IMG/VR virus record: IMGVR_UViG_3300030110_004345 | Coordinates: 38,474 to 102,473 of that record | From: a virus | DNA: 64,000 nucleotides | Strand: one strand, 5' to 3' | In this document: positions 1 to 64,000 of the stretch, in pieces | Layout of the letters: each line of letters opens with the position of its first letter | Position numbering within the stretch: the first letter of the stretch is position 1 | Translations under genes and position numbers: made by a program | Notes under the pieces: model-generated | Database searches by the model: none | Told to the model about the DNA's origin: nothing | Seen by the model: the letters and a program-made list of their open reading frames with translations, nothing else

Positions 1-133
1 GGGCATCATTGCCATTTTGATAGGCGAAGTCCATGTGTTCGCCGGGGTAGCCGAGTCCATCAAATGGGCTACCTGTTCCGCTGTGAGCGTGTAAACCTAC
101 AAAGGGGATAGAGCTTTGTGTTCTTTCAATCAT
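1..133 (-). CDS. DNA polymerase III alpha-like protein, N-terminal PHP domain (partial)
   Basis: Only the first 44 codons are inside the window; the gene runs off the left edge. The peptide has FVGLHAHSGTGSPFDGLGYP at about residues 11-30, then EHMDFAYQNGNDA. This matches the opening of the PHP domain of bacterial DnaE/PolC-type replicases, where the H-x-H pair sits in the metal site. The ATG overlaps the stop of the upstream methyltransferase gene (ATGA), so the two are translationally coupled. A bacterial-type family C polymerase in a T4-like phage is unexpected, and a family A polymerase is encoded at 14.5 kb. It could instead be a stand-alone PHP phosphoesterase; the visible part cannot decide. 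Confidence 0.6.
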   Translation of the reverse strand, partial: MIERTQSSIPFVGLHAHSGTGSPFDGLGYPGEHMDFAYQNGNDA

Positions 134-1185
134 TTATTCTCCATGTTGTTTTTCATTTGCGTATAGGCTTGGACTAACTCTGTCTTAGAGATGCTAGGAG
201 TTCCAGCAGTATCCCATTTTATACTTTTTTTGTCAACATCTTTTTTCAGATCCCACCACTGTTTCCACATTGCATTGAATATAGTTATCACTTTTTCATT
301 ATTAGCTTTGATAAATAAATTGCCCTCAAGACTGCAAGACTCATAATCTAGATTGATTTTACCGGCTTGCGCTCCCGCTCTTCTAAAAACAAAATCTGGT
401 TTTGTCTTCCAGGTTATTTGTCTTTTGACTTGTTTCGTTTTGTAAGAATTAAATAAAAAAGATGGCAATTGTTTTTGTAATTGTTTAAAGCTTTCCCACG
501 CTTGACTTTCACACTCGAAAGAGTGTTCTTCTTCTTCAAACTTTAAAGTTACATTTGCCTTGCCATCAGGCTTAAAAAACAACTTCTCTCCACCAGTTTT
601 AATAGAAATTAGCAATAAAGAGTCTGCATCGTAGTCCTCTGATGTTAGAAACACAAAATCTTCATGTTCTAGAGGTAGTACTACTTTTTCTCTTTTTGTG
701 CCTTTCTTTTTCCAAACCTGAAACACACATGGGACACTATATTCTATTTCTCCCATGGCATCTAAGCGAAAAGAGTTTGGATCTAATATTGTTTCTTCAA
801 TGAGATGGAAATTTAAATTTAATTGATTTTGTGTTGCATTTTTTCTAAATGTTCTTGGGACAATAAAGGCTATAGTATCCGCAAATTTAGCAGAGTGGTT
901 AAAAAACTTTTTTGCTAAACTGCTGTTTTTGCCAAAAGGTGGATTGCCAATAACTAAATATTTTTTATTGCTCATTGGCTCATAATCAAAAAAATCTTTT
1001 TTTTCAATATCTGCCAATTTAGGGTCCAGATCTAATCCGACGCGTTTGTCTAAGGGCAGTAGATTAAAAAACGATCCGTCTCCTGCAGATGGCTCCAGTA
1101 TGATATCATATGGATTTAAATCGAAACTAGCAACACATTTAGCCGCTACGCTTTGCTTTGTATAATATTGATCTAGATCAACCAA
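130..1185 (-). CDS. Adenine-specific DNA methyltransferase (N6-mA type)
   Basis: A class I SAM-dependent DNA methyltransferase predicted to methylate adenine N6. A QYYTK motif near the N terminus and LEPSAGDGSF (motif I) form the SAM pocket, and NPPFGK (motif IV, the [DNS]PP[FYW] signature) is the catalytic loop. The C-terminal half has no family match I recognise and could be the target-recognition part. I chose a TTG start at 1185 because AGAGAGG lies six bases upstream and homologues begin just before QYYT; an ATG at 1233 in the same frame would add 16 residues. It overlaps the preceding candidate endonuclease gene, suggesting a restriction-modification pair. It could also be an orphan methyltransferase protecting phage DNA. 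Confidence 0.8.
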   Translation of the reverse strand: MVDLDQYYTKQSVAAKCVASFDLNPYDIILEPSAGDGSFFNLLPLDKRVGLDLDPKLADIEKKDFFDYEPMSNKKYLVIGNPPFGKNSSLAKKFFNHSAKFADTIAFIVPRTFRKNATQNQLNLNFHLIEETILDPNSFRLDAMGEIEYSVPCVFQVWKKKGTKREKVVLPLEHEDFVFLTSEDYDADSLLLISIKTGGEKLFFKPDGKANVTLKFEEEEHSFECESQAWESFKQLQKQLPSFLFNSYKTKQVKRQITWKTKPDFVFRRAGAQAGKINLDYESCSLEGNLFIKANNEKVITIFNAMWKQWWDLKKDVDKKSIKWDTAGTPSISKTELVQAYTQMKNNMENK

Positions 1186-1627
1186 AAAGAACCTCTCTCT
1201 GACCCTTCGGTATTTCACATTTAGGATACTCATTGATCAAGTCGGCGCCATCAACAAATTTTACTCGCACTCTTGGAAACTCAACGATATCACAACAGAT
1301 ATAACACAACTTACGAGCCTTATTATGAGCTATTTCGGCATTGAATGTTCGACCTTGACCTAGTTGGTTTGATGGCTTAAACTTTAGTCCGTTTTTTGTA
1401 AAATTCTTGGCATCATACTTATTGCCAGAAGTATCAACGTGATCGTGGTCTTTGTTTCCTTCAATTCTTGTTAATTCTGGAAACCAGTGTTGCAGTTGCT
1501 CTTCAAGAAAAAAAGATGCAAGCCTCCCGTCTTTTAAAAGATCATACATGCGACTTTCTGAAATGCTTCCAAAGGATGTGCGACCTTTAAGTGAAAACTC
1601 ATATGTTTTATTTTTTTCTAGCTTCAT
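1178..1627 (-). CDS. Candidate PD-(D/E)XK endonuclease, possible restriction enzyme
   Basis: A 149-residue protein I do not recognise by family. An acidic helix (FLEEQLQHWFPEL, near residue 40) is followed by HDHVDTSGNKYDAK near residues 61-74. That is D-x7-D-x-K, the spacing of the PD-(D/E)XK nuclease core. A conserved-looking RTFNAEIAHNKAR segment and a beta-rich C terminus follow. The strongest support is context: it overlaps the N6-adenine methyltransferase gene by a few bases in the same transcript, as restriction genes often do. The start has a good Shine-Dalgarno (AGGAGAGG). The function is inferred; it could be a different nuclease or a methyltransferase accessory protein. Confidence 0.45.
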   Translation of the reverse strand: MKLEKNKTYEFSLKGRTSFGSISESRMYDLLKDGRLASFFLEEQLQHWFPELTRIEGNKDHDHVDTSGNKYDAKNFTKNGLKFKPSNQLGQGRTFNAEIAHNKARKLCYICCDIVEFPRVRVKFVDGADLINEYPKCEIPKGQREVLFG

Positions 1628-1741
1628 TTAACCTCTCCTAAACAATCTTTGTAACTGGTACATACTACTAAATCCTATTAAAAGTGTCAAGAACAAAACG
1701 TAGAATAATGCTTCGTTAATTATCTTCAGTGTCTTCTTCAA
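1628..1741 (-). CDS. Putative 37-residue single-pass membrane peptide
   Basis: A short reading frame starting with TTG behind a strong GGGAGGG site. It overlaps the end of the nucleotidyltransferase-like gene and stops immediately before the ATG of the candidate endonuclease (TAAATG). The product has a basic N terminus (MKKTLK), one hydrophobic segment (about residues 11-25, ALFYVLFLTLLIGFS) and a basic C terminus (QRLFRRG), the look of a small inner-membrane protein. A sigma70-like promoter lies inside the frame, which weakens the case. No family is recognised. Confidence 0.35.
   Translation of the reverse strand: MKKTLKIINEALFYVLFLTLLIGFSSMYQLQRLFRRG
1662..1690 (-). promoter_or_regulatory. 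Sigma70-like promoter upstream of the endonuclease/methyltransferase genes
   Basis: On the minus strand TTGACA (1690-1685) is separated by exactly 17 bases from TAGTAT (1667-1662). It lies 35 bases ahead of the start at 1627 and could drive the endonuclease, the methyltransferase and the polymerase III-like gene independently of the genes upstream. Confidence 0.6.
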
Positions 1742-2621
1742 TGTCCCTCCCTAGTGGATTCCATTCGTTATATGACATTAGAAAGTCTTTCGGTCTGGGT
1801 AGGCTGTGTTCTCCACCTAGCCAAGCTTTTAGACCCTCCCAGGAAGACACATCATAATACCAAGGCAGGCTACACGTTCCTGCGCCTTCTGTATTTACTT
1901 TGCTGAAAACAAAGTCGTGAGTAAAATATCGACCGGTCCAACTTTCAGATGCTTTTAGTTTGTTTAGTTGATCGTCGTAACCTTTTGTTTCGCTTTTCCT
2001 GAAATGTCTTCGGCATTCTAAAAAGTCTTCCGATAGGAAAGTAAAGGGTAGGAAACTGCCATCTTTAAAATTTTGATTATCACATTCCGCATAAAAGTTA
2101 GTGCTCGTGTTTCTTATCGCTGGTCTATGGTCTTTTAACCACCACGGAGAAAACATACCGTAAGGAAACGAAACAAAGTATTTATCTGGATGTGCGAAAC
2201 GGCTTATTTTTCTACTTACGTGCCAAGCATATTGAGCGCCTGTGATAATGCTCCAAGCAAGGCAGTCTCTACGACCTGTATCTTTTGGATGCATTGGTGT
2301 GTAGTAGATGGGAACCTCATAGACTTTTGGTCGTTTACCGAACGTATGTCCTTTATCATAGCGAACAGGATCTATAACCCAGTCTCCTAAACGATACCGT
2401 ATAAGAGGTTGCATATCCTTGGGGCAAACCAACCAGACGGTGTTACAACCTGCGACCACACAGTCAAAGACTGCTTTCTCAACTGCGAGATAGTTGTGTC
2501 CAATGGGCATTAAACTATCATGCCAGGGGAAGTTGAAGTCTAGCGGCTGTCCTGCTACTGGAACTATGCCTGCTAGATTTACGTGTGTTTTATTTTTTAT
2601 TGTTAGTGCGGGTTCATACAT
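1716..2621 (-). CDS. Nucleotidyltransferase-like protein (GT-A fold), tentative
   Basis: A 301-residue protein. Its N terminus (LAGIVPVAG near residue 16, MPIGHNYLAVEKAV, then VVAGCNTVWLVCPKD) follows the layout of NTP_transferase sugar-nucleotide enzymes: a glycine-rich nucleotide loop, a helix, and an alternating strand ending in acidic residues. The classical GxGTRxxP-K signature is not intact, so catalysis is uncertain. The middle carries RRDCLAWSIITGAQYA and FVSFPYGMF, and the C terminus is acidic. It overlaps the next upstream gene by eight bases, so the two form a cassette. Possible roles are modifying a surface sugar or making an activated precursor; neither is shown by the sequence. 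Confidence 0.45.
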   Translation of the reverse strand: MYEPALTIKNKTHVNLAGIVPVAGQPLDFNFPWHDSLMPIGHNYLAVEKAVFDCVVAGCNTVWLVCPKDMQPLIRYRLGDWVIDPVRYDKGHTFGKRPKVYEVPIYYTPMHPKDTGRRDCLAWSIITGAQYAWHVSRKISRFAHPDKYFVSFPYGMFSPWWLKDHRPAIRNTSTNFYAECDNQNFKDGSFLPFTFLSEDFLECRRHFRKSETKGYDDQLNKLKASESWTGRYFTHDFVFSKVNTEGAGTCSLPWYYDVSSWEGLKAWLGGEHSLPRPKDFLMSYNEWNPLGRDIEEDTEDN

Positions 2622-3297
2622 AAATAAACTTTATTTTTTCTGCTTCCTCATAAATGTTCATTTTAGGTTTGACTATTCGTTCTTGGACTTCTAAAACAAT
2701 CTCGTCTCTTTTCATGAAGTTTCCCGTGAAACCTACATCTTTTAGTATTGTCTCTGTCTTGAACTTAGCCATTGTATCAGAAAAATCAAAGTTGTTCAAC
2801 TGCTTTTTAGTTAAGTTTGAAACAACTGCTATCTTTGCTGGACTGTTTATGTAATCTTTGTGAATGTGTATTTCGTTTACTAAGTCGTCGCCTGTTTTAA
2901 GAGTGAAAGCGGTATCCTTGAAAACAAAAGAAACCGCCATCATTGTATCTATTACAGTAAATTGATCGACCTCTTCTTTTTGATCGGGCAAACCTATAAC
3001 ATTTTGGTCATCAAAAAGAGTTACTTTATTGTAAGTTGTTCTATTTATTATATTATTTTTACAGGCGACAGTGATTTCATCATCGTCGACTCGGACTGCT
3101 TTTACATAATCACCACCGATTATTTTGCCGTCCATCATTAGTTTGTAGTAAAGTAGCCCCCAGGCAAGTTTTTTGTCTGAGGGCTCGTAGGAGGGAGGAA
3201 AGGAAGGCTTATTTATTATCAATCTAGTCCCGTGTTGATAAGCCCATTGAAGAGCATTTAAGCTTCCACCAATTGTTATATTAACATCCTGGATCAT
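2614..3297 (-). CDS. Hypothetical protein paired with the nucleotidyltransferase-like gene
   Basis: 227 residues, no family recognised. The N terminus, MIQDVNITIGGSLNALQWAY, reads as a beta strand, a glycine turn (GGS) and a helix, reminiscent of a dinucleotide-binding beta-alpha-beta unit but without the full GxGxxG signature. The remainder is mixed alpha/beta with a basic C-terminal tail. Its start overlaps the transglycosylase gene by 17 bases and its end overlaps the nucleotidyltransferase-like gene, so the three are co-translated. No signal peptide or membrane segment is visible. Confidence 0.7.
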   Translation of the reverse strand: MIQDVNITIGGSLNALQWAYQHGTRLIINKPSFPPSYEPSDKKLAWGLLYYKLMMDGKIIGGDYVKAVRVDDDEITVACKNNIINRTTYNKVTLFDDQNVIGLPDQKEEVDQFTVIDTMMAVSFVFKDTAFTLKTGDDLVNEIHIHKDYINSPAKIAVVSNLTKKQLNNFDFSDTMAKFKTETILKDVGFTGNFMKRDEIVLEVQERIVKPKMNIYEEAEKIKFIYV

Positions 3298-3859
3298 AAT
3301 TTTTAATGTTTCTTTTCCATTTTCTGAGTTTTTTCCAATGTTTTGTCCGTTGGAAGCAGCGATAACGATTTTCTTTCGTTAAGCGACCTCTAACTGCCTG
3401 AGCCCAAGCCCCTAGCCATTTTTGTTTATTTGTGAGTTTGTAACCTCTGCAGCGATTTTTATCACGAGTGTTCGCAACGTGAATCATCCAAACGTGTGCT
3501 GATTGTATTGGATCAAGTCGATTGAGTCCATATTCCTTTTCTGCCCAATGCCAGAACTGAAGTATACCCTTGGCTCTTGGGTGTTTTTTTGTTTTGAAAG
3601 TTATCTTCCAATCGCCCTTTGCTCGGGCGTCATAGCCGCTCTCAACGCACGCGGCTGCTAGCAACATTCCTCGTAGATCTTCTGGGATATTATATGATTG
3701 AAAATAAAAATCCTCTATTTCAACCAGCTTCTCTATTATTCCTGTATCTAAGATTTTTGCCTTTGCGTTTTTACAGTTATATGCTTCACTCATTAAATCA
3801 CTGTAATCATATGATAAATTTGTCACACTAATGACATTTAAAATTAATAATCCTATCAA
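3281..3859 (-). CDS. Lytic transglycosylase / lysozyme-like endolysin (SLT fold)
   Basis: A 192-residue protein with a hydrophobic N terminus (MIGLLILNVISVTN), probably a signal or signal-arrest segment that would direct it to the periplasm. The SLT lysozyme core is visible: LLAAACVESGYDARAKGD near residues 66-83 contains the catalytic glutamate in the E-S-G-Y context, AKGILQFWHWAEKEYGL carries the G-[IL]-[LM]-Q-F motif, and a helix around DPIQSAHVW follows. The C terminus is very basic. The start is TTG (with AAGGAG eight bases upstream), overlapping the thyX stop as TTGA. It may be the lysis enzyme working with the holin and spanin-like genes near 48 kb, or a virion-associated muralytic enzyme; no other endolysin is visible in the window. 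Confidence 0.72.
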   Translation of the reverse strand: MIGLLILNVISVTNLSYDYSDLMSEAYNCKNAKAKILDTGIIEKLVEIEDFYFQSYNIPEDLRGMLLAAACVESGYDARAKGDWKITFKTKKHPRAKGILQFWHWAEKEYGLNRLDPIQSAHVWMIHVANTRDKNRCRGYKLTNKQKWLGAWAQAVRGRLTKENRYRCFQRTKHWKKLRKWKRNIKNYDPGC

Positions 3860-4584
3860 ACCTTATTCTCCTTCCACGCCTCTACAGTTATTGGATACAA
3901 CTCTTGTGAAATATCCAGCATTGCTTTGGCAAGTTGTTGGATTTCCCACTGGGCACCCTCATGTGTGCGTAAATCAATAAACTTAAATAGATTGTTTAAG
4001 TTGGTAGTTGCATAATATTCTGTATAAAGATTTTGTGGAAGCACTCCTCTTGCTTGTTCGCGGCATACTCCTAGCTTTATTAACTTGTTAAAAAGATCCA
4101 AACTTCTCATATGGTGAGCCTGTATAGCTTCACTGGCTTTGTAAGAAGGGATAGGCACCACAGCATTACCAATAAAGATGTCATCAAACTTAGAAATATT
4201 TGGATTTATTAGTTCTTCTATGTTTGATGCTTGTCGGTTTGACTTATGTTGTGTTCTAAGTGCTTCTGGCTCATAGAACTGTAAATTAAAGTCTGTGTAT
4301 CGGCGGCTGATTTCATTGTAAGACCAAGTGCGGTGCCTGTGGTGCTGTGATCGAATATAAAGCGGCACCTTGATGCGAAATGTAACCGTGCAATGTTCCA
4401 AGGTGGAAGTGTGGCGGTGCTTAATTAAATAATTAATTAATTTTTTATCTTTATTTGATAGCTCCTCCACTTCTTTACCAAAACTGACTCTTGCTGAATT
4501 TACAATAGTCATGTCTGATCCCATATGACAAACATAATCTACTTTGCCTATTCCGTCATCGAACAACTGCACGGTTTTCATCAT
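3856..4584 (-). CDS. thyX: Flavin-dependent thymidylate synthase ThyX
   Basis: ThyX makes dTMP from dUMP using methylene-tetrahydrofolate, FAD and NADPH. The family signature RHRxxSxxxxSxR is intact as RHRTWSYNEISRR at residues 83-95. A preceding H-T-S-x-x-E-H segment (HTSTLEHCTVTF, from residue 58) also matches the flavin-site region, and EQARGVLPQNLYTEYYATTNLNNL near the C terminus is the typical substrate-binding helix region. Length (242) is normal for the family. It sits beside nrdJ and the transglycosylase in one tightly packed run, so the phage carries its own dNTP supply. It differs from T4, which uses the unrelated ThyA-type gp td. Confidence 0.95.
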   Translation of the reverse strand: MMKTVQLFDDGIGKVDYVCHMGSDMTIVNSARVSFGKEVEELSNKDKKLINYLIKHRHTSTLEHCTVTFRIKVPLYIRSQHHRHRTWSYNEISRRYTDFNLQFYEPEALRTQHKSNRQASNIEELINPNISKFDDIFIGNAVVPIPSYKASEAIQAHHMRSLDLFNKLIKLGVCREQARGVLPQNLYTEYYATTNLNNLFKFIDLRTHEGAQWEIQQLAKAMLDISQELYPITVEAWKENKV

Positions 4585-4587
4585 ACG

Positions 4588-4872
4588 CTAAACTCCCAAT
4601 ACTCCATAAACGTGGTTTTCTTGAACCAAGAGAAAATCACCTTGGTCTAGACTTGCTGTCTCAACCATCGTATCGTTAACAACAGCTAGATTTCCAACGT
4701 CATCAAGACTAACTTTGGTACAATCAGTTGCAACTTGGCTAATCTTGTATACGCCAAATGGATTCGTCTTTACATTGTAATCATCTGGGAGAAGAATAGT
4801 TGGAGCATCCTCTTCTGCCTGTTGTGGCGCCTCTTCTAACAATAAAAAGCGATTTCGTGGATCTAAACTCAT
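4588..4872 (-). CDS. Possible GroES-like co-chaperonin (gp31-like)
   Basis: 94 residues, all-beta in appearance. The N terminus has P-x-N-R-F-L-L-L-E followed by an acidic loop and ILLPDDY, resembling the start of GroES (a P-x-x-D-R-V-L-V strand and an IVLP mobile-loop end). The rest alternates short strands (VYKISQVA, GNLAVVND, GDFLLVQENHVYGVL), ending as in the GroES barrel. T4 gp31 is the precedent for a phage GroES substitute needed to fold the capsid protein. The resemblance is by eye only and the mobile loop is not clear, so this is tentative. The start overlaps the stop of the upstream gene. Confidence 0.4.
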   Translation of the reverse strand: MSLDPRNRFLLLEEAPQQAEEDAPTILLPDDYNVKTNPFGVYKISQVATDCTKVSLDDVGNLAVVNDTMVETASLDQGDFLLVQENHVYGVLGV

Positions 4873-5168
4873 ACTTCCTCCTTGATTCCGAATTTCTTTT
4901 CAATAATATCGAACATTTCATTTACAGCATCAAGATCGGCTGATTTTTGATACATTCGAAGGGCTTTAACGGCGGACCAAATGTCTTCCTTTGTAAGCCA
5001 ACCGTTCTCGATAAACTCTGTTCTCAACTCTTTCTTTTGCTCTTTATAAGGCTCTATTGCCTCCTCAAGAGCAATCATTGATTTAAGATAGTTAACAATA
5101 TATTCTTCTTTAGACTTTTCATTTTCTGTATTTTCATCTTGTACGACTTGTAGAATAGCTTGATTCAT
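4869..5168 (-). CDS. Hypothetical small acidic helical protein
   Basis: 99 residues, predicted mostly alpha-helical and charged. A central stretch (EEAIEPYKEQKKELRTEF near residues 35-52), then a turn with NGWLTKEDIWSAVKALRMYQ, gives an arrangement loosely like GapR/DUF2312 nucleoid proteins (coiled helix, then a short helix pair). The match is too weak to name. It has a good Shine-Dalgarno (AAGGAG) and is coupled to the GroES-like gene by a GTATGA overlap. It lies downstream of the lipoprotein gene in the same run. Confidence 0.7.
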   Translation of the reverse strand: MNQAILQVVQDENTENEKSKEEYIVNYLKSMIALEEAIEPYKEQKKELRTEFIENGWLTKEDIWSAVKALRMYQKSADLDAVNEMFDIIEKKFGIKEEV

Positions 5169-5177
5169 TTTTTCTCC

Positions 5178-5477
5178 TTAGTAACAACCGTAGTCATAAG
5201 TTTCCCACCGGCAAGTGTCCCAGTAGTAACAATATTCAATATAGCACTCGTAATCAATAACTGTTGGGTCATAAACTACATAACAATCGCAGTCACCAAG
5301 TTCATCATACGATGTGCAATACTCATAATTTCTTGGACCAGTGTAGTAAAAGTTATATTCGCAGGCAGCAACTGGTGGTGCTGACTGGCTGGTAAAGTTT
5401 ACTCTTGAAAAGGGATGAGGTCGCATCTCGCACCCAAGAGTAAGTGCGAGGACCAAACCAATGATTGATTTCTTCAT
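5178..5477 (-). CDS. Tyrosine/cysteine-rich lipoprotein
   Basis: 99 residues. MKKSIIGLVLALTLGC is a textbook lipoprotein signal with an LTLGC lipobox (Cys16 would be lipidated), so the mature part faces the periplasm or outer membrane. The mature chain is extraordinarily rich in Tyr and Cys: from about residue 39 on there are roughly ten cysteines, many next to tyrosine (YECYIEYCYYWDTC), suggesting a compact disulfide-bonded domain. No family is recognised. A sigma70-like promoter ends only six bases upstream of the ATG and there is no Shine-Dalgarno, so the mRNA may be leaderless. Superinfection exclusion or envelope modification is a possible role, but this is inference. Confidence 0.75.
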   Translation of the reverse strand: MKKSIIGLVLALTLGCEMRPHPFSRVNFTSQSAPPVAACEYNFYYTGPRNYEYCTSYDELGDCDCYVVYDPTVIDYECYIEYCYYWDTCRWETYDYGCY

Positions 5478-5483
5478 GGGTAT

Positions 5484-5512
5484 ATAATAATAAACTTTTA
5501 TTATTTTGTCAA
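5484..5512 (-). promoter_or_regulatory. Sigma70-like promoter of the lipoprotein gene, possibly leaderless
   Basis: On the minus strand TTGACA (5512-5507), a 17-base spacer and TATTAT (5489-5484). A start six to seven bases past the -10 falls on or next to the A of the lipoprotein ATG at 5477, which would give an mRNA with little or no 5' leader. It lies in the gap after nrdJ and would also serve the genes down to the transglycosylase. Confidence 0.65.
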
Positions 5513-5521
5513 GGGGTTTTT

Positions 5522-7384
5522 TTATGTAATCTCACAGGCGCCGCCTGCACAAGCCAGTTCGCCTTTGAGATCGGTATTGTCGGATACTTCAACAACTTTG
5601 GACAAATCAATGTCCTCTAGTGTGTCTAGCAGTCTATTGTAGGTTACTTCGTCGCAGTCTTCAAAGGGTGCTTGCTTATAAGTTCCGCCGTCATGAGGAA
5701 GAACTGAAAGACCGTTATAAACGGCTCTGTTATCCCACATCCATTGACCTACAGGCTCCCACTCTTCTTCACGGATGGAAACAGTAGCTGAAACATTGTG
5801 AGTGTTTTGACCTTTTCCGTGTCCGTTCTTTACCCACTGTGTAGATACTTTCTTTACTCTCTCCAACATATCCATAGCGGTTTCGCCTCGTGTGATCGCA
5901 CCTGCGGGTGCTTTCTGCGGAACAGAAATGACTGCGGTGTCATGTGGTCTGAAAAACTCGTCCTCGACCAAATCTGGGTGATAAACAGACAGGTAGTTGT
6001 AGATTGCCTCGTTTTTACCAACCCGTAGTCGACGAATGTAGTATTCATTGTGCCAAGCGTGGATACCAGAAGAAGTGCCAAGAGCTAGGCTTGTTGTTCC
6101 TGCTGGCTTTACACAAGTAGTCCGTGCTGCAGGTTTAATTCCTACGAGATTAGCGATTCTTTTATTTTCTTTCCTAACTTCTTTAGCTGCTTCTTTCATA
6201 TCCAGTTTTAGGACGTTACCAGAGGCAATACCAGTCATAGAAACACCCACAAGAGCGTCTTTTTCGGTAGTTCTACGCCAAACATCACGAAGATAGTGAA
6301 AGTCGGTGTAGGTTGCCTGTAATGTGCCTATGAAAGACGCTGCACGAGAGCGAGCGTTGATTTCTTCTTGTGAGTCAACGTCAGAAGCGTTGATTTCCGT
6401 AAGATTACAGAACTGATAAGGTCTTAGGGCAATCTCACAACACGGATTAGTGCCCCAGTCTTTATCATTTGAGAAATAAAACCCTGGTTCACCTGCTCCT
6501 GAAGCTTTTACACGAAACCAAAGGTCTTTAAAAAACTCTTCTGTGACCAAGTGACGCATAAGAACGATTGAGTTGTTTGCTCTACCACGTTGTGGGTTCT
6601 TTTCCCACCAATGTCCGCTTTTTGCGGAGATCATTTCATCATCACCAGCAGAGAATAGGGATATAAGCGCTGCTCGTCTAATGCCGCCAGCCAAAACTGC
6701 GTCAGCTATATAACAAACCATATCGTGAACTTCAATAGGAGTAAGTTTGTCGCCAACTTCCTTATTTGACAGAACGCCCTCTAGTTTGACTAAACACTCG
6801 CGGAGAGGTTGTGGTCCTGGGGCTCTACCTCCAGAGGTTACGAGACGAGCGCCTTTTGGTCTAATATCGCTGTAGTCAAAGCGAACTTTGGAGCCGCCAA
6901 CAAAATAAGACTTCATTAGAACCTTTACAGCGTCTGCCCAACCTTCTATGGAATCACCGATAAGATGGCGTCTAGTGCGCTTTGTAGATGGGTGAACAAT
7001 CTCGGGAAGCTCCCGTGTGTGATGAAATTGCACACTATAACCAACACCAGTGCCGCCGAGAAGTAAAAACATAACTTCATGAAACGAACGCCAATCATCA
7101 ATAGGAACATAGGCGCAATTAAAGATGCGATTAGGGGCAACTTCAATGGGCTTGCCGCCAAACTGCATAGAACGCATAGAAGGAAGAACTTTTTTATCGT
7201 AAACATATTGATAAGCTGCCTCTATTTCTTCTTTCAACTCTGGAAATTTCTTAAGGTGCATTCCTTTATTTCTGTCTACTAACTCGGACCATACTTCTCT
7301 TCTTTCTTTCTCGGGTAAATACTTTGCATACTTCATGTGGACAGTAATGTCCGACAGGGTTTTGTTAGCAATGTCTTGTGGCAT
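5522..7384 (-). CDS. nrdJ: Adenosylcobalamin-dependent (class II) ribonucleotide reductase
   Basis: 620 residues; reduces ribonucleotides to deoxyribonucleotides using a B12-derived thiyl radical. By the numbering of the Lactobacillus leichmannii enzyme the essential residues are present: Cys90 in RIFNCAYVP (C119), N313-P-C315-C-E317 (N406, C408 thiyl, E410), Cys326 in QFCNL (C419), and the C-terminal redox pair C612-AGGA-C617 (C731/C736 spacing). The GGTGVGYSVQF and PAGTTSLALGTSSGIH loops are typical. It is shorter than the 739-residue L. leichmannii protein. T4 uses class I NrdA/B; class II needs no oxygen but needs host cobalamin. It lies just downstream of the helicase gene and probably shares its promoter. 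Confidence 0.95.
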   Translation of the reverse strand: MPQDIANKTLSDITVHMKYAKYLPEKERREVWSELVDRNKGMHLKKFPELKEEIEAAYQYVYDKKVLPSMRSMQFGGKPIEVAPNRIFNCAYVPIDDWRSFHEVMFLLLGGTGVGYSVQFHHTRELPEIVHPSTKRTRRHLIGDSIEGWADAVKVLMKSYFVGGSKVRFDYSDIRPKGARLVTSGGRAPGPQPLRECLVKLEGVLSNKEVGDKLTPIEVHDMVCYIADAVLAGGIRRAALISLFSAGDDEMISAKSGHWWEKNPQRGRANNSIVLMRHLVTEEFFKDLWFRVKASGAGEPGFYFSNDKDWGTNPCCEIALRPYQFCNLTEINASDVDSQEEINARSRAASFIGTLQATYTDFHYLRDVWRRTTEKDALVGVSMTGIASGNVLKLDMKEAAKEVRKENKRIANLVGIKPAARTTCVKPAGTTSLALGTSSGIHAWHNEYYIRRLRVGKNEAIYNYLSVYHPDLVEDEFFRPHDTAVISVPQKAPAGAITRGETAMDMLERVKKVSTQWVKNGHGKGQNTHNVSATVSIREEEWEPVGQWMWDNRAVYNGLSVLPHDGGTYKQAPFEDCDEVTYNRLLDTLEDIDLSKVVEVSDNTDLKGELACAGGACEIT

Positions 7385-7394
7385 ATGTCTCTCC

Positions 7395-8753
7395 TTATTT
7401 GTTCATATTTCTAAAGACTTCTCGGGCTTTGGAGAACTCTTTTTGTTGTTGTTTTGCTAATTGTTGTTGTTGTAATTTTACAACGTCATCTCTTTCTAGA
7501 ACTTTAATAGACACACTTGATGTATCCATAAACGCGGAAAACACAATTCCATCAGGACCATTTCTGTTTTTGGCGACAAAAATACGCGCAATATTAGCAT
7601 TTCTATCCTTGATAGTTCTGGATAGACTAATAATAAAATCTGCAACAAAGCACTTGTTAAATGCTTCCGAGATTGACTCCATTGTGATTACTTCTTCGTT
7701 TAGACCCTTTCGGTTGGTTTGTGAGGCGGTTACTATAGGGCAACCAAACTCTTGTCCAAGTCCGCGTAGCTCTTCATAAATAGATTCTAATTCATGTCTT
7801 TTCTCAGAATTTTTACGAACTATTGAACTTTTTAGCAAATCGCCGTAGTCAACAACGATCATATCGATTTCCATTTCTGTTTGTCTGATCTTTTCCAAAT
7901 GGGTTTTAAGAGTTATAGTAGAAGCAGACTTAGTTGGAAACTCTTTTACAATAAGTTGCCCATCAATATCTTTGATTACGTCATAAACTTCATCTTTTTG
8001 ATTTATAAGCTCATCTAACGGAATCCCAGTAAGACAGGCATCATAACGTTGAGCAACGGACGTATCGGCAAGTTCTAGTGTAAAATGGACAACATTTTTA
8101 CCTTGTTTTAGGGCTTGTGCTCCAAGATGAACGAGAACGTGAGATTTTCCGGCTCCTGTTGGGGCAACTACAACTACAAGTTCGCCTTGACCTAAACCGC
8201 CCTTTGTTATCTTGTCTATTTTTGTCCAGCCAGTTGTTACTGGATTGCGGGCTCGTTCGATAAACCGAGCCTCAAAATCTTTAATATAATCATAGCCATG
8301 ATCATTACTTATGCCTAAACGTAGGGCATCAGCTATTAATTTTTCTATTTCCTCAAACGAACATTTGTTCAGAAGCGGCACAGACTTCATCATCGCCTTT
8401 TTAAGAACTTGTTTTCTGCAGAAGTCTACAGACTTTGATATTATATATTCTGTATCTTGTATCTCTGGAAAAGCCTGAACTTTTACAAAATAGTCCATGA
8501 CTTGTTTTTTAATTATTTCGTTTTCTTCTCCTAGTTCTGTATTTAGAACTGAGTTAAGTGTATCGTTTGTTGGGTGAATACCATATTCTTTTTTATAATT
8601 AAAAAGTTTGTCGGTAAAAACTTGAAGATATTTTAGCTCCAGATATTTAACATCTAATACTTCTTGCATCTGGTCGCAATACGATCGATCGTAAAGCATA
8701 AGCTTACACATATTTTCTTGGAAACTCTTTCCAAAAATTCCTAAACTGTCCAT
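7395..8753 (-). CDS. Replicative DNA helicase, DnaB/gp41 family
   Basis: 452 residues. The C-terminal RecA-like motor shows Walker A (VVVVAPTGAGKS, ending near residue 204), an H1a-type FTLELAD segment, Walker B (IDMIVVDYGDLL near residue 295) and an H3-type IVTASQTNR. The N-terminal 150 residues are helical, matching the primase-interacting domain of DnaB/gp41. It should unwind the fork 5' to 3' as a hexamer with the separate DnaG-type primase at 53-54 kb. The C terminus is rich in Gln/Lys (QQQQLAKQQQ). A good sigma70-like promoter precedes it, so it heads a transcript that includes nrdJ. Confidence 0.92.
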   Translation of the reverse strand: MDSLGIFGKSFQENMCKLMLYDRSYCDQMQEVLDVKYLELKYLQVFTDKLFNYKKEYGIHPTNDTLNSVLNTELGEENEIIKKQVMDYFVKVQAFPEIQDTEYIISKSVDFCRKQVLKKAMMKSVPLLNKCSFEEIEKLIADALRLGISNDHGYDYIKDFEARFIERARNPVTTGWTKIDKITKGGLGQGELVVVVAPTGAGKSHVLVHLGAQALKQGKNVVHFTLELADTSVAQRYDACLTGIPLDELINQKDEVYDVIKDIDGQLIVKEFPTKSASTITLKTHLEKIRQTEMEIDMIVVDYGDLLKSSIVRKNSEKRHELESIYEELRGLGQEFGCPIVTASQTNRKGLNEEVITMESISEAFNKCFVADFIISLSRTIKDRNANIARIFVAKNRNGPDGIVFSAFMDTSSVSIKVLERDDVVKLQQQQLAKQQQKEFSKAREVFRNMNK

Positions 8754-8779
8754 TAATTCCTCGCTGACTTGTGGATATA

Positions 8780-8808
8780 AATATAACCTTTATGGTTTGA
8801 AAAGTCAA
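8780..8808 (-). promoter_or_regulatory. Sigma70-like promoter of helicase/nrdJ
   Basis: On the minus strand TTGACT (8808-8803), a 17-base spacer and TATATT (8785-8780). It lies 27 bases before the helicase ATG, leaving room for the GAGG ribosome site. Confidence 0.6.
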
Positions 8809-8858
8809 GTTGAATATCAACTATTTTATAAGTGGTGAATGTTAAAGGATAAAAAAAC

Positions 8859-9020
8859 TTAGCGTCTCAGTCTGCGCTTTTTTTTCTTTTTCTTTTTACC
8901 TTTTGAAGATTCGGAAGTCTCTGAAATACTTGAGGATTCGCTAAAATCAACTGGTTGAACAAAAGCGCTAGTGAGCAAGATATACAGTAATAAACCTAAA
9001 CCGTATAAAAAATTACGCAC
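8859..9020 (-). CDS. 53-residue exported/membrane peptide with poly-lysine tail
   Basis: A short gene with a GTG start directly behind AGGAGG, one of the best ribosome sites in the window. The product starts MRNFLYGLGLLLYILLTSAF, a signal peptide or membrane anchor. A Ser/Glu-rich linker (about residues 26-39) follows, then a run of seven lysines and an Arg-rich end (KKKKKKKRRLRR). No family is recognised. The strongly basic tail could bind cell-wall polymer, membrane lipid or nucleic acid. A TTGACA promoter precedes it. Its last codons can form a weak four-base-pair hairpin followed by seven T on the minus strand, a possible poor terminator. Confidence 0.6.
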   Translation of the reverse strand: MRNFLYGLGLLLYILLTSAFVQPVDFSESSSISETSESSKGKKKKKKKRRLRR

Positions 9021-9049
9021 CACTGCCTCCTGTGTTATACAGTAACTAT

Positions 9050-9078
9050 AATTTAACTTAATCTAAAAGCAATGTCAA
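9050..9078 (-). promoter_or_regulatory. Sigma70-like promoter of the 53-residue gene
   Basis: On the minus strand TTGACA (9078-9073), a 17-base spacer and TAAATT (9055-9050). The -10 is imperfect, but the spacing is the same as in the other three candidates. It starts in the gap after the secreted-protein gene and precedes the GTG at 9020 by 29 bases. Confidence 0.5.
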
Positions 9079-9085
9079 GAGCAAT

Positions 9086-9322
9086 TTATTTAAATATTTT
9101 TTCTTTTGATGTAAGAAACATTTTAGGTAGAAAGGATTTCTTTAAACTCAACAACCTATCAAACTTTGCTCTATTTCTAGAATTGACATATTGACCCGTT
9201 GGTTTTTTAATTTCACCATCGATCATTTGATCTCCGAAATCATAGAACTTTGATTTTTTTGGGGGTGCCGCTGTCGCAGCAAAAGATAAGATTAGTAACG
9301 TGATAATAAGTATTTTTTTCAA
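9086..9322 (-). CDS. Small secreted protein, CglF-like motif
   Basis: 78 residues from a TTG start at 9322 chosen because GGGAG lies seven bases upstream and the product then begins with a clean signal peptide (MKKILIITLLILSFAATAA). An in-frame ATG at 9358 would add 12 residues but falls inside a repeated hairpin. The mature part reads FYDFGDQMIDGEIKKPTGQY, then SRNRAKFDRLLSLKKSFLP. From memory this resembles short exported proteins of Myxococcota and Bdellovibrionota annotated near gliding-motility loci (CglF-like: D-F-x-D-x-x-I-x-G-E-x-x-x-P-x-G-x-Y). The family call is tentative, but it hints at the host lineage. It lies between the HExxH protein and the poly-lysine peptide. Confidence 0.6.
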   Translation of the reverse strand: MKKILIITLLILSFAATAAPPKKSKFYDFGDQMIDGEIKKPTGQYVNSRNRAKFDRLLSLKKSFLPKMFLTSKEKIFK

Positions 9323-9335
9323 TAGTATAACTCCC

Positions 9336-9367
9336 ATAAGGGGTGCGGAAATGATCACACCCGTTAT
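9336..9367 (-). promoter_or_regulatory. Repeated GGGTG-TGAT...CACCC hairpin, copy 1
   Basis: The minus strand carries ATAA-C-GGGTG, loop TGATCATTTCCG, CACCC-C-TTAT: a five-base-pair GC-rich stem extended by four A-T pairs across one C-C mismatch. The core (GGGTG then TGAT, closing CACCC) recurs twice at 46.7 kb. Here it ends just before the GGGAG ribosome site of the secreted-protein gene, a position suited to translational control. Confidence 0.5.
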
Positions 9368-9385
9368 AGGTAATTATGTTGGTTA

Positions 9386-9763
9386 TTAACTTTGACGACT
9401 GAACAGGCTTTTTACATAACTTGTCCATGCCCAAAACTTTCTTTCTTCTAGGTAGTCTGGGTCTAGGTCGTTTGCGTAAGCTTCCACCTCAAATGGGTTT
9501 CCGTAATACGCCGCTTTCCAACTTCCCTTTGTGAAACGACCAATAACATAAAATAAACCATACAATATCCATTGAAGGACAAACAACATTTCTAATTGTT
9601 GTAAGAAGTGGATAGTTTCATGAGTTATTGTTTTCTCGCTTAACTGTCCACGGCAAACAACAAATGGTCCAGCAGAAAACGCCCATACGTCAATAGGAGC
9701 AATCTTTGATAGCCAAGATGGTAGTTTGCTATTTTCAATAAAAATTGGTTTTAAGTTCTTCAT
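9386..9763 (-). CDS. HExxH putative zinc metalloprotease-like protein
   Basis: 125 residues. ITHETIHFLQQ contains H48-E-T-I-H52, the zinc-binding HExxH helix, and NPFEVEAYAND about 40 residues later supplies a Glu as third ligand, as in gluzincin peptidases. Between them lies a hydrophobic stretch (about 59-75, MLFVLQWILYGLFYVIG) that may be a membrane segment. This is a minimal peptidase-like domain, possibly acting on a membrane or envelope substrate. It overlaps the exonuclease gene by four bases and precedes the secreted-protein gene. Activity cannot be inferred from the motif alone. Confidence 0.6.
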   Translation of the reverse strand: MKNLKPIFIENSKLPSWLSKIAPIDVWAFSAGPFVVCRGQLSEKTITHETIHFLQQLEMLFVLQWILYGLFYVIGRFTKGSWKAAYYGNPFEVEAYANDLDPDYLEERKFWAWTSYVKSLFSRQS

Positions 9764-10734
9764 TTATTAAGTTCCTTTTTATCCCTTTGGATTCTTGCGA
9801 AACTTTCAAACATAGCACTCCAACTGATCTCATTGATCCCATCCTCTAACATCATTTTATACGTTTGAGTTTTATTGAAGGTGTGTTCGAAGTTGTCAAT
9901 AATCCATTCGATGCTCTGTTTAGTCTGCGCCGAAAGGCTTGGGCTATACAGTTGCATCAGGTTATAATTAGACTGAATAAGTGGTTTATTCTCTTTTATA
10001 GAGGTGAACGCTTTAGCATTACTTTCTTGATTTTCACAGAACTCTATCAAATCATTGACATAAACATCCTCTTCTTTTTCGAAGAAAGGGAAGCGTTTAG
10101 CAACTGTTTTCAGTCCAATACCGGGAACTCCATCTAGATTATCGGATTTATCTCCAACAATAGCACGAGCAAGGGCAAAATTGTTTGGATGTATGCCGTG
10201 CTCTTCTATTATACTATTTTGTGTTAAAAGCTTTTTCTGCACAGGGCGATATAAAATAGTATTTTGATCAAGCAACTGATAAAAATCTTTATCGCTTGAG
10301 ACAATTACCTTTTGATCGTCGCGGAAACAGCTATAACGACACAAGTAAGAGATAATATCATCTGCTTCAACTTCATCTGCGATTAGCTGCATAACTGGGA
10401 AGTTATTTAAATACTCACAGATCCTTTCTTGTTGCCAGATTTTATTTTCTTTTTCTTGATCCTCAGTTAAAACCTTAAAGTTGCGGTTGAGACGAATAGG
10501 TGCTCTACCTTCTTTATAGTTTTTATTTTGCTGCTTCCGCTTGCGACTGCCGCCGCGACCATCCCAACAAACAACCACCTGTGTAGGCTTCATTTCTCGG
10601 CAAAGCTTTTGAAGAGATTTAAGAAAGCCAGTTGTTCCCCCAATGGGCTGACCTTCTTTAGAAAGCTGTGGAACTACAATGTAACTTCGTAGAAACATAT
10701 TTAGTCCATCTATAATGATTACTCGCTCGCTCAT
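9760..10734 (-). CDS. 5'-3' exonuclease / flap endonuclease (T4 RNase H-like)
   Basis: 324 residues. Removes RNA primers and 5' flaps during lagging-strand synthesis. The acidic metal-site motifs are visible: IIIDGLNMFLRS at the N terminus, VVVCWDGRGG near residue 56, IADEVEADDIISYL near 118 and VIVSSDKDFYQLL near 142. IVGDKSDNLDGVPGIGLKTV then gives the helix-3-turn-helix DNA-binding element. Length and layout match the FEN family (T4 rnh is 305 residues). The family A polymerase at 14.5 kb lacks this domain, so the gene supplies the missing activity in trans. It is followed four bases later by an overlapping HExxH gene. Confidence 0.9.
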   Translation of the reverse strand: MSERVIIIDGLNMFLRSYIVVPQLSKEGQPIGGTTGFLKSLQKLCREMKPTQVVVCWDGRGGSRKRKQQNKNYKEGRAPIRLNRNFKVLTEDQEKENKIWQQERICEYLNNFPVMQLIADEVEADDIISYLCRYSCFRDDQKVIVSSDKDFYQLLDQNTILYRPVQKKLLTQNSIIEEHGIHPNNFALARAIVGDKSDNLDGVPGIGLKTVAKRFPFFEKEEDVYVNDLIEFCENQESNAKAFTSIKENKPLIQSNYNLMQLYSPSLSAQTKQSIEWIIDNFEHTFNKTQTYKMMLEDGINEISWSAMFESFARIQRDKKELNK

Positions 10735-10742
10735 ATTCTACC

Positions 10743-11855
10743 TTACGCAGTTTCCTCGTAGAACTCAGTAGCATCACCAGTTCGTTTATCAAACTTGCGA
10801 ACAACTTCTTCATCCATTATTTCAAGAACTCGTGCTTTAAATTTATCATCTTGAAGCTTGTCAATCCAACGTGCAGACTGAAACTTTTCGCTTGTGCCGT
10901 CTTCGAACTTAAGCTCATACCAAGCTCCGGCGCGATCTAAGTGTTCGGATCCTTGGATAGCATCAAACCAACTTTCTTCGTCAGCAACACCGACTTGATC
11001 ACCCCAAAGGATTTGAAACTTACATTGTCGTCCTTGTGAACCAAAACGAGACTTCTCTAGCTTAACCTTGACAGTGTTGCCAATACGATAGCCTTTGTCG
11101 TCAGTTACAAAAGAAGCTTTTGCTTTTGGTCTAGTCAACCATACCCGCAATGAATAAGAATAAATCATTGCCTTGCCACCCGGTGTTACATAAGGTGTAG
11201 TAAGTGTTTCCGATGGTGATCTAGTAATATTTGTCTTAAGCTGATTCAGCACTAGAAATGTCGATTGACTATTCGCGATAGGAACAGTTAACTTAGACAT
11301 ACCCTTTGCTAAAATTCGTGCTTTTACAGCCATACTAGACTGTGGATTGAAGTCACCCTCAACATCAGAGATAGAAGGAGTAAGAGCCAAACTATCCCAG
11401 ATAAAAAGAAACTGACTATCTGTAGAAGAAAGTAGTTCCTCCATTGTCTCCAAAACAAACTCTACCGAGGTTGCTTGGACATATAAAATCTTTGATGGAT
11501 CACACCCCGCTTTCTCTAAGAAGCTGAAGTCTAATGAAGACTCTGAATCAAAGTAAACAACATCAATGCCCATGTCTTGAGCGTTGCCTGCTATTTGTGC
11601 AGCCATATAAGACTTGCCACTTGCTTCTAGTCCAGCTATCTCTGAAACTTTGCCCACTGGAATACCAGCCAGCTTACCACGGCAGATAATACTATCGAGC
11701 CATCTTGATCCAGTTGGAATCCATTGTTTTACCGTTGTTGGATTGTTTGGATCTGCTAGATCCACAGAAACTTCTTGTCCTGCTTTTTTATTTATTAGTT
11801 TTCTCATCTGGTCCATCGATAGACGACCAGCGGATTTCTTTTTAGCCAATCTCAT
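10743..11855 (-). CDS. uvsX: RecA/UvsX recombinase
   Basis: Forms filaments on ssDNA and promotes strand exchange, needed for recombination-dependent replication. Walker A is EIAGLEASGKS, Walker B is QFLFIWDSLAL and the L2-side NSQSTFLVLNQL segment is present. The frame is open back to 11918, but I chose the ATG at 11855 (MRLAKKKSAG) because GAGGAGG lies directly upstream. This overlaps the preceding small gene by 14 bases. Length is about 370 residues, near T4 UvsX (391). Neighbours are the exonuclease and, upstream, the SSB. Confidence 0.9.
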   Translation of the reverse strand: MRLAKKKSAGRLSMDQMRKLINKKAGQEVSVDLADPNNPTTVKQWIPTGSRWLDSIICRGKLAGIPVGKVSEIAGLEASGKSYMAAQIAGNAQDMGIDVVYFDSESSLDFSFLEKAGCDPSKILYVQATSVEFVLETMEELLSSTDSQFLFIWDSLALTPSISDVEGDFNPQSSMAVKARILAKGMSKLTVPIANSQSTFLVLNQLKTNITRSPSETLTTPYVTPGGKAMIYSYSLRVWLTRPKAKASFVTDDKGYRIGNTVKVKLEKSRFGSQGRQCKFQILWGDQVGVADEESWFDAIQGSEHLDRAGAWYELKFEDGTSEKFQSARWIDKLQDDKFKARVLEIMDEEVVRKFDKRTGDATEFYEETA

Positions 11856-12168
11856 GTTCCTCCTCTGTTTGATCACTTCTATCTGGTCTAAAGGCATATA
11901 TAGGACCACGATAGCCACGTTTATCTATCTTCATAGAAACATTGTCTCCAAAGTCTCTGACCTCTAAAATATAATCTTTAGATCGTTGGATTAGATTTGA
12001 AACATCGCTGTTATCAGACCAAAACCAAGCAAATCCTTCTCTAATATCTTGCTTTGAGGCATATGCCGAGGACTCACTATTTGGACCCCCACCAAGACCT
12101 TTGTATCTGCTTGCTAGCTCCCGTAGAGCGTCCTCGAAACCATCGTCTCCTTTTTTCCATTTTTTCAC
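11842..12168 (-). CDS. Hypothetical protein, GTG start
   Basis: 108 residues with no recognised family. It starts with GTG behind AGGAGAAA. The N terminus is basic (KKWKKGDDG), the middle is Gly/Ser-rich (LGGGPNSESSAY), and the end carries basic YRGPIYAFRPDR followed by an acidic tail. It overlaps the uvsX start by 14 bases, so translation is coupled. Position between the SSB and UvsX suggests a recombination accessory role (the place of a UvsY-type mediator), but no sequence similarity to UvsY is evident. Confidence 0.65.
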   Translation of the reverse strand: MKKWKKGDDGFEDALRELASRYKGLGGGPNSESSAYASKQDIREGFAWFWSDNSDVSNLIQRSKDYILEVRDFGDNVSMKIDKRGYRGPIYAFRPDRSDQTEEEHEIG

Positions 12169-12178
12169 AGTATTTCTC

Positions 12179-12466
12179 CTAAAAAATATAAGTTGATTGT
12201 GTTTTCTTTTCTTGTGTTTGTTTTTTTATCAACCCAAACTTGTCTTCCATATTTTCGTAATCGTCATAGAGATCGCTTGGTGTTGCTTTAATGTTCATTT
12301 TTATTGTTTTATATTTGGTTTTTTTATCTGTGATTTCATATTTGAAGTGACCCATAAAGCCGCCGTAAACTCTGACACGACCGCACTCACACTCTCTTAG
12401 GTCATCTGTTGCTCTTGAATAGACAGTTGTATTACACTCTTCGCAATGAATCGCTCTTACTAGCAA
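12179..12466 (-). CDS. Small zinc-ribbon protein, TTG start
   Basis: 95 residues from a TTG at 12466 behind AAGGAAGGA. A longer in-frame start at 12520 would translate the SSB terminator hairpin and is therefore unlikely. The N terminus holds CEEC (about residues 7-10) and CEC about 18 residues later, a probable zinc ribbon. A basic beta-rich core (GHFKYEITDKKTKYKTIKM) and a charged tail follow. It lies immediately after the SSB terminator, so it is either read through or started by an unseen promoter. No family name is assigned. Confidence 0.6.
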   Translation of the reverse strand: MLVRAIHCEECNTTVYSRATDDLRECECGRVRVYGGFMGHFKYEITDKKTKYKTIKMNIKATPSDLYDDYENMEDKFGLIKKQTQEKKTQSTYIF

Positions 12467-12493
12467 TTTTGTCCTTCCTTTCGTGATAAAAAT

Positions 12494-12516
12494 AAAAAAG
12501 GGGGGACAAGCCCCCC
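12494..12516 (-). terminator. Intrinsic terminator after the SSB gene
   Basis: On the minus strand GGGGGG, loop CTTGT, CCCCCC, then TTTTTT and further T/A. It lies six bases after the SSB stop codon. Confidence 0.85.
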
Positions 12517-12522
12517 ACAAGA

Positions 12523-13266
12523 TTAGCTACCTAGTAGCTCAGAGAATGCCTTGTCGACATCCGAAACCGATCCAGCAGTGGATACTGCTGATTGATTGGC
12601 GACTGTCTCGTCAACAGTGTTGAGGAAACGGTCAAGAATGTCTGTAACCTGTGTTGTGGTTCGACGAGCATCTGAAAAGACCTCATCAAAATCAGGCACG
12701 GATTCCATGAGAGTTCGCGCTTGTGTCTCATCTTCGTGAAGAAGAGAAGACTTACGCCGAGGAGTAATCTTGGTCTCAGGGAAAGATGCCCCTGCTGGCT
12801 TTGAGTAGCCAATCACCAAGTCAGTTCCCTCTGACGGGTCTGTGATATCGCCATACTCTGGGTTAAGAACAAGACCAAGTAGAGTTTCATAAGCACGCTT
12901 ACCAAATCCCCAAACCTTTACGCCTTCTTCCTCTTGTCCTCGGACAAGAACTGGAGCAAAGAAACGTTGCTTCGCACCTAGCTTACGTGCTACACGCTTG
13001 GACTCTTCAGAGCCTTCACGCCATAGGGCACGCACATAGTCATCGAGTGGGCAGTCCTCACCAAAGTTACGCTTTGGCGAAAGAAATCCAGGCTCACCCG
13101 CTACGTCATAGTGAAACCAAAAGTCTCGGAAGGGGTCGCCGTCCGATGGAGCTACCAAACGAATAGTTTGTTCACCCTCTTGTGGTTTCCAAAAGTTGTT
13201 CTTCTTATTTCCGTTTCCTTGTAGCGCCTCTAGACGAGCACGCATCTTCTCCATATTAATTCCCAT
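12523..13266 (-). CDS. Single-stranded DNA-binding protein, gp32-like
   Basis: 247 residues. The layout follows T4 gp32: a basic N terminus (MEKMRARLEAL, GNKKNNFWKP), an OB-type core with EQTIRLVAPSDGDPFRDFWFHYDV and ARKLGAKQRFFAPVLVRG, and a Ser/Thr/Val-rich tail. T4 gp32 binds zinc through one His and three Cys; here only one Cys (GEDCPLDDY) is present in that region, so the zinc site is lost. The acidic C terminus that recruits partners in T4 is only mildly acidic here. An intrinsic terminator follows directly, consistent with high expression. Confidence 0.85.
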   Translation of the reverse strand: MGINMEKMRARLEALQGNGNKKNNFWKPQEGEQTIRLVAPSDGDPFRDFWFHYDVAGEPGFLSPKRNFGEDCPLDDYVRALWREGSEESKRVARKLGAKQRFFAPVLVRGQEEEGVKVWGFGKRAYETLLGLVLNPEYGDITDPSEGTDLVIGYSKPAGASFPETKITPRRKSSLLHEDETQARTLMESVPDFDEVFSDARRTTTQVTDILDRFLNTVDETVANQSAVSTAGSVSDVDKAFSELLGS

Positions 13267-13305
13267 AATTATTTTCTCCTTAGTTAAAGTCAGTGCGTTG
13301 ATCTT

Positions 13306-14154
13306 TCACACTGCTAGTTGTTGTATTAAAGTGCTGCTTTTTTCGCAGTAAGCTATAAGCTCATTATAATCAGTTGAGTGAACTGAGTAAGTAGTTTTCA
13401 TTTTTTCGTGTTCTATATTTGATTTTAGGTTTCCACGAATAACCTCCATAAGATTAGGATCTTCTTCTAGTTGTTTTTTCGGAACTCCATAATAATAACT
13501 TTTTTCTCTTGGAATGTCAAGCTCAAAAAACATATTTTCTTGATTATTTTCTGGATTGAGTAAGCCAAAGGTGGATACACGAGCAGTATCAATACGCTTT
13601 GTTTGCGTGGTCATTACTGGTTGTGTATTTTGAAAAACATTTAACATGTGATATGTTGTTGCCACCAAGTTATTCATTGAGTCCCACAACTTCATTATTG
13701 GAACAGGACCCATTATACCAGATAATTTAGAATTGTCAACTAAAAAAACACGGTCTAGTAATCCTGATCGGGCATATTCTTGAAAGACGTTGAAAAGTAA
13801 GTTGTTTTGTAGAAGTTTTTCACCCGCAAGGTCGTCTCTCTGTGGGAGGATATACACTACTTGTATGTTTGTTTTCTTGTGTATCTTTTGTAAAATCTTC
13901 AGGGAAGCACCAGAAACAGCACCACAACTTGTGATAAATAAAGTTTCGGACATCACCCCCTCTAAGAAGTTATTAATACCTTTCGGTAGATTATTTTTTT
14001 CATAAAGTTCGGGACTGTCCTGATGCTTAAGACCAAATGTTGTTTTGGTCTTTTTTAGACCTACATCTATTTTTTTTATTTGATATTGTGGGTATTGTGA
14101 CAGATGATCTGCTATGTTGCAGCCTGCTTTACCCAAACCTATGACGGTTTGCAT
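13306..14154 (-). CDS. FtsZ/tubulin-superfamily-like GTPase, divergent
   Basis: 282 residues. Landmarks of the FtsZ/tubulin nucleotide domain appear in order: VIGLGKAGCN at 4-13 (the FtsZ T1 loop GxGxxGxN), LFITSCGAVSGA at 72-83 (position of the T4 loop, where FtsZ has F-I-T-A-G-x-G-G-G-T-G-T-G), QVVYILPQRDDLAGE at 98-112 (FtsZ V-x-x-V-x-x-P-F-x-x-E-G) and LDRVFLVDNSKL at 133-144 (FtsZ D-x-x-I-V-I-P-N-x-x-L). The T4 glycine signature is degenerate, so GTP binding may be altered. The C-terminal third could be the second domain. It lies between the SSB and DNA polymerase genes. PhuZ of nucleus-forming phages is a precedent for phage tubulins, but this one is shorter and does not look close to it. 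Confidence 0.5.
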   Translation of the reverse strand: MQTVIGLGKAGCNIADHLSQYPQYQIKKIDVGLKKTKTTFGLKHQDSPELYEKNNLPKGINNFLEGVMSETLFITSCGAVSGASLKILQKIHKKTNIQVVYILPQRDDLAGEKLLQNNLLFNVFQEYARSGLLDRVFLVDNSKLSGIMGPVPIMKLWDSMNNLVATTYHMLNVFQNTQPVMTTQTKRIDTARVSTFGLLNPENNQENMFFELDIPREKSYYYGVPKKQLEEDPNLMEVIRGNLKSNIEHEKMKTTYSVHSTDYNELIAYCEKSSTLIQQLAV

Positions 14155-14177
14155 TTATTCCTCTTTTAAGCTATTTT

Positions 14178-14492
14178 TTATTTATCAACAGGTAATGTTT
14201 CCTCTAGTTCTTTTAATTTTGTATCAAAGATATTCGGAATAGTTTCAGAAATGTTAAAGTAGCTAATGATATCTAAAAGTCTTTCAACATAAGGCAGTTC
14301 TCTATCGTTTATACGTTCCATACCAGACACCGCCATCGTTCTCATCCTTCTTTTTATTTCGTTTTTAGTTTTTATTTCGTCTCGACTTGGGTTTTCTTTG
14401 TCTTCGTCTGGCTTTGGATCTTGCTCGTTATTTGTTAGATTTTCTATTTCTTCTAAAATAATTTTTTTTAATTCTTTTTGTGTAAGCTGCAT
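14178..14492 (-). CDS. Hypothetical protein with QLxxIIxEE-type N terminus
   Basis: 104 residues from the second of two close ATGs (14492, with GAGGG six bases upstream; the other ATG is at 14498). It starts MQLTQKELKKIILEEIENL, a short amphipathic motif that recurs in two head-region proteins of this phage (35578-36000 and 36002-36946). A charged linker rich in Asp/Glu/Lys/Pro follows, then a helical C terminus with LPYVERLLDIISYFNI. No family is recognised. It lies between polymerase and the FtsZ-like gene. Confidence 0.65.
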   Translation of the reverse strand: MQLTQKELKKIILEEIENLTNNEQDPKPDEDKENPSRDEIKTKNEIKRRMRTMAVSGMERINDRELPYVERLLDIISYFNISETIPNIFDTKLKELEETLPVDK

Positions 14493-14501
14493 ATGCATCC
14501 C

Positions 14502-15689
14502 TCATTTGATGTGTAAAGGTTTCATACCTGACCAGTTTTTTCCACCTTCGTGGTTTATTTTAAACTTGCCAAACCTAGTATTACTAAATAGTTTAGAGAT
14601 TTGGTTTATGTCATATTGATCTTCTTCTGCCAGATCAATAACTAAACTATCGTGGTTGCAGAACTTAACAAAAGACTTCTTGTCCTCAAGAAACTCCCAA
14701 ACTTTATACATTTGCTCAAAAACTAGATCCGCTGCTGTGGATTGGATAATATAACTAATAGCATGATCCTCATCGGCATCAATCTCACGACCGAACTGCG
14801 TGTAAACCTTACCCAAAACTTTATCAAAATACATATCTTTTAGGATTTTACGGTCGTAAATCTTATCAACCTTATCGTCGGTGCTGTTTGGGTTATAAAG
14901 CCAAGAAAAAATCCTTTTCTTTGCATTTTCTCTACTTTTAGTTCTGGTGAAAACATTCTTTAAGTTCCAGTCGTGCAAGTCCTCTTCGGGTTGGTCATGA
15001 CCAAGAAGAGCAAGGGCAATGCGCAATTCACAAGCATTGAAATCCAACTCATAAAGCCAATCGTTAGTGGGGGTTAGGATCTGACGATATTTCTTTGGAA
15101 GCGTCATTACTGGAAATGAGTTTGTCTTAGTCGCCAAGCGACCTGTGACTGTTTTAAACATGTCATAATCAATATAAGGCTTACAGCCACTCACAGTCTT
15201 AAACATGTTTCGGTCTTGAACTGTAAGTCGTTCTATCTTTGTTGGATCGATATTGACCTTACGGTTTTTGATATCTGCGATAACTTTGTTAATCTTGAGC
15301 AACTGATCGTAGTTTGTGGGTTTTGGATAGTTGGTAAAGATGTCTTCACAGATTTTATTTTTTATCTCTGCAAAGTTTTGCAAATAATGACTTGGGATTA
15401 GGTCATATAAGCAATGATCGTCAAGAGTTAGACCTACTTCGTTTGCTGCTTTGAACGCTGCTTTGATTCTTGCTTGGACTGCGGACCACTCCCCTCTAGA
15501 ACCTTCTGGGCAAAGCTCGTCCAGGGATTTACCCCCGGTGTAAAGATTAGCATACTCGACCTCCTTGTCGCGTAGATAAGTAGCATAAGACCAAGTTTTG
15601 GTACAATTGTCTGTAATTTGTTCGCTAAATGTTCCTTTTCTATAGATTAGGGAACATTTATTTTTTTCGTCGAATGTCTGGAAAAGCAT
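14502..15689 (-). CDS. Compact family A DNA polymerase (no exonuclease domain)
   Basis: 395 residues covering only thumb, palm and fingers. All pol I motifs can be placed: TGRLATKTNSFPVMTLP from 182 (motif 1), DFNACELRIA from D216 (motif A, D705 in Klenow), R253-x3-K257-x3-F261-x3-Y265 (motif B, O-helix), QSTAAD from 316, and H346-D347-S348 (motif C). Motif C normally reads HDE; Ser at the third place is unusual. Motif B to the Q-x-x-x-x-D helix spans about 50 residues against about 95 in Klenow, so the fingers are reduced. There is no 3'-5' or 5'-3' exonuclease domain; the latter is encoded at 9760-10734. T4 uses a family B enzyme here. Confidence 0.88.
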   Translation of the reverse strand: MLFQTFDEKNKCSLIYRKGTFSEQITDNCTKTWSYATYLRDKEVEYANLYTGGKSLDELCPEGSRGEWSAVQARIKAAFKAANEVGLTLDDHCLYDLIPSHYLQNFAEIKNKICEDIFTNYPKPTNYDQLLKINKVIADIKNRKVNIDPTKIERLTVQDRNMFKTVSGCKPYIDYDMFKTVTGRLATKTNSFPVMTLPKKYRQILTPTNDWLYELDFNACELRIALALLGHDQPEEDLHDWNLKNVFTRTKSRENAKKRIFSWLYNPNSTDDKVDKIYDRKILKDMYFDKVLGKVYTQFGREIDADEDHAISYIIQSTAADLVFEQMYKVWEFLEDKKSFVKFCNHDSLVIDLAEEDQYDINQISKLFSNTRFGKFKINHEGGKNWSGMKPLHIK

Positions 15690-17018
15690 TTAGTATCCGC
15701 TGGTTGAGCCACCAGTTGTATTATCAAAAAATGAAGATGGGCTGGTGCCGTTAACTTGTTGCTGGGTTAATATACCAGTATTGGTAGGTGCTGTCAAGTA
15801 GTTTTTATTTTGGGCTCTCATTTGAGCTAAAAAATCAGATATCGCCACTGTGGTTTGAAATATATCTTTTGATTTTAAATTAGATAACATCCTTCTATAT
15901 AATTTTATTTTATTTTTATTATTTAATTTTATGCCCTCTTCTATTAATCTTATATCCAAATATCTTTTTAAAAATTCTTTTTCAGGATATATACTAAGAA
16001 ATGTGTCATAGTCTATTTGATTGTTGTCTGGAAATTCATTTGGTCTAGCTCTTATTATTCTTTCTGTTTTAAACGTTGATTGTAAAAAATTGTCTTTAAT
16101 ACAATTTTTTTGTATTATCTTTTCTATTCTTGGTTGAAAATCAATAAAACCTACATATGACAGGTACATGTATTTTTTAAATGAAATATAACTAATATAC
16201 TCAGCTTGAAAATAACTTAAGTTAAAGTTTTGTACATCATTTCCTATACCGTAGGGAGCCATATATTTTTTAAGCTGTTTTGAATTCAAGTTTGCAACTA
16301 TTGACCACGGTATGTGCTTGTTGACATAAAAACCATAAGACGCAGCAATTTTAATATAATCTGTAAAATAATCACTTGAAAGAAAATTATTCCATTTCGG
16401 GGCATCGCTACCATACTCACTATCATCAGAAAATTCAATAATTAATCCACTAGTTCTAGAACTACAGTTGACAGATGATAAATAACCTGCTAAGGTATAA
16501 GGAAAGACAGGATTGATAAGACAATATTGATAAAATTTGTCTGCATACTGCTTAAAGCTAGAGATAGTGTTTTTATCTTTTTTAGATAAAAACATATTAA
16601 TAAAATTTAGATCGATAGTTTGATTAAAATATTGATTATATTCACCTATTAAATCTTGATAAGCTTTTTTTGGATTTTCGATATCAATTATTGTTGTCAT
16701 ACAAGTTCTAAAAGAGTCTCTGGCATTTAATATAAATTGAGTCATTTCATTGTAAGCATCAACAACAAAGTTAATAGCCAACAATTCTTCTTTATCTGTT
16801 AAATATTTCAAAGACGTTGGCTTTGGATATACATATCTTTGCTTTGTATCGACTTTTCCCCACAATGGTCGACCATACCAAAAATCAATCGGTCTGGATA
16901 ATCCAGGAGAAACAGGGTAAATGTTTATGTTTCTTTGGTAATACTCTCTTTGGTTGAATAAGTAATCCGCTGGTAAATTATTTCTAGCAAAGGGTGCTAT
17001 GTTTATATCTCTAGGCAT
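15690..17018 (-). CDS. Probable structural protein (baseplate region)
   Basis: 442 residues, unrecognised. Rich in Tyr, Asn and Phe, as are neighbouring baseplate proteins. The N terminus contains YPVSPGLSRPIDFWYGRP, and the C terminus becomes Gly/Thr/Ser-rich (GTSPSSFFDNTTGGSTSGY), a typical virion-surface end. It immediately follows the hub protein in the transcript. There is no obvious ribosome site before its ATG, and CTATTTATA ends three bases before the start codon. A tail or baseplate role is inferred from position only. Confidence 0.65.
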   Translation of the reverse strand: MPRDINIAPFARNNLPADYLFNQREYYQRNINIYPVSPGLSRPIDFWYGRPLWGKVDTKQRYVYPKPTSLKYLTDKEELLAINFVVDAYNEMTQFILNARDSFRTCMTTIIDIENPKKAYQDLIGEYNQYFNQTIDLNFINMFLSKKDKNTISSFKQYADKFYQYCLINPVFPYTLAGYLSSVNCSSRTSGLIIEFSDDSEYGSDAPKWNNFLSSDYFTDYIKIAASYGFYVNKHIPWSIVANLNSKQLKKYMAPYGIGNDVQNFNLSYFQAEYISYISFKKYMYLSYVGFIDFQPRIEKIIQKNCIKDNFLQSTFKTERIIRARPNEFPDNNQIDYDTFLSIYPEKEFLKRYLDIRLIEEGIKLNNKNKIKLYRRMLSNLKSKDIFQTTVAISDFLAQMRAQNKNYLTAPTNTGILTQQQVNGTSPSSFFDNTTGGSTSGY

Positions 17019-17056
17019 AATATAAATAGAAATATTTTAAAATATTATTCTGGTTC

Positions 17057-20029
17057 TTACGGCTCTGCGGTTGTTCCTGCAGCATACTCAGGATATTGTT
17101 TTAATAAAGCTTCTTCTTTTTGTAATTTTTCTCTTAATTTTTGCTCTGCGAGCTTTTTATTCGCACCCTGCTTTCCTACGCCGGCGGTGCCGGCTGCTAT
17201 TTGTGCGCGATACAACGCAACTTTTGAAGAATATACACCAGCTTGCTCATCTTTTGCTTTAAATTCTTGTATCAATCGATTAACTTCTCGCTCTTTGGCT
17301 TTTGAATCGCCCGCAGACATTGTTTGTGCCTTAGCCCTATTAACTTGTCTTTTTGTACTGTATTGTACCCCAGTTACCTTTGTTTCGAAAAAACCTCCGG
17401 CGCTATAATAGTGATCGACGCTTTTAACTTGATATTGTCCCTCTCCATAAAACCACCCATTTACTTTAGGATCTGTTGCTGTGTTTAATGTTGGAGTAAT
17501 CACATTAAACCTCATCCCCAATTGAAATATAGGTAATCCAACAGTTGTCATTGAAACCTCAAAGATTAGGGGTATCATTTTCTTATCATAATTAAGTTGC
17601 TCAAAAACAACTTTTTCAAGATCAGAATCTTTTATAGCCTCCAAGCCTATTTTCTTTAGAGCACCTCTATCAACGCCGCCAAAAGTAAAAGTTGGAACAA
17701 AATCTGAATCATCTACTATACTTTCTCCATCAGACTTTCTCTTGGCATATAAAATTAACCCGTGCTTTAAATCGGCATGAGCTTTTGTATTTTTAATTAT
17801 TTTAAAATTAGGACTTTCACCTGTCAATGAAAAAGTAATATTCCCAAGCTGATAAGAGCCGTTAAAATCTGAAACGTTCAACAATCTCCCTTTGTTTATT
17901 CTCGCAACCGAAACAAGATTTATTAGTGATTGCATTATCTCAAATACTGACAATGAGTTTTTTGAAGTTCCATAAAGTTTTTTTGCGAGAATGTATTTAA
18001 GATTTTTCAAAGAAATGGGCAAGTCATAAATGTCTCTGCTGATCGCCACTCTATCTTTACCTGCGAACAGTGTGATATCAGAAAAAATAAACCTACTTCT
18101 TTTTATTGTATTCTCAGCGACTTGTGCGGCATTAGACGGGTAAACAGTATCAACAAAAGGTGTATTTCTTCGTATGTTGCTGTTTATATTATTATATATT
18201 CTATTAAACACCAATCTAACTAAATCTCCGAACAAAATATAACGCACGGTATAAAAATTACTAAACTCTTTGACTATTTGCTCTATTGTGCCTCCTAAAA
18301 CTTCTGATGTTTGAGTGGCTAACGATCTTTGTTTTTGTAGTTCATTTATTTGTTTATCTATTTCTGTAATCTGTTCGTCGACACTACCTTTTTGTTTATT
18401 TAACTGCTCGATATTTGCCGCTTTATTTCTTTCCTCGCTCGCAGAGCCTGTTTTCTTTGATTGTTGTTCTTTTATCTTACCTTGTAATAGTCTTGATTGT
18501 CGAGCTATACCCTCTTTTTTAGAGATTAGCTCCTCTATCTTATATGTGAAATTGCGAATCGCCGTGTTTTTAGCGGTTGTTTCTTGATCGGCTGTTACTG
18601 GTTTTTTTCTTGTTTTTTTTGACGCTGAGTTACCAGGATCTGACAATAAATCTTTTACTGTTCCACCGCTAGATAATATATTATTGTAGTATTCTATTAT
18701 GGATTTAGCATCGATGGTTATTTCTTTTATTACACCAGATTTTTGTATTTCAGCAGAAAAGAAAGTTTCTTCTAGTGCCTTAGATATTTGGTCCATCCTC
18801 AGATTATCAAACTTAGCCTCTGCTTTTTGCTTTTCATTATCGTAATCAGCAGTTGCTTTACCAATTAATGAATTTTTTGCGGCTTCAGCAGAATCTATAA
18901 ATTTTTGTTTTTGCGCTCGTAGTTGCTCTTGAAGTGCTTTTTCTTTTCTAATAATCACTGAAGCTGCACTCTTTTCGTCTTCACCCACAGATTCTGTGTT
19001 CGATGTGGTTATACGTCGCTGTACTTCCTCTCTATCAACACTTTGTTTTATTTGTTCATCAATTTCTGTTAAGAATTTTTTACCGTGTATTCCTTCTGCA
19101 CTTCTAGCCTTGGCATAAGTTTCTGCCGCCTTTATAGCTATATCTCTCTGGGTTTTTGCGTCTTTAACGTTTCTTTCCAAAACAACTGCGGCTGAAGCTA
19201 AATCTAAATTCAAGATATCGAAAAGCTCTCTTGTGCCAAATAAACTTTCCTCTTGACCAAAATATTCAACATCAACAATTGTTTTTGAATTTTCTTCTAG
19301 GTTAAGATTTGTTTTTATTAAATTTAAACTCAACGAAAAAGCTAAAGCCTCAGAATTTAAAGCATACTTTTCATTTATTTCTTTATTTGAAGTTGAGTAT
19401 GATATAGTTATTTTAGTAAACCACGGACTAACACCAGTTCTACCAGCCGCTCTAAACACCTGGGCATATGTCAAGCTTTCACCAAAAACCGCTTCTGAAC
19501 CAGGTATTTTATCCGTAAATGTATTCAAGGAGTCAAATATGAGTTTCACTTTTACATAATATGTTTTACCGAATAATGGCTGTCCAGTGCCGTCCAATCT
19601 CATTTCCAACGTTTTTAACCCTACGTTGTTTGTAGTGTAATACCCTAAGCTACCCAGACCCTTTTGTATGTTGGCAGGACTAGTCAGAGGAATTGATAAT
19701 TGTAATCCTGGGTCTTTAGCGTTTACCAAAAATAAATCTATTTTTGGCACCATTTGGGCGTATTCGTTTGGAGTTAATAAGTTTATAAAATTAGAGTTTT
19801 TTTCTACCTCTACTTGAATCATACTATTAACAGTTTTTAAAAAGTCTTTACTTATTTTTGGTACATTGGGGGCACCTGGACCCGATACATTAGTTGTTGT
19901 GTCTATTGCCTTTTCTGATAAAGGAATTTCAGAAAAGATATCCAAAAGCATCATTTGTGGATTATTTAAAACCTCTTTATCAAATGTTTTGCCGCTAGTA
20001 TCGGTATTTTTTTGAATTGGATCTGTCAT
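17057..20029 (-). CDS. Large baseplate hub-like protein with coiled-coil insertion
   Basis: 990 residues. The C-terminal region (PIFQLGMRFNVITPT, then FYGEGQYQVKSVDHYYSAGG and FETKVTGVQYST) is the pattern of gpD/gp27-type hub proteins that join the tail tube to the baseplate. The middle is unusual: two long Lys/Glu/Gln/Ala-rich coiled-coil stretches (about residues 285-420 and 490-580), a feature not expected in hub proteins. It ends with another Ala/Lys/Glu helical tail. It lies between a gp53-like wedge gene and an unassigned structural gene. It may fuse hub functions with a needle-like or assembly rod; this is inference. Confidence 0.65.
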   Translation of the reverse strand: MTDPIQKNTDTSGKTFDKEVLNNPQMMLLDIFSEIPLSEKAIDTTTNVSGPGAPNVPKISKDFLKTVNSMIQVEVEKNSNFINLLTPNEYAQMVPKIDLFLVNAKDPGLQLSIPLTSPANIQKGLGSLGYYTTNNVGLKTLEMRLDGTGQPLFGKTYYVKVKLIFDSLNTFTDKIPGSEAVFGESLTYAQVFRAAGRTGVSPWFTKITISYSTSNKEINEKYALNSEALAFSLSLNLIKTNLNLEENSKTIVDVEYFGQEESLFGTRELFDILNLDLASAAVVLERNVKDAKTQRDIAIKAAETYAKARSAEGIHGKKFLTEIDEQIKQSVDREEVQRRITTSNTESVGEDEKSAASVIIRKEKALQEQLRAQKQKFIDSAEAAKNSLIGKATADYDNEKQKAEAKFDNLRMDQISKALEETFFSAEIQKSGVIKEITIDAKSIIEYYNNILSSGGTVKDLLSDPGNSASKKTRKKPVTADQETTAKNTAIRNFTYKIEELISKKEGIARQSRLLQGKIKEQQSKKTGSASEERNKAANIEQLNKQKGSVDEQITEIDKQINELQKQRSLATQTSEVLGGTIEQIVKEFSNFYTVRYILFGDLVRLVFNRIYNNINSNIRRNTPFVDTVYPSNAAQVAENTIKRSRFIFSDITLFAGKDRVAISRDIYDLPISLKNLKYILAKKLYGTSKNSLSVFEIMQSLINLVSVARINKGRLLNVSDFNGSYQLGNITFSLTGESPNFKIIKNTKAHADLKHGLILYAKRKSDGESIVDDSDFVPTFTFGGVDRGALKKIGLEAIKDSDLEKVVFEQLNYDKKMIPLIFEVSMTTVGLPIFQLGMRFNVITPTLNTATDPKVNGWFYGEGQYQVKSVDHYYSAGGFFETKVTGVQYSTKRQVNRAKAQTMSAGDSKAKEREVNRLIQEFKAKDEQAGVYSSKVALYRAQIAAGTAGVGKQGANKKLAEQKLREKLQKEEALLKQYPEYAAGTTAEP

Positions 20030-20036
20030 GCTTTTT

Positions 20037-20378
20037 CTAGTACCCCAAAGCAGATAATATTGATTCTAAGGGAAATGGGATTAAAATATTTTGACCTAAT
20101 TCCACATCTGTTTCCAAAGGTGTTTTATTGAAAGAGGCGATAACCCACCAGTATGTGGGATCTCCGTAATATTTATCTGCTAGTTTGAAAAACCTATCAG
20201 ATGACTTCCAAGTATGTGTATCTATTTGTATCCCCAAAAAATCTCTAACTTTTAAATCTTTAAAGCTTTCAAATGAATAGTGAGTAATTGAGTTGACACC
20301 GCGATTTGTTAAAACATCTGCGTATTCTTCACTATTTGTTGTTACGATTGCATTATTTCTATATCGCGATACTGCCAT
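20037..20378 (-). CDS. Baseplate wedge protein, gp53-like with LysM domain
   Basis: 113 residues. The second half (TWKSSDRFFKLADKYYGDP, YWWVIASFN, then LGQNILIPFPLESIL) is a LysM-like fold as in T4 gp53 and related baseplate LysM proteins, which clamp adjacent wedges. The N terminus is short and polar. An AGGAG ribosome site precedes it. Its position between the putative tube-initiator and hub genes fits a baseplate role. Confidence 0.7.
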   Translation of the reverse strand: MAVSRYRNNAIVTTNSEEYADVLTNRGVNSITHYSFESFKDLKVRDFLGIQIDTHTWKSSDRFFKLADKYYGDPTYWWVIASFNKTPLETDVELGQNILIPFPLESILSALGY

Positions 20379-20408
20379 TGATTAATTTCTCCTATTTTCT
20401 TAATTGTA

Positions 20409-21083
20409 TTATTCTTTTAAGCTAGCATAATATTCTACAAATGCTTCTTGAGAGCTTTCTTCATTTAGTCCTGTTCCTAGCGCATTTGCTACATTGTATG
20501 CTGTAATTACTTCTTCTGGTTCTGGACCAGAAGAATATATAAATTCTCCTTGCGCTGTAAAATCTTTATCGCTGACCCATCCTGGGGTTTGTTTATGTAG
20601 CACAACAAAGCCAAGATTTATTTCGTACTGTCTCTCATAAAATATACCTTCGTCTGTTCCCATAGCGGTGATGCCGCCGGCACTTCCAGGCTTTACGTCT
20701 AAGCTATTTATATACCCTTGCACTGTCGTGTATAACTTTCCATTTAAAACGGATATTTCAAAAAATGGAGGCGCACTCAACACCTTGCTCCCCCCTTGAG
20801 AGTTTACATATTTTGGATACTGGCTTCTCATAAGATTGTTTACATTATTGTGAAGATCTACAGCCGATTCAAGCTGCTTTCCTCTCGCAACAAAAGAATA
20901 GTCTATTTCTCTTGTTACATTGGAGAAAGTTGCGATCTCGTCCATTTTTCCATACGATGCTTCAGATGCCCATTTTGGATTTAACTTCTGTTGTATAGAC
21001 AAAGACGCACAACTAAACTTTGAAGAAAAGCTTCCATTTAAGTGAAGCGGCTTGATGTTTATAACTTGTATCGTACTAGTCAT
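20409..21083 (-). CDS. Baseplate/tail-tube junction protein (gp48/gp54-like role)
   Basis: 224 residues. The segment SYGKMDEIATFSNVTREIDY, followed by NNVNNLMRSQYPKY and APPFFEISVLNGKLYTTV with GYINSLDVKPG, has the beta-rich layout of tube-fold proteins that cap the baseplate and start tube polymerisation. ERQYEINLGFVVLHKQTPGW resembles the outer strands of the same fold. It follows directly after the tape measure gene, where tube initiators are expected. The specific assignment to gp48 or gp54 is not possible from sequence reading alone. Confidence 0.55.
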   Translation of the reverse strand: MTSTIQVINIKPLHLNGSFSSKFSCASLSIQQKLNPKWASEASYGKMDEIATFSNVTREIDYSFVARGKQLESAVDLHNNVNNLMRSQYPKYVNSQGGSKVLSAPPFFEISVLNGKLYTTVQGYINSLDVKPGSAGGITAMGTDEGIFYERQYEINLGFVVLHKQTPGWVSDKDFTAQGEFIYSSGPEPEEVITAYNVANALGTGLNEESSQEAFVEYYASLKE

Positions 21084-21087
21084 ATAA

Positions 21088-23478
21088 TTAACCTTTAATG
21101 CTCATGGTTTCTCTAACTTGCCCTCTAGCAAGCTCTACTGTTCTTCTATCTAGTCTTTCGTTACCAATATTAATCGTAAACTCAGTCTTTTTCTTATCAT
21201 CAGATAGTATGTCTTTCATTGCGTTTATAGATTCTGCTAGCATTATAAATGCCTCTTGGTTTATAACATTTGATCCGACCATGTTACCTCCAGCAATCAT
21301 CTCTGGCTCTCTTTCACCAACAACAATTGCTTGATTCACATTAGGATTAAATGTTCTTCCTTGCGTTATTGGACCGGCATTCTTAAATCCATAATCTACG
21401 TTTCCTTCTCCATATATAGCTTCATTTATTTTATGACCTATAAACGCTCCGCCGGCTAAAGCAGCAGTTACACCAAGAGATCCTAACATCCCAATGCCTC
21501 CAGCGGCTGTGGTGGCGGCTGCGGTGGTGGCTGTGGTGCCGGCTGCTGCGGCTACGCCACCGCCAGCAGTCGCTTGGGCTACAGCAGCAGCTTTCGATGC
21601 AGCAACAAAGGCAGGAACCTTAGCAATAAATGCCTTCATACCACCAAGTAGCCCCTGAGCCCCCATAGCTGCCGAAGATGCTAGAGATGCCGCACGTAGA
21701 CCTTTAAATAATACAATCGCGCCTTTTATTATTGCTAGTGATTTAAAAGCAATAACTAAACTGCCAATAACCGTAACCATACCTCCAAGAAAAAATAAAA
21801 TTGGAGCTAAGAATATTTTAAGCCTATCGAACATTCTAGCAAGCTTATTAATTGCCACTGTTAATGCTTTATTTCCCTCGATAGCTTTTTCTTGAGCAAT
21901 TCTCTCTAGTTCTTGCCTTTTTGTGTTATCTGATGCTTGTTTAGCTAAATCGCCTATACCAGCAGCTTGTCCCTCTATAGCTTTTGTTGCGTCTTCTATG
22001 TTTTTAATGTTCTTATCGTTAAATATTTTTTCTGCCACATCTACGCCTACGCCTAAAGTATTAGCGAATGCTAATCTTTCAAAACGTTTTAGGTCACTAA
22101 ATGTTCTACCGCTTTGCTCCATGCCTTTTCTTAGTAACTCAATTCTCTCTTCTTCTGTTGCGTTTAACAATTCCATAGAGTTAAGAAGGGGTCCACCAAG
22201 AATAAAGTTTAATTTTCCTGCGCTTTCCATTGCACCTTCAAATGTATCAAATTTCTTACCAACGGTTAAAAGGTCGTTCATTTCTACACCAGCCCTCTTT
22301 GCCACAACAGCCAATTCCTTGAATATTTCTATGCCTCTTTTACCGCCATGAGTGGCTATAATGTCAAAGTTTTGGTTTAAATCTTCTAGCATCTTGTTTG
22401 GACCGACGCCAAGGGCTTGACCGAACTTTGTTAATTCCGTTGTTGTTCTTATTATTTGATCTGTAGTTTGTCCGCTACCTTGATTTAAATTTCTAAATGC
22501 TCCCGCAAGAGTTGTTGTGTTGACGCCAAATCTCTCTAGTGTTGCTGCTTGTCTAGTTAGCTCTGATCTTTGACCCGCTGACAAATTAGTAAAGTTTTGA
22601 AAGTTATCTGTCAACCCTCTGTAGGCTTGATTGGTTTCTGCGGCTGTAAAGTTAAGATCTAGAAACTGACCCTGTAAGTTTTCAACTTCTTGCCCAAATT
22701 TTTGTAACTGACCTGTTTCTCTTACAAATGCTATATCTGTCTCTCTCAGGCTCGTCAGTGTGCTTTGTGCGCCATAAGAAAGCTGTTTAAAATTATCACC
22801 TAACTTTTTAGCCCCGGCTTTTAATGCGTCCATTGCTCTTTGTGCTAGTGCGACCGGTGTTAAAACTTCTTTTGCCGCCATTCCAGCCGACTCTAAAGCA
22901 CCACTGAAGCCTCTACCTTCTACTAAACTTTTTGCTATAATGTCAGTGACACTTCCAGCGGTTTCTTTTACGCCTGTTAGTTGGGTTATTTGATTTTTAA
23001 ATATATCTCTACTGTCCGCATTGAAGTCTGCGGCATCAGATGTTATCTTTAATATTCTTTGAAGTTCTTCGCGCTGTTTTTTAAGATTAGCTGCGTTTGC
23101 TTGTGTTGTTCCGGTTAGTTTTAACTCATTGTTAACTTTTTGAAGAGCCACTTTAGCACTTTCTTCTTCGCTCTTAAAACCGAGGTCACGGGCATCTCTA
23201 ATTTTTTCTGCTAGCTCTACTTGTTTGTCTAGTAATTCTATTTTTTTAACTGTGGCGTCAAGCGCAGCTTGTTCAACAGCTTGTTGCTTCTCTATCTCAG
23301 TTAAGAACTCGACTTGTTTACCAAAAGTTTTATTTAAAGCGTCTTCTACCTTTTGACCTTCTATCTTTAACTTTAATATTTCTGAAAGAGTTTTTTTCTG
23401 TTCTATTAGTAGATCATTGAATTCTTCTAGATTATCTATATCGTTTTGTGTTGGGTTATTGCCGCCACCGTCAGCCAT
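21088..23478 (-). CDS. Tail tape measure protein
   Basis: 796 residues. The N-terminal part is a long helical coiled coil (repeated Lys/Glu/Leu/Gln from about 15 to 165). A central helical region with LTRQAATLERFGVNTTTLAG and GQALGVGPNKMLEDL follows, then hydrophobic segments near 550-600 (IFLAPILFFLGGMVTVIGSL) and an Ala/Gly-rich stretch (about 610-680). Membrane-active segments of this kind are typical of tape measure proteins, which set tail length and pass into the host envelope. It sits between tail-chaperone-like small genes and baseplate genes, the standard position. Confidence 0.85.
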   Translation of the reverse strand: MADGGGNNPTQNDIDNLEEFNDLLIEQKKTLSEILKLKIEGQKVEDALNKTFGKQVEFLTEIEKQQAVEQAALDATVKKIELLDKQVELAEKIRDARDLGFKSEEESAKVALQKVNNELKLTGTTQANAANLKKQREELQRILKITSDAADFNADSRDIFKNQITQLTGVKETAGSVTDIIAKSLVEGRGFSGALESAGMAAKEVLTPVALAQRAMDALKAGAKKLGDNFKQLSYGAQSTLTSLRETDIAFVRETGQLQKFGQEVENLQGQFLDLNFTAAETNQAYRGLTDNFQNFTNLSAGQRSELTRQAATLERFGVNTTTLAGAFRNLNQGSGQTTDQIIRTTTELTKFGQALGVGPNKMLEDLNQNFDIIATHGGKRGIEIFKELAVVAKRAGVEMNDLLTVGKKFDTFEGAMESAGKLNFILGGPLLNSMELLNATEEERIELLRKGMEQSGRTFSDLKRFERLAFANTLGVGVDVAEKIFNDKNIKNIEDATKAIEGQAAGIGDLAKQASDNTKRQELERIAQEKAIEGNKALTVAINKLARMFDRLKIFLAPILFFLGGMVTVIGSLVIAFKSLAIIKGAIVLFKGLRAASLASSAAMGAQGLLGGMKAFIAKVPAFVAASKAAAVAQATAGGGVAAAAGTTATTAAATTAAGGIGMLGSLGVTAALAGGAFIGHKINEAIYGEGNVDYGFKNAGPITQGRTFNPNVNQAIVVGEREPEMIAGGNMVGSNVINQEAFIMLAESINAMKDILSDDKKKTEFTINIGNERLDRRTVELARGQVRETMSIKG

Positions 23479-23488
23479 ACTCTACTCC

Positions 23489-23812
23489 CTACTTTAGCGG
23501 CCATTTAATGCCAGTTTCTTTTTCAAATTTTTCAACCGCTTTATCCAAACGATATCTATTGTTTAAAACACCTGGATCATTAAGACCGTGCTTTAAATAA
23601 GAATCCATATATGCTTTTTCCGAAGCTAGCGCAGCGCCGAATGCCATTACATCTGGTCTGTTCCCCCTTATTTGAAAGGCTCTCAAGCTTTGTCCTGGCT
23701 CTGCAAACATATAATAAAGCATTTGTTTTACTTTCGCACCAAAAGAAATAAGAGAGGCTTCTTCTTTTAGAAGCTTGGCATCGTTGAGATCTATAGTAAT
23801 GGTTTCTTTCAT
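23489..23812 (-). CDS. Hypothetical small tail-region protein
   Basis: 107 residues, alpha-helical in appearance: ITIDLNDAKLLKEEASLISF, MLYYMFAEPGQSL and AFGAALASEKAYMDSYLKHG. No family is recognised. It lies between the tape measure gene and the gp51-like gene, where tail assembly chaperones are found in many phages, so a chaperone or small baseplate role is plausible. It starts with ATG. Confidence 0.65.
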   Translation of the reverse strand: MKETITIDLNDAKLLKEEASLISFGAKVKQMLYYMFAEPGQSLRAFQIRGNRPDVMAFGAALASEKAYMDSYLKHGLNDPGVLNNRYRLDKAVEKFEKETGIKWPLK

Positions 23813-23833
23813 AAAAATAATTAGTTTTAATAA

Positions 23834-24061
23834 TCAAAAAGTGCTACTAGGCGGCAGATAATTGGTTGGTTGCGTGGCTTCTTCTGTTTTTTCTCTCTCA
23901 TCTTCTTTATGATCGATTAACAGTTGAACATACCAGTCTCTTAAGCCAATGGGTAGGCTATACAATTCAAACAAGCTCCATCCTCCATAATATTTCATAT
24001 AGAAGAAGTTCTTGTATATATTTTGCATATACTTAGGACTTAAGCCAAAAAAATTCCGCAT
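23834..24061 (-). CDS. gp51-like / tail assembly chaperone second-frame protein
   Basis: 75 residues. FYMKYYGGWSLFELYSLPIG with LRDWYVQLL and an acidic tail (HKEDEREKTEE) is a pattern I associate with small assembly factors next to baseplate hub or tail chaperone genes (G-G-x-S-x-x-x-x-x-x-L-P-x-x-x-R-x-W). It overlaps the end of the gp26-like gene by 29 bases in the +1 frame. It has its own ATG with GGAGG nine bases upstream, so it can be translated independently by coupling. The overlap contains a run of seven T, which could also allow a +1 slip and a fusion product. Confidence 0.6.
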   Translation of the reverse strand: MRNFFGLSPKYMQNIYKNFFYMKYYGGWSLFELYSLPIGLRDWYVQLLIDHKEDEREKTEEATQPTNYLPPSSTF

Positions 24062-24872
24062 TAAGCGGAACCTCCACTACGCCCTCGTGATCACAATGCG
24101 AACACTCAAAGTGGCAGCTAAAATCGATCCCCGGTGTCATTCTGGAATACGCGGCTCTTAAATATCGACTGTCAACCGCAGTCATTGAATCGATGTAGGA
24201 CCTGATATATATTGGATCTGAATTTCCGTTAACAGATCTAATAATCTTTCTGTATAGACTAGTAATGGCGCCAAGTTTACTTTTTTTAGATTTCTTTTTG
24301 TCTTCTTGCGTGTCAAATATTAAGGCAAGTTGCAATTTTGTTTGAGTTCGGGGTATAATAAAATTTATTACTTTTTTATCATAATCCACTGACGCATCGA
24401 ATTCTTCGACCTGAGACATAAAATCTTTGTTGTCAATATCTTCTAAATCAAAAGTATATTCTTGTTTTGTTCCGCAAGATGGACAATTAAAACTTGTCTC
24501 GTAATCTGCACCATAGCCGTGCTTACGACAAGCAATCGTTAGCGCGTCCTTATCACCGACAATCATATCTCTAACTTTGACGCCCGGTGTCACTATCACT
24601 GACTGCAATAGCCGGTCAATCACGGTGCCATTTTTGATAAAAGACTGGTTTGTTAAAATATCTTCCTCTTTCGTGGTCATATGTTTAATCTCTATTGAAT
24701 CTTTTTCATACAAAGGATGCCCTTCATCATAGAATAAACCTTTGCTTGGTAGCTCAACAACCTCAACTGGGGCGATAAAATCCAGTTGATTTGTGACCTG
24801 TGGCGGCTCGTGGCTTTGAGGTACGGGTGCTTCAGGGGCACCAACACCTAAACGATCTTGATTGTTTCTCAT
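24033..24872 (-). CDS. Baseplate hub assembly protein, gp26-like, zinc ribbon
   Basis: 279 residues. VELPSKGLFYDEGHPLY at about 39-55, then IEIKHMTTKEEDILTN, is the hallmark opening of the gp26-type proteins of T4-like marine phages. C130-P-S-C133 and C257-S-H-C260 form a split four-cysteine zinc site. The N-terminal 35 residues are Pro-rich and disordered. It is coupled to the gp51-like gene through a 29-base overlap. An AGGAGG site precedes it. Confidence 0.65.
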   Translation of the reverse strand: MRNNQDRLGVGAPEAPVPQSHEPPQVTNQLDFIAPVEVVELPSKGLFYDEGHPLYEKDSIEIKHMTTKEEDILTNQSFIKNGTVIDRLLQSVIVTPGVKVRDMIVGDKDALTIACRKHGYGADYETSFNCPSCGTKQEYTFDLEDIDNKDFMSQVEEFDASVDYDKKVINFIIPRTQTKLQLALIFDTQEDKKKSKKSKLGAITSLYRKIIRSVNGNSDPIYIRSYIDSMTAVDSRYLRAAYSRMTPGIDFSCHFECSHCDHEGVVEVPLNAEFFWLKS

Positions 24873-24890
24873 TTTTCCTCCTGTCGGAAA

Positions 24891-25475
24891 TTAGTTTGTT
24901 GGGTTTAATTTTTCATACTCAGCACTAACATATTGTACACCCATTGTAACATACATTACCGAAGAATTTTCATAATTTAATTCTTCACCAAAATCTATGT
25001 TGGTTGGCTGTGCGTCTATCAAAGACCACCTTTCAAATGATTTACCTTCAGCGTTAATATGCTCTAAAGTAATAGTCATGGTGTCTGCTTTGTGTAAGTT
25101 TTGAAATAACTTACCAAGATTAGTCACTGTTTGATTTGGCTCATACCCTAAAGATAAAAGCCACCTGTATATATTAGAAGATGCATTGTAAACTTCGCTC
25201 TCAACATCAACCATGCGAATTTGTATATCTTCCCACATGTAATTTTTAATGATGTTGCTCGTCTCAGAAGTAAAATTACCTAAAATTATATCGGCTTCGA
25301 ATTTTAATTTTGGCTTAGTAAAACTAGAGACAAGAAACGTTGCTGGTCCTAAATCTGTTTGTGGGATGTTATTTAAGCCGGATGAGTTTAAGTTTACATA
25401 CCCGAGCCACCGAAAGCTTCGTTTCGGCTCAAGTAAACTATTCCCTTCTGTGCTATTTGCTGACCAAAAAGCCAT
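24891..25475 (-). CDS. Tail tube protein paralogue 2 (gp19-like)
   Basis: 194 residues. Begins MAFWSANSTEGNSLLEPKRS, then FRWLGYVNL, followed by a beta-rich core (KLKFEADIILGNFTS) and ERWSLIDAQPTNIDFG, the gp19 tube pattern. It is clearly paralogous to the adjacent 186-residue gene: both begin MAFW, both have EPKR(S/R)FR near the start, and both have INAEG/IDAEG with E(R/E)W, then a Q-x-x-x-x-D-F-G strand. The two may form different parts of the tube, for example shaft and terminal ring. Confidence 0.85.
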   Translation of the reverse strand: MAFWSANSTEGNSLLEPKRSFRWLGYVNLNSSGLNNIPQTDLGPATFLVSSFTKPKLKFEADIILGNFTSETSNIIKNYMWEDIQIRMVDVESEVYNASSNIYRWLLSLGYEPNQTVTNLGKLFQNLHKADTMTITLEHINAEGKSFERWSLIDAQPTNIDFGEELNYENSSVMYVTMGVQYVSAEYEKLNPTN

Positions 25476-25485
25476 GATGCCTCAC

Positions 25486-26046
25486 TTACTCTGGTGTGCT
25501 AACTCCAGCATTAACTCCTGGGGTTCCTAGAGACTTGAGTGTTGCATAATCATAATCAATGGTCAAAGTGTATTCTACTAGTGCGTCATCATCATAACCA
25601 ACGTTCCCGAAGTCTACTTGTGTCAAGAAAGGATTCCAAAGTTTCCATTCTTCAATATCTCTGCCTTCAGCATCAATCTGTCTTAAGAAAATGGTACCCA
25701 TAGCTTGATTTGCTCCAGCTTTTGAAATTGATTGAAGCGCATTACGCTCATCATCAGGCTTAGTGTAACCAGAGTTATTTAAGATATTCATTAAAATGGC
25801 AGCAGAATCTGGAAGAACAGGGTCTAAAATGGTAACACTAATTGGTTGCCAAGTGATACGACCAGGATACTTGAATGTATGCTGAATAAATTTTACAGCA
25901 CCAGTGCCATCCATTTGAAAATTAGGCTTTGTCGATGTGCGAACAAAGAAGCTCGCAATTCTATTTGCCTCACCAGCCGGTGTTATATCCATTAAAAATC
26001 TAAATCTACGTTTAGGTTCAACTCTGTTATCTGTCCAAAATGCCAT
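25486..26046 (-). CDS. Tail tube protein paralogue 1 (gp19-like, probable main tube)
   Basis: 186 residues. Starts MAFWTDNRVEPKRRFRFLMD, with core strands KPNFQMDGTGAVKFIQHTF, WQPISVTILDP and the IDAEGRDIEEWKLWNPFLTQ segment followed by VDFGNVGYDDDALVEYTLTI, characteristic of T4-type tail tube proteins. It is the first gene after the sheath and has a possible late-promoter motif 20 bases upstream, so it is the better candidate for the major tube subunit. Mature tube subunits stack in hexameric rings inside the sheath. Confidence 0.88.
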   Translation of the reverse strand: MAFWTDNRVEPKRRFRFLMDITPAGEANRIASFFVRTSTKPNFQMDGTGAVKFIQHTFKYPGRITWQPISVTILDPVLPDSAAILMNILNNSGYTKPDDERNALQSISKAGANQAMGTIFLRQIDAEGRDIEEWKLWNPFLTQVDFGNVGYDDDALVEYTLTIDYDYATLKSLGTPGVNAGVSTPE

Positions 26047-26065
26047 TTAATGTGTCTCCCTTATA

Positions 26066-26076
26066 CTAATAAGTAG
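26066..26076 (-). promoter_or_regulatory. Candidate late-promoter motif before tail tube gene
   Basis: The minus strand reads CTACTTATTAG, ending 20 bases before the ATG at 26046 with GGGAG between. It is the same motif as at 31.8, 32.1, 43.9 and 46.7 kb. Confidence 0.35.
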
Positions 26077-26089
26077 TTTAAATATTTTT

Positions 26090-29032
26090 TTAATCCTCAA
26101 AAGAAGCACCAGAGTCAGTAATTACAAAATCGATTGCGATAAACTCAATTGACCTTGCTGGCTTCAAGAAGATTTGAGCGTACATGATATTTCTATCGAT
26201 TAAGTCTGGAGTTGTCGTTGTCTCATCAAGGACCAACTTGTAATCCTCCAATCCAAGACCAGCCTTAACTGAAGCCAACAGTGGACCAACTCTACTGCGG
26301 AATCGATTCCAGGTTGATTGTACGTTCTGGTCGAATAACAGTGTTGCCGCAATTCTGGAGATTTCTCTCTTTAAGAAGATCAGCAAACGTCTTACGTTAA
26401 TACGATCCAAAGCAGATGGTGTTATCTGGAGGGTCTTCTGACCGAAGATAACAATACCCTCTGCTGGGAATTGTGCGATTGGGTTAATATTCGCATCATA
26501 CAGAGAATCTCTATCTTTTGAGATTAAACGCTCGCGAACGCCAACAACCGGTATACCTGCCGCATTGTTAGCAGAAAGCCCGCCACGAGTAAATCCAGCC
26601 GGAGCAAACCAAAGTTCTTGGGTAGCTTGACCGTAGGATAGCGCACCGAGTGCTGCCACCGAAGGAGGTGCCCAAATTATTGACCCGTTAATGGTATCCT
26701 GAATTTGTACCCATGGGTAATACGTCGCACCAAAGCTGGAGTTGATTTGAAGGTTCTGTTTTTTCTGCTCGATTGTATCTGTAACAGATCCCAAGCGATT
26801 CTCAACAGAATCTGTATTTTCTGTCTCTGGGACATATCCACCTGCTAGGTCAACAAGCGCCAGTGCATCGCCTCTGTCTTCACACATGTCGATGAGACTT
26901 CTGTTGAGCGTGGCATTTGTAATACCAGGCTGTACAGCTAGATCAAATTCAACATTTTCTGGATCTCTACAAGTATCAATCGCCACTTTCAAAGAGTTGA
27001 AAGCGTAGCTATTTCTTTCATTTTTATCAGAAAGTCCAGTATTTCTAAATGGCTCTGCCTCGGTTATATCTAGACCATCAAAGCCACCGTGTAAAACGGT
27101 CGTAAATCCTGTGCCACCTAGATCCAAAATCTCTTGGTATGTACCATCGCCACCAGTCGCCTCGCGAACGTAAACAAGACCCTCTCGATTTGTGTCGTTC
27201 TGTCTAGAGCCAGATTTATACACCAAAGTGCCAGAAAGCGCTGCAGTGCCATCAACCTGTGTTGTACACATATCATCCAAAGTAAAGATATACATGAATT
27301 CGGTTCTTGCGGCTCCAGTGGAACGAACATCATCATTTGGAATATCTTTTGGCTTAGTTAGTGTGTAATCACCAATAGTATCAGATGGTCTTCCGTTAAG
27401 ATTAAACGTCGTATCAACGCCGAAGAATACCCTTCTAGGATTAGTTGGGCTTCCCTCTGATGCTGACACTCTTAAGCGTAGCTTGGGAAAATCAAACTTC
27501 ATATCAAAGAATCCACTTCCGAAAATCAATCTCTCGTGGAACTGACCAGTTTCGCGCGTTTTGGCTGCAAAGTTACCACCACCAGTTACCATAGTGTTAG
27601 CATCGCTCGCTTTATTTTTCGCAGTAAATGGTAGGAACTTAGGCGGTCCATAAACACCAAACGGTAATGACTCTTTGACAACTTTTCCTTCCGCAACAGA
27701 AGCATCTAGTATAACATAAATATAGTCAGAGAGGTTATTAAAATCACCATATTCTCTGTATCTTCTATCTTCGTCATCCCACTGTAAAAACTTGTTACCA
27801 ATTTTTCTAGCAACAAAGTTTTCAGATGCAGGGTTTAGGTTACAGTTATTAAACTGCTCTAAAATCTTTGGACGATTATCTGTATCATCCATCGCACGAA
27901 CAAGTATGCTAAACGTTCCATAAGGGTTGGTCGTATCGGAAGATGCTCTAAGATCCGCAATAGAAACTTTTACATTTCTAGACGCCCAACGCCCAGTATT
28001 TCTAGCTCTAAGCTTGAAAAGCTTTTCCATGTTCTCTGCTTGATAAGAACCAGAGTTATCAGTTAAGTCTTGAGCGATGAAGAAACCAGTCTCTGGATCT
28101 GAAAAATCTCTTCTAAAATCACCACCATGGGCAGTTCCACCAACAGAATAGAGCGGCAGCATAACGCCAACTTGATTACCGGTACCGGTAAACAGAGCAT
28201 TAACCTCATCCTCAAATGTCTGACCTAGCCAGTATTTTCTGTAGGCTTTGTTGTCTACAGAAGTGATTTGTGTGTTTGTTAAAGTTGGATCTGTGTTAAA
28301 AACTTTACGAATAAAATTTTCAGATGAATTTGTAAAGTTAAACTTAGTATCAACAACCACGTCATCCAAAGTGTCTTTAATTACAACTTTAAACTCTTTG
28401 TTCCCGGTGGCTCTAATAAACTTATTTGTCGCCGCTTCAGTGCTCGCACCTGCGAAGCCTGGTCCTAAGTTATTTGAACTACCAGAAAGAACAGTTCCAG
28501 AAAGAGCAACAGAACCAGTTGTTGCGTACCATATGGCAGCTAGAGTACCAGTTGTTTCAGCAAGAGAAAAGCCTGAGCTAGCAGATTGAAAAACAAACAA
28601 GCCGTATGCACCACCATCTGTATCGGTGGATGTAAGTGAGGGCTCAACGGCTGCGCCGCCGGCTGTCTGTAATCTCCATCCTGCCTCACCGCTATTTGTG
28701 ATAGCGTTAATCGACTCTTGCCCCACCAATCTAACAAATGTAATAGGTGAGTTGTTTCTTAGCCAAGCTTGTGCAGCATAGGCACCATAAGTTGGTCCAG
28801 TGTTGGCATCTTCTCTAGACACGTCAAATGCGGTGTTTCCAGGTTCTGGCGCACCAAATACTTGAACAAACTCTTGAAATGAGTTTACTCTAGTTGGGAT
28901 TAGACCGGGACCTTGTTTTGTTCTACCTATAACGACAGGTCCTACATCACCAGGGGCAGCGGCTAGCTGGGAGTTGTCAATTTCGTTGATAAATACTCCA
29001 GGTGAAATAAACTTAAAGTCTTTTGCTGGCAT
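26090..29032 (-). CDS. Tail sheath protein, gp18-like
   Basis: 980 residues, large for the family (T4 gp18 is 659). The N terminus FKFISPGVFINEIDNSQL and GPVVIGRTKQGPGLIPTRVNS are the standard sheath opening. The C-terminal part contains IVIFGQKTLQITPSALDRIN, RRLLIFLKREISRIAATLLF and FLKPARSIEFIAIDFVIT, the conserved contractile core. The additional 300 or so residues lie in the middle (about 130-600) and are predicted surface domains. It contracts on host binding to drive the tube. The gap before it (29033-29115) has no gene. Confidence 0.93.
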   Translation of the reverse strand: MPAKDFKFISPGVFINEIDNSQLAAAPGDVGPVVIGRTKQGPGLIPTRVNSFQEFVQVFGAPEPGNTAFDVSREDANTGPTYGAYAAQAWLRNNSPITFVRLVGQESINAITNSGEAGWRLQTAGGAAVEPSLTSTDTDGGAYGLFVFQSASSGFSLAETTGTLAAIWYATTGSVALSGTVLSGSSNNLGPGFAGASTEAATNKFIRATGNKEFKVVIKDTLDDVVVDTKFNFTNSSENFIRKVFNTDPTLTNTQITSVDNKAYRKYWLGQTFEDEVNALFTGTGNQVGVMLPLYSVGGTAHGGDFRRDFSDPETGFFIAQDLTDNSGSYQAENMEKLFKLRARNTGRWASRNVKVSIADLRASSDTTNPYGTFSILVRAMDDTDNRPKILEQFNNCNLNPASENFVARKIGNKFLQWDDEDRRYREYGDFNNLSDYIYVILDASVAEGKVVKESLPFGVYGPPKFLPFTAKNKASDANTMVTGGGNFAAKTRETGQFHERLIFGSGFFDMKFDFPKLRLRVSASEGSPTNPRRVFFGVDTTFNLNGRPSDTIGDYTLTKPKDIPNDDVRSTGAARTEFMYIFTLDDMCTTQVDGTAALSGTLVYKSGSRQNDTNREGLVYVREATGGDGTYQEILDLGGTGFTTVLHGGFDGLDITEAEPFRNTGLSDKNERNSYAFNSLKVAIDTCRDPENVEFDLAVQPGITNATLNRSLIDMCEDRGDALALVDLAGGYVPETENTDSVENRLGSVTDTIEQKKQNLQINSSFGATYYPWVQIQDTINGSIIWAPPSVAALGALSYGQATQELWFAPAGFTRGGLSANNAAGIPVVGVRERLISKDRDSLYDANINPIAQFPAEGIVIFGQKTLQITPSALDRINVRRLLIFLKREISRIAATLLFDQNVQSTWNRFRSRVGPLLASVKAGLGLEDYKLVLDETTTTPDLIDRNIMYAQIFLKPARSIEFIAIDFVITDSGASFED

Positions 29033-29115
29033 GTTTGATTCTCCTTTTGCTGAAACTTAAGATAAATGTTTCTTTATTAATTAGTGAGTTAAGAGCGCAA
29101 AAACCGTTTTCTATG

Positions 29116-30018
29116 TCATTCTATATACTTTGACTTTCCATCTCCATAATCAGGAATGTCTCCAAAAATAACTCGCTCTCGGGGTATTTTAACTTTTACA
29201 GCACTTTCTCTTTTTATTATTCTCTTTCTCTCGCCGTTTGGCTCTTCGCCTATAATGTAACCTAACACTTCAAATGATATCTTTGATAGATAGGTTCTCT
29301 CATCTACTCCTAGATTCGATACATTGTTTTGTAAACCTAAACCTTCTTGTAAAAATGTTTCATATCTATGTCCATTTTTTTCAATTACAAAATAGCTAAT
29401 AGAAGAACCAAGAGTTATAAATGGAGACATGAGATTGTTCATTTGCTGTACATATTCGGTTCTGATTGTTACTTCATAATTCATAGTCACATAAACTGGC
29501 AATGGTATGCTAAGTGTTTCATAAACAACATTTTTGTTTTCTTCTTTAGGATAATAACTTTGTCTTCTCGGAGTTCTATTGACGCTACCTGCGAATCTTT
29601 TTCTATTGCTTGCCACTGTATAGTTGTTTGTCTTGTCTTTGACAATTTTTCTAGCTAACATTATTCTTCCAAACCTATTTGATTCCAATAAATCTCCACT
29701 TAGTCCATAATATTTGCCTTTTCTTGTTTTGCTTTTTGTCATACTAGTTCTTTCAATGCTGATAATTGGCAAATTTAAAGTCCCATCAGCATCTCTTAAA
29801 TCTTGATTATTCTTGGACAAAAATGCTCGTTCGGCTGTAGCCCAAACAACTGGAACTTTTTTAGAACCTTCGTTATCTGTGGCTTTATTATTCATTTTGT
29901 CATTAACAAAATCAAAGAATGCAAAATCTATATTTTCTAACGTAGAGGGTTCTATTTCTTCAATGCTTATGTTATCCTCTGCGTTCTCTACTCCTCTGTA
30001 TTGATCGCTACTTGGCAT
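29116..30018 (-). CDS. Tail completion / sheath stabiliser protein, gp15-like
   Basis: 300 residues. KVPVVWATAERAFLSKN near residue 53, NLPIISIERTSM near 82, SIPLPVYVTMNYEVTIRTEY near 168, then QMNNLMSPFITLGSSI and LSKISFEVLGYIIGEEP follow the order seen in T4 gp15 (VPITYASKEHF, ILPRINLHL, YELSIFTRYEDD, ILPYFQPHF, WSLTFEVNGWMYPP). The protein caps the tail tube and sheath before head joining. It overlaps the gp14-like gene by 11 bases. Confidence 0.75.
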   Translation of the reverse strand: MPSSDQYRGVENAEDNISIEEIEPSTLENIDFAFFDFVNDKMNNKATDNEGSKKVPVVWATAERAFLSKNNQDLRDADGTLNLPIISIERTSMTKSKTRKGKYYGLSGDLLESNRFGRIMLARKIVKDKTNNYTVASNRKRFAGSVNRTPRRQSYYPKEENKNVVYETLSIPLPVYVTMNYEVTIRTEYVQQMNNLMSPFITLGSSISYFVIEKNGHRYETFLQEGLGLQNNVSNLGVDERTYLSKISFEVLGYIIGEEPNGERKRIIKRESAVKVKIPRERVIFGDIPDYGDGKSKYIE

Positions 30019-30496
30019 TAAATGTCCCCCTGCGTGCTTTAATACACTTTGCTTCTACTTCCATTTTATGATCTACTTGACCAAATATCTGTTTTGGTTC
30101 ATTGAGTTGAACAATTTCATAAAACGTATCACCATATTGTACGAAATCCCCCTCTCTTACAAACAAATCTTGATCCTCCGTTAGTCTTCTCTTGTGAAAA
30201 TGAACCACAATAGAAGGTCTGCGATCTATACCTAGATTGGTTGTTTGAGTTTCAAAACCCTCCCACATTACAAGAGCATAAACTCTTACTGGAGGTAAAA
30301 ATGTCTTTTCCACAGCTTCGCCATACATCGGATGAAAATTAGTGTGCTTGGTGCTAATAGGGTAATAAAATATACCCTGACCAATAACACGCTCAATAAG
30401 TTCATCATTGACTTGTTTTACAAAGTCGCGCTCCTTCTTCCCTAAGAATAGTGGCGGGGGTGGCGCATCCGGCTGGGACCATTCATTATCAGCCAT
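30008..30496 (-). CDS. Neck protein, gp14-like
   Basis: 162 residues. QGIFYYPISTKHTNFHPMYGE, then VYALVMWEGFETQTTNLGID, HFHKRRL and VREGDFVQYGDTFYEIVQLN, match T4 gp14 in order ([31 protein letters not shown], then [20 protein letters not shown]). A Pro-rich N terminus precedes the core. Neck proteins join the packaged head to the tail. It lies between gp13-like and gp15-like genes, as in T4. Confidence 0.75.
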   Translation of the reverse strand: MADNEWSQPDAPPPPLFLGKKERDFVKQVNDELIERVIGQGIFYYPISTKHTNFHPMYGEAVEKTFLPPVRVYALVMWEGFETQTTNLGIDRRPSIVVHFHKRRLTEDQDLFVREGDFVQYGDTFYEIVQLNEPKQIFGQVDHKMEVEAKCIKARRGTFNAK

Positions 30497-30499
30497 TTA

Positions 30500-31762
30500 T
30501 CATCCTACAAAAATCCGCATTGGGATCCTCTCCTGAACTTTATTTACTGCTTCTGACAACTCAGAATCACCTTGAGCTATTTTAGCATAAGTAAGTTCAT
30601 CAAAAATTGTTTTTAACTCGTCTCTCAATTTTTCTTGCTCTGATTGTCCTTGTGAAATTAGCGCAGCGCCATCTAAAGTAACACTATCGCCAGGAATTGG
30701 AATAGAGCTTATCTTTGAGCGAATATTTCCAAGTGTCTCTTTAGAGACTGCAAGCGCAAAGCGCCTTATCCATTGCTTACCAATAGAGTTAATAGATTGA
30801 TAAGGTGTGTTTTCGAATGGCAACGTGTTAATATTGTTTATTCCATTTACTCCGTTGTCAGTTGTCCCGTCTTCTTTCCACGGCGTATCAGAGTCAATAA
30901 AAAACTCAACCCACATAGTTCTCGGACTGACGTTCACAGAATTTGGAAAAATTCTTAGCTTATTGTCTTTAATTTCAAAACTGTAATGACTATTTCTCGT
31001 GTATATTGCATCTTCAAAAGCCATGGCTTGCGATTTATTTTGCCAAGTTGGAATCAACTGGAATGTGCTATCATCAGCATATTGACCATAACTAGCCAAA
31101 TCTCCAACCGTATTTAAGCCTCCATAATAACCGTAAAATCTCCACATCGCTTGTGGTGTCTTGTAATAAACCTTTGTCACGTTAATTCTTGCGTTGCCTA
31201 TCAGATTGTAATATGGCGCTCCTGTGTCATTGATAGCAGATGATGAAACTATTGACTGTAGGTTATAATCCTGTTTCCCTGTTTGTGTTGTAAAAGAAGC
31301 AGAATATATGGGTGTAACCCCTCCAAGCCCTGCTTCTGTTGAGTAACCGTGACCAACTCTTCTAGTATATTCAAACTTAAACTTAGGGAATTTTAGAGCC
31401 ACATCCTCAAGATCGGTTGTATCTTGTAATTGACCCTCTTCGTTAAAAGATCCGGTCTTTGCACCTAAAAGATCGCCAATTGAATTCTTAGCTTGATGGA
31501 TGTTTAAAAGATAAGAGTACTCTAAAACAGATTCTTGATAAGAGGAAAATATTTGCTCTTTTGTTAGTTCAATGTCTAAAACGTCACCGCCTAACTTATG
31601 AAAAGTATAAGCGACTTGATCTGCCGCACCAGACAAAAAATACTGATCGGATGTATAGATCGAAAAAGGAAAAGTCGCATCAGCGGCATCGCTTGGGCTA
31701 CTACCAGTGGGCAGTATGACCTTGCTCATTTGTGAAGCTGGTGTTAGTGTGGGTTCAGACAT
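30500..31762 (-). CDS. Neck / head-tail adaptor protein, gp13-like
   Basis: 420 residues. A conserved-looking segment VLDIELTKEQIFSSYQESVL near residue 60 and the C-terminal helix (about 370-415, AKIAQGDSELSEAVNKVQER) suit a portal-bound adaptor with connector-like helices; the middle is beta-rich with many Tyr. The assignment leans on position: directly upstream of gp14-like and gp15-like genes. A candidate late-promoter motif and a GGGAGGAG ribosome site precede it. T4 gp13 is shorter (309 residues). Confidence 0.65.
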   Translation of the reverse strand: MSEPTLTPASQMSKVILPTGSSPSDAADATFPFSIYTSDQYFLSGAADQVAYTFHKLGGDVLDIELTKEQIFSSYQESVLEYSYLLNIHQAKNSIGDLLGAKTGSFNEEGQLQDTTDLEDVALKFPKFKFEYTRRVGHGYSTEAGLGGVTPIYSASFTTQTGKQDYNLQSIVSSSAINDTGAPYYNLIGNARINVTKVYYKTPQAMWRFYGYYGGLNTVGDLASYGQYADDSTFQLIPTWQNKSQAMAFEDAIYTRNSHYSFEIKDNKLRIFPNSVNVSPRTMWVEFFIDSDTPWKEDGTTDNGVNGINNINTLPFENTPYQSINSIGKQWIRRFALAVSKETLGNIRSKISSIPIPGDSVTLDGAALISQGQSEQEKLRDELKTIFDELTYAKIAQGDSELSEAVNKVQERIPMRIFVG

Positions 31763-31777
31763 TTATAGATCTCCTCC

Positions 31778-31787
31778 CTATAAATAG
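31778..31787 (-). promoter_or_regulatory. Candidate late-promoter motif before gp13-like gene
   Basis: The minus strand reads CTATTTATAG, 16 bases before the ATG at 31762 with GGGAGGAG between. Confidence 0.35.
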
Positions 31788-31798
31788 TAAGAGAAGGT

Positions 31799-32083
31799 CT
31801 AAATAGCTTTGTCTGTTGTTGGTTTAGTTGTTCTTGCCCTAGTGGTTGTAGTTCTTCTTCTTCGCTTTGGTGTGGCTACCCGCTCTGGAGGCGCACTAGG
31901 CTCTTCAATTGCAGGTATTTGTGTAGGTTGAGCTTTTTCAGCGATAGGTTCTGGCACCTGCTCGGGTTTGGGAAGTGGCGCTGGTGTGGGCGAAGTCACG
32001 GCTTTTGATTTTGATTTTTTTTCAGCCGCTGTTTTTGCCGCGGCGGCTTTAAGAGCATAATATTTCTTTTTTCTTGGATTCAT
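31799..32083 (-). CDS. Low-complexity basic Pro/Ala/Thr-rich protein
   Basis: 94 residues, almost certainly disordered. The N terminus is Lys/Ala-rich (PRKKKYYALKAAAAKTAAEK), the middle is Pro/Glu/Ala-rich, and the end is Arg/Thr-rich (PKRRRRTTTTRARTTKPTTD). The composition recalls histone H1-like or DNA-binding tails. It has a strong AAGGAGGAG ribosome site and sits between the capsid terminator and the neck genes. It may be an internal head protein or DNA-condensing factor; there is no direct evidence. Confidence 0.65.
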   Translation of the reverse strand: MNPRKKKYYALKAAAAKTAAEKKSKSKAVTSPTPAPLPKPEQVPEPIAEKAQPTQIPAIEEPSAPPERVATPKRRRRTTTTRARTTKPTTDKAI

Positions 32084-32098
32084 CTAAACTCCTCCTTT

Positions 32099-32109
32099 CT
32101 TATAAGTAG
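32099..32109 (-). promoter_or_regulatory. Candidate late-promoter motif after the capsid terminator
   Basis: The minus strand reads CTACTTATAAG, 16 bases before the ATG at 32083 and 14 bases after the capsid terminator's T run. This is where a new transcription start is needed for the neck and tail genes. Confidence 0.45.
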
Positions 32110-32122
32110 TTGTTTAGATAAT

Positions 32123-32155
32123 AAAAAACCCCGCACCTCACAAGAAGCACGGGGT
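32123..32155 (-). terminator. Intrinsic terminator after the major capsid gene
   Basis: On the minus strand ACCCCGTGC pairs with GGTGCGGGGT (outer six canonical pairs, then wobbles), followed by TTTTTT and ATT. It lies 25 bases after the capsid stop codon. Confidence 0.8.
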
Positions 32156-32180
32156 CGATTTATCTAGACTAAGCTAAGAT

Positions 32181-34028
32181 TTAGCTGGCTGCGCCTGACT
32201 CTCCTAAGAGTCCACGACAGATAACTAGACCGTACATATCCGGACGAACCATCTTCTTCGCGTAGCGAGTCATAACACCCTTACGTGGTACAAAGTCTTC
32301 CACACCGAAGATGGTAGGAGTGACCTGTAGTGGCACGTATGGAGCGTATACATAGCCGCTCTCTAGGAAGGAACCACCCTTACGCCCAACAAGAAGTAGG
32401 TTACGTGGGAAGTAAGGATCGACGTATACGTCATAGCGCTTGCTTAATGTACCAACTTGTTGCGCACCGGCTGCACCAGTAGCATCATCATGGGTTACAT
32501 TAGCACGGAAGCCGGCGGTAAACTCAAGGATTGCTGACACCTCTGGAGATGTAACAATGAAGTTTGCGCCGCCGCGTAGAGTCTTACGGTGAATCTGAGC
32601 GGAGATATCATTAATAGTCTCGCCAAGAGTCTCGTACCACTCTGAAACGGTACCGGTAAAGTCTGGAGCAGCAACGCCTGCACCAACCTCGGCACCAGTT
32701 ACGCGGTCCACGAATAGACCTGGGCTGCGTGACCAGTAGTACTTACCAGCAGTTGCACCCTTAACAAGATCCTCAAGGATCTCACGGTCGATCTCAAGAG
32801 CAATCTGCTCGGAGAGAATCGAAGTAAGTTCGACCTCTGCATCAAGGTTGTGGTAAGCGTTTAGGTCTTGACCTAACTCTGGAGTCCACTTAGCCTTGAG
32901 CTTCTTGGTAACTGCAGTCACTGACACGGAATCAACCTTAAGGTTAATCTCTGGGATGTCAACGCTATTCTCAAGCCCGAATGCATCGGCTCCTACGACA
33001 GAGCCAAGAGCTTGCGATGTTGTAAAGTTATCAACAATCGGGAACGTAAGACCAGCAGCAAGAATGTCTGCGGATAGCTCTACTGGGGTTGCTGTATCCG
33101 AAGCGACAACAACTAGCAAGTCAGCCGTACCACGAGCAGGTGAATTTCCTGAGCGCTTATCAGCAACAGACTGGCTGAACTGAGTTAGACGACGCAAGTG
33201 GTTTGCGGTGCCGTTGTCAAGATCGCCACCAGTAAGAGTAACAGCTACTAAGTCATCAAAGTTGAACTCAGTACCATTAGTACCAGTAAGAGCAGATCTG
33301 GCGATAGATGCAATTGCAACATTTGTTGTACCCGAGACAATTGATGGATCGTAACGAAGGATAGAGCTAATGTGATCAGACACAGCCTGAGTAACACCGC
33401 CGGTACCTCCGTTAAAGCTATCTCCAACATCAGCAGTGTTAGCTGGGGAACCAAACGTACCAGAGAAAAGAACTGCGATATCGCCATCAAAAAAGCAAAT
33501 CTCACCATTGGCGTAAGAAGCTGTTGGTGAGGAGTAACCATTGGTTAGGTTATAAAGCTGACCGCCTCCTGTGCCGTTCTCGCCATTTAAGGTGGCACCA
33601 CCTGTCAACTGCGAACCAACAACGCCGCCGCCGTAGAGTGAATCATTGGCGCCGAAACCTAAACGTGACGTGTCAGTGGGGTTAGTTCCACCGAAAGTAA
33701 AGTCTAGGAAGAAGATAAGACCAGATGGAAGCGACATTGGCTGAACGCTAACAAGGTCATTTGCAATAAGACCACCGAATACACGACGGACAATTGGGAA
33801 AGCAACAGCAGCGAAACCTTCTACGTCGCCGCCTGCCATCGATGAAGCCGCCTCTTTAAGAAGCTGCTTTGCTTGGTTTTCGAGAAGACGCGCCATATTG
33901 TTTTTCTGCGCATCTGTCTGAAGACCTTCTAGAAGTCCGGTCTGCTCCCACTTATTGAGGAGTGCCGCACCTTCCTTACGCATGTCGCGTGATACGACAC
34001 CTTCTGTAAGTTTTTGTAAAATAGACAT
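32181..34028 (-). CDS. Major capsid protein, gp23-like, with enlarged insertion
   Basis: 615 residues against 521 in T4. The N-terminal 65 residues form the helical, scaffold-facing prodomain that gp21 removes in T4. FPIVRRVFGGLIANDLVSVQ at 77-96, with PMSLPSGLIFFLDF, and KVDSVSVTAVTKKLKAKWTP from 364, with LNAYHNLDAEVELTSILSEQ, are the gp23 core. Between them lie about 250 residues (112-362), much longer than in typical gp23, rich in Gly/Thr/Ser/Ala: a large surface insertion domain. An intrinsic terminator follows the gene. The protease and scaffold genes lie upstream in the same run. Confidence 0.95.
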   Translation of the reverse strand: MSILQKLTEGVVSRDMRKEGAALLNKWEQTGLLEGLQTDAQKNNMARLLENQAKQLLKEAASSMAGGDVEGFAAVAFPIVRRVFGGLIANDLVSVQPMSLPSGLIFFLDFTFGGTNPTDTSRLGFGANDSLYGGGVVGSQLTGGATLNGENGTGGGQLYNLTNGYSSPTASYANGEICFFDGDIAVLFSGTFGSPANTADVGDSFNGGTGGVTQAVSDHISSILRYDPSIVSGTTNVAIASIARSALTGTNGTEFNFDDLVAVTLTGGDLDNGTANHLRRLTQFSQSVADKRSGNSPARGTADLLVVVASDTATPVELSADILAAGLTFPIVDNFTTSQALGSVVGADAFGLENSVDIPEINLKVDSVSVTAVTKKLKAKWTPELGQDLNAYHNLDAEVELTSILSEQIALEIDREILEDLVKGATAGKYYWSRSPGLFVDRVTGAEVGAGVAAPDFTGTVSEWYETLGETINDISAQIHRKTLRGGANFIVTSPEVSAILEFTAGFRANVTHDDATGAAGAQQVGTLSKRYDVYVDPYFPRNLLLVGRKGGSFLESGYVYAPYVPLQVTPTIFGVEDFVPRKGVMTRYAKKMVRPDMYGLVICRGLLGESGAAS

Positions 34029-34051
34029 TTTTTTAATCTCCTTTGTTTATT

Positions 34052-35275
34052 CTATTTCAATCCTGCCAAACGTTTCATCCTATCGGAGAATACGTCTGTA
34101 TTGGGTTTTACCTCTTTTCGAGGAATAAACGCTGAAGAGCTACGTGTTACAACTTCGTTCAGTGATTCTTGCTTTCGGGTCTTTTTAGACTTTAAGCCCA
34201 CTGCACTTTGAAGAGTTTCAAAAATTATTTTTGCTTCTTCAACTGTAGTTGCATTTGAGATAGCTTCGACAATTTTATCTTTTTGTCGCTCATTCAAGGA
34301 GATGCTATTTAAAATGCGATTCTGATATAACAACTTAGCATTAGTTAAGTTGCTCTCATCCAACTTTTCTTTAAGTTGGTTAATGACTGTGCCATACTTT
34401 TCTACTTTGTTTTCTAACAACTGGACTTTGTTGTTTGTTTTCTTTTGCTCTCTTAGGAGAGATTTGTTTTCTTTTTGGAGTAGTCTGGATTCTTTTTTAA
34501 GACCACGATCAGCAGCGGTGATGTCTGTGTTTTTATCACGACCAGCCTTTACGCTACGCATCCCATATTCTTTGTCTTCTTCAGTTTCCGGCTTTTTACC
34601 CTCTGCTTCCTCAAGTTCTTTTTTCTTCTCGTCCTTTTTTTCTTCTTTCTTTTTTGGTTTTTTTCTTGAGAAATAATCATCGCGCCCTGCGCTAGCAGCA
34701 TCCATTGCGCTTCGGTAGTCGGGGTGGTCGCTCGTCATTCCCTCATCAAGATCAGGACCAAGCTCGGGCTCTTCCTCGGAAAGAAGTTCAGCGATAAGGT
34801 CGGCTAAGTTGGCTTCATCGATTTCGATTTCTTCGTCAAGATCTTCTTCTTCTAGAAGGTCGTTGATATCCTCATCAAGCTCAATCTCTTCATCGAGATC
34901 TTCTTCCTCGGTAAGTGCCTCAATTTCTTCAGCAACCTCTTCACGCTCAAGCATGTCGGCTGGGTCTAACGTGCCCTCTTCCATTTCTTCTGCCATCATC
35001 TCTTCGAGTTTGTCAAGATTAATTTCCACAATGTCATCATCCTCTGCTAGTTGCGCGGACGGAAGATCCTGTACCAAAGAAACATCACCGTCACCGGTCA
35101 CTTCTAAAGCAACATCTTCATCTTCTTCTAAAGTGTCTTCCTGCTCTAAAATAGCATTAACAGCCTCTTTAATCTCAGTCTGATATTTTTCAACAACAGC
35201 TTCTTCGGCGGTTCTTTGAGCAGTTTCTTTTAGCTGCTCGGCATCAATAATAGCTTGTTCTAACATTGAGGACAT
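34052..35275 (-). CDS. Prohead core scaffolding protein, gp22-like
   Basis: 407 residues, extremely acidic in the first half (runs of Glu/Asp/Leu such as EEDLDEEIELDEDINDLLEE), with Lys/Glu-rich coiled coil in the middle (KKKEEKKDEKKKEL; SRLLQKENKSLLREQKKTNN). The C-terminal third resembles gp22 (LNERQKDKIVEAISNATTVE), followed by a basic end. The protein would fill the prohead and be degraded by gp21. Its location between capsid and protease genes is the T4 order. T4 gp22 is 269 residues; the extra length is the acidic low-complexity region. Confidence 0.8.
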   Translation of the reverse strand: MSSMLEQAIIDAEQLKETAQRTAEEAVVEKYQTEIKEAVNAILEQEDTLEEDEDVALEVTGDGDVSLVQDLPSAQLAEDDDIVEINLDKLEEMMAEEMEEGTLDPADMLEREEVAEEIEALTEEEDLDEEIELDEDINDLLEEEDLDEEIEIDEANLADLIAELLSEEEPELGPDLDEGMTSDHPDYRSAMDAASAGRDDYFSRKKPKKKEEKKDEKKKELEEAEGKKPETEEDKEYGMRSVKAGRDKNTDITAADRGLKKESRLLQKENKSLLREQKKTNNKVQLLENKVEKYGTVINQLKEKLDESNLTNAKLLYQNRILNSISLNERQKDKIVEAISNATTVEEAKIIFETLQSAVGLKSKKTRKQESLNEVVTRSSSAFIPRKEVKPNTDVFSDRMKRLAGLK

Positions 35276-35289
35276 ACAAATCTCCTTTT

Positions 35290-35311
35290 ATAACTAACAT
35301 TAATTAGTTAT
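35290..35311. repeat. Perfect 8-bp inverted repeat before the scaffold gene
   Basis: ATAACTAA, six-base spacer, TTAGTTAT. It lies directly upstream of the AAAGGAG ribosome site of the scaffold gene on the minus strand. It is AT-rich, so as an RNA hairpin it would be weak; a protein-binding palindrome is the alternative. Confidence 0.4.
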
Positions 35312-35326
35312 GAAAATACTAAAAAC

Positions 35327-35569
35327 CTATTTTTGTCTTTGTTCTTCGCGTAGTTGGCGCTCGCGGTTAAGTTTTTGAATAAGTCTTTTCTTTCTAAGTT
35401 TTTCTCTACGTCTTTTAATTGACGGTTTTTCATAACGTTTTTTAGATAAAACTTTTTCAATGACTCGTTCGTTTTTAACTTTTTTAGTAAAACGTCTAAT
35501 CAGTTTTTCTACTGGTTCATCTCTATGTCTCGGCTTTACCTCGACGTGAATTGGTCTTTTCTTTCCCAT
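35327..35569 (-). CDS. Ribosomal protein bS21 homologue
   Basis: 80 residues, very basic. VEVKPRHRDEPVEKLIRRFT, then KKVKNERVIEKVLSKKRYEK, PSIKRRREKLRKKR, follows bacterial bS21 closely in order: V-x-x-x-E-P-x-x-x-A-L-R-R-F-K, a second helix, R-x-x-x-Y-E-K-P-x-x-x-R-x-x-K. bS21 sits near the anti-Shine-Dalgarno of 16S rRNA and helps initiation; phage-encoded copies are known in several large and marine phages and are proposed to tune host ribosomes. Here the gene lies among the head genes, so it is probably expressed with late genes. It is about ten residues longer than most cellular bS21. Confidence 0.78.
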   Translation of the reverse strand: MGKKRPIHVEVKPRHRDEPVEKLIRRFTKKVKNERVIEKVLSKKRYEKPSIKRRREKLRKKRLIQKLNRERQLREEQRQK

Positions 35570-35577
35570 GATAACCT

Positions 35578-36000
35578 CTAAATCATTTTTGACCAGTCGC
35601 GATTAGCAACTGCCATTATACCTGCGATATCCACACCAGCATCACTTGGTGAAACACCGCTCAATGCGCCTGCTTGACCATTGGAAGGATCTGCTGCCTC
35701 TTCTATTGGTTGTGTCCCGCTAAAAACATCTACACCAAAACCGGCAGCGTCTAGTAGTTTTCTTTTTTGTTCTTTCATCATTTCATACTTTTGTTCTTGT
35801 AACTCTTGACGCTGTTGTTGCATGAGTTTGTTATTCTCTTGCATTACAGGTCTTTGTTGTACAAAGGACTGCTGTTGGGGCTGAATGCCCTTTACAACCT
35901 CTGAAATGATATTAGATAGCAAGCCTTTCTCTAAGAGAACTTCTGTAATACATTCCTCTACGATAGGTTTAATAACTTTTTTTAGTTGTGATTTTTTCAT
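35578..36000 (-). CDS. Head-region hypothetical protein with SQLKKVI motif
   Basis: 140 residues from the ATG at 36000 (AGAGG just upstream; the frame is open to 36042). Begins MKKSQLKKVIKPIVEECITE, sharing a QL(K/R)x(V/I)I-type N terminus with the next gene and with 14178-14492. The middle is Gln/Met-rich (MQQQRQELQEQKYEMMKEQK), a coiled-coil-like helix, and the C terminus is Gly/Ala/Asp-rich. It could be a minor prohead core component; there is no recognised family. Confidence 0.65.
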   Translation of the reverse strand: MKKSQLKKVIKPIVEECITEVLLEKGLLSNIISEVVKGIQPQQQSFVQQRPVMQENNKLMQQQRQELQEQKYEMMKEQKRKLLDAAGFGVDVFSGTQPIEEAADPSNGQAGALSGVSPSDAGVDIAGIMAVANRDWSKMI

Positions 36001-36001
36001 T

Positions 36002-36946
36002 TTACCTCTTGTTTGAGTGGATTTTTTCAAAGTAAAGATCAAATGCCTCTAAAACAGCAATCGCCTCTGTAATTTGTTTATCGACACCCTCAGACAGACC
36101 TAACTTACCAAGTTCGGCTGATGCTGCTTTGCCAGCAGCCATACCTTTTTCTGTACGGGCACGACGAAGATTATAGTCTCTTTTCGATGTCCTTCCAGCG
36201 GTATAAGAATCTGATGCTATCATATCGCTATAGATCTTCTTTTGCATTCCTGCTCTAAATTTCTTATAAGCTTTAGGTTCCATGTCCACAATTTGCTTTA
36301 AAAAATTCAAAACAGCGGTTTTTGCTTGCACTGGTTTTATTATAGCGATCGCTCTCTCTACAGAGTCATTTGTTAAAAGCGATAATAATCCTCTTAAAAG
36401 CATTCTTCTTTGTGTGGGATCAACAATTAAGTCTCTAATGTCCTTGGCTGTTTTTGTAACAGATGCTGGCTTTGCTTCTTCTGGGGCTGCTGCAGCATCT
36501 CCTTCAGTGGACTTAGTTGGAGGATCACCTTTCGCATCTTCTGCCGCTTCGGCACTAGCTATTTGACTTGCTGCATCTTTACCTAAATCAAAGAATATTC
36601 TTGATAAATCTTTGTGATCTACTCTGCTTAATTCAGGATCTCCATCTAAGAAACGCTTAACCGTATCCTCTGCTTGTTTTTTTGTATAAGTTCCTTGATC
36701 TCTAAGGGTGACTGCCGCGGCGCCTGCTGCATCTTCAATCTTATCGGCTATCTCCATGTCTTCAATGTCTTTGTCAGTAGGACTCCAAGTTCCAAGAAGT
36801 TTTTGTAGCCACTTTTCATTTAAAGTTTGTTTCCGGCGTGATTCCCAAAGCATCTGCTCAACACTTGCGAATTGTTCTTTGCTGTTTAAAGAGTCAATTA
36901 TCTGTTCTTTTATGATTTGCCTGAGTTGTCCCTTTGTAACCTTCAT
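36002..36946 (-). CDS. Head-region hypothetical protein with GQLRQIIKEQ motif
   Basis: 314 residues. N terminus MKVTKGQLRQIIKEQIIDSL, the clearest case of the shared short motif. A linker rich in Ala/Glu/Pro/Asp (about 130-160) separates two helical parts, and the C terminus has KRDYNLRRARTEKGMAAGKA, then a helix. It is largely helical and charged, suggesting a prohead core or internal head protein. It overlaps the protease start by four bases and ends two bases before the next gene starts. Confidence 0.65.
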   Translation of the reverse strand: MKVTKGQLRQIIKEQIIDSLNSKEQFASVEQMLWESRRKQTLNEKWLQKLLGTWSPTDKDIEDMEIADKIEDAAGAAAVTLRDQGTYTKKQAEDTVKRFLDGDPELSRVDHKDLSRIFFDLGKDAASQIASAEAAEDAKGDPPTKSTEGDAAAAPEEAKPASVTKTAKDIRDLIVDPTQRRMLLRGLLSLLTNDSVERAIAIIKPVQAKTAVLNFLKQIVDMEPKAYKKFRAGMQKKIYSDMIASDSYTAGRTSKRDYNLRRARTEKGMAAGKAASAELGKLGLSEGVDKQITEAIAVLEAFDLYFEKIHSNKR

Positions 36947-37599
36947 TTATTCTGCCCCCTTAGTATTTCGTTTAATGTGCGATTGATTCTATCGCCTTTT
37001 GTAAAAAATTCTTTTGACTTGTTTTCAGACATCCGAAGTTTTACATCACCTTTGTGCGGTTCTAAAACATAAGCACCAGGGGATGAAGGTTCTGAAACAG
37101 CATCAAAACAAATAAGTTGTAAGTCGTCTTGCACAACTTGAATGGAGTTTCCTTGTCCATCGCGACTTTCTTTTAGTGATCCCATGGCTCTTGATGAGAA
37201 ACCAAAAAGCACACCACTTTCGTAAAGACCTCTAAGTATCTCACCAGAGGGCGTCTTAAGAACTTTAATGGTTCCCAATACACTATCACCATCCCAATAC
37301 ATTCTTGTAATCATATGAGAAGCGTTTTTAAGATTTATAACTGAATCGTCTGGGTGATCGCATTCACCAATAGCACGATTATCTCTAATCAACTTTTGAT
37401 AATTTTCAACTTCTCTTTCTAAAACGTCACGAGGGTAGGTTCTGCCGTTGCCATTTCTAACATTACATTGTTGTAATTTAGCAGGAAAGACAAGGAATCC
37501 TTCATTTAGCATTTTCTTTTCGCCTTCGTTTAGAAGGTCGCGACAACCTCTGTCGTCACATTTAAGTTCAAAAAATTCTCGTAAAAGTTGTTTAGCCAT
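36943..37599 (-). CDS. Prohead core protease, gp21-like
   Basis: 218 residues, serine peptidase family of T4 gp21 (herpesvirus assemblin-like fold). Catalytic candidates are H82 in GECDHPDDS, S135 or S136 in FGFSSRAMGS and D166 in CFDAVSEPSSPGAY. RNGNGRTYPRDVLEREV near 49-65 is also diagnostic. It cleaves scaffold, capsid prodomain and other core proteins during maturation. The C-terminal 40 residues are probably regulatory. A 35-codon frame overlaps its start. Confidence 0.92.
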   Translation of the reverse strand: MAKQLLREFFELKCDDRGCRDLLNEGEKKMLNEGFLVFPAKLQQCNVRNGNGRTYPRDVLEREVENYQKLIRDNRAIGECDHPDDSVINLKNASHMITRMYWDGDSVLGTIKVLKTPSGEILRGLYESGVLFGFSSRAMGSLKESRDGQGNSIQVVQDDLQLICFDAVSEPSSPGAYVLEPHKGDVKLRMSENKSKEFFTKGDRINRTLNEILRGQNK

Positions 37600-37699
37600 T
37601 ATTAATCCTTGTAGCGGGCGTTACCCGCTCGCCTATCGATCCGCTGCAGCAGCGACGGACAGGTTGTAATTTCCACTTTGAAGTCCATTCGTTACGCAT
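37592..37699 (-). CDS. Putative 35-residue peptide ahead of the prohead protease
   Basis: A short frame with ATG eight bases after AAAAGGAG, ending eight bases inside the protease gene. The product (MRNEWTSKWKLQPVRRCCSG then a basic Thr/Arg end) has paired Cys and several Arg but no recognised family. It may be a leader peptide coupling protease translation, or a small protein in its own right. Confidence 0.35.
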   Translation of the reverse strand: MRNEWTSKWKLQPVRRCCSGSIGERVTPATRINNG

Positions 37700-37701
37700 T
37701 T

Positions 37702-38010
37702 TTACTCCTTTTGGTTTACTTTTAAACCAAAGTCATTAACAAGCATTGCTAATAAATAACTTGTTCCAGAGGACAAACATCCCAAAAGAAAAGCATTTAT
37801 TAAACTATAGTCAAATGTAAATAGTTCTGTAAAAGGGTTTATGCTCCATAAAAAAACTCCAGCCCAAAAACCAAAGCACAGAGGGCACCTATAGAGTTTT
37901 CCATAAAATCCTGCTTTGTCCATTAGTTGTCTAAATCTTTCGAATATAGAACCATAGACGACGATCATCGTTAGACCGTAAGCACATAAAACAAAATGCA
38001 ATAAATTCAT
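37702..38010 (-). CDS. Small membrane protein with CPLCFGFW motif (DUF1360-like)
   Basis: 102 residues with three probable membrane segments (about 3-22, 41-57, 70-90). Between the first two lies YRCPLCFGFWAGVFLW, a CxxCxGFW motif typical of a small phage and bacterial membrane family (DUF1360-like from memory). Role unknown. Its presence among head genes is odd and suggests a membrane-linked step or a moron gene. Confidence 0.65.
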   Translation of the reverse strand: MNLLHFVLCAYGLTMIVVYGSIFERFRQLMDKAGFYGKLYRCPLCFGFWAGVFLWSINPFTELFTFDYSLINAFLLGCLSSGTSYLLAMLVNDFGLKVNQKE

Positions 38011-38577
38011 TTATTCCTCGTAGTAGTAACCGACAAGACCATAGGCAGCGGTTGAGCCTGGGTAGGTATTATTAGTGCCTTGTCTTGGTTCGTGGGGGAT
38101 TTTTCCTAGTCGGGTTGTTTCGTCGTCGGGTGGATCTGTTAAAACCTTATCAAAATTATTTTCATACTCTCTATAAGCCTTAACACCAGGAGCCTCTTTG
38201 TGTAAGAATCTTGCAATTGAATAAACAGCAACATCAATAGGGCTGACATCTTTTTGTTTTTCCTCTGGTATTAGTATTGTGCCTTCCAGAGATCCAAAAA
38301 CATTACCGCCTCTAACTTTGCCTGGATCTACAACTCCATGTTTTGAGAGGTATTCAAACATTCTAGATTGTGTCGCATAGACGTGATCACCATAGCGATC
38401 TTTAGAAAGTGCAAAAATTTTATTTTTGGAGGGTGATACCAATATATCAATATCTGGATGATCGAATATCATAACATCACCAGCCATTGTTTTTCTTGCT
38501 TTTAATTTGACGACGGCATCCGGCTTATCAATTTTTACTCGCACTGGGTTTGGCGTATTGTCTATTGAAATCTTCAT
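38011..38577 (-). CDS. Head-region hypothetical protein
   Basis: 188 residues, no recognised family. Beta-rich N-terminal half (PVRVKIDKPDAVVKLKARKT, MIFDHPDIDILVSPSKNKIF), a central Gly-containing region and a C terminus with Pro/Gly/Tyr (YPGSTAAYGLVGYYYEE). It abuts its neighbours within one base. A head or connector role is inferred from position. Confidence 0.65.
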   Translation of the reverse strand: MKISIDNTPNPVRVKIDKPDAVVKLKARKTMAGDVMIFDHPDIDILVSPSKNKIFALSKDRYGDHVYATQSRMFEYLSKHGVVDPGKVRGGNVFGSLEGTILIPEEKQKDVSPIDVAVYSIARFLHKEAPGVKAYREYENNFDKVLTDPPDDETTRLGKIPHEPRQGTNNTYPGSTAAYGLVGYYYEE

Positions 38578-39389
38578 TACGATACAATCTCTTTTTCAAG
38601 TTGTTGTATTTGCAAAACCTTGTAAAGTGTGTTTTTATTAATAGGCTCTTTGTTGACATTTTCTAAAATGCTGTAAACTTTTGAGAGGTTTTCTTTTATT
38701 GTTTCGTCATCTTGTGTTTCTTCTAGGGTTTGAGCCTCCGTCACAACCTGCTTTAGTCTTCCCACCTCTTCACTTAAATAAAAGTTAAATTCCAAGCCGT
38801 TATCGGCAAAAGAAGAAATGTAGTTAGAAAGTAGTTGCTTTTGGCTCTCTAGTAGTGTAGAGTAAGAATCATTAAATCTTTTAGTAAAGGTCTTAACAAC
38901 CAGCGAAGACACTTGTGGGGTTTGTGTTTCTTTTACTGGTGTGGAAGTTAGACGCTGAACAACTTGCGCCTCTAAGAGCACTTTTGTTTTTGGTCCACTT
39001 GTGCTTCCAAATATTTGTGAAAGGGTGGCGAGATACTTATAGTTTGGAACAAAGTTATTAAAAACATCTTTTGACAATTGCTTATTGATTTTTGATATAG
39101 CAACACTCTGCTCTTTGAAAAGCCGATCTTGATTCACCATAGAGTGCTGTGTTTTAGCTTCCACGAGAATCTTTTCAGCAATTTTTTCTTGTAAGCTATT
39201 GTTTTCCATTAGAGTTTTATATAAATCTAACTCTTTACGAAGTTCCGTTCTTAGCGCAAATGCTTCTTTCATTATCTGAATGGCAGCATTTCTTTTCTCG
39301 TTGTTCTTTGCTACTGATTGCTTTACAATCTCTCTAACGAGTGCTTCATAAATAAAAGCAGTGTTTCTTTTTTTATTGTGCCTTGCCAT
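38577..39389 (-). CDS. Head-region hypothetical helical protein
   Basis: 270 residues, nearly all alpha-helical and charged, beginning MARHNKKRNTAFIYEALVRE. Long helices (IQIMKEAFALRTELRKELDL; KTFTKRFNDSYSTLLESQKQ) suggest a coiled-coil assembly factor. It lies between the portal and an unassigned head gene, each one base apart. T4-like phages often carry a small helical core protein here (gp67/gp68 region); no homology to those is apparent. Confidence 0.65.
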   Translation of the reverse strand: MARHNKKRNTAFIYEALVREIVKQSVAKNNEKRNAAIQIMKEAFALRTELRKELDLYKTLMENNSLQEKIAEKILVEAKTQHSMVNQDRLFKEQSVAISKINKQLSKDVFNNFVPNYKYLATLSQIFGSTSGPKTKVLLEAQVVQRLTSTPVKETQTPQVSSLVVKTFTKRFNDSYSTLLESQKQLLSNYISSFADNGLEFNFYLSEEVGRLKQVVTEAQTLEETQDDETIKENLSKVYSILENVNKEPINKNTLYKVLQIQQLEKEIVS

Positions 39390-41336
39390 TTAGTTTTGCT
39401 CCAAATCTTTAAATATCTCTTTTAATTCGTCTCTAACTTCGAAGATTTGTTTTTCTTCCTCTTCATAATTAGTTGCCTTGTTCTCAAAAATGCCTCTGCT
39501 CATAGACTTGAAAGAATCAAGACCAAGCATCGCTTTTGCATCTGATGACAAATTCATTGTTACTTGTCTTTTAGGTGCTCGCGATATTTCATGAGAGTGT
39601 TTAGCACGAAAGTGGCGCTTTCGAGCACCATCGGGGCGTTTGTCTACATCAACTGGTGTATAAATTTTTCCTTTCGATTTGTCGTCACGTTTACCAAGGG
39701 GTTCTTCATCGCCTGCCGATGGCTCTGCGAGTAAAGCAGTTTCTTCTGCTGGGGGTTCGAGAGCCGGCTCTTCACCGCCTAAATCTTCACCACCGAGACC
39801 TTCTTCATCTCCTAAATCACCTAACTCATCACCACCTAAGTCACCACCTCCGAGTTCACCTAGTCCACCACCAGTTGGGTCTGCAGCAGTTTCCTCGGCA
39901 ACCTTTTCTAATGCGGTTGAAACCTGTCTGTCGTAGAATATTTCTCGTTGATTTCTTAAAAACTCGTCTTCCGAGACGTCAAAAATATTTTCAGCGATCC
40001 AACGTTTTGAGAAAAATCCTTCAGTTGCCTGCGCTGCAACACTAAACTTAGTGTTCCAGGTTTCAAGCTCCTGTAGCTCAGAAATCTTTGAAGGATTATT
40101 AAGTTTCAACTTAAAGTTAATTAAATCATCACCTCGGTAGCCAAGAACGTAAAGATGGATTGTTGCTATTTTTTCTAATTCAGATATAAGCGAACGTTGC
40201 ATTCTTTGAACTGTTCTTGCAAAGCGGATATCTTTCTGTGCTAATGCGCCTTTTTCCTCTTCGCCACCTTCACCCCTAATAAGATAAGATTGTGGGATCT
40301 TAAGAGCAGAGAACATTTTATCTCGTAAATATTTTACATCATCAATATCGCCTGTAAAAGAACCACCAGGAAGTGACTCAATTGTTGTGCTAACTCCACC
40401 ACGGACAGGAATAAAATAATCTTCCTCAACAGACATGGGATTGTAACGAAGGTCAACTCTGCCTGTCTCTGGGTCGACAACTTGATTTCTCTTCATGGAG
40501 GTAATAAACCTCTGCATAAAGTTTTCTACGTCTTGTGCTGGAATGTTTCCAACATCAACTTTAAAAACCTTTCTCTCTGGTGAGCGAACGATGCGGTAAG
40601 CCATCATTGCGTCCTCAAGAAGAGTTAACTGGCGCCATATTCTACGAGCAGGATCAAGAACTGATGTTCCATAAGGAGCGAATTTATCATTTCCTAAGAT
40701 ACGGAAGTGCGCCACCTGCCAGTTTTCGAAGGTTACACCAGCACTATTCCATTGATATTGCACGTAGTTTGGATTTTGTTTATCCTCGCCCTCAAGCCTT
40801 TCTATTTCACGAGAAGGAAGACCAATGACATTCTTAACTCCAAGATGCGAATCAATGTCCATATAAAGATAGAAATCACCATACTTACACATTGTTCGTG
40901 CCCAACCAAAAAGATTAAATTCAAGATTTAATACTTTGTAGTAAAGCGTCTCTAAAATCTGCTTTATCTCTTCGTCTTGACATTGGATTTTTAACATCCT
41001 ATTATAAACATTGAATGTGGTCATTTCATCTGCGAAAATATCGAGAGCGGAAGCCAACTCTGGTGTATACTCCATTTGATCAAAATCTGCATAACGAGCT
41101 AAACGACTTTGAGTGCTCATGTTATAATTTGAAAAATTATCTAGAGGATTGTAGCCGGTGCGCTCAAATTTTTGACCAGCAACATCTTTAAAAGTCTGGG
41201 CGTATTTATCCAATCTTCTTCTACGAAGCTGTCTTGTGTTTTGTGTTCTATAGTTGATAATTGGACCAGAAAATAAACGAGTAAGCCTCTTGAAGAGAGG
41301 TGATTCATTATTTTTGGTATTTTTATTTTCTGCCAT
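39390..41336 (-). CDS. Portal protein, gp20-like, with acidic Gly-rich C-terminal extension
   Basis: 648 residues. Core markers: MEYTPELASALDIFADEMTT near 90, LGNDKFAPYGTSVLDPARRI near 215, RSPERKVFKVDVGNIPAQDV near 252, MKRNQVVDPETGRVDLRYNP near 283 and LPGGSFTGDIDDVKYLRDKM near 322, followed by KALKIPQSYL. These define gp20 portals. From about 495 to 560 it has Gly/Leu/Asp/Glu repeats (LGGGDLGGDELGDLGDEEGL), then a basic segment. T4 gp20 (524 residues) lacks this extension. The dodecamer is the DNA entry port and terminase docking site. Confidence 0.93.
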   Translation of the reverse strand: MAENKNTKNNESPLFKRLTRLFSGPIINYRTQNTRQLRRRRLDKYAQTFKDVAGQKFERTGYNPLDNFSNYNMSTQSRLARYADFDQMEYTPELASALDIFADEMTTFNVYNRMLKIQCQDEEIKQILETLYYKVLNLEFNLFGWARTMCKYGDFYLYMDIDSHLGVKNVIGLPSREIERLEGEDKQNPNYVQYQWNSAGVTFENWQVAHFRILGNDKFAPYGTSVLDPARRIWRQLTLLEDAMMAYRIVRSPERKVFKVDVGNIPAQDVENFMQRFITSMKRNQVVDPETGRVDLRYNPMSVEEDYFIPVRGGVSTTIESLPGGSFTGDIDDVKYLRDKMFSALKIPQSYLIRGEGGEEEKGALAQKDIRFARTVQRMQRSLISELEKIATIHLYVLGYRGDDLINFKLKLNNPSKISELQELETWNTKFSVAAQATEGFFSKRWIAENIFDVSEDEFLRNQREIFYDRQVSTALEKVAEETAADPTGGGLGELGGGDLGGDELGDLGDEEGLGGEDLGGEEPALEPPAEETALLAEPSAGDEEPLGKRDDKSKGKIYTPVDVDKRPDGARKRHFRAKHSHEISRAPKRQVTMNLSSDAKAMLGLDSFKSMSRGIFENKATNYEEEEKQIFEVRDELKEIFKDLEQN

Positions 41337-41339
41337 TTT

Positions 41340-42917
41340 TTATCCCTTAAATATCCAAGAAAAATCTTTTCTTATTTTTTGCTCTTCATCAAATCTTTCT
41401 CTTAAAGAGTCTTTATATTGACCAGGGGCTCTTGTGTCCAAATTTGTTCTGGTAGTTGATATGCTATTTAAGAAAGCTTTTTTATATTCAACATCTCGTT
41501 GATTTTCTATAATAGCTGTATCTCTAACCCAACAACCAATAGCTGCAGCCATAACCAAATCATCGTTATATCCGCGCTGGGCTTCCGGTCTTCCATTTTT
41601 CCAAATGAACGTATCTAACTCATTTGCCAAACGTTTAGAATAAATAGTCAAAACTTTGTTTCTTATGAACTCTTCGAACTTCGCAATGATTAAAGGTCTT
41701 GTTTTGAGAGACGTAGTGAAACCAGGGACAACAGATGAATCCCCCAAAGCAGCGTGTTGTTCCACATACTGATGAGAGCCTTTTTTACTATGGTAAACAT
41801 TTTTATATCCCTTTTCCAAAAGCTTTTCTAGAACACTGAAGCCTACGTTGTTGTTTTCAACGACCAACATTGCCTCCTTATATTCTACACCAGTTGTGTA
41901 AAGTATTTCAGAAAAAAGGTCTGAGGTTGGCTTGCCTTTATATTCCGCTACTATCTCCATTGTTTGTAATTTAAATACATGAAATGTGCTTGAGTCAGCG
42001 CCATCGCCGCGGGCGACATCTGCCACTAATAAATAGTTGTCGTCATCTTGTGCCTCTTCCCATATCCAAGTGTTTCTATCAAAACCAACTTTATATTTTG
42101 GTTCTGATATTCCCTCTTTTATTCTTAGGATATCGTCTCCATGTATAACAGTATCGCCAGACGTATTAAAGTTACATTCATATTCTTGCGCAATCTGGCG
42201 TCGAGACATGTTTTTGGTTTCTGTTTTAAACCACTCGTCATCTCTATCAGGATGCACAGCCCACGGTAGGTTAACCGGAAGAAATTCATTTTCTCCGCTT
42301 TCTGCGCCAACAAATGTTTCGTGAAACCAATCTCCTACGCCATTTGGAGTTGAGATAGCAATACAACGACCACCAGTAGAAATGGTAGGATAAAGACCAG
42401 TCCACAATTCATCAAGTCCATCGATGTGTGCAGCCTCATCAATAACAAGAAGAGACAAAGCTTCTGAACGACCAGCATCACCTGACGTGGATGATGCCTT
42501 GACTTGACTGCCATTTGTAAGCTCGATGCTATTTTTGTTATCGACGTTGAAGTCTGCTATCTTCAGCCAAGGAGGTAGATTCTTTAAAATAGTTTTTACT
42601 TTTTTTACTAAGTTTGCTGCTGTCGCTAGTTTTGTTGCAACAATAAGAACGTTCTTGTCTCTATGAAAAAGAACCAACCAGGCAACGTAAGCAGCAGTGA
42701 TGGTAGATATACCTAGCTGTCGGGCTTTCAGAACAACGATAAACCTGTGGAGTGCTAGTTCATCTACTAGATCTGCCTGAAAATCATAAGTTTTGAATGG
42801 AATAAGACCTTTTCCTGGGTGCGGTATCTTACAATATGTGTTGATAAAGTAAACGGGTTTCTTGCCCGATTTGACAACTTCTTTTACTATCTTTTCTTTT
42901 GTAAGTTTGTAAGCCAT
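41340..42917 (-). CDS. Terminase large subunit, gp17-like
   Basis: 525 residues; ATP-driven DNA packaging motor and nuclease. ATPase: KARQLGIST at 64-72 is Walker A (Ile replaces the usual Lys after Gly; the Arg/Lys before it is typical of this subgroup), LLVIDEAAH at 157-164 is Walker B with catalytic Glu, and IAISTPNG at 187 is motif III. RNase H-like nuclease: D in LLVADVARGDGAD, E in MLVVENNNVG and D in GYNDDLVMAAAIG. It is followed four bases later by the portal gene. The small terminase is not recognised with confidence; the two upstream genes are candidates. Confidence 0.95.
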   Translation of the reverse strand: MAYKLTKEKIVKEVVKSGKKPVYFINTYCKIPHPGKGLIPFKTYDFQADLVDELALHRFIVVLKARQLGISTITAAYVAWLVLFHRDKNVLIVATKLATAANLVKKVKTILKNLPPWLKIADFNVDNKNSIELTNGSQVKASSTSGDAGRSEALSLLVIDEAAHIDGLDELWTGLYPTISTGGRCIAISTPNGVGDWFHETFVGAESGENEFLPVNLPWAVHPDRDDEWFKTETKNMSRRQIAQEYECNFNTSGDTVIHGDDILRIKEGISEPKYKVGFDRNTWIWEEAQDDDNYLLVADVARGDGADSSTFHVFKLQTMEIVAEYKGKPTSDLFSEILYTTGVEYKEAMLVVENNNVGFSVLEKLLEKGYKNVYHSKKGSHQYVEQHAALGDSSVVPGFTTSLKTRPLIIAKFEEFIRNKVLTIYSKRLANELDTFIWKNGRPEAQRGYNDDLVMAAAIGCWVRDTAIIENQRDVEYKKAFLNSISTTRTNLDTRAPGQYKDSLRERFDEEQKIRKDFSWIFKG

Positions 42918-43459
42918 TAATCATTTGGTCTGGTTACGTTTTCGGGGTTCTTGTCGGTTGATTGCTCAAGAAACTTTTTAAACTTATCCTCTAGACGATC
43001 TTCTGATGGTTCGCCAACAGGAATAATATCTTTCATATTGCCTATGGTATATACCTTAGAGGCTTGAATAAAAGTTCTTATTTTCGAAATGTTCTGCAGA
43101 ATCATAGATGCAGGACCTTCTTCTGTGAGAGCCAATGTATCTCCAGAGAGATTCTTATATTCTCTCTTTAAAAACTTTGTAATATCGGCAAAAGTTTGCT
43201 CCAATTCTTCATCAAGCTTTGTGTTGTGAAAAGAGGCTAACGGCATCTCTGACTGATAAGAAACAATAAGCTTTGGACCGCTCATTCGAACTTTAAACCC
43301 GTCCATAACCCTTGAATCATTCAAAGCGCAACCTTTTTCACGTTTAAGACCAATTGGATCATCTTTGCCATCTGTTCGAAACCTCGAATCATGTGATCCA
43401 TCATAAGCATTTGCTGCCGCTTGATTGATTCCTTTAACAATATCATATACTGTAGCCAT
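42917..43459 (-). CDS. Hypothetical protein upstream of terminase
   Basis: 180 residues from the ATG at 43459 (AAGGAG eight bases upstream; it overlaps the previous stop as TAATG). The frame is open to 43534, but that start would read through the upstream gene. MATVYDIVKGINQAAANAYD, a central beta segment (FKVRMSGPKLIVSYQSEMPL), then helices. No family is recognised. Position could suit a small terminase, but coiled-coil and helix-turn-helix features of gp16 are not evident. Confidence 0.65.
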   Translation of the reverse strand: MATVYDIVKGINQAAANAYDGSHDSRFRTDGKDDPIGLKREKGCALNDSRVMDGFKVRMSGPKLIVSYQSEMPLASFHNTKLDEELEQTFADITKFLKREYKNLSGDTLALTEEGPASMILQNISKIRTFIQASKVYTIGNMKDIIPVGEPSEDRLEDKFKKFLEQSTDKNPENVTRPND

Positions 43460-43839
43460 TAATTTTGCTCCTTGTCGGGTCGCCAGCCTTCTAACCATTT
43501 TTCCTCTCTGCCTTCGACCCATTGAATATAACATTTATAACAACATTCAAATTTGTTCATATATAGATCATCTCTACCAGAGAAAGAGTAAGTGTCACAA
43601 ACCGGGCAAACTCTTTTTATTTCTTTATTAATTAGGTTTCTAGTGATGAAAAAGCCGTCTTCATTTATTTTGTCTTCAGCTTCTTTAGATTCTTCTGAAT
43701 AAAAATGTTTTAAATCCTCTAAATATTGTTTTTCTTTTTCATCATCCCAGCCGGATTTTGGATTAGTAATGGATTCTTCTCCAAATTTCTTGGACATTGC
43801 TTTTTCTATTTTTGCAATTTGATTTAAATCTTTTTTCAT
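43459..43839 (-). CDS. Hypothetical zinc-finger protein, first gene of the packaging operon
   Basis: 126 residues. Helical N-terminal half (NQIAKIEKAMSKKFGEES then DDEKEKQYLEDLKHFYSE), followed by a four-cysteine zinc element: CPVC (near residue 78), then about 20 residues on ECCYKC. WVEGREEKWLEGWRPD ends the protein. It is the first gene after the fibre terminator and is preceded by a late-promoter-like motif. A DNA-binding role (small terminase or regulator) is possible but not shown. Confidence 0.65.
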   Translation of the reverse strand: MKKDLNQIAKIEKAMSKKFGEESITNPKSGWDDEKEKQYLEDLKHFYSEESKEAEDKINEDGFFITRNLINKEIKRVCPVCDTYSFSGRDDLYMNKFECCYKCYIQWVEGREEKWLEGWRPDKEQN

Positions 43840-43873
43840 TTATAACCTTATAGAAATAAACATTATTGTAACA

Positions 43874-43886
43874 CTATAATAAGTAG
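43874..43886 (-). promoter_or_regulatory. Candidate late-promoter motif for packaging/head operon
   Basis: The minus strand reads CTACTTATTATAG, eight bases after the T run of the fibre terminator and 34 bases before the ATG at 43839. Confidence 0.45.
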
Positions 43887-43894
43887 TTTTTAAT

Positions 43895-43924
43895 AAAAAA
43901 GGGGAAGACCCGAAAGTCTTCCCC
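43895..43924 (-). terminator. Intrinsic terminator after the large fibre gene
   Basis: On the minus strand GGGGAAGAC, loop TTTCGG, GTCTTCCCC, then TTTTTT: a perfect nine-base-pair stem, 27 bases after the fibre stop codon. Confidence 0.92.
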
Positions 43925-43951
43925 AAGAGAACCTATACTAAAAGTAAAAGA

Positions 43952-46639
43952 TTACTTGTTCTCTAATTGCTTCTTAAGTGAAGCGATCTGTGCGGACTGC
44001 TCTTGGATAGCAGAAACAAGGATAGCGGATAGACGACCGTAATCGACACCGTAGAGACCCTCATCTGTACCGTGAACAGCTTGTGGCACAACTTGCTTAA
44101 GCTCTTGCGCCATGAAACCGAAGTCTCTGGAACCGTCCTTCTTCCAAGTGAAGTTAACAGCCTTAAGGTTGTTAACAGTCTCAAGACCGTTATCGATAGC
44201 GGTAACGTCAGTCTTAAGTCTTTCATCAGAGTAAGTTACGAAAGCTGCAGCACGAATCTTGTTCTGAGCATTAGAGCCATCAGCAACGTCAACAGCGTAC
44301 TCACTAGTTGCATCACCACCAAGCTGTAGCCAAGTTACGCTTGAAGCATCAGTAAACTTGAGACGGTGATCAGCAGCAACGTACTCCATCTTCTCGCTGG
44401 CAGCGCCACCGTGGAATGTTACGTCTTTACCAGAACCATCAGCACCGAAAGCACTTGTGTCGTTGAAGTGAAGACCAGCAGAACCACCGTCGAATCTAAC
44501 CACGTTAGCAGCGGATACGAACTGGATGCTACCATCATCGTCATCACCAAAAGTTACTTTCTTGTCATCTTGCACAAGAAGACCCTCGTAGAACTCTGCC
44601 TCTTTGTGTAAGAAGATACCCTCTTGACCATTTGTAGTATCGAATACCATGTAGTTATCCGAACCTTCTTTGATCTCTAGAGCAGCAGAGCGGTTGTCAG
44701 TTAAGCTAAGATCAATGTCTGTGCCATCAGCAGAAATGCTATCAAGCGCAATGTTACCAACGTTAGTGATGTTACCATCGCGAACACTTAGTGAAGTAAC
44801 AGTAGCAGCGCCGAAAGCAACTGTACCAGCTTGAATGCCGTATTGACCGAAATCTGCAGAGCCACTGAAGCGTAGACCGTTTGCCGTACCAGACATCTCT
44901 AAGATGTTATCAGCCGAAATGTACTTAAGGTGACTCTCGTTACCATTGCTACCAAGGTTAAGAACCTGATCATCTTCGATTGAAGCGCCCATCGCAAAGG
45001 ATGCTTGCTTGCCAACCTGGATGTATTCTTGACCGTCTGTGGTAACAAACTTCATGTAAGAAGTTCCACCCTGGGTGATATCAAGCGCAGCGGCTTGGTT
45101 ATCTGGAAGGTTAAGATCGATATCGGCACCATCAGCAGAAATGCTGTCAAGAGCAATGTCACCGACGTTTGTGATATTACCATCGGAAACGCTTAGTGAA
45201 GTACCAACGAGAGCAGCGAAAGTACCTGCAGCAGCAGAGTTAGCACCGATAACAGTACCATCGATTGCACCACTGTCTACATTGATGTTAGTGATTGCTT
45301 GGTTATTTGCGTCAAGAGCAGCACCAAGTTGATCAGCGCGAAGCTCGTCAACGTAAGCAACACCGTCAAGGTAAAGATCCTTGAACTCAGCACCAGAAGC
45401 ACCTAAGTCAACATCATTGTCTGTCTCTGGACGTAGAACACCGTCTTGGAGGCGAACCTCAGTTGTGCCACCAATGTTAAAGTCAAGAGCGCTATTAGCG
45501 TGATCATAAAGAACAGCAGCGTGACCAGCGGTGCTAGCACCACCACCGATTCTAAGACCACCACCATCAGCAAGAGCCGAAGAAGCGGAAAGGGCAGCAA
45601 TAATTCTTCTATCAGAAACCTCAAGGTCAGTAGCTGTTGCAGTTACACTATTAATTGTGTTAACGTCAAGAACGTCAATTTGAGCGTAAGTAGCAGTCAG
45701 CGACGTAATAGTACCAACAGCTTTGTTAGCATCAAGAACGAGAGCCTTGCTAGCAGCAGCGGTACCAGCGGTAACACCGTCGAGGTAGCCAAGTTCTGTA
45801 GCATCAAGAGTTGTTGAATCAAGCGTGAAGCTTGTGTCAGCAGAAAGAGTACCGTTAACGGTAAGAGCACCGTCAGCGAGTGACATTAGGTCAGTATCAG
45901 AGTCACAACCAATGGTTGAACCATCGTCAACTGCTAATGACTTAAGTGCAGTGTCGCCATCTGCATCAACTGTGAAACCAGTCATTGTGACGGTTCCAGC
46001 GGTCATATCACCAGTCATGGTGAGGTTGCGAAGACCGCTTGCGTCCTTGTTTGAATCAAGAACAAGTGCCTTGTTAGCAGCAGCAGTACCATCGGTAATG
46101 CCGTCAAGCTTCTCAAGGTCAGTCTCGTTAAGATCAGCAGAACCAATAATAAACGAAGTGCCGGCAGTGACTGCACCAGTAGCAGTTACGTGACGGAAAC
46201 CAGAAGCGTCTTTGTTAGCGTCAACAACGACTGCTTTGCTGGCAGCAACGGTACCGTTGGTGATACCATCTAGTTTTTCCATATCTGTCTCATTGAGATC
46301 AGCGGAGCCGATGATAAACGAACCTTCTGCTGTGACGTTGCGGAAGCCGGAAGCATCCTTATTTGAGTCAACAACAACTGCTTTGTCAGCAGCAACGGTA
46401 CCGTTGGTGATACCGTCAAGTTTTTCGAGGTCAGCCTCGGACATATCGGCAGAACCGATGATGAACGAACCAACAGCAGTAACGGAACCTGCTGCAGATA
46501 GACCAACATTTGTACGGACTAACTCAGAGCCTGCGGCGCCTGAGAGATAAATTGAACCGCTCGCCGCTGGTGCGGTGGCGGTGTAGCGTTGTAAGTCAAT
46601 ATACTTTCCATATTCACTTACTGTAGCGGGACTAGACAT
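43952..46639 (-). CDS. Large tail fibre with repeats and C-terminal S74 chaperone
   Basis: 895 residues. After a short N terminus come four tandem units of about 50 residues (58-106, 107-161, 162-210 and a diverged copy from about 269), each with S-F-I-I-G-S-A-D-x-x-E-x-D-x-E-K-L-D-G-I-T. Two longer units of about 125 residues start near SLSVSDGNITNVGDIALDSI and SLSVRDGNITNVGNIALDSI. The last 110 residues are an intramolecular chaperone (peptidase S74): TYSDERLKTDV holds the Ser-Lys pair used for self-cleavage in endosialidases, then NFTWKKDGSRDFGFMAQEL and a coiled-coil end. It trimerises and binds the host surface. Its leader holds two repeated hairpins; a strong terminator follows. Confidence 0.9.
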   Translation of the reverse strand: MSSPATVSEYGKYIDLQRYTATAPAASGSIYLSGAAGSELVRTNVGLSAAGSVTAVGSFIIGSADMSEADLEKLDGITNGTVAADKAVVVDSNKDASGFRNVTAEGSFIIGSADLNETDMEKLDGITNGTVAASKAVVVDANKDASGFRHVTATGAVTAGTSFIIGSADLNETDLEKLDGITDGTAAANKALVLDSNKDASGLRNLTMTGDMTAGTVTMTGFTVDADGDTALKSLAVDDGSTIGCDSDTDLMSLADGALTVNGTLSADTSFTLDSTTLDATELGYLDGVTAGTAAASKALVLDANKAVGTITSLTATYAQIDVLDVNTINSVTATATDLEVSDRRIIAALSASSALADGGGLRIGGGASTAGHAAVLYDHANSALDFNIGGTTEVRLQDGVLRPETDNDVDLGASGAEFKDLYLDGVAYVDELRADQLGAALDANNQAITNINVDSGAIDGTVIGANSAAAGTFAALVGTSLSVSDGNITNVGDIALDSISADGADIDLNLPDNQAAALDITQGGTSYMKFVTTDGQEYIQVGKQASFAMGASIEDDQVLNLGSNGNESHLKYISADNILEMSGTANGLRFSGSADFGQYGIQAGTVAFGAATVTSLSVRDGNITNVGNIALDSISADGTDIDLSLTDNRSAALEIKEGSDNYMVFDTTNGQEGIFLHKEAEFYEGLLVQDDKKVTFGDDDDGSIQFVSAANVVRFDGGSAGLHFNDTSAFGADGSGKDVTFHGGAASEKMEYVAADHRLKFTDASSVTWLQLGGDATSEYAVDVADGSNAQNKIRAAAFVTYSDERLKTDVTAIDNGLETVNNLKAVNFTWKKDGSRDFGFMAQELKQVVPQAVHGTDEGLYGVDYGRLSAILVSAIQEQSAQIASLKKQLENK
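46010..46468 (-). repeat. Tandem repeat coding for fibre units (about 50 residues each)
   Basis: Three near-identical units of 147-165 bp encoding S-F-I-I-G-S-A-D ... K-D-A-S-G-F-R, with a fourth diverged unit around 45700-45834. DNA identity is high, so the units can recombine and change fibre length. Confidence 0.8.
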
Positions 46640-46669
46640 ATTTTAAAATCCTCCTTATAAGTCTAAATC

Positions 46670-46722
46670 TCGGGTGGGGCTTAATCACACCCGATACCGG
46701 GTGGTACGAAATCACACCCGGT
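46670..46722 (-). promoter_or_regulatory. Repeated GGGTG-TGAT...CACCC hairpins, copies 2 and 3
   Basis: On the minus strand ACCGGGTG, loop TGATTTCGTAC, CACCCGGT (46722-46696, eight base pairs) and TCGGGTG, loop TGATTAAGCCC, CACCCGA (46694-46670, seven base pairs), one base apart. The outer pairs differ but remain paired (C-G against T-A). Neither is followed by a T run, so they are not simple terminators. They lie between two fibre genes, 31 bases before the large fibre's start codon. Confidence 0.6.
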
Positions 46723-46734
46723 CTAGATAAGTAG
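46723..46734 (-). promoter_or_regulatory. Candidate late-promoter motif before the fibre leader
   Basis: The minus strand reads CTACTTATCTAG directly upstream of the two hairpins. If it is a promoter, both hairpins are in the 5' leader of the fibre mRNA. Confidence 0.35.
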
Positions 46735-46738
46735 AGGT

Positions 46739-47671
46739 CTAAGTCGCTTCTGTCCCTTGTTTAAGACACTTTATTTCGTCTTTTAAATTATCTATTTGAT
46801 TTTGTTGAGATTTAATTCCTTCAAGGAGGATAGGTATAATACGAGTGTAGTCCATGCTCATGGCTTGAGGAGAATTTTTATCATTTTCGTTGTCCCACTC
46901 TACAATAATAGGTAGTTCTTTTCCAACCTCTTCAGCAATAAACCCGTAATCTTTTTGATCATTTTTTTTCCACGTAAACGTGACACCGCGAAGGTTTTGT
47001 ATAGTTTTTATAGGATTATCAATAACTTCTACGTCTTTTTTGAAACGCTGCGAAGAATAGGTCATATAGGCGTTTGCTTTAATTTTTCCACTGTTATCTG
47101 CTACATCTGGTAGTGTTATGCCGTGTGTTACGCCACCAATTGGTATTCCTACGCCTATTTTTTGATCTACATACACGTTAGATCCAGATAGAACAATACC
47201 ATGAGCAGATCCTGATAGCTCTAAAAAATTATCGGTTGCGTCTTTAAATCTTACGAAAGAATCATTATCGTCGCCAAAGAAAAGTTTGATATCATCTCCA
47301 AACTTCATGTTGGTTGCACCGCCACCATTTTGAGACGGCACGATTTCAATACCACCAGCTATTTGAAGAGGTGAGGCGCCTTCCAGTGTTCCACTAATTT
47401 GAACCGTGCTGCCTGATAGCGTTAAGCCATCATTGCCATCATATTCAATAGACGCATTTGAGCTATTTCCAAAGCGTAATTTAGAATTATCTGCTAATTT
47501 TATATCAGTGTCGTCAAAAGTTAGCACGGAAACTGCTCCGAGTTCTCCATTGTTGTTGAATTGTAATTGATTGTCTGAGCCAGCGGGTTTAGCTAAAACT
47601 GTTGTTGCAGAGTCATCTTTTACTATTTTAAGCAATCTTCTTCTGGACCACTTTCTTCTACCTCTACCCAC
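46739..47671 (-). CDS. Second, shorter tail fibre with S74 chaperone domain
   Basis: 310 residues from a GTG start behind AGGAG, overlapping the previous stop. The basic N terminus (GRGRRKWSRRRLLKIV) is unlike the large fibre's. A beta-rich shaft with DNQLQFNNNGELGAVSVL and SNASIEYDGNDGLTLSGSTV follows. The end is a second S74 domain: TYSSQRFKKDVEVIDNPIKT, VTFTWKKNDQKDYGFIAEEV and a terminal coiled coil. The chaperone domain is homologous to that of the large fibre, but the shaft is much shorter. It could be an alternative adhesin or a distal segment. Confidence 0.85.
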   Translation of the reverse strand: MGRGRRKWSRRRLLKIVKDDSATTVLAKPAGSDNQLQFNNNGELGAVSVLTFDDTDIKLADNSKLRFGNSSNASIEYDGNDGLTLSGSTVQISGTLEGASPLQIAGGIEIVPSQNGGGATNMKFGDDIKLFFGDDNDSFVRFKDATDNFLELSGSAHGIVLSGSNVYVDQKIGVGIPIGGVTHGITLPDVADNSGKIKANAYMTYSSQRFKKDVEVIDNPIKTIQNLRGVTFTWKKNDQKDYGFIAEEVGKELPIIVEWDNENDKNSPQAMSMDYTRIIPILLEGIKSQQNQIDNLKDEIKCLKQGTEAT

Positions 47672-48129
47672 TACTTATTCACTCCTGCGTCCACCGCAAA
47701 AACAACGGCTAAGGTTAAACCTATGCCGACCACTACACCACCCACTGCCCACCAAGTAGAGTAATCTTCTTTACCAGTCGCTATGTCTGATAATCTTTTT
47801 ATTTCTTCATCTTTGATATCTATTAATGTGGTGTGCTTTTCTTGTAAAGCGTCTAGACTAGCTTTTTGAGATTGTATGGTGAGATCTAGTCTTGCCTTTT
47901 GTTTACCCAACTCATATTGAAGTTTTAAATCAAATTGTTCTTCAAGGTATTTTTTATCTGAAAAAACTCTTGCTGCGGCAATATTATCCAACAGCACACC
48001 AGTGTAAGGTGCGTGTTCGCCTTTTGACAGTCCAGTTATTTTACCTTTTGGAAGGGGATCTTCCGCTAAACAAACTGGGGTATATGCCAATGAAAAGCAT
48101 AAAACTAGTGCTGTTATTTTACTCAACAT
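47671..48129 (-). CDS. Exported coiled-coil protein with C-terminal membrane anchor (spanin-like)
   Basis: 152 residues. A type I-looking signal peptide (about 1-22, MLSKITALVLCFSLAYTPVC ending LAED), a periplasmic Lys/Leu/Glu/Gln-rich coiled coil (about 62-116) and a C-terminal membrane segment (about 126-147, WAVGGVVVGIGLTLAVVFAV). No convincing lipobox is present, so it is not a classical o-spanin; the topology is closer to a unimolecular spanin lacking a lipid. It overlaps the preceding helical membrane gene by 11 bases, next to the holin. A lysis role is inferred from topology and context. Confidence 0.55.
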   Translation of the reverse strand: MLSKITALVLCFSLAYTPVCLAEDPLPKGKITGLSKGEHAPYTGVLLDNIAAARVFSDKKYLEEQFDLKLQYELGKQKARLDLTIQSQKASLDALQEKHTTLIDIKDEEIKRLSDIATGKEDYSTWWAVGGVVVGIGLTLAVVFAVDAGVNK

Positions 48130-48523
48130 AGTTTAGCCCATATCTTTCTGCTAAAACTTTTGCTAAATCATCAGGTCTGTCGTTATACTCTTTCACTATC
48201 TTTTTTATTTCCTGTTTTTTCTTTTTGCTTATTGCCATGTTTTTATCTTTATAGTCTTTCTCTAGCTGTAATAAGATAGTGTCATACTTTTTTAAAATGT
48301 TGTCTCTTGTCTCAATTTCTTTTCTATGTGTGTCTTCTATCGCTTTTATCTGATCTTCATAACTTTTAGAACGAATCTCTAATACGTCTAATGCTTTTGT
48401 CTTATTTCTAAACAAAAACCATAAAACCAGGGTGTAAATAATAACGGCTGGAACATACCAGTTGTGCTTTAACCAAGCCCAAGTTTTCTTTAAAGTTGAT
48501 TTTAAAGTCAATAAAGTTAACAT
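48119..48523 (-). CDS. Inner-membrane coiled-coil protein (i-spanin-like)
   Basis: 134 residues from the ATG at 48523, which overlaps the holin stop (TAATG). One membrane segment near residues 25-43 (YVPAVIIYTLVLWFLF) follows a basic cytoplasmic end, then a long charged coiled coil (about 50-115, KSYEDQIKAIEDTHRKEIET). This is the N-in, coil-out layout of i-spanins, which bridge to the outer membrane during Gram-negative lysis. The frame is open to 48541, but the shorter start fits the coupling. Confidence 0.55.
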   Translation of the reverse strand: MLTLLTLKSTLKKTWAWLKHNWYVPAVIIYTLVLWFLFRNKTKALDVLEIRSKSYEDQIKAIEDTHRKEIETRDNILKKYDTILLQLEKDYKDKNMAISKKKKQEIKKIVKEYNDRPDDLAKVLAERYGLNYVE

Positions 48524-48741
48524 TACTTTCCATGCTTCCATGTTGCAGCTATATCCGCGATGCCTTGGATACCAATATAAGCAAGTGAAACGGCTACCCA
48601 GTCTTCACTGGTTAGAGCACCACCTACTAACATAAAATAAGTAGCAGTCATCCAGACCATAAGCTTTCTTGAAAGCAATCTTCCTATTGTTTTATCTAAA
48701 AAAGGTTTTACTTGTTTTGCTTGCTCTTGAATCTCTGTCAT
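48523..48741 (-). CDS. Holin-like protein with two membrane segments
   Basis: 72 residues. A polar N terminus, then two hydrophobic segments at about 26-42 (KLMVWMTATYFMLVGGA) and 47-66 (DWVAVSLAYIGIQGIADIAA), and a short charged end (WKHGK). Size and topology match class II holins, which form lesions that release or activate the endolysin. It has a GGAGAT ribosome site and is coupled to the i-spanin-like gene. No endolysin gene adjoins; the transglycosylase at 3.3 kb is the only muralytic enzyme seen. Confidence 0.6.
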   Translation of the reverse strand: MTEIQEQAKQVKPFLDKTIGRLLSRKLMVWMTATYFMLVGGALTSEDWVAVSLAYIGIQGIADIAATWKHGK

Positions 48742-48751
48742 CTTTTATCTC

Positions 48752-50044
48752 CTATGTTTCTGCTTTATATGGTTTTCCATCTGGAGTTTTTCCTCTTATA
48801 TTTGCTGGTCCGGGGATTGTTACATAGTAAGGTGCTTGTCTATTTGACTCTGATCTCGGAAAAGCCCTAGTGAATAATTTATTTGCGGTGGAGTGTATTG
48901 TAAAACTCCCACCAAATTTTCTAGAAAAATCTTCCCCATTGTCATCATCTTGCCAATAGGGAATTGGTATAAATTCAAAAGCACCCATGTCGTATGCAGC
49001 ACCCTGCGGTCTGCTTGTTCCATTAAAGTCGACTGTAACAGAAGCGATTGTTTTACCTGTGTCAATACAAGGAGATCCCTCTTGAAGTTGAAGCCCCTCG
49101 GGAAAACTTGATTCATTAACAAATTGCGGATCAGCTATGACCTCGCCCCTTCCATCTGTTGCTCCCGCACCGGTGTTGTCTTTTATTGGTCCATTATCCG
49201 TACCAAAGGTACCAGCGACACAATTATTTGAATACGAAAGGTCTGCATCTATTCCTGTTAAGGCAACGTTTACACTACCACCGTTTATATTTTTGATAAT
49301 TGTATTTTCAACTACGCCGGCGCGAATGATTGTGGTGCCGCTGTTCCCGCGATCCACCAATATCGTACAATTTCTTACTATAAAGTTATGATCGTTTCCG
49401 CTGCTGTCGTCAATATAGTTATTAGATGTTGTTGATGCAGTGTTATGAAAAATAGAATTTTTAAATAATACGTGTTGGTCGTCACCACCGTTATTAACAA
49501 TTATCGTGTCTGCACATGTAGCCTTAACTTCACAGCGATTCAATAGATTAGGTATATCAGCCGTGGCTCGTCCCGGATCATTGAAAATGTTAACATTTGT
49601 CATTTGTTGAAATGTACAATCGGTAAATTGTATTGTCGGATTGCCATTGCTGACGGTGTTGGTTGTGCATATATCATTGCCACTTCCATTAAAGTCACGA
49701 AAAGTAATGCCTTGAAAAGCGATTACTGTACTGGCTGGTGCGTTTGCCCCATTAAAAGCTGGTCCTGTGCTAGAGGCTCGGGCGCCTGCACCTGTAAATG
49801 CGGGGGTTTGTCCTTCGGCTGCAACGAAGTTAATGCTTCTAGATGCGAAACATCTACTTTGGGTGTTGCTAAGTCCTGAAAGCGTTTCGCCTGGATTGTA
49901 AGTATTAGAGTCTAATATTCGTATTGTGCCCCCGTCTGAAGGATCCAAGCGAGCTATTCCCGCTCGTAGACTTTTTACAGGTCGGGCTTCGGCACCATCA
50001 AAGCTATCATTACCACTAGTATCTGAAACAAATATTGTAGTCAT
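48752..50044 (-). CDS. Right-handed beta-helix protein (putative spike or adhesin)
   Basis: 430 residues. Starts MTTIFVSDTSGNDSFDGAEA, the opening of many pectate-lyase-like beta-helix proteins. The body (about 70-330) repeats short Asn/Ile/Phe strands (FQGITFRDF, FKNSIFHN, VRNCTILVD, VENTIIKNI). GSPCIDTGKTIASVTVDFNG with RPQGAAYDMGAFEF is the standard closing turn of this family. A C-terminal domain of about 75 residues follows. No catalytic residues can be named. It lies next to lysis and fibre genes, so surface binding or polysaccharide cleavage is the likely role. Confidence 0.75.
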   Translation of the reverse strand: MTTIFVSDTSGNDSFDGAEARPVKSLRAGIARLDPSDGGTIRILDSNTYNPGETLSGLSNTQSRCFASRSINFVAAEGQTPAFTGAGARASSTGPAFNGANAPASTVIAFQGITFRDFNGSGNDICTTNTVSNGNPTIQFTDCTFQQMTNVNIFNDPGRATADIPNLLNRCEVKATCADTIIVNNGGDDQHVLFKNSIFHNTASTTSNNYIDDSSGNDHNFIVRNCTILVDRGNSGTTIIRAGVVENTIIKNINGGSVNVALTGIDADLSYSNNCVAGTFGTDNGPIKDNTGAGATDGRGEVIADPQFVNESSFPEGLQLQEGSPCIDTGKTIASVTVDFNGTSRPQGAAYDMGAFEFIPIPYWQDDDNGEDFSRKFGGSFTIHSTANKLFTRAFPRSESNRQAPYYVTIPGPANIRGKTPDGKPYKAET

Positions 50045-50052
50045 TTAGAACC

Positions 50053-53000
50053 TCAAATCATAATGTGTGCGAACCCCTCTTTTTTATCAATCGTGATTTG
50101 TTGGTCCACACAATCTTTAAGATGGTCAAGGTGAGAAATCAAAATGACCGTTTTAAAGTATGTCTTAATTAGTTCTAAAATTGAAATAAAACCATCCATA
50201 TTCTCGGCATCTAACGCAGTCCCCGGCTCATCAAGAATAAAGACGTTAGACTTTGGAAGAGATGATACAGATAGAAGGGCAAGACGAATAGCCATTGCTG
50301 CTAGCGTCTTCTCTGCGCCTGAGCCCATTTCAATAGGGCGACGATCATATTTTGGATGCTTAATAAATATATTAAGTCTTTTTTCTTCTGCCTCAAAGAA
50401 AATCTCAAAGTCTACAACGTTGGCTAAGATGCGAGACATTTCATCATTGATAATAGGCAGCTTCTTTTTGATAATGTCATAAGCAATGCCGTTAGGGTGC
50501 ATACACTTCATTAGAAGGTCAAAGGCTGTCATCTCGTTTTGTAGATTATGTAGCCATTCTTTCTTTTCTTGTAGTGTCTTAACCTTTTGAGCTAGTGAGC
50601 CATTCTCTCTGTGGAGTTTTAGCAACTCGTCTTGGCAGCATTTTATATCCTTTTGTTTTGTTAATAAAGCTTTCGCTACTTTTGCCAACTCCAAAGTAAA
50701 CAATTCTTTATTTTCTATAAGGTCTTTGTTTTTATTATAGTCATTAATCAAAAGGTTGAGCTTCTGAACTTCGTTCTGTGCTGTAAGTATGGAGTTCTCC
50801 CACTTACCCTTTTCAAGATCGGTTTTAAGAACAACTTTTTCAGCTTCTCTTCGCTTCTCCATTAGTTTTTTGTATTTTTCTAGATGTGAGTTTATTTTTT
50901 CTTCGTCAGTCTTATTCAGTAGACTTTCTGCTTTATGCTTTTGCTCGTTTATCGATTGAACTTGTCCCACGAGATCTACTAGGGTTTCTTTCGAAGCGTG
51001 AGCGTCTTTGATAAACTTACAAGACTTGAACTTATCTCCACAAGGAACATCGCCAAGAAGCTTTACTTTTTTCTCGTTTAGTTTTTTAAGATTCTCTGCG
51101 TTTTCTAGCTCCATTAGAAGATTGCTTATTTTGAGAAGTTTTTCGTCTATTTCGTCTTTTTGATTTTTCACGGAGACTATATCAAAAGATTCCTCAAACT
51201 TCCCAATCTTGTCTAAAAGTTCTTTCTTTTCAGCAAGTATTATATCACACTGACTAACACTGGTGTTGTAAGTCTGGATATTCTGTTCTTGTTTAGTTTT
51301 TTTCTGTAGAACTTCGTCAATGTTAATGACTTCTGCCGGAATAGAACTTATCTTTGTTTCAAGATCTTTTTTGTCCATTTGTAGAGACATTAACTCGCCG
51401 TTTAGTTTCTCACAGGTTTGGTTTTGCTCCTGTATGTTGTTTTCAGAAAACATCATTTGTTTTTCTATTTCATAGATTTCGCTATCATAGTCAATATCTT
51501 CTGCTTTACGGAGTGCGCCGCGAAGATCTGTTGCCTCGTCTTTGATCAACTTATACTTTTTCTCAAAGAACTGGAGGTCTAGAAACTTTGCGAGTGCTTC
51601 TTTCCTTTTTGTAGAACCATCGTTGATAAAACGAAGAGAGTCAATCTGCGAAGACATAGAAGTCATTAGGAAATCATCGACGTTGCCAAAATGATTTCTG
51701 ATAATAGCGTCAGTTTCATTTCTAGTCGTGCCGTTGAGAATGGTTTCTTCTTCCGTTACAATATCTTTTACCTTAAATAAAATATCTGTTTTGGCTTCTA
51801 CTGTTTCGTCGCCTCTAAGTTTTTTGATATACTTTTCGCTTTTGCGTTCGATTGTATAACTTTTAGGTCCAACATCGATTGTAACTGAACCAAGAGCTTC
51901 TTCTTTGTTTTGATTGATAATGTTGAGGTTTTTACGTTCGTTCTTGCTTGTTGAGTTGAAGATAGTGTAGAGCATACTATCGACAACTGAGGACTTACCA
52001 GAAAAGTTTTTACCAAAAATGCCGATGATACCGTTTAACTTATCAAAGTTTATAGAGTTGTCCTCGCCATAGTTAAATAAGTTATTCCACTGCATAGAGC
52101 GCAAGTTCCAGTTTATATTGCGCTGAACGTCTTCTTTTTCCGCTAAGGCGGTATTACATTTGCGATTTAGTTCATATACCGCTTCTAACTGCTCGTCTGT
52201 CGCCTCAAAGTCTTTTAAATACTCTTTGATAAGTTTTTCTTGAACTGTGACGTCACGTAGATTGTCTTCTACATCGTCAGTTGCCAGATCTTCGACGCTG
52301 CCTCTTTGACCAGCAGAGCGGTTTAGATAACCAATGCTTTCTGGTTTAAATCTGTGTTTGGCTGCGTCAATAGCTCGTCTCATCGTGCTAACAGGCAGAC
52401 TATTTTCTGAAACAAGACGAATACGAGCACCCAAAGGGCAATCTGTATTTTTGGGCAATCGACCAGTTCTAGTTAGATTGATAGTGACGAAAGGCTTTGG
52501 ATTTGGAATTACGACATGCTTCACCGTAAAGTTTTCTTTGTCTTGGATATCCCAAATAAGAAAACCTTTATCATTCGTCTCTCCGAAGTTCTGCTGAACA
52601 GTAGAACCTGGATACCGTATTTTTCCTGCGTCGTCTAGTGCTTGATTTGTTTTATGGATGTCGCCTAAAAAGGCGTAGTCGAATTCGTCAAAGATCGATA
52701 TCTCGTTTTCTCCGTGCTGCATTGTCCAGCCGACATCCGTGCGGCAATTTGAAATAGACCCGTGATACAGACCAATGTTAATAACATTATAGTCGGTAGG
52801 ATCTCTCCAATTATCCCTATCAAATACGCTAAGAACGTTGAGACATATTTCTTCATTTATTTTTACCTCTCCGCTATTCTTCAACAAGAAGAGGTTTGGA
52901 AGATCCAAAGCTTCAACTATTGGAGTAATAGCATCTTCTCGGCTACTATTTTTCAAGTTGCCGTCATGGTTTCCAAGTATTATATAGGTCGGTGCGACAG

Positions 53001-53211
53001 AACTTAACCCACTTAGGAATTCTGAACACATTTTTACAAACTCAGGAGAGATGTTTGTCTTGGAGTGTGCGATATCTCCACAATGAATAATATAATCTAC
53101 CTTTTCTTCGCGTAAGTGCTCGTAAAGTTTAGAGAAAACCTCACGATACTCTGTGTGATATTTCAGATTTTTTATGTGCGTATCCGCGATATGGGCGATT
53201 TTATAACTCAT
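50053..53211 (-). CDS. Fused SbcD-SbcC (gp47-gp46) recombination nuclease
   Basis: 1052 residues in one frame joining the two T4 subunits. Residues 1 to about 330 are the Mre11/SbcD phosphoesterase: D10-x-H12, G45-D46, G80-N81-H82-D83, H150, and G183-D184-I-H186. From about 375 comes the Rad50/SbcC ATPase: Walker A G400-KNFS-G405-K-S, a long coiled coil with a zinc-hook-like CGDKFKSC (C-x6-C rather than CxxC), signature MGSGAEKTLAAMAIR, Walker B VFILDEPGTALD and the switch His in VILISH. It would process DNA ends for UvsX recombination. The join passes through a helical linker (about 320-370) with no stop codon or overlap. Confidence 0.93.
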   Translation of the reverse strand: MSYKIAHIADTHIKNLKYHTEYREVFSKLYEHLREEKVDYIIHCGDIAHSKTNISPEFVKMCSEFLSGLSSVAPTYIILGNHDGNLKNSSREDAITPIVEALDLPNLFLLKNSGEVKINEEICLNVLSVFDRDNWRDPTDYNVINIGLYHGSISNCRTDVGWTMQHGENEISIFDEFDYAFLGDIHKTNQALDDAGKIRYPGSTVQQNFGETNDKGFLIWDIQDKENFTVKHVVIPNPKPFVTINLTRTGRLPKNTDCPLGARIRLVSENSLPVSTMRRAIDAAKHRFKPESIGYLNRSAGQRGSVEDLATDDVEDNLRDVTVQEKLIKEYLKDFEATDEQLEAVYELNRKCNTALAEKEDVQRNINWNLRSMQWNNLFNYGEDNSINFDKLNGIIGIFGKNFSGKSSVVDSMLYTIFNSTSKNERKNLNIINQNKEEALGSVTIDVGPKSYTIERKSEKYIKKLRGDETVEAKTDILFKVKDIVTEEETILNGTTRNETDAIIRNHFGNVDDFLMTSMSSQIDSLRFINDGSTKRKEALAKFLDLQFFEKKYKLIKDEATDLRGALRKAEDIDYDSEIYEIEKQMMFSENNIQEQNQTCEKLNGELMSLQMDKKDLETKISSIPAEVINIDEVLQKKTKQEQNIQTYNTSVSQCDIILAEKKELLDKIGKFEESFDIVSVKNQKDEIDEKLLKISNLLMELENAENLKKLNEKKVKLLGDVPCGDKFKSCKFIKDAHASKETLVDLVGQVQSINEQKHKAESLLNKTDEEKINSHLEKYKKLMEKRREAEKVVLKTDLEKGKWENSILTAQNEVQKLNLLINDYNKNKDLIENKELFTLELAKVAKALLTKQKDIKCCQDELLKLHRENGSLAQKVKTLQEKKEWLHNLQNEMTAFDLLMKCMHPNGIAYDIIKKKLPIINDEMSRILANVVDFEIFFEAEEKRLNIFIKHPKYDRRPIEMGSGAEKTLAAMAIRLALLSVSSLPKSNVFILDEPGTALDAENMDGFISILELIKTYFKTVILISHLDHLKDCVDQQITIDKKEGFAHIMI

Positions 53212-54127
53212 TCATGCTCCAATAAATATTAAAAATACTTTCTAAATTAATTTGCGATGCATCTGATTTCAACTCTTCTGCCTCTGTTTTTGTTATGGAA
53301 CCGATATCATCTATTTCTGAAGTATCTAGCTTGTATACGTCTAGTCCGTATTCTAATAACAGAGATATAATTTTCATTGACTTATTTAATGCATCTTCGT
53401 CCAAGCCAATATAAACTTTTGTTTGTTTTTCTACAATCTTTTTAAATAACTTTGTCGTTTCCTTCAAGGTTGAACCAAGAATGGGAATAGAGTTTTTCAT
53501 TTTGATAGAATCAAACGGACCCTCTACAAGAGTTATCGGTTTGTTCCAATCAATCAAAAGATCATTAAAAATAATATTTTTTGACGCTGGTGGATTTTTA
53601 TAAGACAGCCAATCACCGCTATAAGACCGTGCTGTAAAATAATTACAATTACCCTCATCGTCAAAGGACGGTATTATTATACGCTTTTTATACTTACCTG
53701 TCAAGCAAAATCCTATCTTATGATATAATATATCTTTTTGTCCTATACCTCTGGACCATAAGTAAGATATAGCTTCGTCAGCAGCAGGGGGCAAACCTTT
53801 CTTTGCTAGACACATATATTCTGGTGGGATATCCACAGGTTGCAACTTTTCTTCTGGCTGATTAAAAATCAAGTCCATTGTGGAAAAGTCGACCTCTTGA
53901 TCTAGCAGAGCCCAATCATGACGGTCATCAATTGATCCAAAGCGTTTTATGAGATAGGATATCGCGCCTTTTGTATCGCAAACCCAACATTTAAAAAAAC
54001 CTTTGGTCACATTGACTGACAGTTTCTTTTTGTGGTGTTTACAAAAGGGGCAATGATGGAGTGTCTCGTCTCTTGAGTCATATCCAGATCCAAGGACTTC
54101 TTTTAGAATAGTTTTTTTATTTCTCAT
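53201..54127 (-). CDS. DNA primase, DnaG/gp61 type
   Basis: 308 residues. An N-terminal zinc-binding domain (C26-P-F-C29 ... C47-W-V-C50) for template recognition is followed by a Toprim fold: ITLVEGPFDSIKMKN near 197-211 with the catalytic Glu, and VYIGLDEDALNKSM near 238-251 with the D-x-D. It makes RNA primers with the helicase at 7.4-8.8 kb. Length is close to T4 gp61 (342 residues). It overlaps the recombination nuclease gene by 11 bases. Confidence 0.9.
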   Translation of the reverse strand: MRNKKTILKEVLGSGYDSRDETLHHCPFCKHHKKKLSVNVTKGFFKCWVCDTKGAISYLIKRFGSIDDRHDWALLDQEVDFSTMDLIFNQPEEKLQPVDIPPEYMCLAKKGLPPAADEAISYLWSRGIGQKDILYHKIGFCLTGKYKKRIIIPSFDDEGNCNYFTARSYSGDWLSYKNPPASKNIIFNDLLIDWNKPITLVEGPFDSIKMKNSIPILGSTLKETTKLFKKIVEKQTKVYIGLDEDALNKSMKIISLLLEYGLDVYKLDTSEIDDIGSITKTEAEELKSDASQINLESIFNIYWSMNEL

Positions 54128-54585
54128 TTAGAATGTTTGTCTGCGACTACTGAAGCTGCAAAAGAATCAGGCTTGATCTTACAAGCGAATCCAGATCCAA
54201 CTGCGTAGCCTACTAGCATTTTAGCCATAGGTGAGGTTCTATTATTACATTCTTCTGGTGAAATGTCAATATGTATTTCTACATTTGTTGTTGGGCATAA
54301 TTCTGTTATCTTCATTGCCATATTTATTGACTTCTCAGCTTCCTTAAGAATGCGGTTGTAAAATCTATCAGGGTCATTATACTTTTCTATTTTATAAAAG
54401 TAAAGACCTCCTTTTTGATTTTGAGCGCCGACGAGGACAATAGTGGTTGTAAATGTGCATTTTCCCGTTTTTACATGAGAATCTGTTCCTACAATAACCT
54501 GTCCTTTGTTTTTATTATGAGTTTTTATTTTTTGTGTGATATCGAAAAAGTTAATGGATTTACCTGCACCGGTAGTCCAGTTCAT
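54124..54585 (-). CDS. YkuK/DUF458-like RNase H-fold protein
   Basis: 153 residues. VIVGTDSHVKTGKCTFTTTI near 30-50 provides an Asp at a first strand (G-T-D-S-H), then a hairpin; the middle helix (DRFYNRILKEAEKSINMAMK) and VEIHIDISPEECNN supply further acidic residues, and ACKIKPDSFAASVVADKHSK ends the fold. This order matches the Bacillus YkuK-type family of unknown function with an RNase H-like core. It is co-translated with the RuvC-like resolvase and the primase, so a DNA or RNA processing role is likely. Confidence 0.7.
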   Translation of the reverse strand: MNWTTGAGKSINFFDITQKIKTHNKNKGQVIVGTDSHVKTGKCTFTTTIVLVGAQNQKGGLYFYKIEKYNDPDRFYNRILKEAEKSINMAMKITELCPTTNVEIHIDISPEECNNRTSPMAKMLVGYAVGSGFACKIKPDSFAASVVADKHSK

Positions 54586-55094
54586 TTTAGCCCTGCCTTT
54601 GCTACTACTATTGCATCAGCAATATCAAAGTATTTTGGTCTAGGATTACCTTTGTGTGTATATTCTACACTAAAGTCAGGGTAGTTGTCAAGCACCCATT
54701 GTAGGATTTGTTTTTTTGTATCTTTACCCTTTTGAACCTTTATTTCGTTAAGTTTTCGTGCTTGCTGGGCAGTAAAGTAGGTTGGTTGATGCTTGAACGT
54801 CTCATAACATATCCACGACACTGTGCCATTAAACTTTTGCAATGCTGCCATAGTTTTTGCTGTAGAGCCTCCAGAACCAAAAAACATAAAAGGTTTCTCT
54901 ATAAATACCTTCTGGATGGGGTATTGTGCTTTTAGTTCTTGTAGTCCGTCTTTAACGTGTTGAATTTTATCAAAAAATGTTTCAAACTTATTTTTATTTC
55001 TTGTGTCCCAAACGCCAGAGCGGATTATTTCACCTTCCCCGTCTAAGATACAAAACCCAGTTATACTGGTGCTTATATCTAATCCTAAAATCAT
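54582..55094 (-). CDS. RuvC-like Holliday junction resolvase
   Basis: 170 residues, RNase H-like fold. D6 in MILGLDISTS, E66 in KVFIEKPFM, and D157/D160 in FDIADAIVVAKAG form the four-acid metal site of RuvC-type nucleases, with lengths between them normal for the family. T4 resolves branches with the unrelated gp49 endonuclease VII. The gene precedes the YkuK-like gene, primase and recombination nuclease in one transcript, so it probably processes branched intermediates before packaging. Confidence 0.85.
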   Translation of the reverse strand: MILGLDISTSITGFCILDGEGEIIRSGVWDTRNKNKFETFFDKIQHVKDGLQELKAQYPIQKVFIEKPFMFFGSGGSTAKTMAALQKFNGTVSWICYETFKHQPTYFTAQQARKLNEIKVQKGKDTKKQILQWVLDNYPDFSVEYTHKGNPRPKYFDIADAIVVAKAGLK

Positions 55095-55108
55095 TGTAGT
55101 TATTTCCT

Positions 55109-56314
55109 TTAAATGTCTAGTTTTAATCTAAACGTGTAGTCTATATCTTCTTTCTTTTTAACTGGTTTCGATAGGTTTGCTATAGCAATAAGATTTTTGT
55201 TTTCGTCGTAAATGCCCACTTTACTAATAAATGTTTGCGGTTTAAATTCTTCATTGTAGTCATGAAAAGAGGAGCTTATGGTGTTTTTTACCCCAACTGT
55301 ATTATTTTGAAAATAGCCGCCTGCGCCAGAACTTGGAGATTTATCATCGTTATACTTTACATATGTTGGATTTGGAGAGAAATTTAGATCTCCCAGTGGG
55401 GCATCGCAATTCATAGTTATTGTATTTATGTAATTTGTGCCTTGAAAGTTTAATGCAAAACTCGCAGAAGGTGTTATGTCCGCTGGAGCAAGACCGTCAT
55501 TTGCACCAGCACAAAAATCTCTCCAGCTACCTCGTCTCGTGCCAATGCCAAAATCAAAGTTATCTTCAGTTAGATTCCAACTACCTGTCAATAAGATAAA
55601 ACCTTCATTGTATAGAACCACACCGGCAACTTTATCAGCACCATTTGCTTGAGCAAAAGCAGTGCCACTAGTTTGTATTAGTTCACCATTACGATAAATA
55701 TCCTCACAACGTGAAACCAAAGTTCCTGATATGTAAAAATCTAATTTAACAGAATTTCTACGAATCTCTGAACTATAGAAAATACTAGGTATACTTATCA
55801 AGGTAACATTTTGTGATTCCTTGTCTCCCAATGATGAAGAAAACGCATAATGATTACTTACTGGCTTGTAATAGTTTAAAGTATTTTTTAAAGCCAACAA
55901 GTGAGAACCTGTCGGATTCGTTGCCGACTCAAACGTTTCTCTCACAATTGAAGAAGAAAGTGGATAACTACCTGTTATTATATCACCATATAGGAATTGA
56001 TTAAAGGCATTATCACTAATTGTGGCAAAAGAGTTCAAAGAAGAGTCTTTTGTTATAAAAGGAAAGATCCTTGCTTTTACTCCGGCATCAGTGTCTGGGT
56101 CATATGTGTGGTCTGCGAGATTTCTATCTACGTTTAATTCGTATAGACTAACATGCCCAACTGGTACATTAGTAACATTATTGGTATTTGCACCAATTAT
56201 TTTATTTTTATTGTTATAATAGATTTCCGCATTATTAACAAAAAATACATTGTCTGGATAGGTTTTGATCCTATTCTTCAATACATCTTTTGGACCAAAC
56301 TTATAATAAGACAT
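55109..56314 (-). CDS. Structural protein, baseplate wedge type (paralogue A)
   Basis: 401 residues, beta-rich, no recognised family. The C terminus, FSPNPTYVKYNDD then ISKVGIYDENKNLIAIANLS and KPVKKKEDIDYTFRLKLDI, is shared with the adjacent 360-residue protein, which shows they are paralogues. VLYNEGFILLTGSW and VTLISIPSIFYSSEIRRNSV also have equivalents there. The group sits between baseplate genes and DNA genes. A baseplate or short-fibre attachment role is inferred. Confidence 0.75.
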   Translation of the reverse strand: MSYYKFGPKDVLKNRIKTYPDNVFFVNNAEIYYNNKNKIIGANTNNVTNVPVGHVSLYELNVDRNLADHTYDPDTDAGVKARIFPFITKDSSLNSFATISDNAFNQFLYGDIITGSYPLSSSIVRETFESATNPTGSHLLALKNTLNYYKPVSNHYAFSSSLGDKESQNVTLISIPSIFYSSEIRRNSVKLDFYISGTLVSRCEDIYRNGELIQTSGTAFAQANGADKVAGVVLYNEGFILLTGSWNLTEDNFDFGIGTRRGSWRDFCAGANDGLAPADITPSASFALNFQGTNYINTITMNCDAPLGDLNFSPNPTYVKYNDDKSPSSGAGGYFQNNTVGVKNTISSSFHDYNEEFKPQTFISKVGIYDENKNLIAIANLSKPVKKKEDIDYTFRLKLDI

Positions 56315-56315
56315 T

Positions 56316-57398
56316 TTAGTAGTCTAATCTAACCCTCAACGTTATTTCGTTTGAAGGAGTCTTCTTAAGAGGCTCTGACAATTTGGCAACAGCTAGAAGC
56401 TCATTGTCAGCAGAATAAAGACCTACAGTTGTAATATACGAAACTGGTTCGGCTTTTGGATTATCATTTTTTACTCTAATCTTGCTAGCAGTTAAGTAAG
56501 TCGGATTGGCACTGTAGTTATAATCTTGCGTGTTGGCACGACAGAAATAAATAGTTGAGTTAAGCTCTGTTGTGTTGTTGAAGTCAAGATTATCATAAGC
56601 GTAACGGAAGCCATTAGCTACTGAGTTTATAGTGGAACCAGTTAATCTGTTGTCTACAGGTCTTTGAGTTCCAGCCAACTCTGCTCCAGTCGGAGCGCGA
56701 CCATCAGCAACAGTTGGATCACCAAAAGCGCCGGTAAAGTAAGATGCGGTTATAACAGCAATTCCTGCTTGGTAATAAACGTGTCCAACAACAGTTTCCG
56801 ATGTTGCATTAAGCTTAAGTAAACCATATTCTCCCGCTGGTGAGTTGACTTTGTAGTCTGTAGCTGCGCCATAATCACCAATTGTGTTTAATTGATCGCG
56901 GACGTTAGAATTTCTTGAATCACTTGAAGTGGCATACAACTTTAATCTAAAAGAGTTTTTCTTAATTTCGTCTTTTGTAAGCAATCGACTAAAGTTTACA
57001 AAGAAGCACTCTCGCATTTTTTCTCCACCTGCTGCGATATTACCATCCAAATCAAACTCTTGAATTGACCCAGTGGCATCATACCCATAAAGCACTTGAG
57101 CATGTTGGTTGTAGATATTGATCTTCTTAGCATTTTGTGTATTTGACGCTGCAGAAAGTGGACTTTTCGCTGAGTAGCCCGCAGATATATCAAAAATGTG
57201 ATTTGCAGAGGAGCTTAGATAGGGGTAGTCAAACACAGCTTCAAACATTCCGTGGGCGAAAGTTTTAATATTAGTTTCACTACCAGCCTCTTTATATGTA
57301 CCAGAAACAATGGTACCAGTAATTGGAATTGCCTCGTGAAGAAGTGTTCTTGTGTTTGCGATATCGCTATTAACTAAAGTTTTAAATGTAGTAGCCAT
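56316..57398 (-). CDS. Structural protein, baseplate wedge type (paralogue B)
   Basis: 360 residues. Starts MATTFKTLVNSDIANTRTLL. The C-terminal block (YSANPTYLTASKIRVKND then ITTVGLYSADNELLAVAKLS and EPLKKTPSNEITLRVRLDY) aligns with that of the neighbouring 401-residue protein. ECFFVNFSRLLTKDEIKKNS with FRLKLYATSS and VYYQAGIAVITASYF are also shared features. The N-terminal halves diverge, so the two probably hold similar positions with different partners. Confidence 0.75.
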   Translation of the reverse strand: MATTFKTLVNSDIANTRTLLHEAIPITGTIVSGTYKEAGSETNIKTFAHGMFEAVFDYPYLSSSANHIFDISAGYSAKSPLSAASNTQNAKKINIYNQHAQVLYGYDATGSIQEFDLDGNIAAGGEKMRECFFVNFSRLLTKDEIKKNSFRLKLYATSSDSRNSNVRDQLNTIGDYGAATDYKVNSPAGEYGLLKLNATSETVVGHVYYQAGIAVITASYFTGAFGDPTVADGRAPTGAELAGTQRPVDNRLTGSTINSVANGFRYAYDNLDFNNTTELNSTIYFCRANTQDYNYSANPTYLTASKIRVKNDNPKAEPVSYITTVGLYSADNELLAVAKLSEPLKKTPSNEITLRVRLDY

Positions 57399-57410
57399 TT
57401 ATTTTTCCTT

Positions 57411-58355
57411 TTAATCCTGTATCTTGAGAATTCTAAGCGGTACATCCACCCTGTAACCCGTTGTAACCCCTGTTATTCTAACTGTTGTATCAATAAATAA
57501 GAATGTGCTGCCGCCAGAGGCAACACTAGAACCTAGAGTGTTAAATAAGAAATCAGATGAAACAACATCGGTTGCTGCTTGAAGACCTATTTTGAGTCTG
57601 TTGCCGCGTGGACCTTGAATATTGTCATCTCTCTCCTGATCTGCAGCAGCGTCTGTATTATCCAAATTGTTCATCGATTTAATGTACTGACCAGTGTTTT
57701 GAGTTATATAATATGATGCTATTTGATCATCATCAATAAATGATGGGTTTGCAACTGCGCCGTTACCCATAGTGTCATATACTTTTGCGAATCTAGAATC
57801 TATTTCAATTAAATATTGAGTCTCTTTTAGTTCTGGATCTAGTGTCAACGTAGGAGAAACTTGATTTGTATCTAAGCCTTGATCGATTCGAATATGGTGT
57901 GCAGTGAGTGGAGTGTTATATCCCTGCAAAAATCCATTATTTCCAAGCGATACTGCTGATGCATTGGCAGTGTCACTATCAACAACCAGAACATATGTAC
58001 CAGAATGCATAAACGAAGTTGAAGTAGCTGTAGGTTTTCCATCTGCTGCTAGTTGATTTATTTTTAGCACAGGCAAATAAAGTAAATTATTGTTTGTTAA
58101 ACTTATCAATTTAGATTTCATATTCGAGGTATTGTTTGTAAACGCCTCAAACACCGGTGTTTGTAATATCTCCAAATCATAATATGCTGACCCTGATGGG
58201 TGGTTTCCATTATAAGAGGAATAATCAATCTCATCATCACCAAATGCAAATTTTGTAATCTTAAATGAACCGTCACCTCTCGCCAAACGTAGACGACCAG
58301 TATCGGTTAAAACCGCGTCTAAAATTATATCACCTGAATTGTCTAAGAAAGCCAT
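57411..58355 (-). CDS. Structural protein with DTGRLRLARGDGS-type N terminus
   Basis: 314 residues. The N-terminal segment LDAVLTDTGRLRLARGDGSF, followed by KITKFAFGDDEIDYSSYN, is widespread in virion proteins of T4-like marine phages, in baseplate or fibre-attachment proteins. The rest is beta-rich (VDVPLRILKIQ at the end). It has a GAGGAG ribosome site and lies in the run of baseplate genes. The exact T4 counterpart is unclear. Confidence 0.75.
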   Translation of the reverse strand: MAFLDNSGDIILDAVLTDTGRLRLARGDGSFKITKFAFGDDEIDYSSYNGNHPSGSAYYDLEILQTPVFEAFTNNTSNMKSKLISLTNNNLLYLPVLKINQLAADGKPTATSTSFMHSGTYVLVVDSDTANASAVSLGNNGFLQGYNTPLTAHHIRIDQGLDTNQVSPTLTLDPELKETQYLIEIDSRFAKVYDTMGNGAVANPSFIDDDQIASYYITQNTGQYIKSMNNLDNTDAAADQERDDNIQGPRGNRLKIGLQAATDVVSSDFLFNTLGSSVASGGSTFLFIDTTVRITGVTTGYRVDVPLRILKIQD

Positions 58356-58383
58356 ACGTGTTCTCCTCTTTAACTAAATAGTA

Positions 58384-61300
58384 TTATAGATCATTTATGA
58401 TGTTTTTTGGTGTTTTGACTGTAAAATTAATATCTATTTTCTTGCCTGTTTGCTTTGATGTAATTCTTAATTTATATTTTTTACCAAAAACTGTATTTCC
58501 ACTTGGATCGCCTAGTTCAACCTTTGTAGAAATAAAATTGCCGGTGCCAGTGCCGGTTTCTTGATTTATCTCAAGATTGTCGTAACGCACTGTGTTTTGT
58601 AATTGGCTTGGTTGTATTAGTAAATACTTTTCAAAATTCTTAAATGAAGAAAATTTTTCATTATTTTGTTTTTTAATCGTATCTTCTATATCATACACCT
58701 CTATTTTTGTATACGGCGCCACTCCTATGTTTTGCACAATTTTAATTTTATATATTGAAGAAGGATTAGAAAGTTTATCATGAATGTCTCTAAATCTAAA
58801 AGTATAATAGTAATCTACATTTGGAATAATTGTATCTTGTAGGCTGGTATTTCCTTGCTCTAAAATATAAGATGTAAGACTGGCATCTGTTTGGAAATCC
58901 GAGTATGAAGCAGGGGCGTTTAAAACCCTGTATACCTCATAACTACCGATAGAGTCATCAGACTTAAAGGTTATTTTTTTACCATACTCTACATCTTGCG
59001 TTATAGAGGCTAATTTAAAAACCTCTTCATCGTTTGCAAATATAGGTTTTGGTATTTGTTGCAATTCACCTGTTGACAGCCCAAACAAAAACAATATTTT
59101 ATCGTTAACATTTCTGTAAGGTATCGCATTAACCTGTGGTGGTAACGGTGGCGAATCCTCCACACGAGTGTAATTTAACTCGTCAGTCTCAATATTGACC
59201 TCTTTCGTGTTGTAATATGGCACCCTTACAAATTGCATGTAAGGTGCTACTTGATATCTTAATCTAAAATGTTTTTTAGACTCATCAGATGCAACATAAG
59301 GTGGCACAAAGTTAAGTAAAGTAACAGCTTTGTTTTCTTCAGGGGTGTCTTTTATCATTTTATACTCTGTCCCAACAACAACCTTGTGAGCAAAGATTTT
59401 ATAAAAATAATTTTTATATGGTATTATTTGTGTATCGTAATAAGAAGTATTTTCTTTTTCGGTTATTGGCAAAAATATGCTTTGTAGATACCGCTCAACG
59501 CCGTCAGAGTCAATCTTATACTTGGCTATTTCATACATTAAAGTTTCTTGATGAGCTAGCTTACCAGTATTTATATCGTATGGTGATCTTAAAAGCTTTT
59601 CTTCAAGTAATAATTCTTCTAGTTGCTTGTTGTAGACTTCTATTTTCAACTTTTGTATTAGATCTGCCAGTTCGCCTTCTATGTTCATATTGTCATCAGC
59701 GTCTTTATACACAAATAGATTCTTTGAAGTGTTTGAAAATTTAAAAGCCATTGTGTCAAGAAACACATCGGAATCATATGATGGTGTTATGGGCATCAAA
59801 TCAGGATTAATATTAGCCTGTGGAAGAAACTGGTCTCTAAAATAGAGCTTGAAGGTTGGAAGATTAACTCCTGAATAGATATTATAATTTGTAGTATCTA
59901 CACCATTTATTAAAGCGCCATAAAACTTAGCAAATGTTTTTTGACTATCCTCTGTTACGTTGTTCTCTGAGGTTATGTTTGGAATGGTGACGGATGCTGC
60001 GTATGTGTTAACTCCATCCAATAGGTTATTTTTTGAAAATAATTTGGCAATTGGTCCTTTAGTTTCATTTGGTATATTGATCTTGACTAGATAAGGAAAA
60101 ATATTATTTTTATCTAGAGCCTGATTAAAGATGTCAATTGATTTTTCAGAAAAATATATGCCAGTTTTCATTTGTTGTATCCATCTAGGAACAGTTTGGC
60201 TTTTATCGTTTATAAGTTGCAAAGGAAAATTTTGTTTATCATTTTCCAAAAGAAGCATAAAGTTTTGTTTTGATACATCATTTACATTAGCAGCCTCATT
60301 TTTAGGAGCAAGCTGTCCCAGTGTATCATCAGTTGGGGATATAGTTTTGGCACCGATTAAGCCATCGTCAGTGACAAAATATTTTTCTTTTACACTTTGA
60401 ATTGTCTCTATTGGGGAGTCTTCTATCAAATACTTCTCATACAACTGAGAGTAGTTATCTAGATAATCATTTAAATTAGATAACGTAATGTCCTCAATAT
60501 CAAAGCTTGGTAAGCCTAAAAAAGTTCTTATTGACTCTTTTTGAGTCTCTAAAAATAAAAAGTCATATATACTTGGTAAAGATTTTTCATCTACAATAAA
60601 GTTTTCTATAATTCCTATCGATACCGGTTCATACTGCGGATCATAGTAGTTATAAATTTTATCATAAGTTGGCTGCACGGCTGTCTTAACACCTAAAGAT
60701 TTATTATTTATATTCTCTTTAAGATCCGTCTTAAAATCATAAGGCACGCCATATTTTGTTGCAGCATTAAATTGCACACCTTGACCATCTAAGGTTTGTA
60801 AATTATCAAAGTAAGGTTGAAATATTTTAGAATTTACTGTAGCTTCAAACGTTTCATCGTTAGCTAATCCAATAGCAGTGTTAAATAAAGGCAGAACTTG
60901 ATTAAAATCAGCAGTAACATAATCTTTACTTGTGTATACAAACTTGCTATTTGTTTTTTTTAAGTCATAATCTAAATCAAACTTCTTTTGCGCATCTACG
61001 CTTGTCGGCATAATTTTTTTAAAAAACACATTTAGGCTATATGTCGTGTTGTCGGGAATATTTAATCTGTATTCACCAGTAACTTTTATATTTCTATATT
61101 CTATCGTTTTATTATCAAAAACAAATATGTTTCTTTGTCTTGGATCGTCACCAGGATCGTTACTAGATACTTTTAAATCAATGTCTAGTTTATTTATATT
61201 TGCAGAAGAGTTCTCTACAAACCCATTTTCTGTCTCAGTTCTTTCAATTGATTGTAGAGAAGATGGAAAGTCAAAAGAATCTGGTCCAAAAACTTGATAT

Positions 61301-61473
61301 TTTACTTGATTTGGCGCTACTAATTCTATTAGTGCCGATACCGCTGTGACATTTTTGAAATCCTCACCCAATACAGCATCTACATCATCTAGACTTGCTG
61401 CGGCGGTGGCTCGAATACTGTTTGGATTATCAAAAAGATAAATATAGTTTGTGTAGTTGGCACTAGTAAACAC
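58384..61473 (-). CDS. Large baseplate-type structural protein with C-terminal FnIII-like domain
   Basis: About 1029 residues from the GTG at 61473 (GGGAGG eight bases upstream); the frame is open to 61521, but that start lies in the upstream gene. Mostly beta-rich. Near the C terminus (about 835-960) TFKSDDSIGSYEVYRVLNAP, then NVDYYYTFRFRDIHDKLSNP, looks like a fibronectin III-type domain. The last 60 residues contain GKKYKLRITSKQTGKKIDIN. No family name is assigned; it resembles large wedge or hub-peripheral proteins. It overlaps the 73-residue gene by 11 bases. Confidence 0.7.
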   Translation of the reverse strand: MFTSANYTNYIYLFDNPNSIRATAAASLDDVDAVLGEDFKNVTAVSALIELVAPNQVKYQVFGPDSFDFPSSLQSIERTETENGFVENSSANINKLDIDLKVSSNDPGDDPRQRNIFVFDNKTIEYRNIKVTGEYRLNIPDNTTYSLNVFFKKIMPTSVDAQKKFDLDYDLKKTNSKFVYTSKDYVTADFNQVLPLFNTAIGLANDETFEATVNSKIFQPYFDNLQTLDGQGVQFNAATKYGVPYDFKTDLKENINNKSLGVKTAVQPTYDKIYNYYDPQYEPVSIGIIENFIVDEKSLPSIYDFLFLETQKESIRTFLGLPSFDIEDITLSNLNDYLDNYSQLYEKYLIEDSPIETIQSVKEKYFVTDDGLIGAKTISPTDDTLGQLAPKNEAANVNDVSKQNFMLLLENDKQNFPLQLINDKSQTVPRWIQQMKTGIYFSEKSIDIFNQALDKNNIFPYLVKINIPNETKGPIAKLFSKNNLLDGVNTYAASVTIPNITSENNVTEDSQKTFAKFYGALINGVDTTNYNIYSGVNLPTFKLYFRDQFLPQANINPDLMPITPSYDSDVFLDTMAFKFSNTSKNLFVYKDADDNMNIEGELADLIQKLKIEVYNKQLEELLLEEKLLRSPYDINTGKLAHQETLMYEIAKYKIDSDGVERYLQSIFLPITEKENTSYYDTQIIPYKNYFYKIFAHKVVVGTEYKMIKDTPEENKAVTLLNFVPPYVASDESKKHFRLRYQVAPYMQFVRVPYYNTKEVNIETDELNYTRVEDSPPLPPQVNAIPYRNVNDKILFLFGLSTGELQQIPKPIFANDEEVFKLASITQDVEYGKKITFKSDDSIGSYEVYRVLNAPASYSDFQTDASLTSYILEQGNTSLQDTIIPNVDYYYTFRFRDIHDKLSNPSSIYKIKIVQNIGVAPYTKIEVYDIEDTIKKQNNEKFSSFKNFEKYLLIQPSQLQNTVRYDNLEINQETGTGTGNFISTKVELGDPSGNTVFGKKYKLRITSKQTGKKIDINFTVKTPKNIINDL

Positions 61474-61684
61474 TACTACCACCTCCCGTAAGGTTTTGTG
61501 GCACGAGTGGAGTAATCTCATTTACACTTAGAGATTCGGCGCTTTGAGGATCCTGAAGTTCACTTGGAAGAGGCTGGTTTTGTTGGTTTTGATCTGTCAC
61601 CTGAACACCAGAAAAGGTATTAGAGGTTACGTTTTTTAAGTCTTGTAATATCATATTAAAAGAAGTGTTTACAAAATCTTCCAT
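61463..61684 (-). CDS. Small hypothetical baseplate-region protein
   Basis: 73 residues, polar, Gln/Asn/Pro/Ser-rich (VTDQNQQNQPLPSELQDPQS), with a short helix at the N terminus (FVNTSFNMILQDLKNV) and LTGGGSSVY at the end. It overlaps both neighbours by a few bases. No family. Probably a small baseplate linker or assembly factor. Confidence 0.6.
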   Translation of the reverse strand: MEDFVNTSFNMILQDLKNVTSNTFSGVQVTDQNQQNQPLPSELQDPQSAESLSVNEITPLVPQNLTGGGSSVY

Positions 61685-64000
61685 TATGTCCCGCCTCCTG
61701 GTAGCAATCCAGGTAACGGACCACCTGGAGCTTGTAAATTAGATGGATCTTGAGCGATTACTTGCACTGGTCCGGTATTTAATTGTGTTTGACCTATGGC
61801 TTGTCCTGGGGTTATCACATTGTCTCCTGTGTCTGTAGACTGTTGGCTCAATATAAAGTAATTATTAACCAAAGGAAGATTTGCTTCGTTCACTAATTTC
61901 TTATTTATGTAATATGAATAGTTATATCTTACCAACCTACAAAGTGTTTTTTTAACAGAAGAAGTTGGGTCTGACAAGCTATCTAAGAGTTCTTTGTTTA
62001 CAACCTTCCACACTGGCTTGTTTACATTTCTTCTAGTTATTGTTTTCTGCGGTCCCTGTTCATAAGGATTGGACTTATCTTTTAAGTATACGGTTTCGTT
62101 TGACTCTTCAAAACCACTTAGATACTCTACTCTAACTATGTTTTGATGCTTAAACCAGAAAAATGAAAGCAATAGAGGGTTGATCACGCCATTTCTAATA
62201 TAGTTTTGATCAGTAGCGGAGTAATCTCTAAATGGTCCTATGTTATCAGTGGTAGTTGCCAAGCTTAAAACCTGTAATGGTGGCAGAGTTGGTAGACCGC
62301 CGATAGAGTGAACAAAAAAGAAAGTTAAATTGCCAAAAATTCCTGATGGGTAGGGTAGAAAATCTTCTTTAGACATGTTCAATTTGAAAGATCCTGCTTC
62401 AGAAAACAACTTTCTATTTACAAAAGATGATATTAAAAAATTGTCGGCTGCAGTGAAAATCTGTAAATCTGGCTTTGGTAAAAAAGTATTTCCTATCAAA
62501 TTTTGTATGCCGGGTGATATTAAACTCTGGATGCCCTCATTTTCAGAACTGCTCTCTTGGTTGGTATCTTCTTCTACTAGACCGTTACTATCTGATAGAT
62601 TGATCTTTGTGAGATTGACAATATCAAAACCAGATTTCTTAAGAAAAGACAAGTTATCCTTCTGCAGAGATAGGTTTTGCTTTTTTTGAGCCGATCCGAC
62701 CTGTTCTGGGTTGATTGAGTTTTCGATATTAACGTCACTCTTAAATTTTAAAATATTTGTAAAAACACGTTGAGCAATTGTTTCAACTGGTGTTGAATTA
62801 TTGAAAAATGAATAATCCAAAACAGTTGTGGGAAGCATAACACAAGACTTGATAAACTTTATTGGTAAATTTAAGTATGAATAAACTGATGTTTCTGGTA
62901 TAGCCGTAGATAGTCCTTTCGACGTAAACGCCTCTTTCAAAGATTCTGATGTGGTATTTCCATCAGTAGCAGACTTTGGAATTATTTTTGAAAATAAAAA
63001 TAAACAAGAGTTTTTATAATCATCAACAAGAACCTCTGTAAAATTAAAGGTTCTTCTTCCCGAGACCCCCTCTAGTGTAAGAGTGCTGTCTTGAAAGTTT
63101 TTATCTAGATATCCGAGAAAATCATAGCCATGATCAGTAGCAATAAATTTGTTATTATCTTTACTACTAACTTGTATAATTTTAGTGCCTAAAGAAGCTT
63201 CTATGTTGCCTTGCTGTTTTAATTGACCGTAAAATTGTGGATTTGTAGATTTTGCCGGTTTAGATCCAAAGCTGCTAAGAGTTTGTAACAACTTGGACTT
63301 TAAATCGGTCAAGAAATCCTCCAACAAAAGTAAATCAGTTAATGTCGCAGTGTATAGGTTTGATAACTTTAAAAAGTAATTAACAAAATCAATGACAGAT
63401 ACATCTGGAGAATAAAAGAAAGTAAACACACTAAAGTCTGGAGATGCAAAATAATCGTAAACATCCTTTATGACTGTGTAGCTATCTGCTAGTTCCGTAA
63501 CGGGAACTTGATCGTAGGGTGATTGATTATTTACAATTTTTTGGATAGTTAAACTTTTTAACTTCTCGGTTGTGATATCAAATCCGCTTTTTTTATCGTT
63601 AGAGGCAAAACTGACCAATCTACTGACTGATTCAATGGCTGGAGTGAGACCAAGTACTAATTCTCTAACATAATTAATTGTTGGATCTTTATATTCAACT
63701 TCTATTCTATACTTATTCTCACTTCCAACAAGCGCTGGAGTAAAATGTTTAAATGAAAAATATTCTAGTCCAGTCGTGCTTTCTGTTTCTGGTAAATCAA
63801 AGTTGTTTTTATTTATTACTATCTTCTCTTTATTAGACATGTAGCCAGCTTGATTTTGATTTTTACCTTTTACATCAAAGCTTATAAAAGTTTCGTTTTG
63901 AGTTATCTGACCAAGCAGTTCATCTTTTTCATAAATTAAAAGCTTTTCTAGCGTCGTTAGCTGCATCATATTATTTAAGAACGATTTATATCCAGATTGT
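61684..64000 (-). CDS. Large structural protein, N terminus beyond the window
   Basis: At least 772 codons. An ATG pair lies at 63969, but the same frame stays open to the window edge (reading QSGYKSFLNNMMQL) and there is no ribosome site before the ATG, so the true start is probably outside. Beta and helix mixed; the C-terminal 50 residues are Pro/Gly/Gln-rich (PGGPLPGLLPGGGT). FFFVHSIGGLPTLPPLQVLS and NGVINPLLLSFFWFKHQNIV are notable hydrophobic stretches. Followed by other baseplate-type genes with overlapping ends, so a baseplate component is likely. No family recognised. Confidence 0.65.
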   Translation of the reverse strand, partial: QSGYKSFLNNMMQLTTLEKLLIYEKDELLGQITQNETFISFDVKGKNQNQAGYMSNKEKIVINKNNFDLPETESTTGLEYFSFKHFTPALVGSENKYRIEVEYKDPTINYVRELVLGLTPAIESVSRLVSFASNDKKSGFDITTEKLKSLTIQKIVNNQSPYDQVPVTELADSYTVIKDVYDYFASPDFSVFTFFYSPDVSVIDFVNYFLKLSNLYTATLTDLLLLEDFLTDLKSKLLQTLSSFGSKPAKSTNPQFYGQLKQQGNIEASLGTKIIQVSSKDNNKFIATDHGYDFLGYLDKNFQDSTLTLEGVSGRRTFNFTEVLVDDYKNSCLFLFSKIIPKSATDGNTTSESLKEAFTSKGLSTAIPETSVYSYLNLPIKFIKSCVMLPTTVLDYSFFNNSTPVETIAQRVFTNILKFKSDVNIENSINPEQVGSAQKKQNLSLQKDNLSFLKKSGFDIVNLTKINLSDSNGLVEEDTNQESSSENEGIQSLISPGIQNLIGNTFLPKPDLQIFTAADNFLISSFVNRKLFSEAGSFKLNMSKEDFLPYPSGIFGNLTFFFVHSIGGLPTLPPLQVLSLATTTDNIGPFRDYSATDQNYIRNGVINPLLLSFFWFKHQNIVRVEYLSGFEESNETVYLKDKSNPYEQGPQKTITRRNVNKPVWKVVNKELLDSLSDPTSSVKKTLCRLVRYNYSYYINKKLVNEANLPLVNNYFILSQQSTDTGDNVITPGQAIGQTQLNTGPVQVIAQDPSNLQAPGGPLPGLLPGGGT

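Follow-up and report, generated by a model that had tools for sequence, protein, structure and literature searches.

TUB, as the gene product described here is called, is phage-specific and, by its predicted structure, belongs to the tubulin/FtsZ superfamily, from whose other members it has diverged strongly. It is inherited vertically with the DNA polymerase throughout its clade. The protein was previously unannotated, and the phage is known from metagenomes only. Fold and core status were computed, and it is the function that we infer: the best explanation, with a probability of roughly 0.45, is that TUB is a nucleotide-binding tubulin with impaired hydrolysis that has a structural role within the machinery of phage replication. 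The gene lies in the window, that is, the whole stretch of 64,000 nucleotides that was analysed, which is part of a virus record of 107,477 bases.

13306 to 14154, minus strand: TUB, predicted tubulin/FtsZ-superfamily protein with degenerate T7, 282 amino acids (ORF, family, AlphaFold2/Foldseek and dN/dS)

The ORF, read from 14154 to 13306 with an ATG start and an AGAGG-type ribosome site, is real. The dN/dS values of 66 close pairs are low (median 0.10, maximum 0.16), which indicates purifying selection on a working protein. In IMG/VR, a single-sequence query gave 102 confirmed relatives and an alignment query at least 596 candidate stretches, down to 35% identity, in records that are mostly fragments; the gene was present as a single copy in all eight records searched for this. 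TUB has no match in PHROG or NCBIfam, and it scores 13.7 bits against the Pfam Tubulin family PF00091, below the gathering cut-off of 33 bits. The best score for this Pfam family among 31 TUB family members is also sub-threshold (E 0.0059). Furthermore, tblastn found no relative at E <= 10 among 50,697 phage records, and no published description was found in a literature search that excluded most subscription journals and preprints.

The AlphaFold2 model of TUB, built from 31 family rows, reached a pLDDT of 93.9 and a pTM of 0.91. When this model was compared with the PDB by Foldseek, the best match had an E-value of 3.7e-13, with a TM-score of about 0.7 across both domains, and the 50 matches listed were all FtsZ, TubZ or tubulin. 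The model of a second member, L079 (37% identical to TUB; 21 rows, pLDDT 92.2), gave a best E-value of 1.7e-14 and superfamily proteins only among the matches listed, although the two models are not fully independent because most of their alignment rows are common to both. Both present the two-domain tubulin fold, with the GTPase domain, H7 and the C-terminal domain. The FtsZ/tubulin-like nature proposed by the sequence-only reading is therefore borne out over the full length of both models. The profile comparison that it had called for pointed the same way: hhalign of the TUB family against 20 FtsZ sequences gave an E-value of 3.4e-5, whereas the controls gave 0.19-0.75 (shuffled columns) and 0.31 (reversed profile), and the match to PhuZ was much weaker (E 1.1e-3). 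By these profiles and models, the resemblance of TUB to FtsZ exceeds chance. A SirA match among PDB sequences (E 0.024) was discarded, being short, low-scoring and unseen by the fold search. It should be noted that, since the T4 signature GGGTG[TS]G is missing, TUB is assigned to the superfamily solely by its fold and as a branch that has diverged.

The elements of the nucleotide site were located on the protein and their conservation was counted across 43 family members.

14119 to 14142, minus strand: T1 nucleotide loop IGLGKAGC, residues 5-12, from conservation in the 43 members
13891 to 13938, minus strand: end of S4, shortened T4 loop and start of the next helix, FITSCGAVSGASLKIL, residues 73-88, from conservation
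13765 to 13794, minus strand: helix H5 signature FNVFQEYARS, residues 121-130, the best-conserved block of the family
13723 to 13749, minus strand: S6/T6, VFLVDNSKL, residues 136-144, with N141 nearly invariant
13630 to 13698, minus strand: core helix H7, residues 153-175, from DSSP of the model, with the HM(L/I)NV motif at 169-173
13582 to 13629, minus strand: T7/H8 region, residues 176-191, with no conserved Asp or Glu and no H8 helix

In the T1 loop, G6, G8 and G11 are present in 43/43 members and C12 in 42/43. Position 141 in T6 is Asn in 42/43, and in H7 the residues N161 and N172 are found in 42/43 and 43/43, respectively. Placed by alignment, N161 falls at the guanine-contact position of FtsZ and tubulin, which both touch guanine at this H7 Asn. 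Hence, TUB may well contact a guanine nucleotide through its T1, T6 and H7 positions, as far as the residues can tell.

The remaining elements are altered or lost. The degeneracy of the T4 GGGTGTG loop, already reported from the sequence, extends to the family of 43 members, where the loop has become shorter and reads S/G-C/G-G-x-[VI]-S-[GA]-A-S-L, with S81 in 40/43 and L85 in 43/43, and some sub-clades retain GGG or GSG. The T7 acids (NxDxxD/E) are missing, since Asp or Glu reaches at most 23/43 in any column from 170 to 191, and the only acid of the window's TUB in this stretch is D189, in a variable column. By profile alignment HMLNV lands on FtsZ GLMNVD, whereas the models put it inside H7; the conserved acids are missing under either mapping. 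Moreover, helix H8 is absent from both models: in TUB, H7 ends at residue 175 and S7 starts at 193, with no helix between them. In a filament, each subunit contributes its T7 acids to its neighbour's active site, which is thereby completed. This has been described for a phage tubulin as well (PMC3678025). Their loss predicts a very weak canonical GTPase and, taken together with the shortened T4 and the missing H8, makes canonical GTPase-driven dynamics unlikely. The protein ends about 8 residues past the last strand and carries neither a linker nor the C-terminal conserved peptide for FtsA/ZipA.

Regarding the landmarks that had been picked out before, the four positions are right (GLGKAGCN at 6-13, LFITSCG..SGASL at 72-85, ILPQRDDLAGE at 102-112 and VFLVDNSKL at 136-144) and three of them are conserved. 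ILPQRDDLAGE is a weak landmark because it is mostly unconserved, with only Y101, P104 and L109 kept. The strongest signature of the family, FNVFQEYARS in H5, was not among them. The loss of the T7 acids and H8, also unmentioned there, is more important than the T4 degeneracy and lowers the prospect that TUB forms canonical, GTPase-driven filaments.

The gene is part of a one-directional cluster in the order polymerase A, 106-residue ORF, TUB, SSB, two small ORFs, UvsX, 5'-3' exonuclease, DnaB helicase and ribonucleotide reductase.

14502 to 15689, minus strand: family A DNA polymerase, 395 amino acids (PF00476, E 1.1e-10)
14178 to 14498, minus strand: ORF of 106 amino acids between polymerase and TUB, a variable slot, with an N-terminal LKKIILEE motif
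12523 to 13266, minus strand: gp32-like single-strand DNA-binding protein, SSB (PF08804, E 2.4e-13; phrog_1192)
10743 to 11918, minus strand: UvsX-like recombinase (phrog_97, E 4e-51)
9760 to 10734, minus strand: 5'-3' exonuclease (PF02739, E 1.9e-29)
7395 to 8753, minus strand: DnaB-like replicative helicase (phrog_19, E 7.3e-72)
5522 to 7384, minus strand: ribonucleotide reductase (phrog_367, E 9.3e-129)

In the window the SSB gene starts 39 nt downstream of TUB, and the gap between these two genes is 13-96 nt in 70 of 75 cases. Polymerase and TUB are directly adjacent, with a gap of 32 nt or less, in 46/64 relatives, and the slot between them is filled in the other 18/64. The placement of the gene between SSB and polymerase thus stands as cluster order, but in the window the 106-residue ORF, which has no Pfam or PHROG family match, intervenes on the polymerase side. 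The description of the phage as T4-like is correct for the virion, given that the record of the window encodes a Gp20 portal (PF07230), a Gp23 capsid protein (PF07068), a gp21-type protease (PF03420) and a T4-type terminase (PF03237). It does not extend to the polymerase, which is of family A and not the family B gp43 of the T4 replication module.

Core status was assessed on loci selected by their SSB gene and not by TUB. This selection gave 90 loci, 73 of them with at least 950 bases upstream of SSB, and TUB was directly upstream of SSB in 73/73. A search that started from the SSB of Microcystis phage Mel-JY01 gave sister-type loci; TUB was present in 0/64 of those with enough upstream DNA. 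Neither was it found in Mel-JY01 itself, in Flavobacterium phage immuto or in the uncultured phage LR756508, of which the last two have the same polymerase-SSB-UvsX arrangement as the TUB phages. In the sister set, the slot before SSB is occupied by a family of about 130 amino acids (71 ORFs in 80 loci). Descent of TUB from this sister protein was not supported, as hhalign gave no convincing similarity (E 0.033).

In their protein distances, TUB and the polymerase correlate (r 0.96), as do TUB and the exonuclease (0.93) and TUB and SSB (0.91), values that 0/500 permutations reached; the correlation is lower, 0.61 each, with UvsX and with the structural-side neighbour at 15690-17018. The mean distance of TUB (0.465) is like that of the polymerase (0.484). 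The presence in 73/73 loci, the absence from the sisters, the co-divergence and the tight spacing indicate that TUB is fixed in one lineage and inherited with the polymerase.

In the reading that we prefer, TUB would still bind a guanine nucleotide, with poor or no hydrolysis, to judge from its residues. Poor or absent hydrolysis suggests that it would work as a stable, nucleotide-loaded scaffold or a slow oligomer, which could organise or dock the polymerase, SSB and the recombinase. The invariant face of H5 (FNVFQEYARS) may be the binding surface, and TUB would act otherwise than as a dynamically unstable cable of the PhuZ kind. Gene neighbourhood and co-divergence favour a role in replication over one in host takeover, although neither proves contact. 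Against a replication part it can be said that neighbourhood alone is no proof of partnership, that inhibitors of the host can be early genes too and that the co-divergence with UvsX is weaker (r 0.61). Since the sister clade replicates without TUB, it is not a universal need of the replisome. A fuller scenario, in which one T4-like lineage acquired the protein a single time, in the slot of the unrelated sister protein of about 130 residues, and the tubulin fold gave up GTP hydrolysis and became an obligate subunit or scaffold of the phage replication machine, is offered tentatively and may easily be wrong.

A true cytoskeletal filament, that is, a head-to-tail GTP polymer with slow or unconventional hydrolysis that positions or segregates the replicating phage DNA like PhuZ/TubZ, would agree with the full two-domain fold, the conserved T1, T6 and H7 and the behaviour of the known phage tubulins (PMC3678025, PMC4244570). 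We consider it unlikely: the conserved acid of T7 and H8, both belonging to the canonical longitudinal interface, are lost, no tubC-like repeat array lies in 12000-16000, the profile similarity to PhuZ is much weaker than that to FtsZ, and no chimallin match was found in G000 and five related records (possibly incomplete ones, searched with no positive control). It is rather unlikely, too, that TUB antagonizes the host FtsZ as a dead FtsZ-like subunit, which would cap or co-assemble into host filaments via its nucleotide face and halt division during infection. FtsZ is indeed the closest PDB fold among the matches listed, the missing T7/H8 face would make a one-sided, capping subunit, and unrelated phage inhibitors of FtsZ are known, namely Kil (PMC3961180), T5.008 (PMC10714956) and T7 Gp0.4 (PMC13423816). 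However, TUB and the polymerase evolve at the same pace and are inherited together, and TUB is present in 73/73 clade members, unlike typical accessory host-takeover genes, and its best-conserved block is H5 and not the nucleotide or interface loops. The literature search found no precedent for a degenerate FtsZ-like inhibitor (ARC3).

Two further explanations concern the nucleotide site itself. A pseudo-tubulin that keeps the fold, with a dead nucleotide site, as a structural adaptor only would account for the shortened, variable T4 loop and the lost T7, but it is improbable, as the near-invariant Gly of T1 and Asn of T6 and H7 are hard to explain without a ligand. The family could also consist of Rossmann proteins that bind NAD(P), with a GxGxxG misread as T1, considering the Rossmann-like N-terminal GLGxxG, the weak, sub-threshold Pfam TrkA_N matches in some members and the alcohol dehydrogenases at E about 1 in a profile search of PDB sequences. 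This dehydrogenase reading, hardly credible now, is contradicted by the fold searches of both models, in which the matches listed are all of the tubulin superfamily, full length and at a TM-score of about 0.7. A Rossmann or other unrelated fold is what the sequence-only reading had named as its refutation, and it did not occur.

Assignment of TUB to FtsZ proper, PhuZ or TubZ was rejected in each case despite the superfamily fold. With bacterial and archaeal FtsZ, its best Foldseek match in both domains, it has in common the T1 G-x-G..G-C-N, the T6 Asn and the H7 position, but the identity in structural alignments is only about 10-17%, its length is only 282 residues, and T4 GGGTGTG, T7 N-x-D-x-x-D, H8, the disordered linker and the C-terminal peptide are all missing. 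Among phage tubulins, those characterised are PhuZ, from nucleus-forming phages, and the partition proteins of the TubZ type (PMC3678025, PMC4244570); a survey of jumbo phages reported two FtsZ/tubulin types (PMC7824862), and work on huge phages reported PhuZ homologues (PMC7162821). Like PhuZ (phiKZ gp39), TUB is a phage-encoded protein of the tubulin superfamily. Nevertheless, it has no tblastn link to a collection with 179 PhuZ-matching records, reaches only E 1.1e-3 in hhalign and lacks the long C-terminal tail, and its gene belongs to a polymerase/SSB cluster in phages whose virions are T4-like. TubZ of the plasmid and phage TubZRC partition systems is alike in fold and appears among the top 50 Foldseek matches, whereas TUB has lost T7 and sits in a lytic-type replication cluster, none of its neighbours was recognised as TubR-like by general family matching, and only two short two-copy repeats, and no tubC iterons, were found in 12000-16000.

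FtsZl1 is a cellular branch of the superfamily whose T6-H7/T7 region is also non-canonical (Makarova and Koonin 2010, PMC2875224), but it retains GGGTG(S/T)G and in most cases carries long extensions of coiled coil, while TUB keeps H7, has a degenerate T4 and bears no extension. Three BFVD proteins of uncultured phages annotated as FtsZ/tubulin (A0A6J5RW92, A0A8S5UFG9 and A0A8S5USZ9) match its fold with E-values of 1.3e-11 to 1.3e-5 and TMq of 0.56-0.77; they are longer (347-452 residues) and 12-13% identical, and it is the fold that links them to TUB.

TUB is a lineage apart from PhuZ and TubZ, invisible to Pfam thresholds and PHROGs. A large group of phages with T4-like virions has it as a fixed gene of the replication cluster, and it lacks the residues on which the dynamics of tubulins depend. 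This suggests that phage DNA replication can make use of the tubulin fold with no turnover driven by GTP; if this is true, a cytoskeletal fold was recruited as a replication part and not as a cable. Furthermore, this small protein would allow nucleotide binding, assembly and hydrolysis to be tested separately in the superfamily.

A cellular origin of TUB was also considered and rejected, as the single relative from a scan of genome contigs lies in the bacterial 'chromosome' of a WOR-3 MAG (CP070664.1). There, a short phage-like polymerase-TUB-SSB-UvsX stretch (L146:7514-12873) stands beside runs of undetermined bases and probably came into the bin as a scaffolded phage fragment. Being most likely a scaffolding chimera, it was not used as host evidence.

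Some observations were made on the neighbouring genes. The polymerase at 14502-15689 has only 395 residues; its best stretch in Pfam covers just the C-terminal portion of the polymerase domain, and detectable relatives of this protein are present in only 3 of 50,697 phage records. Beside it, a protein of 442 residues (15690-17018), with no PHROG or Pfam match, is conserved in position and fast-evolving (mean distance 0.75). Downstream of SSB, 12179-12520 encodes a zinc-ribbon-like protein (DUF7695) that recurs in many relatives and is moved or absent in others. The sister family of about 130 residues (MKTQLLCTFT...NKIYVFQNE...CTYNVEY...HRKKNTNTLYTINALN; L265-L344, L178:1346-1801, L177:5675-6064) has no clear PHROG match, and searches of the window and of loci L001-L081 returned no member. 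Finally, the ORFs in the slot between polymerase and TUB (14178-14498 in the window; L007:6911-7992, L022:7006-7991, L028:3351-4330 and L036:7064-7979) are short and start with MK[LI]T[RK]xxLKQLIxEE. They often precede an ORF starting with M(SxM)KLIMENWRxY, an N-terminus that may resemble the one that directs T4 internal head proteins to the capsid.

Follow-up and report, generated by a model that had tools for sequence, protein, structure and literature searches.

In phage T4 the nuclease gp47 and the ATPase gp46, counterparts of Mre11 (SbcD) and Rad50 (SbcC), act in end processing during recombination and recombination-dependent replication, and the normal Mre11-Rad50 complex is a 2:2 assembly. 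The sequence-only reading that preceded this analysis described the two T4 genes as separate and adjacent; they are indeed separate, but two small ORFs lie between 47 and 46. The order, SbcD before SbcC, is shared with the fusion examined here; the gp46 hook is CPTC and nuclease motif V of gp47 is GHFH. The literature describes the zinc hook of Rad50 as a CXXC motif that is conserved across all domains of life (PMC9569753, PMC5093744). Nuclease and ATPase have also been found in one chain. According to the 2011 paper of Yoshida, Claverie and Ogata (PMC3175470), Mre11/Rad50 (SbcDC) fusions occur in Mimivirus (R555), eukaryotes, bacteria, plasmids, Bacillus phage 0305phi8-36 and aquatic viral metagenomes, where they are abundant and lie on scaffolds also carrying phage genes such as primases. 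The same text gives two departures from the nuclease motifs in R555: in motif II the third Asp has become a His, and His206 is replaced by Asp.

The window analysed here is a stretch of 64,000 nucleotides from a 107-kb virus record (IMG/VR IMGVR_UViG_3300030110_004345). It contains an SbcD and an SbcC part in one uninterrupted minus-strand frame of 1052 residues, from an ATG at 53211 to a stop at 50053; read on the plus strand, the same interval has 54 stops. That the two proteins share a single frame, as first proposed from the letters alone, is borne out by the ORF, by Pfam and PHROGs and by 221 fused homologues. Pfam places Metallophos at residues 4-99 and AAA_23 at 376-609, with a weaker SMC_N match at 372-1043, and PHROGs assigns SbcD to residues 2-343 and SbcC to 311-1047. 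Sequence matches in the PDB divide in the same way, Mre11/SbcD chains matching the N-terminal part and Rad50 chains the C-terminal part. The order along the chain is an N-terminal Mre11 part, a predicted helix pair, a short linker and the Rad50 part, whose ATPase motifs are split by a long coiled coil (Table 1).

Table 1 Positions in the window of the fused gene, the parts of its product and the associated genes
Feature	Position	Strand	Basis
Fused SbcD-SbcC (Mre11-Rad50) gene	50053..53211	-	ORF, Pfam, PHROGs; single frame in 221 distinct full-length homologues
SbcD/Mre11 calcineurin-like phosphoesterase and capping domain, aa 1-300	52312..53211	-	Pfam Metallophos, invariant columns, AlphaFold
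Predicted helix pair, aa 321-359 (H321-335, H339-359)	52135..52251	-	AlphaFold secondary structure
Linker between nuclease and ATPase parts, aa 360-366 (7 residues)	52114..52134	-	AlphaFold model
Rad50 ATPase N-lobe, aa 367-546 (Walker A at 51991-52014)	51574..52113	-	Pfam, motifs, AlphaFold
Coiled coil, ascending arm, aa 547-722	51046..51573	-	AlphaFold model
Hook region, aa 715-740, containing VPCGDKFKSCKFIKDA	50992..51069	-	Alignment, motif pattern, AlphaFold
Coiled coil, descending arm, aa 732-904	50500..51018	-	AlphaFold model
Rad50 ATPase C-lobe, aa 905-1052, stop included (signature, Walker B, H-loop)	50053..50499	-	Motifs, PDB matches
DnaG-type primase, directly upstream, 11-base overlap with the fusion gene start	53201..54127	-	phrog_47 DNA primase
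RuvC-like Holliday-junction resolvase, in the gene string shared with the fusion	54582..55094	-	Pfam, PHROGs
RecA/UvsX-type recombinase	10743..11918	-	PF00154, E 1.6e-32

The ATPase has Walker A (GKNFSGKS) at residue 400, the signature region at 962, Walker B (FILDE) at 991-995 and the H-loop at 1025-1029. Nuclease motifs I-V are all present and invariant or nearly so (DTH10-12, GDIAH45-49, GNHD80-83, YHG149-151 and GDIH183-186), and in an alignment of 19 sequences, with homologues 47-90% identical to the window protein, all nuclease and ATPase motifs are kept. The earlier statement that every motif lies in one frame therefore holds as to presence; two of them are each off by one residue, motif II being GDIAH rather than GDxxD and motif V GDIH rather than GHxH. 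The AlphaFold2 model, run with 19 homologues (mean pLDDT 78, pTM 0.49), shows a long antiparallel coil with its apex at residues 722-731; with a pTM of 0.49 the packing of the domains in the model is unreliable. Foldseek matches it to Rad50/SbcC, to other SMC-type ATPases and to one Mre11 chain (3tho_B). The predicted helix pair corresponds in position to the helix-loop-helix with which Mre11 binds Rad50; such a binding role is drawn by analogy with T. maritima, which is discussed in PMC3175470.

No second SbcC- or SbcD-like gene was found in the 107-kb record, so that the fusion is the sole copy there, and a DnaB-like helicase is encoded in the same record. A protein of 153 residues lies between the RuvC-like gene and the primase (minus strand, 54124-54585); it is RNase H-like (PF04308, E 6e-33) and matches phrog_11311, to which PHROGs assigns no function.

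On described features the window protein resembles R555. Both have the same domain order in one chain and, as far as the accessible text of PMC3175470 describes them, both share the two nuclease departures, and the R555-type metagenomic scaffolds, like the window, have phage genes such as primases nearby. Among the 221 homologues the R555-like change is found in motif II of 217 and in motif V of 219. R555 is longer, at 1351 residues, and the likeness drawn here is one of described features; the accessible part of that account has neither a CX6C hook nor hook exchange in the R555-type fusions. On these features we assign the window fusion to the R555 type. The novelty implied for the fusion by the sequence-only reading does not stand, as such fusions were published in 2011 and occur in cultured phages as well; what the window adds to the published type is a large and coherent marine family.

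The cultured phages that have nuclease and ATPase in one chain are RHph_TM30 (gp240), pT24 (gp019), Mel-JY01, IME392, Vibrio 1.031.O, Carin-5 and Ab1-TPeters, between them phages of Rhizobium, Tenacibaculum, Microcystis, Vibrio, Escherichia, Acinetobacter and Cobetia. In pT24 Pfam matches the nuclease part only, and the ATPase is recognised by its motifs. All seven have CXXC hooks, unlike the window protein. In a tree from the concatenated parts the fused phage proteins fall into two groups. That of the window also contains Mel-JY01, LR756501 and pT24; the second is made up of the phages of Rhizobium, Escherichia, Vibrio, Cobetia and Acinetobacter (RHph_TM30, IME392, Vibrio 1.031.O, Carin-5, Ab1-TPeters). 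The root of the tree is unsure, and the fusion may have had one origin or two. Motif V is GDIH in most fused phage nucleases (L146, L154 and L156 were compared with T4-like gp47) and GHxH in all the unfused nucleases checked; Carin-5, fused and with GHIH, is the exception.

The fusion was sought in relatives of the window, and 221 distinct full-length fused ORFs were recovered across all gathered loci, with at least 559 confirmed relatives in an alignment-based scan. The 221 come from independent contigs, which excludes both a missed stop and a misassembly at the junction. In the few loci that lack a whole frame, it is masked or cut by the end of the contig or locus, or else interrupted (in L038 and possibly in L323) or frameshifted (in L239). 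Over codons 301-370 the window and its relative L002 differ by 31 synonymous and 7 non-synonymous changes, from which we conclude that the junction is translated and that purifying selection acts on it. Close to the start of the ATPase lie a possible in-frame ATG (residue 373) and a TTG (residue 370), internal starts from which a separate SbcC could in principle be made; M373 is present in only 6 of 19 homologues, so this start is not conserved. Taken with the identical open frame in so many homologues, these data speak against a missed stop, a frameshift or an internal start, and we consider it extremely improbable that the fused frame is such an artefact or that two chains arise in vivo, be it by internal initiation or by proteolysis. 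To the extent that sequence can show it, the fusion is real and is made as a single chain.

A search for unfused relatives with the CX6C hook gave 119 pattern matches. In 91 of them the frame also includes the nuclease. Another 27 are homologous ORFs: 26 of these extend past the left end of the available stretch, and one is that of L239, whose locus is disrupted by several frame shifts. The remaining match, of 37 codons, is due to chance. Close matches in metagenome-assembled bacterial genomes (MAGs; L120-L123) look like misbinned phage contigs or stretches, and for this reason we infer no host.

By analogy with T4, the likely role of the fusion protein is end processing for recombination and recombination-dependent replication, as a functional counterpart of gp47 plus gp46 in a single chain. 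Two chains would pair at their ATPase heads and their nuclease domains and so form the usual M2R2 complex, a geometry that we infer. The covalent link had been taken to fix a 1:1 stoichiometry; this would be no change, the complex already being Mre11(2)-Rad50(2). ATP-driven clamping at DNA ends would feed the nuclease, which would resect or trim the ends so that a RecA-like recombinase could start recombination and recombination-dependent replication; the RecA/UvsX-type recombinase of the window is the likely partner. Mn-dependent nuclease activity and ATPase activity, as in SbcCD/Mre11-Rad50, are presumed, and the changes in motifs II and V could lower or alter that of the nuclease. At the coil apex a CX6C pair stands in for the CXXC zinc hook and probably still binds metal between the chains, and on this reading related phages have repeatedly swapped hook forms by recombination of the coiled-coil tip. 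We consider this reading, a single-chain, R555-like Mre11-Rad50 end-processing enzyme with a CX6C hook and two recombinationally exchanged hook forms, highly probable.

The hook matters more than the fusion, as a different cysteine spacing is strongly conserved in a natural family. The CXXC hook is absent from the window protein; in its place C724 and C731 stand at the apex of the coil, where AlphaFold predicts residues 722-731 to be non-helical. The earlier observation that the hook reads CGDKFKSC rather than CxxC is confirmed, and CX6C is conserved, though not universal, in the window's clade. CXXC hooks are found in the unfused proteins of T4, P-SSM2, Cr30, Melnitz, AG-345-L05, BSP38 and E. 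coli; in MTATph1, also unfused, no hook was found by the CXXC pattern. Among 97 distinct window-clade sequences, chosen for relatedness irrespective of their hook, with Mel-JY01 and LR756501 included as outgroups, 75 have CX6C, 12 CX7C and 10 CX2C. These fall into two forms. The first, that of the window, is PCGxxFxxCKFI (longer, LLxxIPCGxxFxxCKFIKDA) and has CX6C or CX7C, which grade into each other; the second, with CX2C, is HEYDPDCxFC (longer, LLExHEYDPDCKFCCENKFVKDA). Mel-JY01, at 29% identity, carries the CX2C form almost word for word. A literature search, with most subscription papers outside its reach, found neither a CX6C hook nor a natural hook exchange, and we regard the hook result as provisionally new.

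The distribution of the two forms is mosaic. In trees built from head-domain columns only, the forms alternate 7 times among 98 sequences, 6 of these alternations being forced by well-supported branches, and 13 times (11 forced) among 221 sequences after the addition of pattern-selected loci; selection of the larger set on two hook patterns affects the proportions of the forms and not the existence of switches. Nine pairs with heads 85-98% identical differ in hook class, and their hooks are 30-42% identical, against a mean hook identity of 87% in same-class pairs (n = 99). In distant pairs (heads 55-70% identical) hooks of the same class average 57% identity, with 22% in the coil arm, and hooks of different class 30%. 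Even where the heads of two proteins are nearly identical (97%), a block of ~70-100 codons surrounding the hook can be different. L195 and L295, for example, agree at 670 of 697 positions (96%) over amino acid columns 1-697, up to the sequence LKSSN, and past it at 9, 16 and 23 of successive 35; agreement returns to 36 of 40 from column 802 and to 205 of 212 beyond 842. At the nucleotide level their identity drops from 0.88 through 0.53 to 0.40 and is back at ~0.84 within ~100 codons, with a sharp left edge. The most likely account of this difference is that a segment comprising the apex and part of each arm was replaced. No close donor of the L295 tip was found, the best non-sister match being 35-39% identical.

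Hook-form switching is, in our best reading of the sequences, recombinational exchange of the coiled-coil tip. Repeated point mutation could be proposed in its place, as the coil evolves quickly and CX6C and CX7C are not sharply divided. The two forms, however, differ at many positions and in length, no intermediates linking CX2C with CX6C were observed, both sequences turn up repeatedly on distant lineages and the change between L195 and L295 is a block with an abrupt edge; we regard point mutation as very unlikely. The metal-binding spacing differs between the forms, which might point instead to habitat or metal supply (zinc-poor ocean against fresh water, for example) as the cause of hook type. 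Contigs of both forms share sample numbers (3300008448, 3300008267, 3300017777, 3300021197, 3300042691, 3300006802 and 3300021092), and on these sample numbers we set this cause aside as improbable. The homologues are metagenomic contigs, and some of the mosaics could in principle be chimeric assemblies; several, however, are represented by at least two contigs per side, and the comparison of L094 and L103 with L084 and L086, with two contigs on each side, speaks against this.

The CX6C pair itself probably still binds metal between two chains. It might instead form a structural or disulfide turn, dimerisation at the apex being lost or mediated by protein alone: the described hooks use CXXC (PMC9569753, PMC5093744), the hook segment has no match in the PDB and no solved precedent was found for CX6C spacing. 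Against this, both cysteines are invariant in the 19 aligned sequences within an otherwise variable coil, they stand at the apex of the model and CX6C alternates with classic CX2C within one protein family. A hook without metal is possible, though we doubt it; metal binding by the CX6C pair is the reading that we retain. Beyond this we suggest, very tentatively and as the less likely case, that the tip is an exchangeable specificity module, the hook forms dimerising like with like and both being kept by selection; if true, this might stop mixed complexes in co-infection, for example, or allow escape from a hook-targeting factor. Switches of hook type between close relatives provide matched natural pairs for testing the function of the hook metal site. 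There is a laboratory precedent: PMC6969161 describes the hook of human Rad50 as a module for dimerisation that can be interchanged with an SMC hinge.

Some of the homologous loci are disrupted. In L038 (LR756508.1, a 484-kb phage) the fused gene, at 1944-6169, is interrupted directly 3' of the nuclease motif GDIHK. The insert, of ~1 kb, contains an ORF of 305 residues whose product has cysteine-rich fingers together with a TnsA-like endonuclease domain; it looks like a mobile endonuclease insertion at the catalytic motif, and Rfam gave no intron match in the interrupted gene. L323 has a minus-strand frame of 771 residues at 3598 that encodes a CX2C-hook ATPase, closed at its left end and without the nuclease part, which could be a split, interrupted or frameshifted gene. 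In L239 the fusion gene (3424-6500) is spread over several frames of one contig, probably through sequencing errors or as a decayed copy, with a TnsA-like endonuclease ORF upstream. In L043 a tandem copy of the gene's final 60 codons follows the stop of the fusion gene (7180-7359), the repeat being 88% identical to the window.
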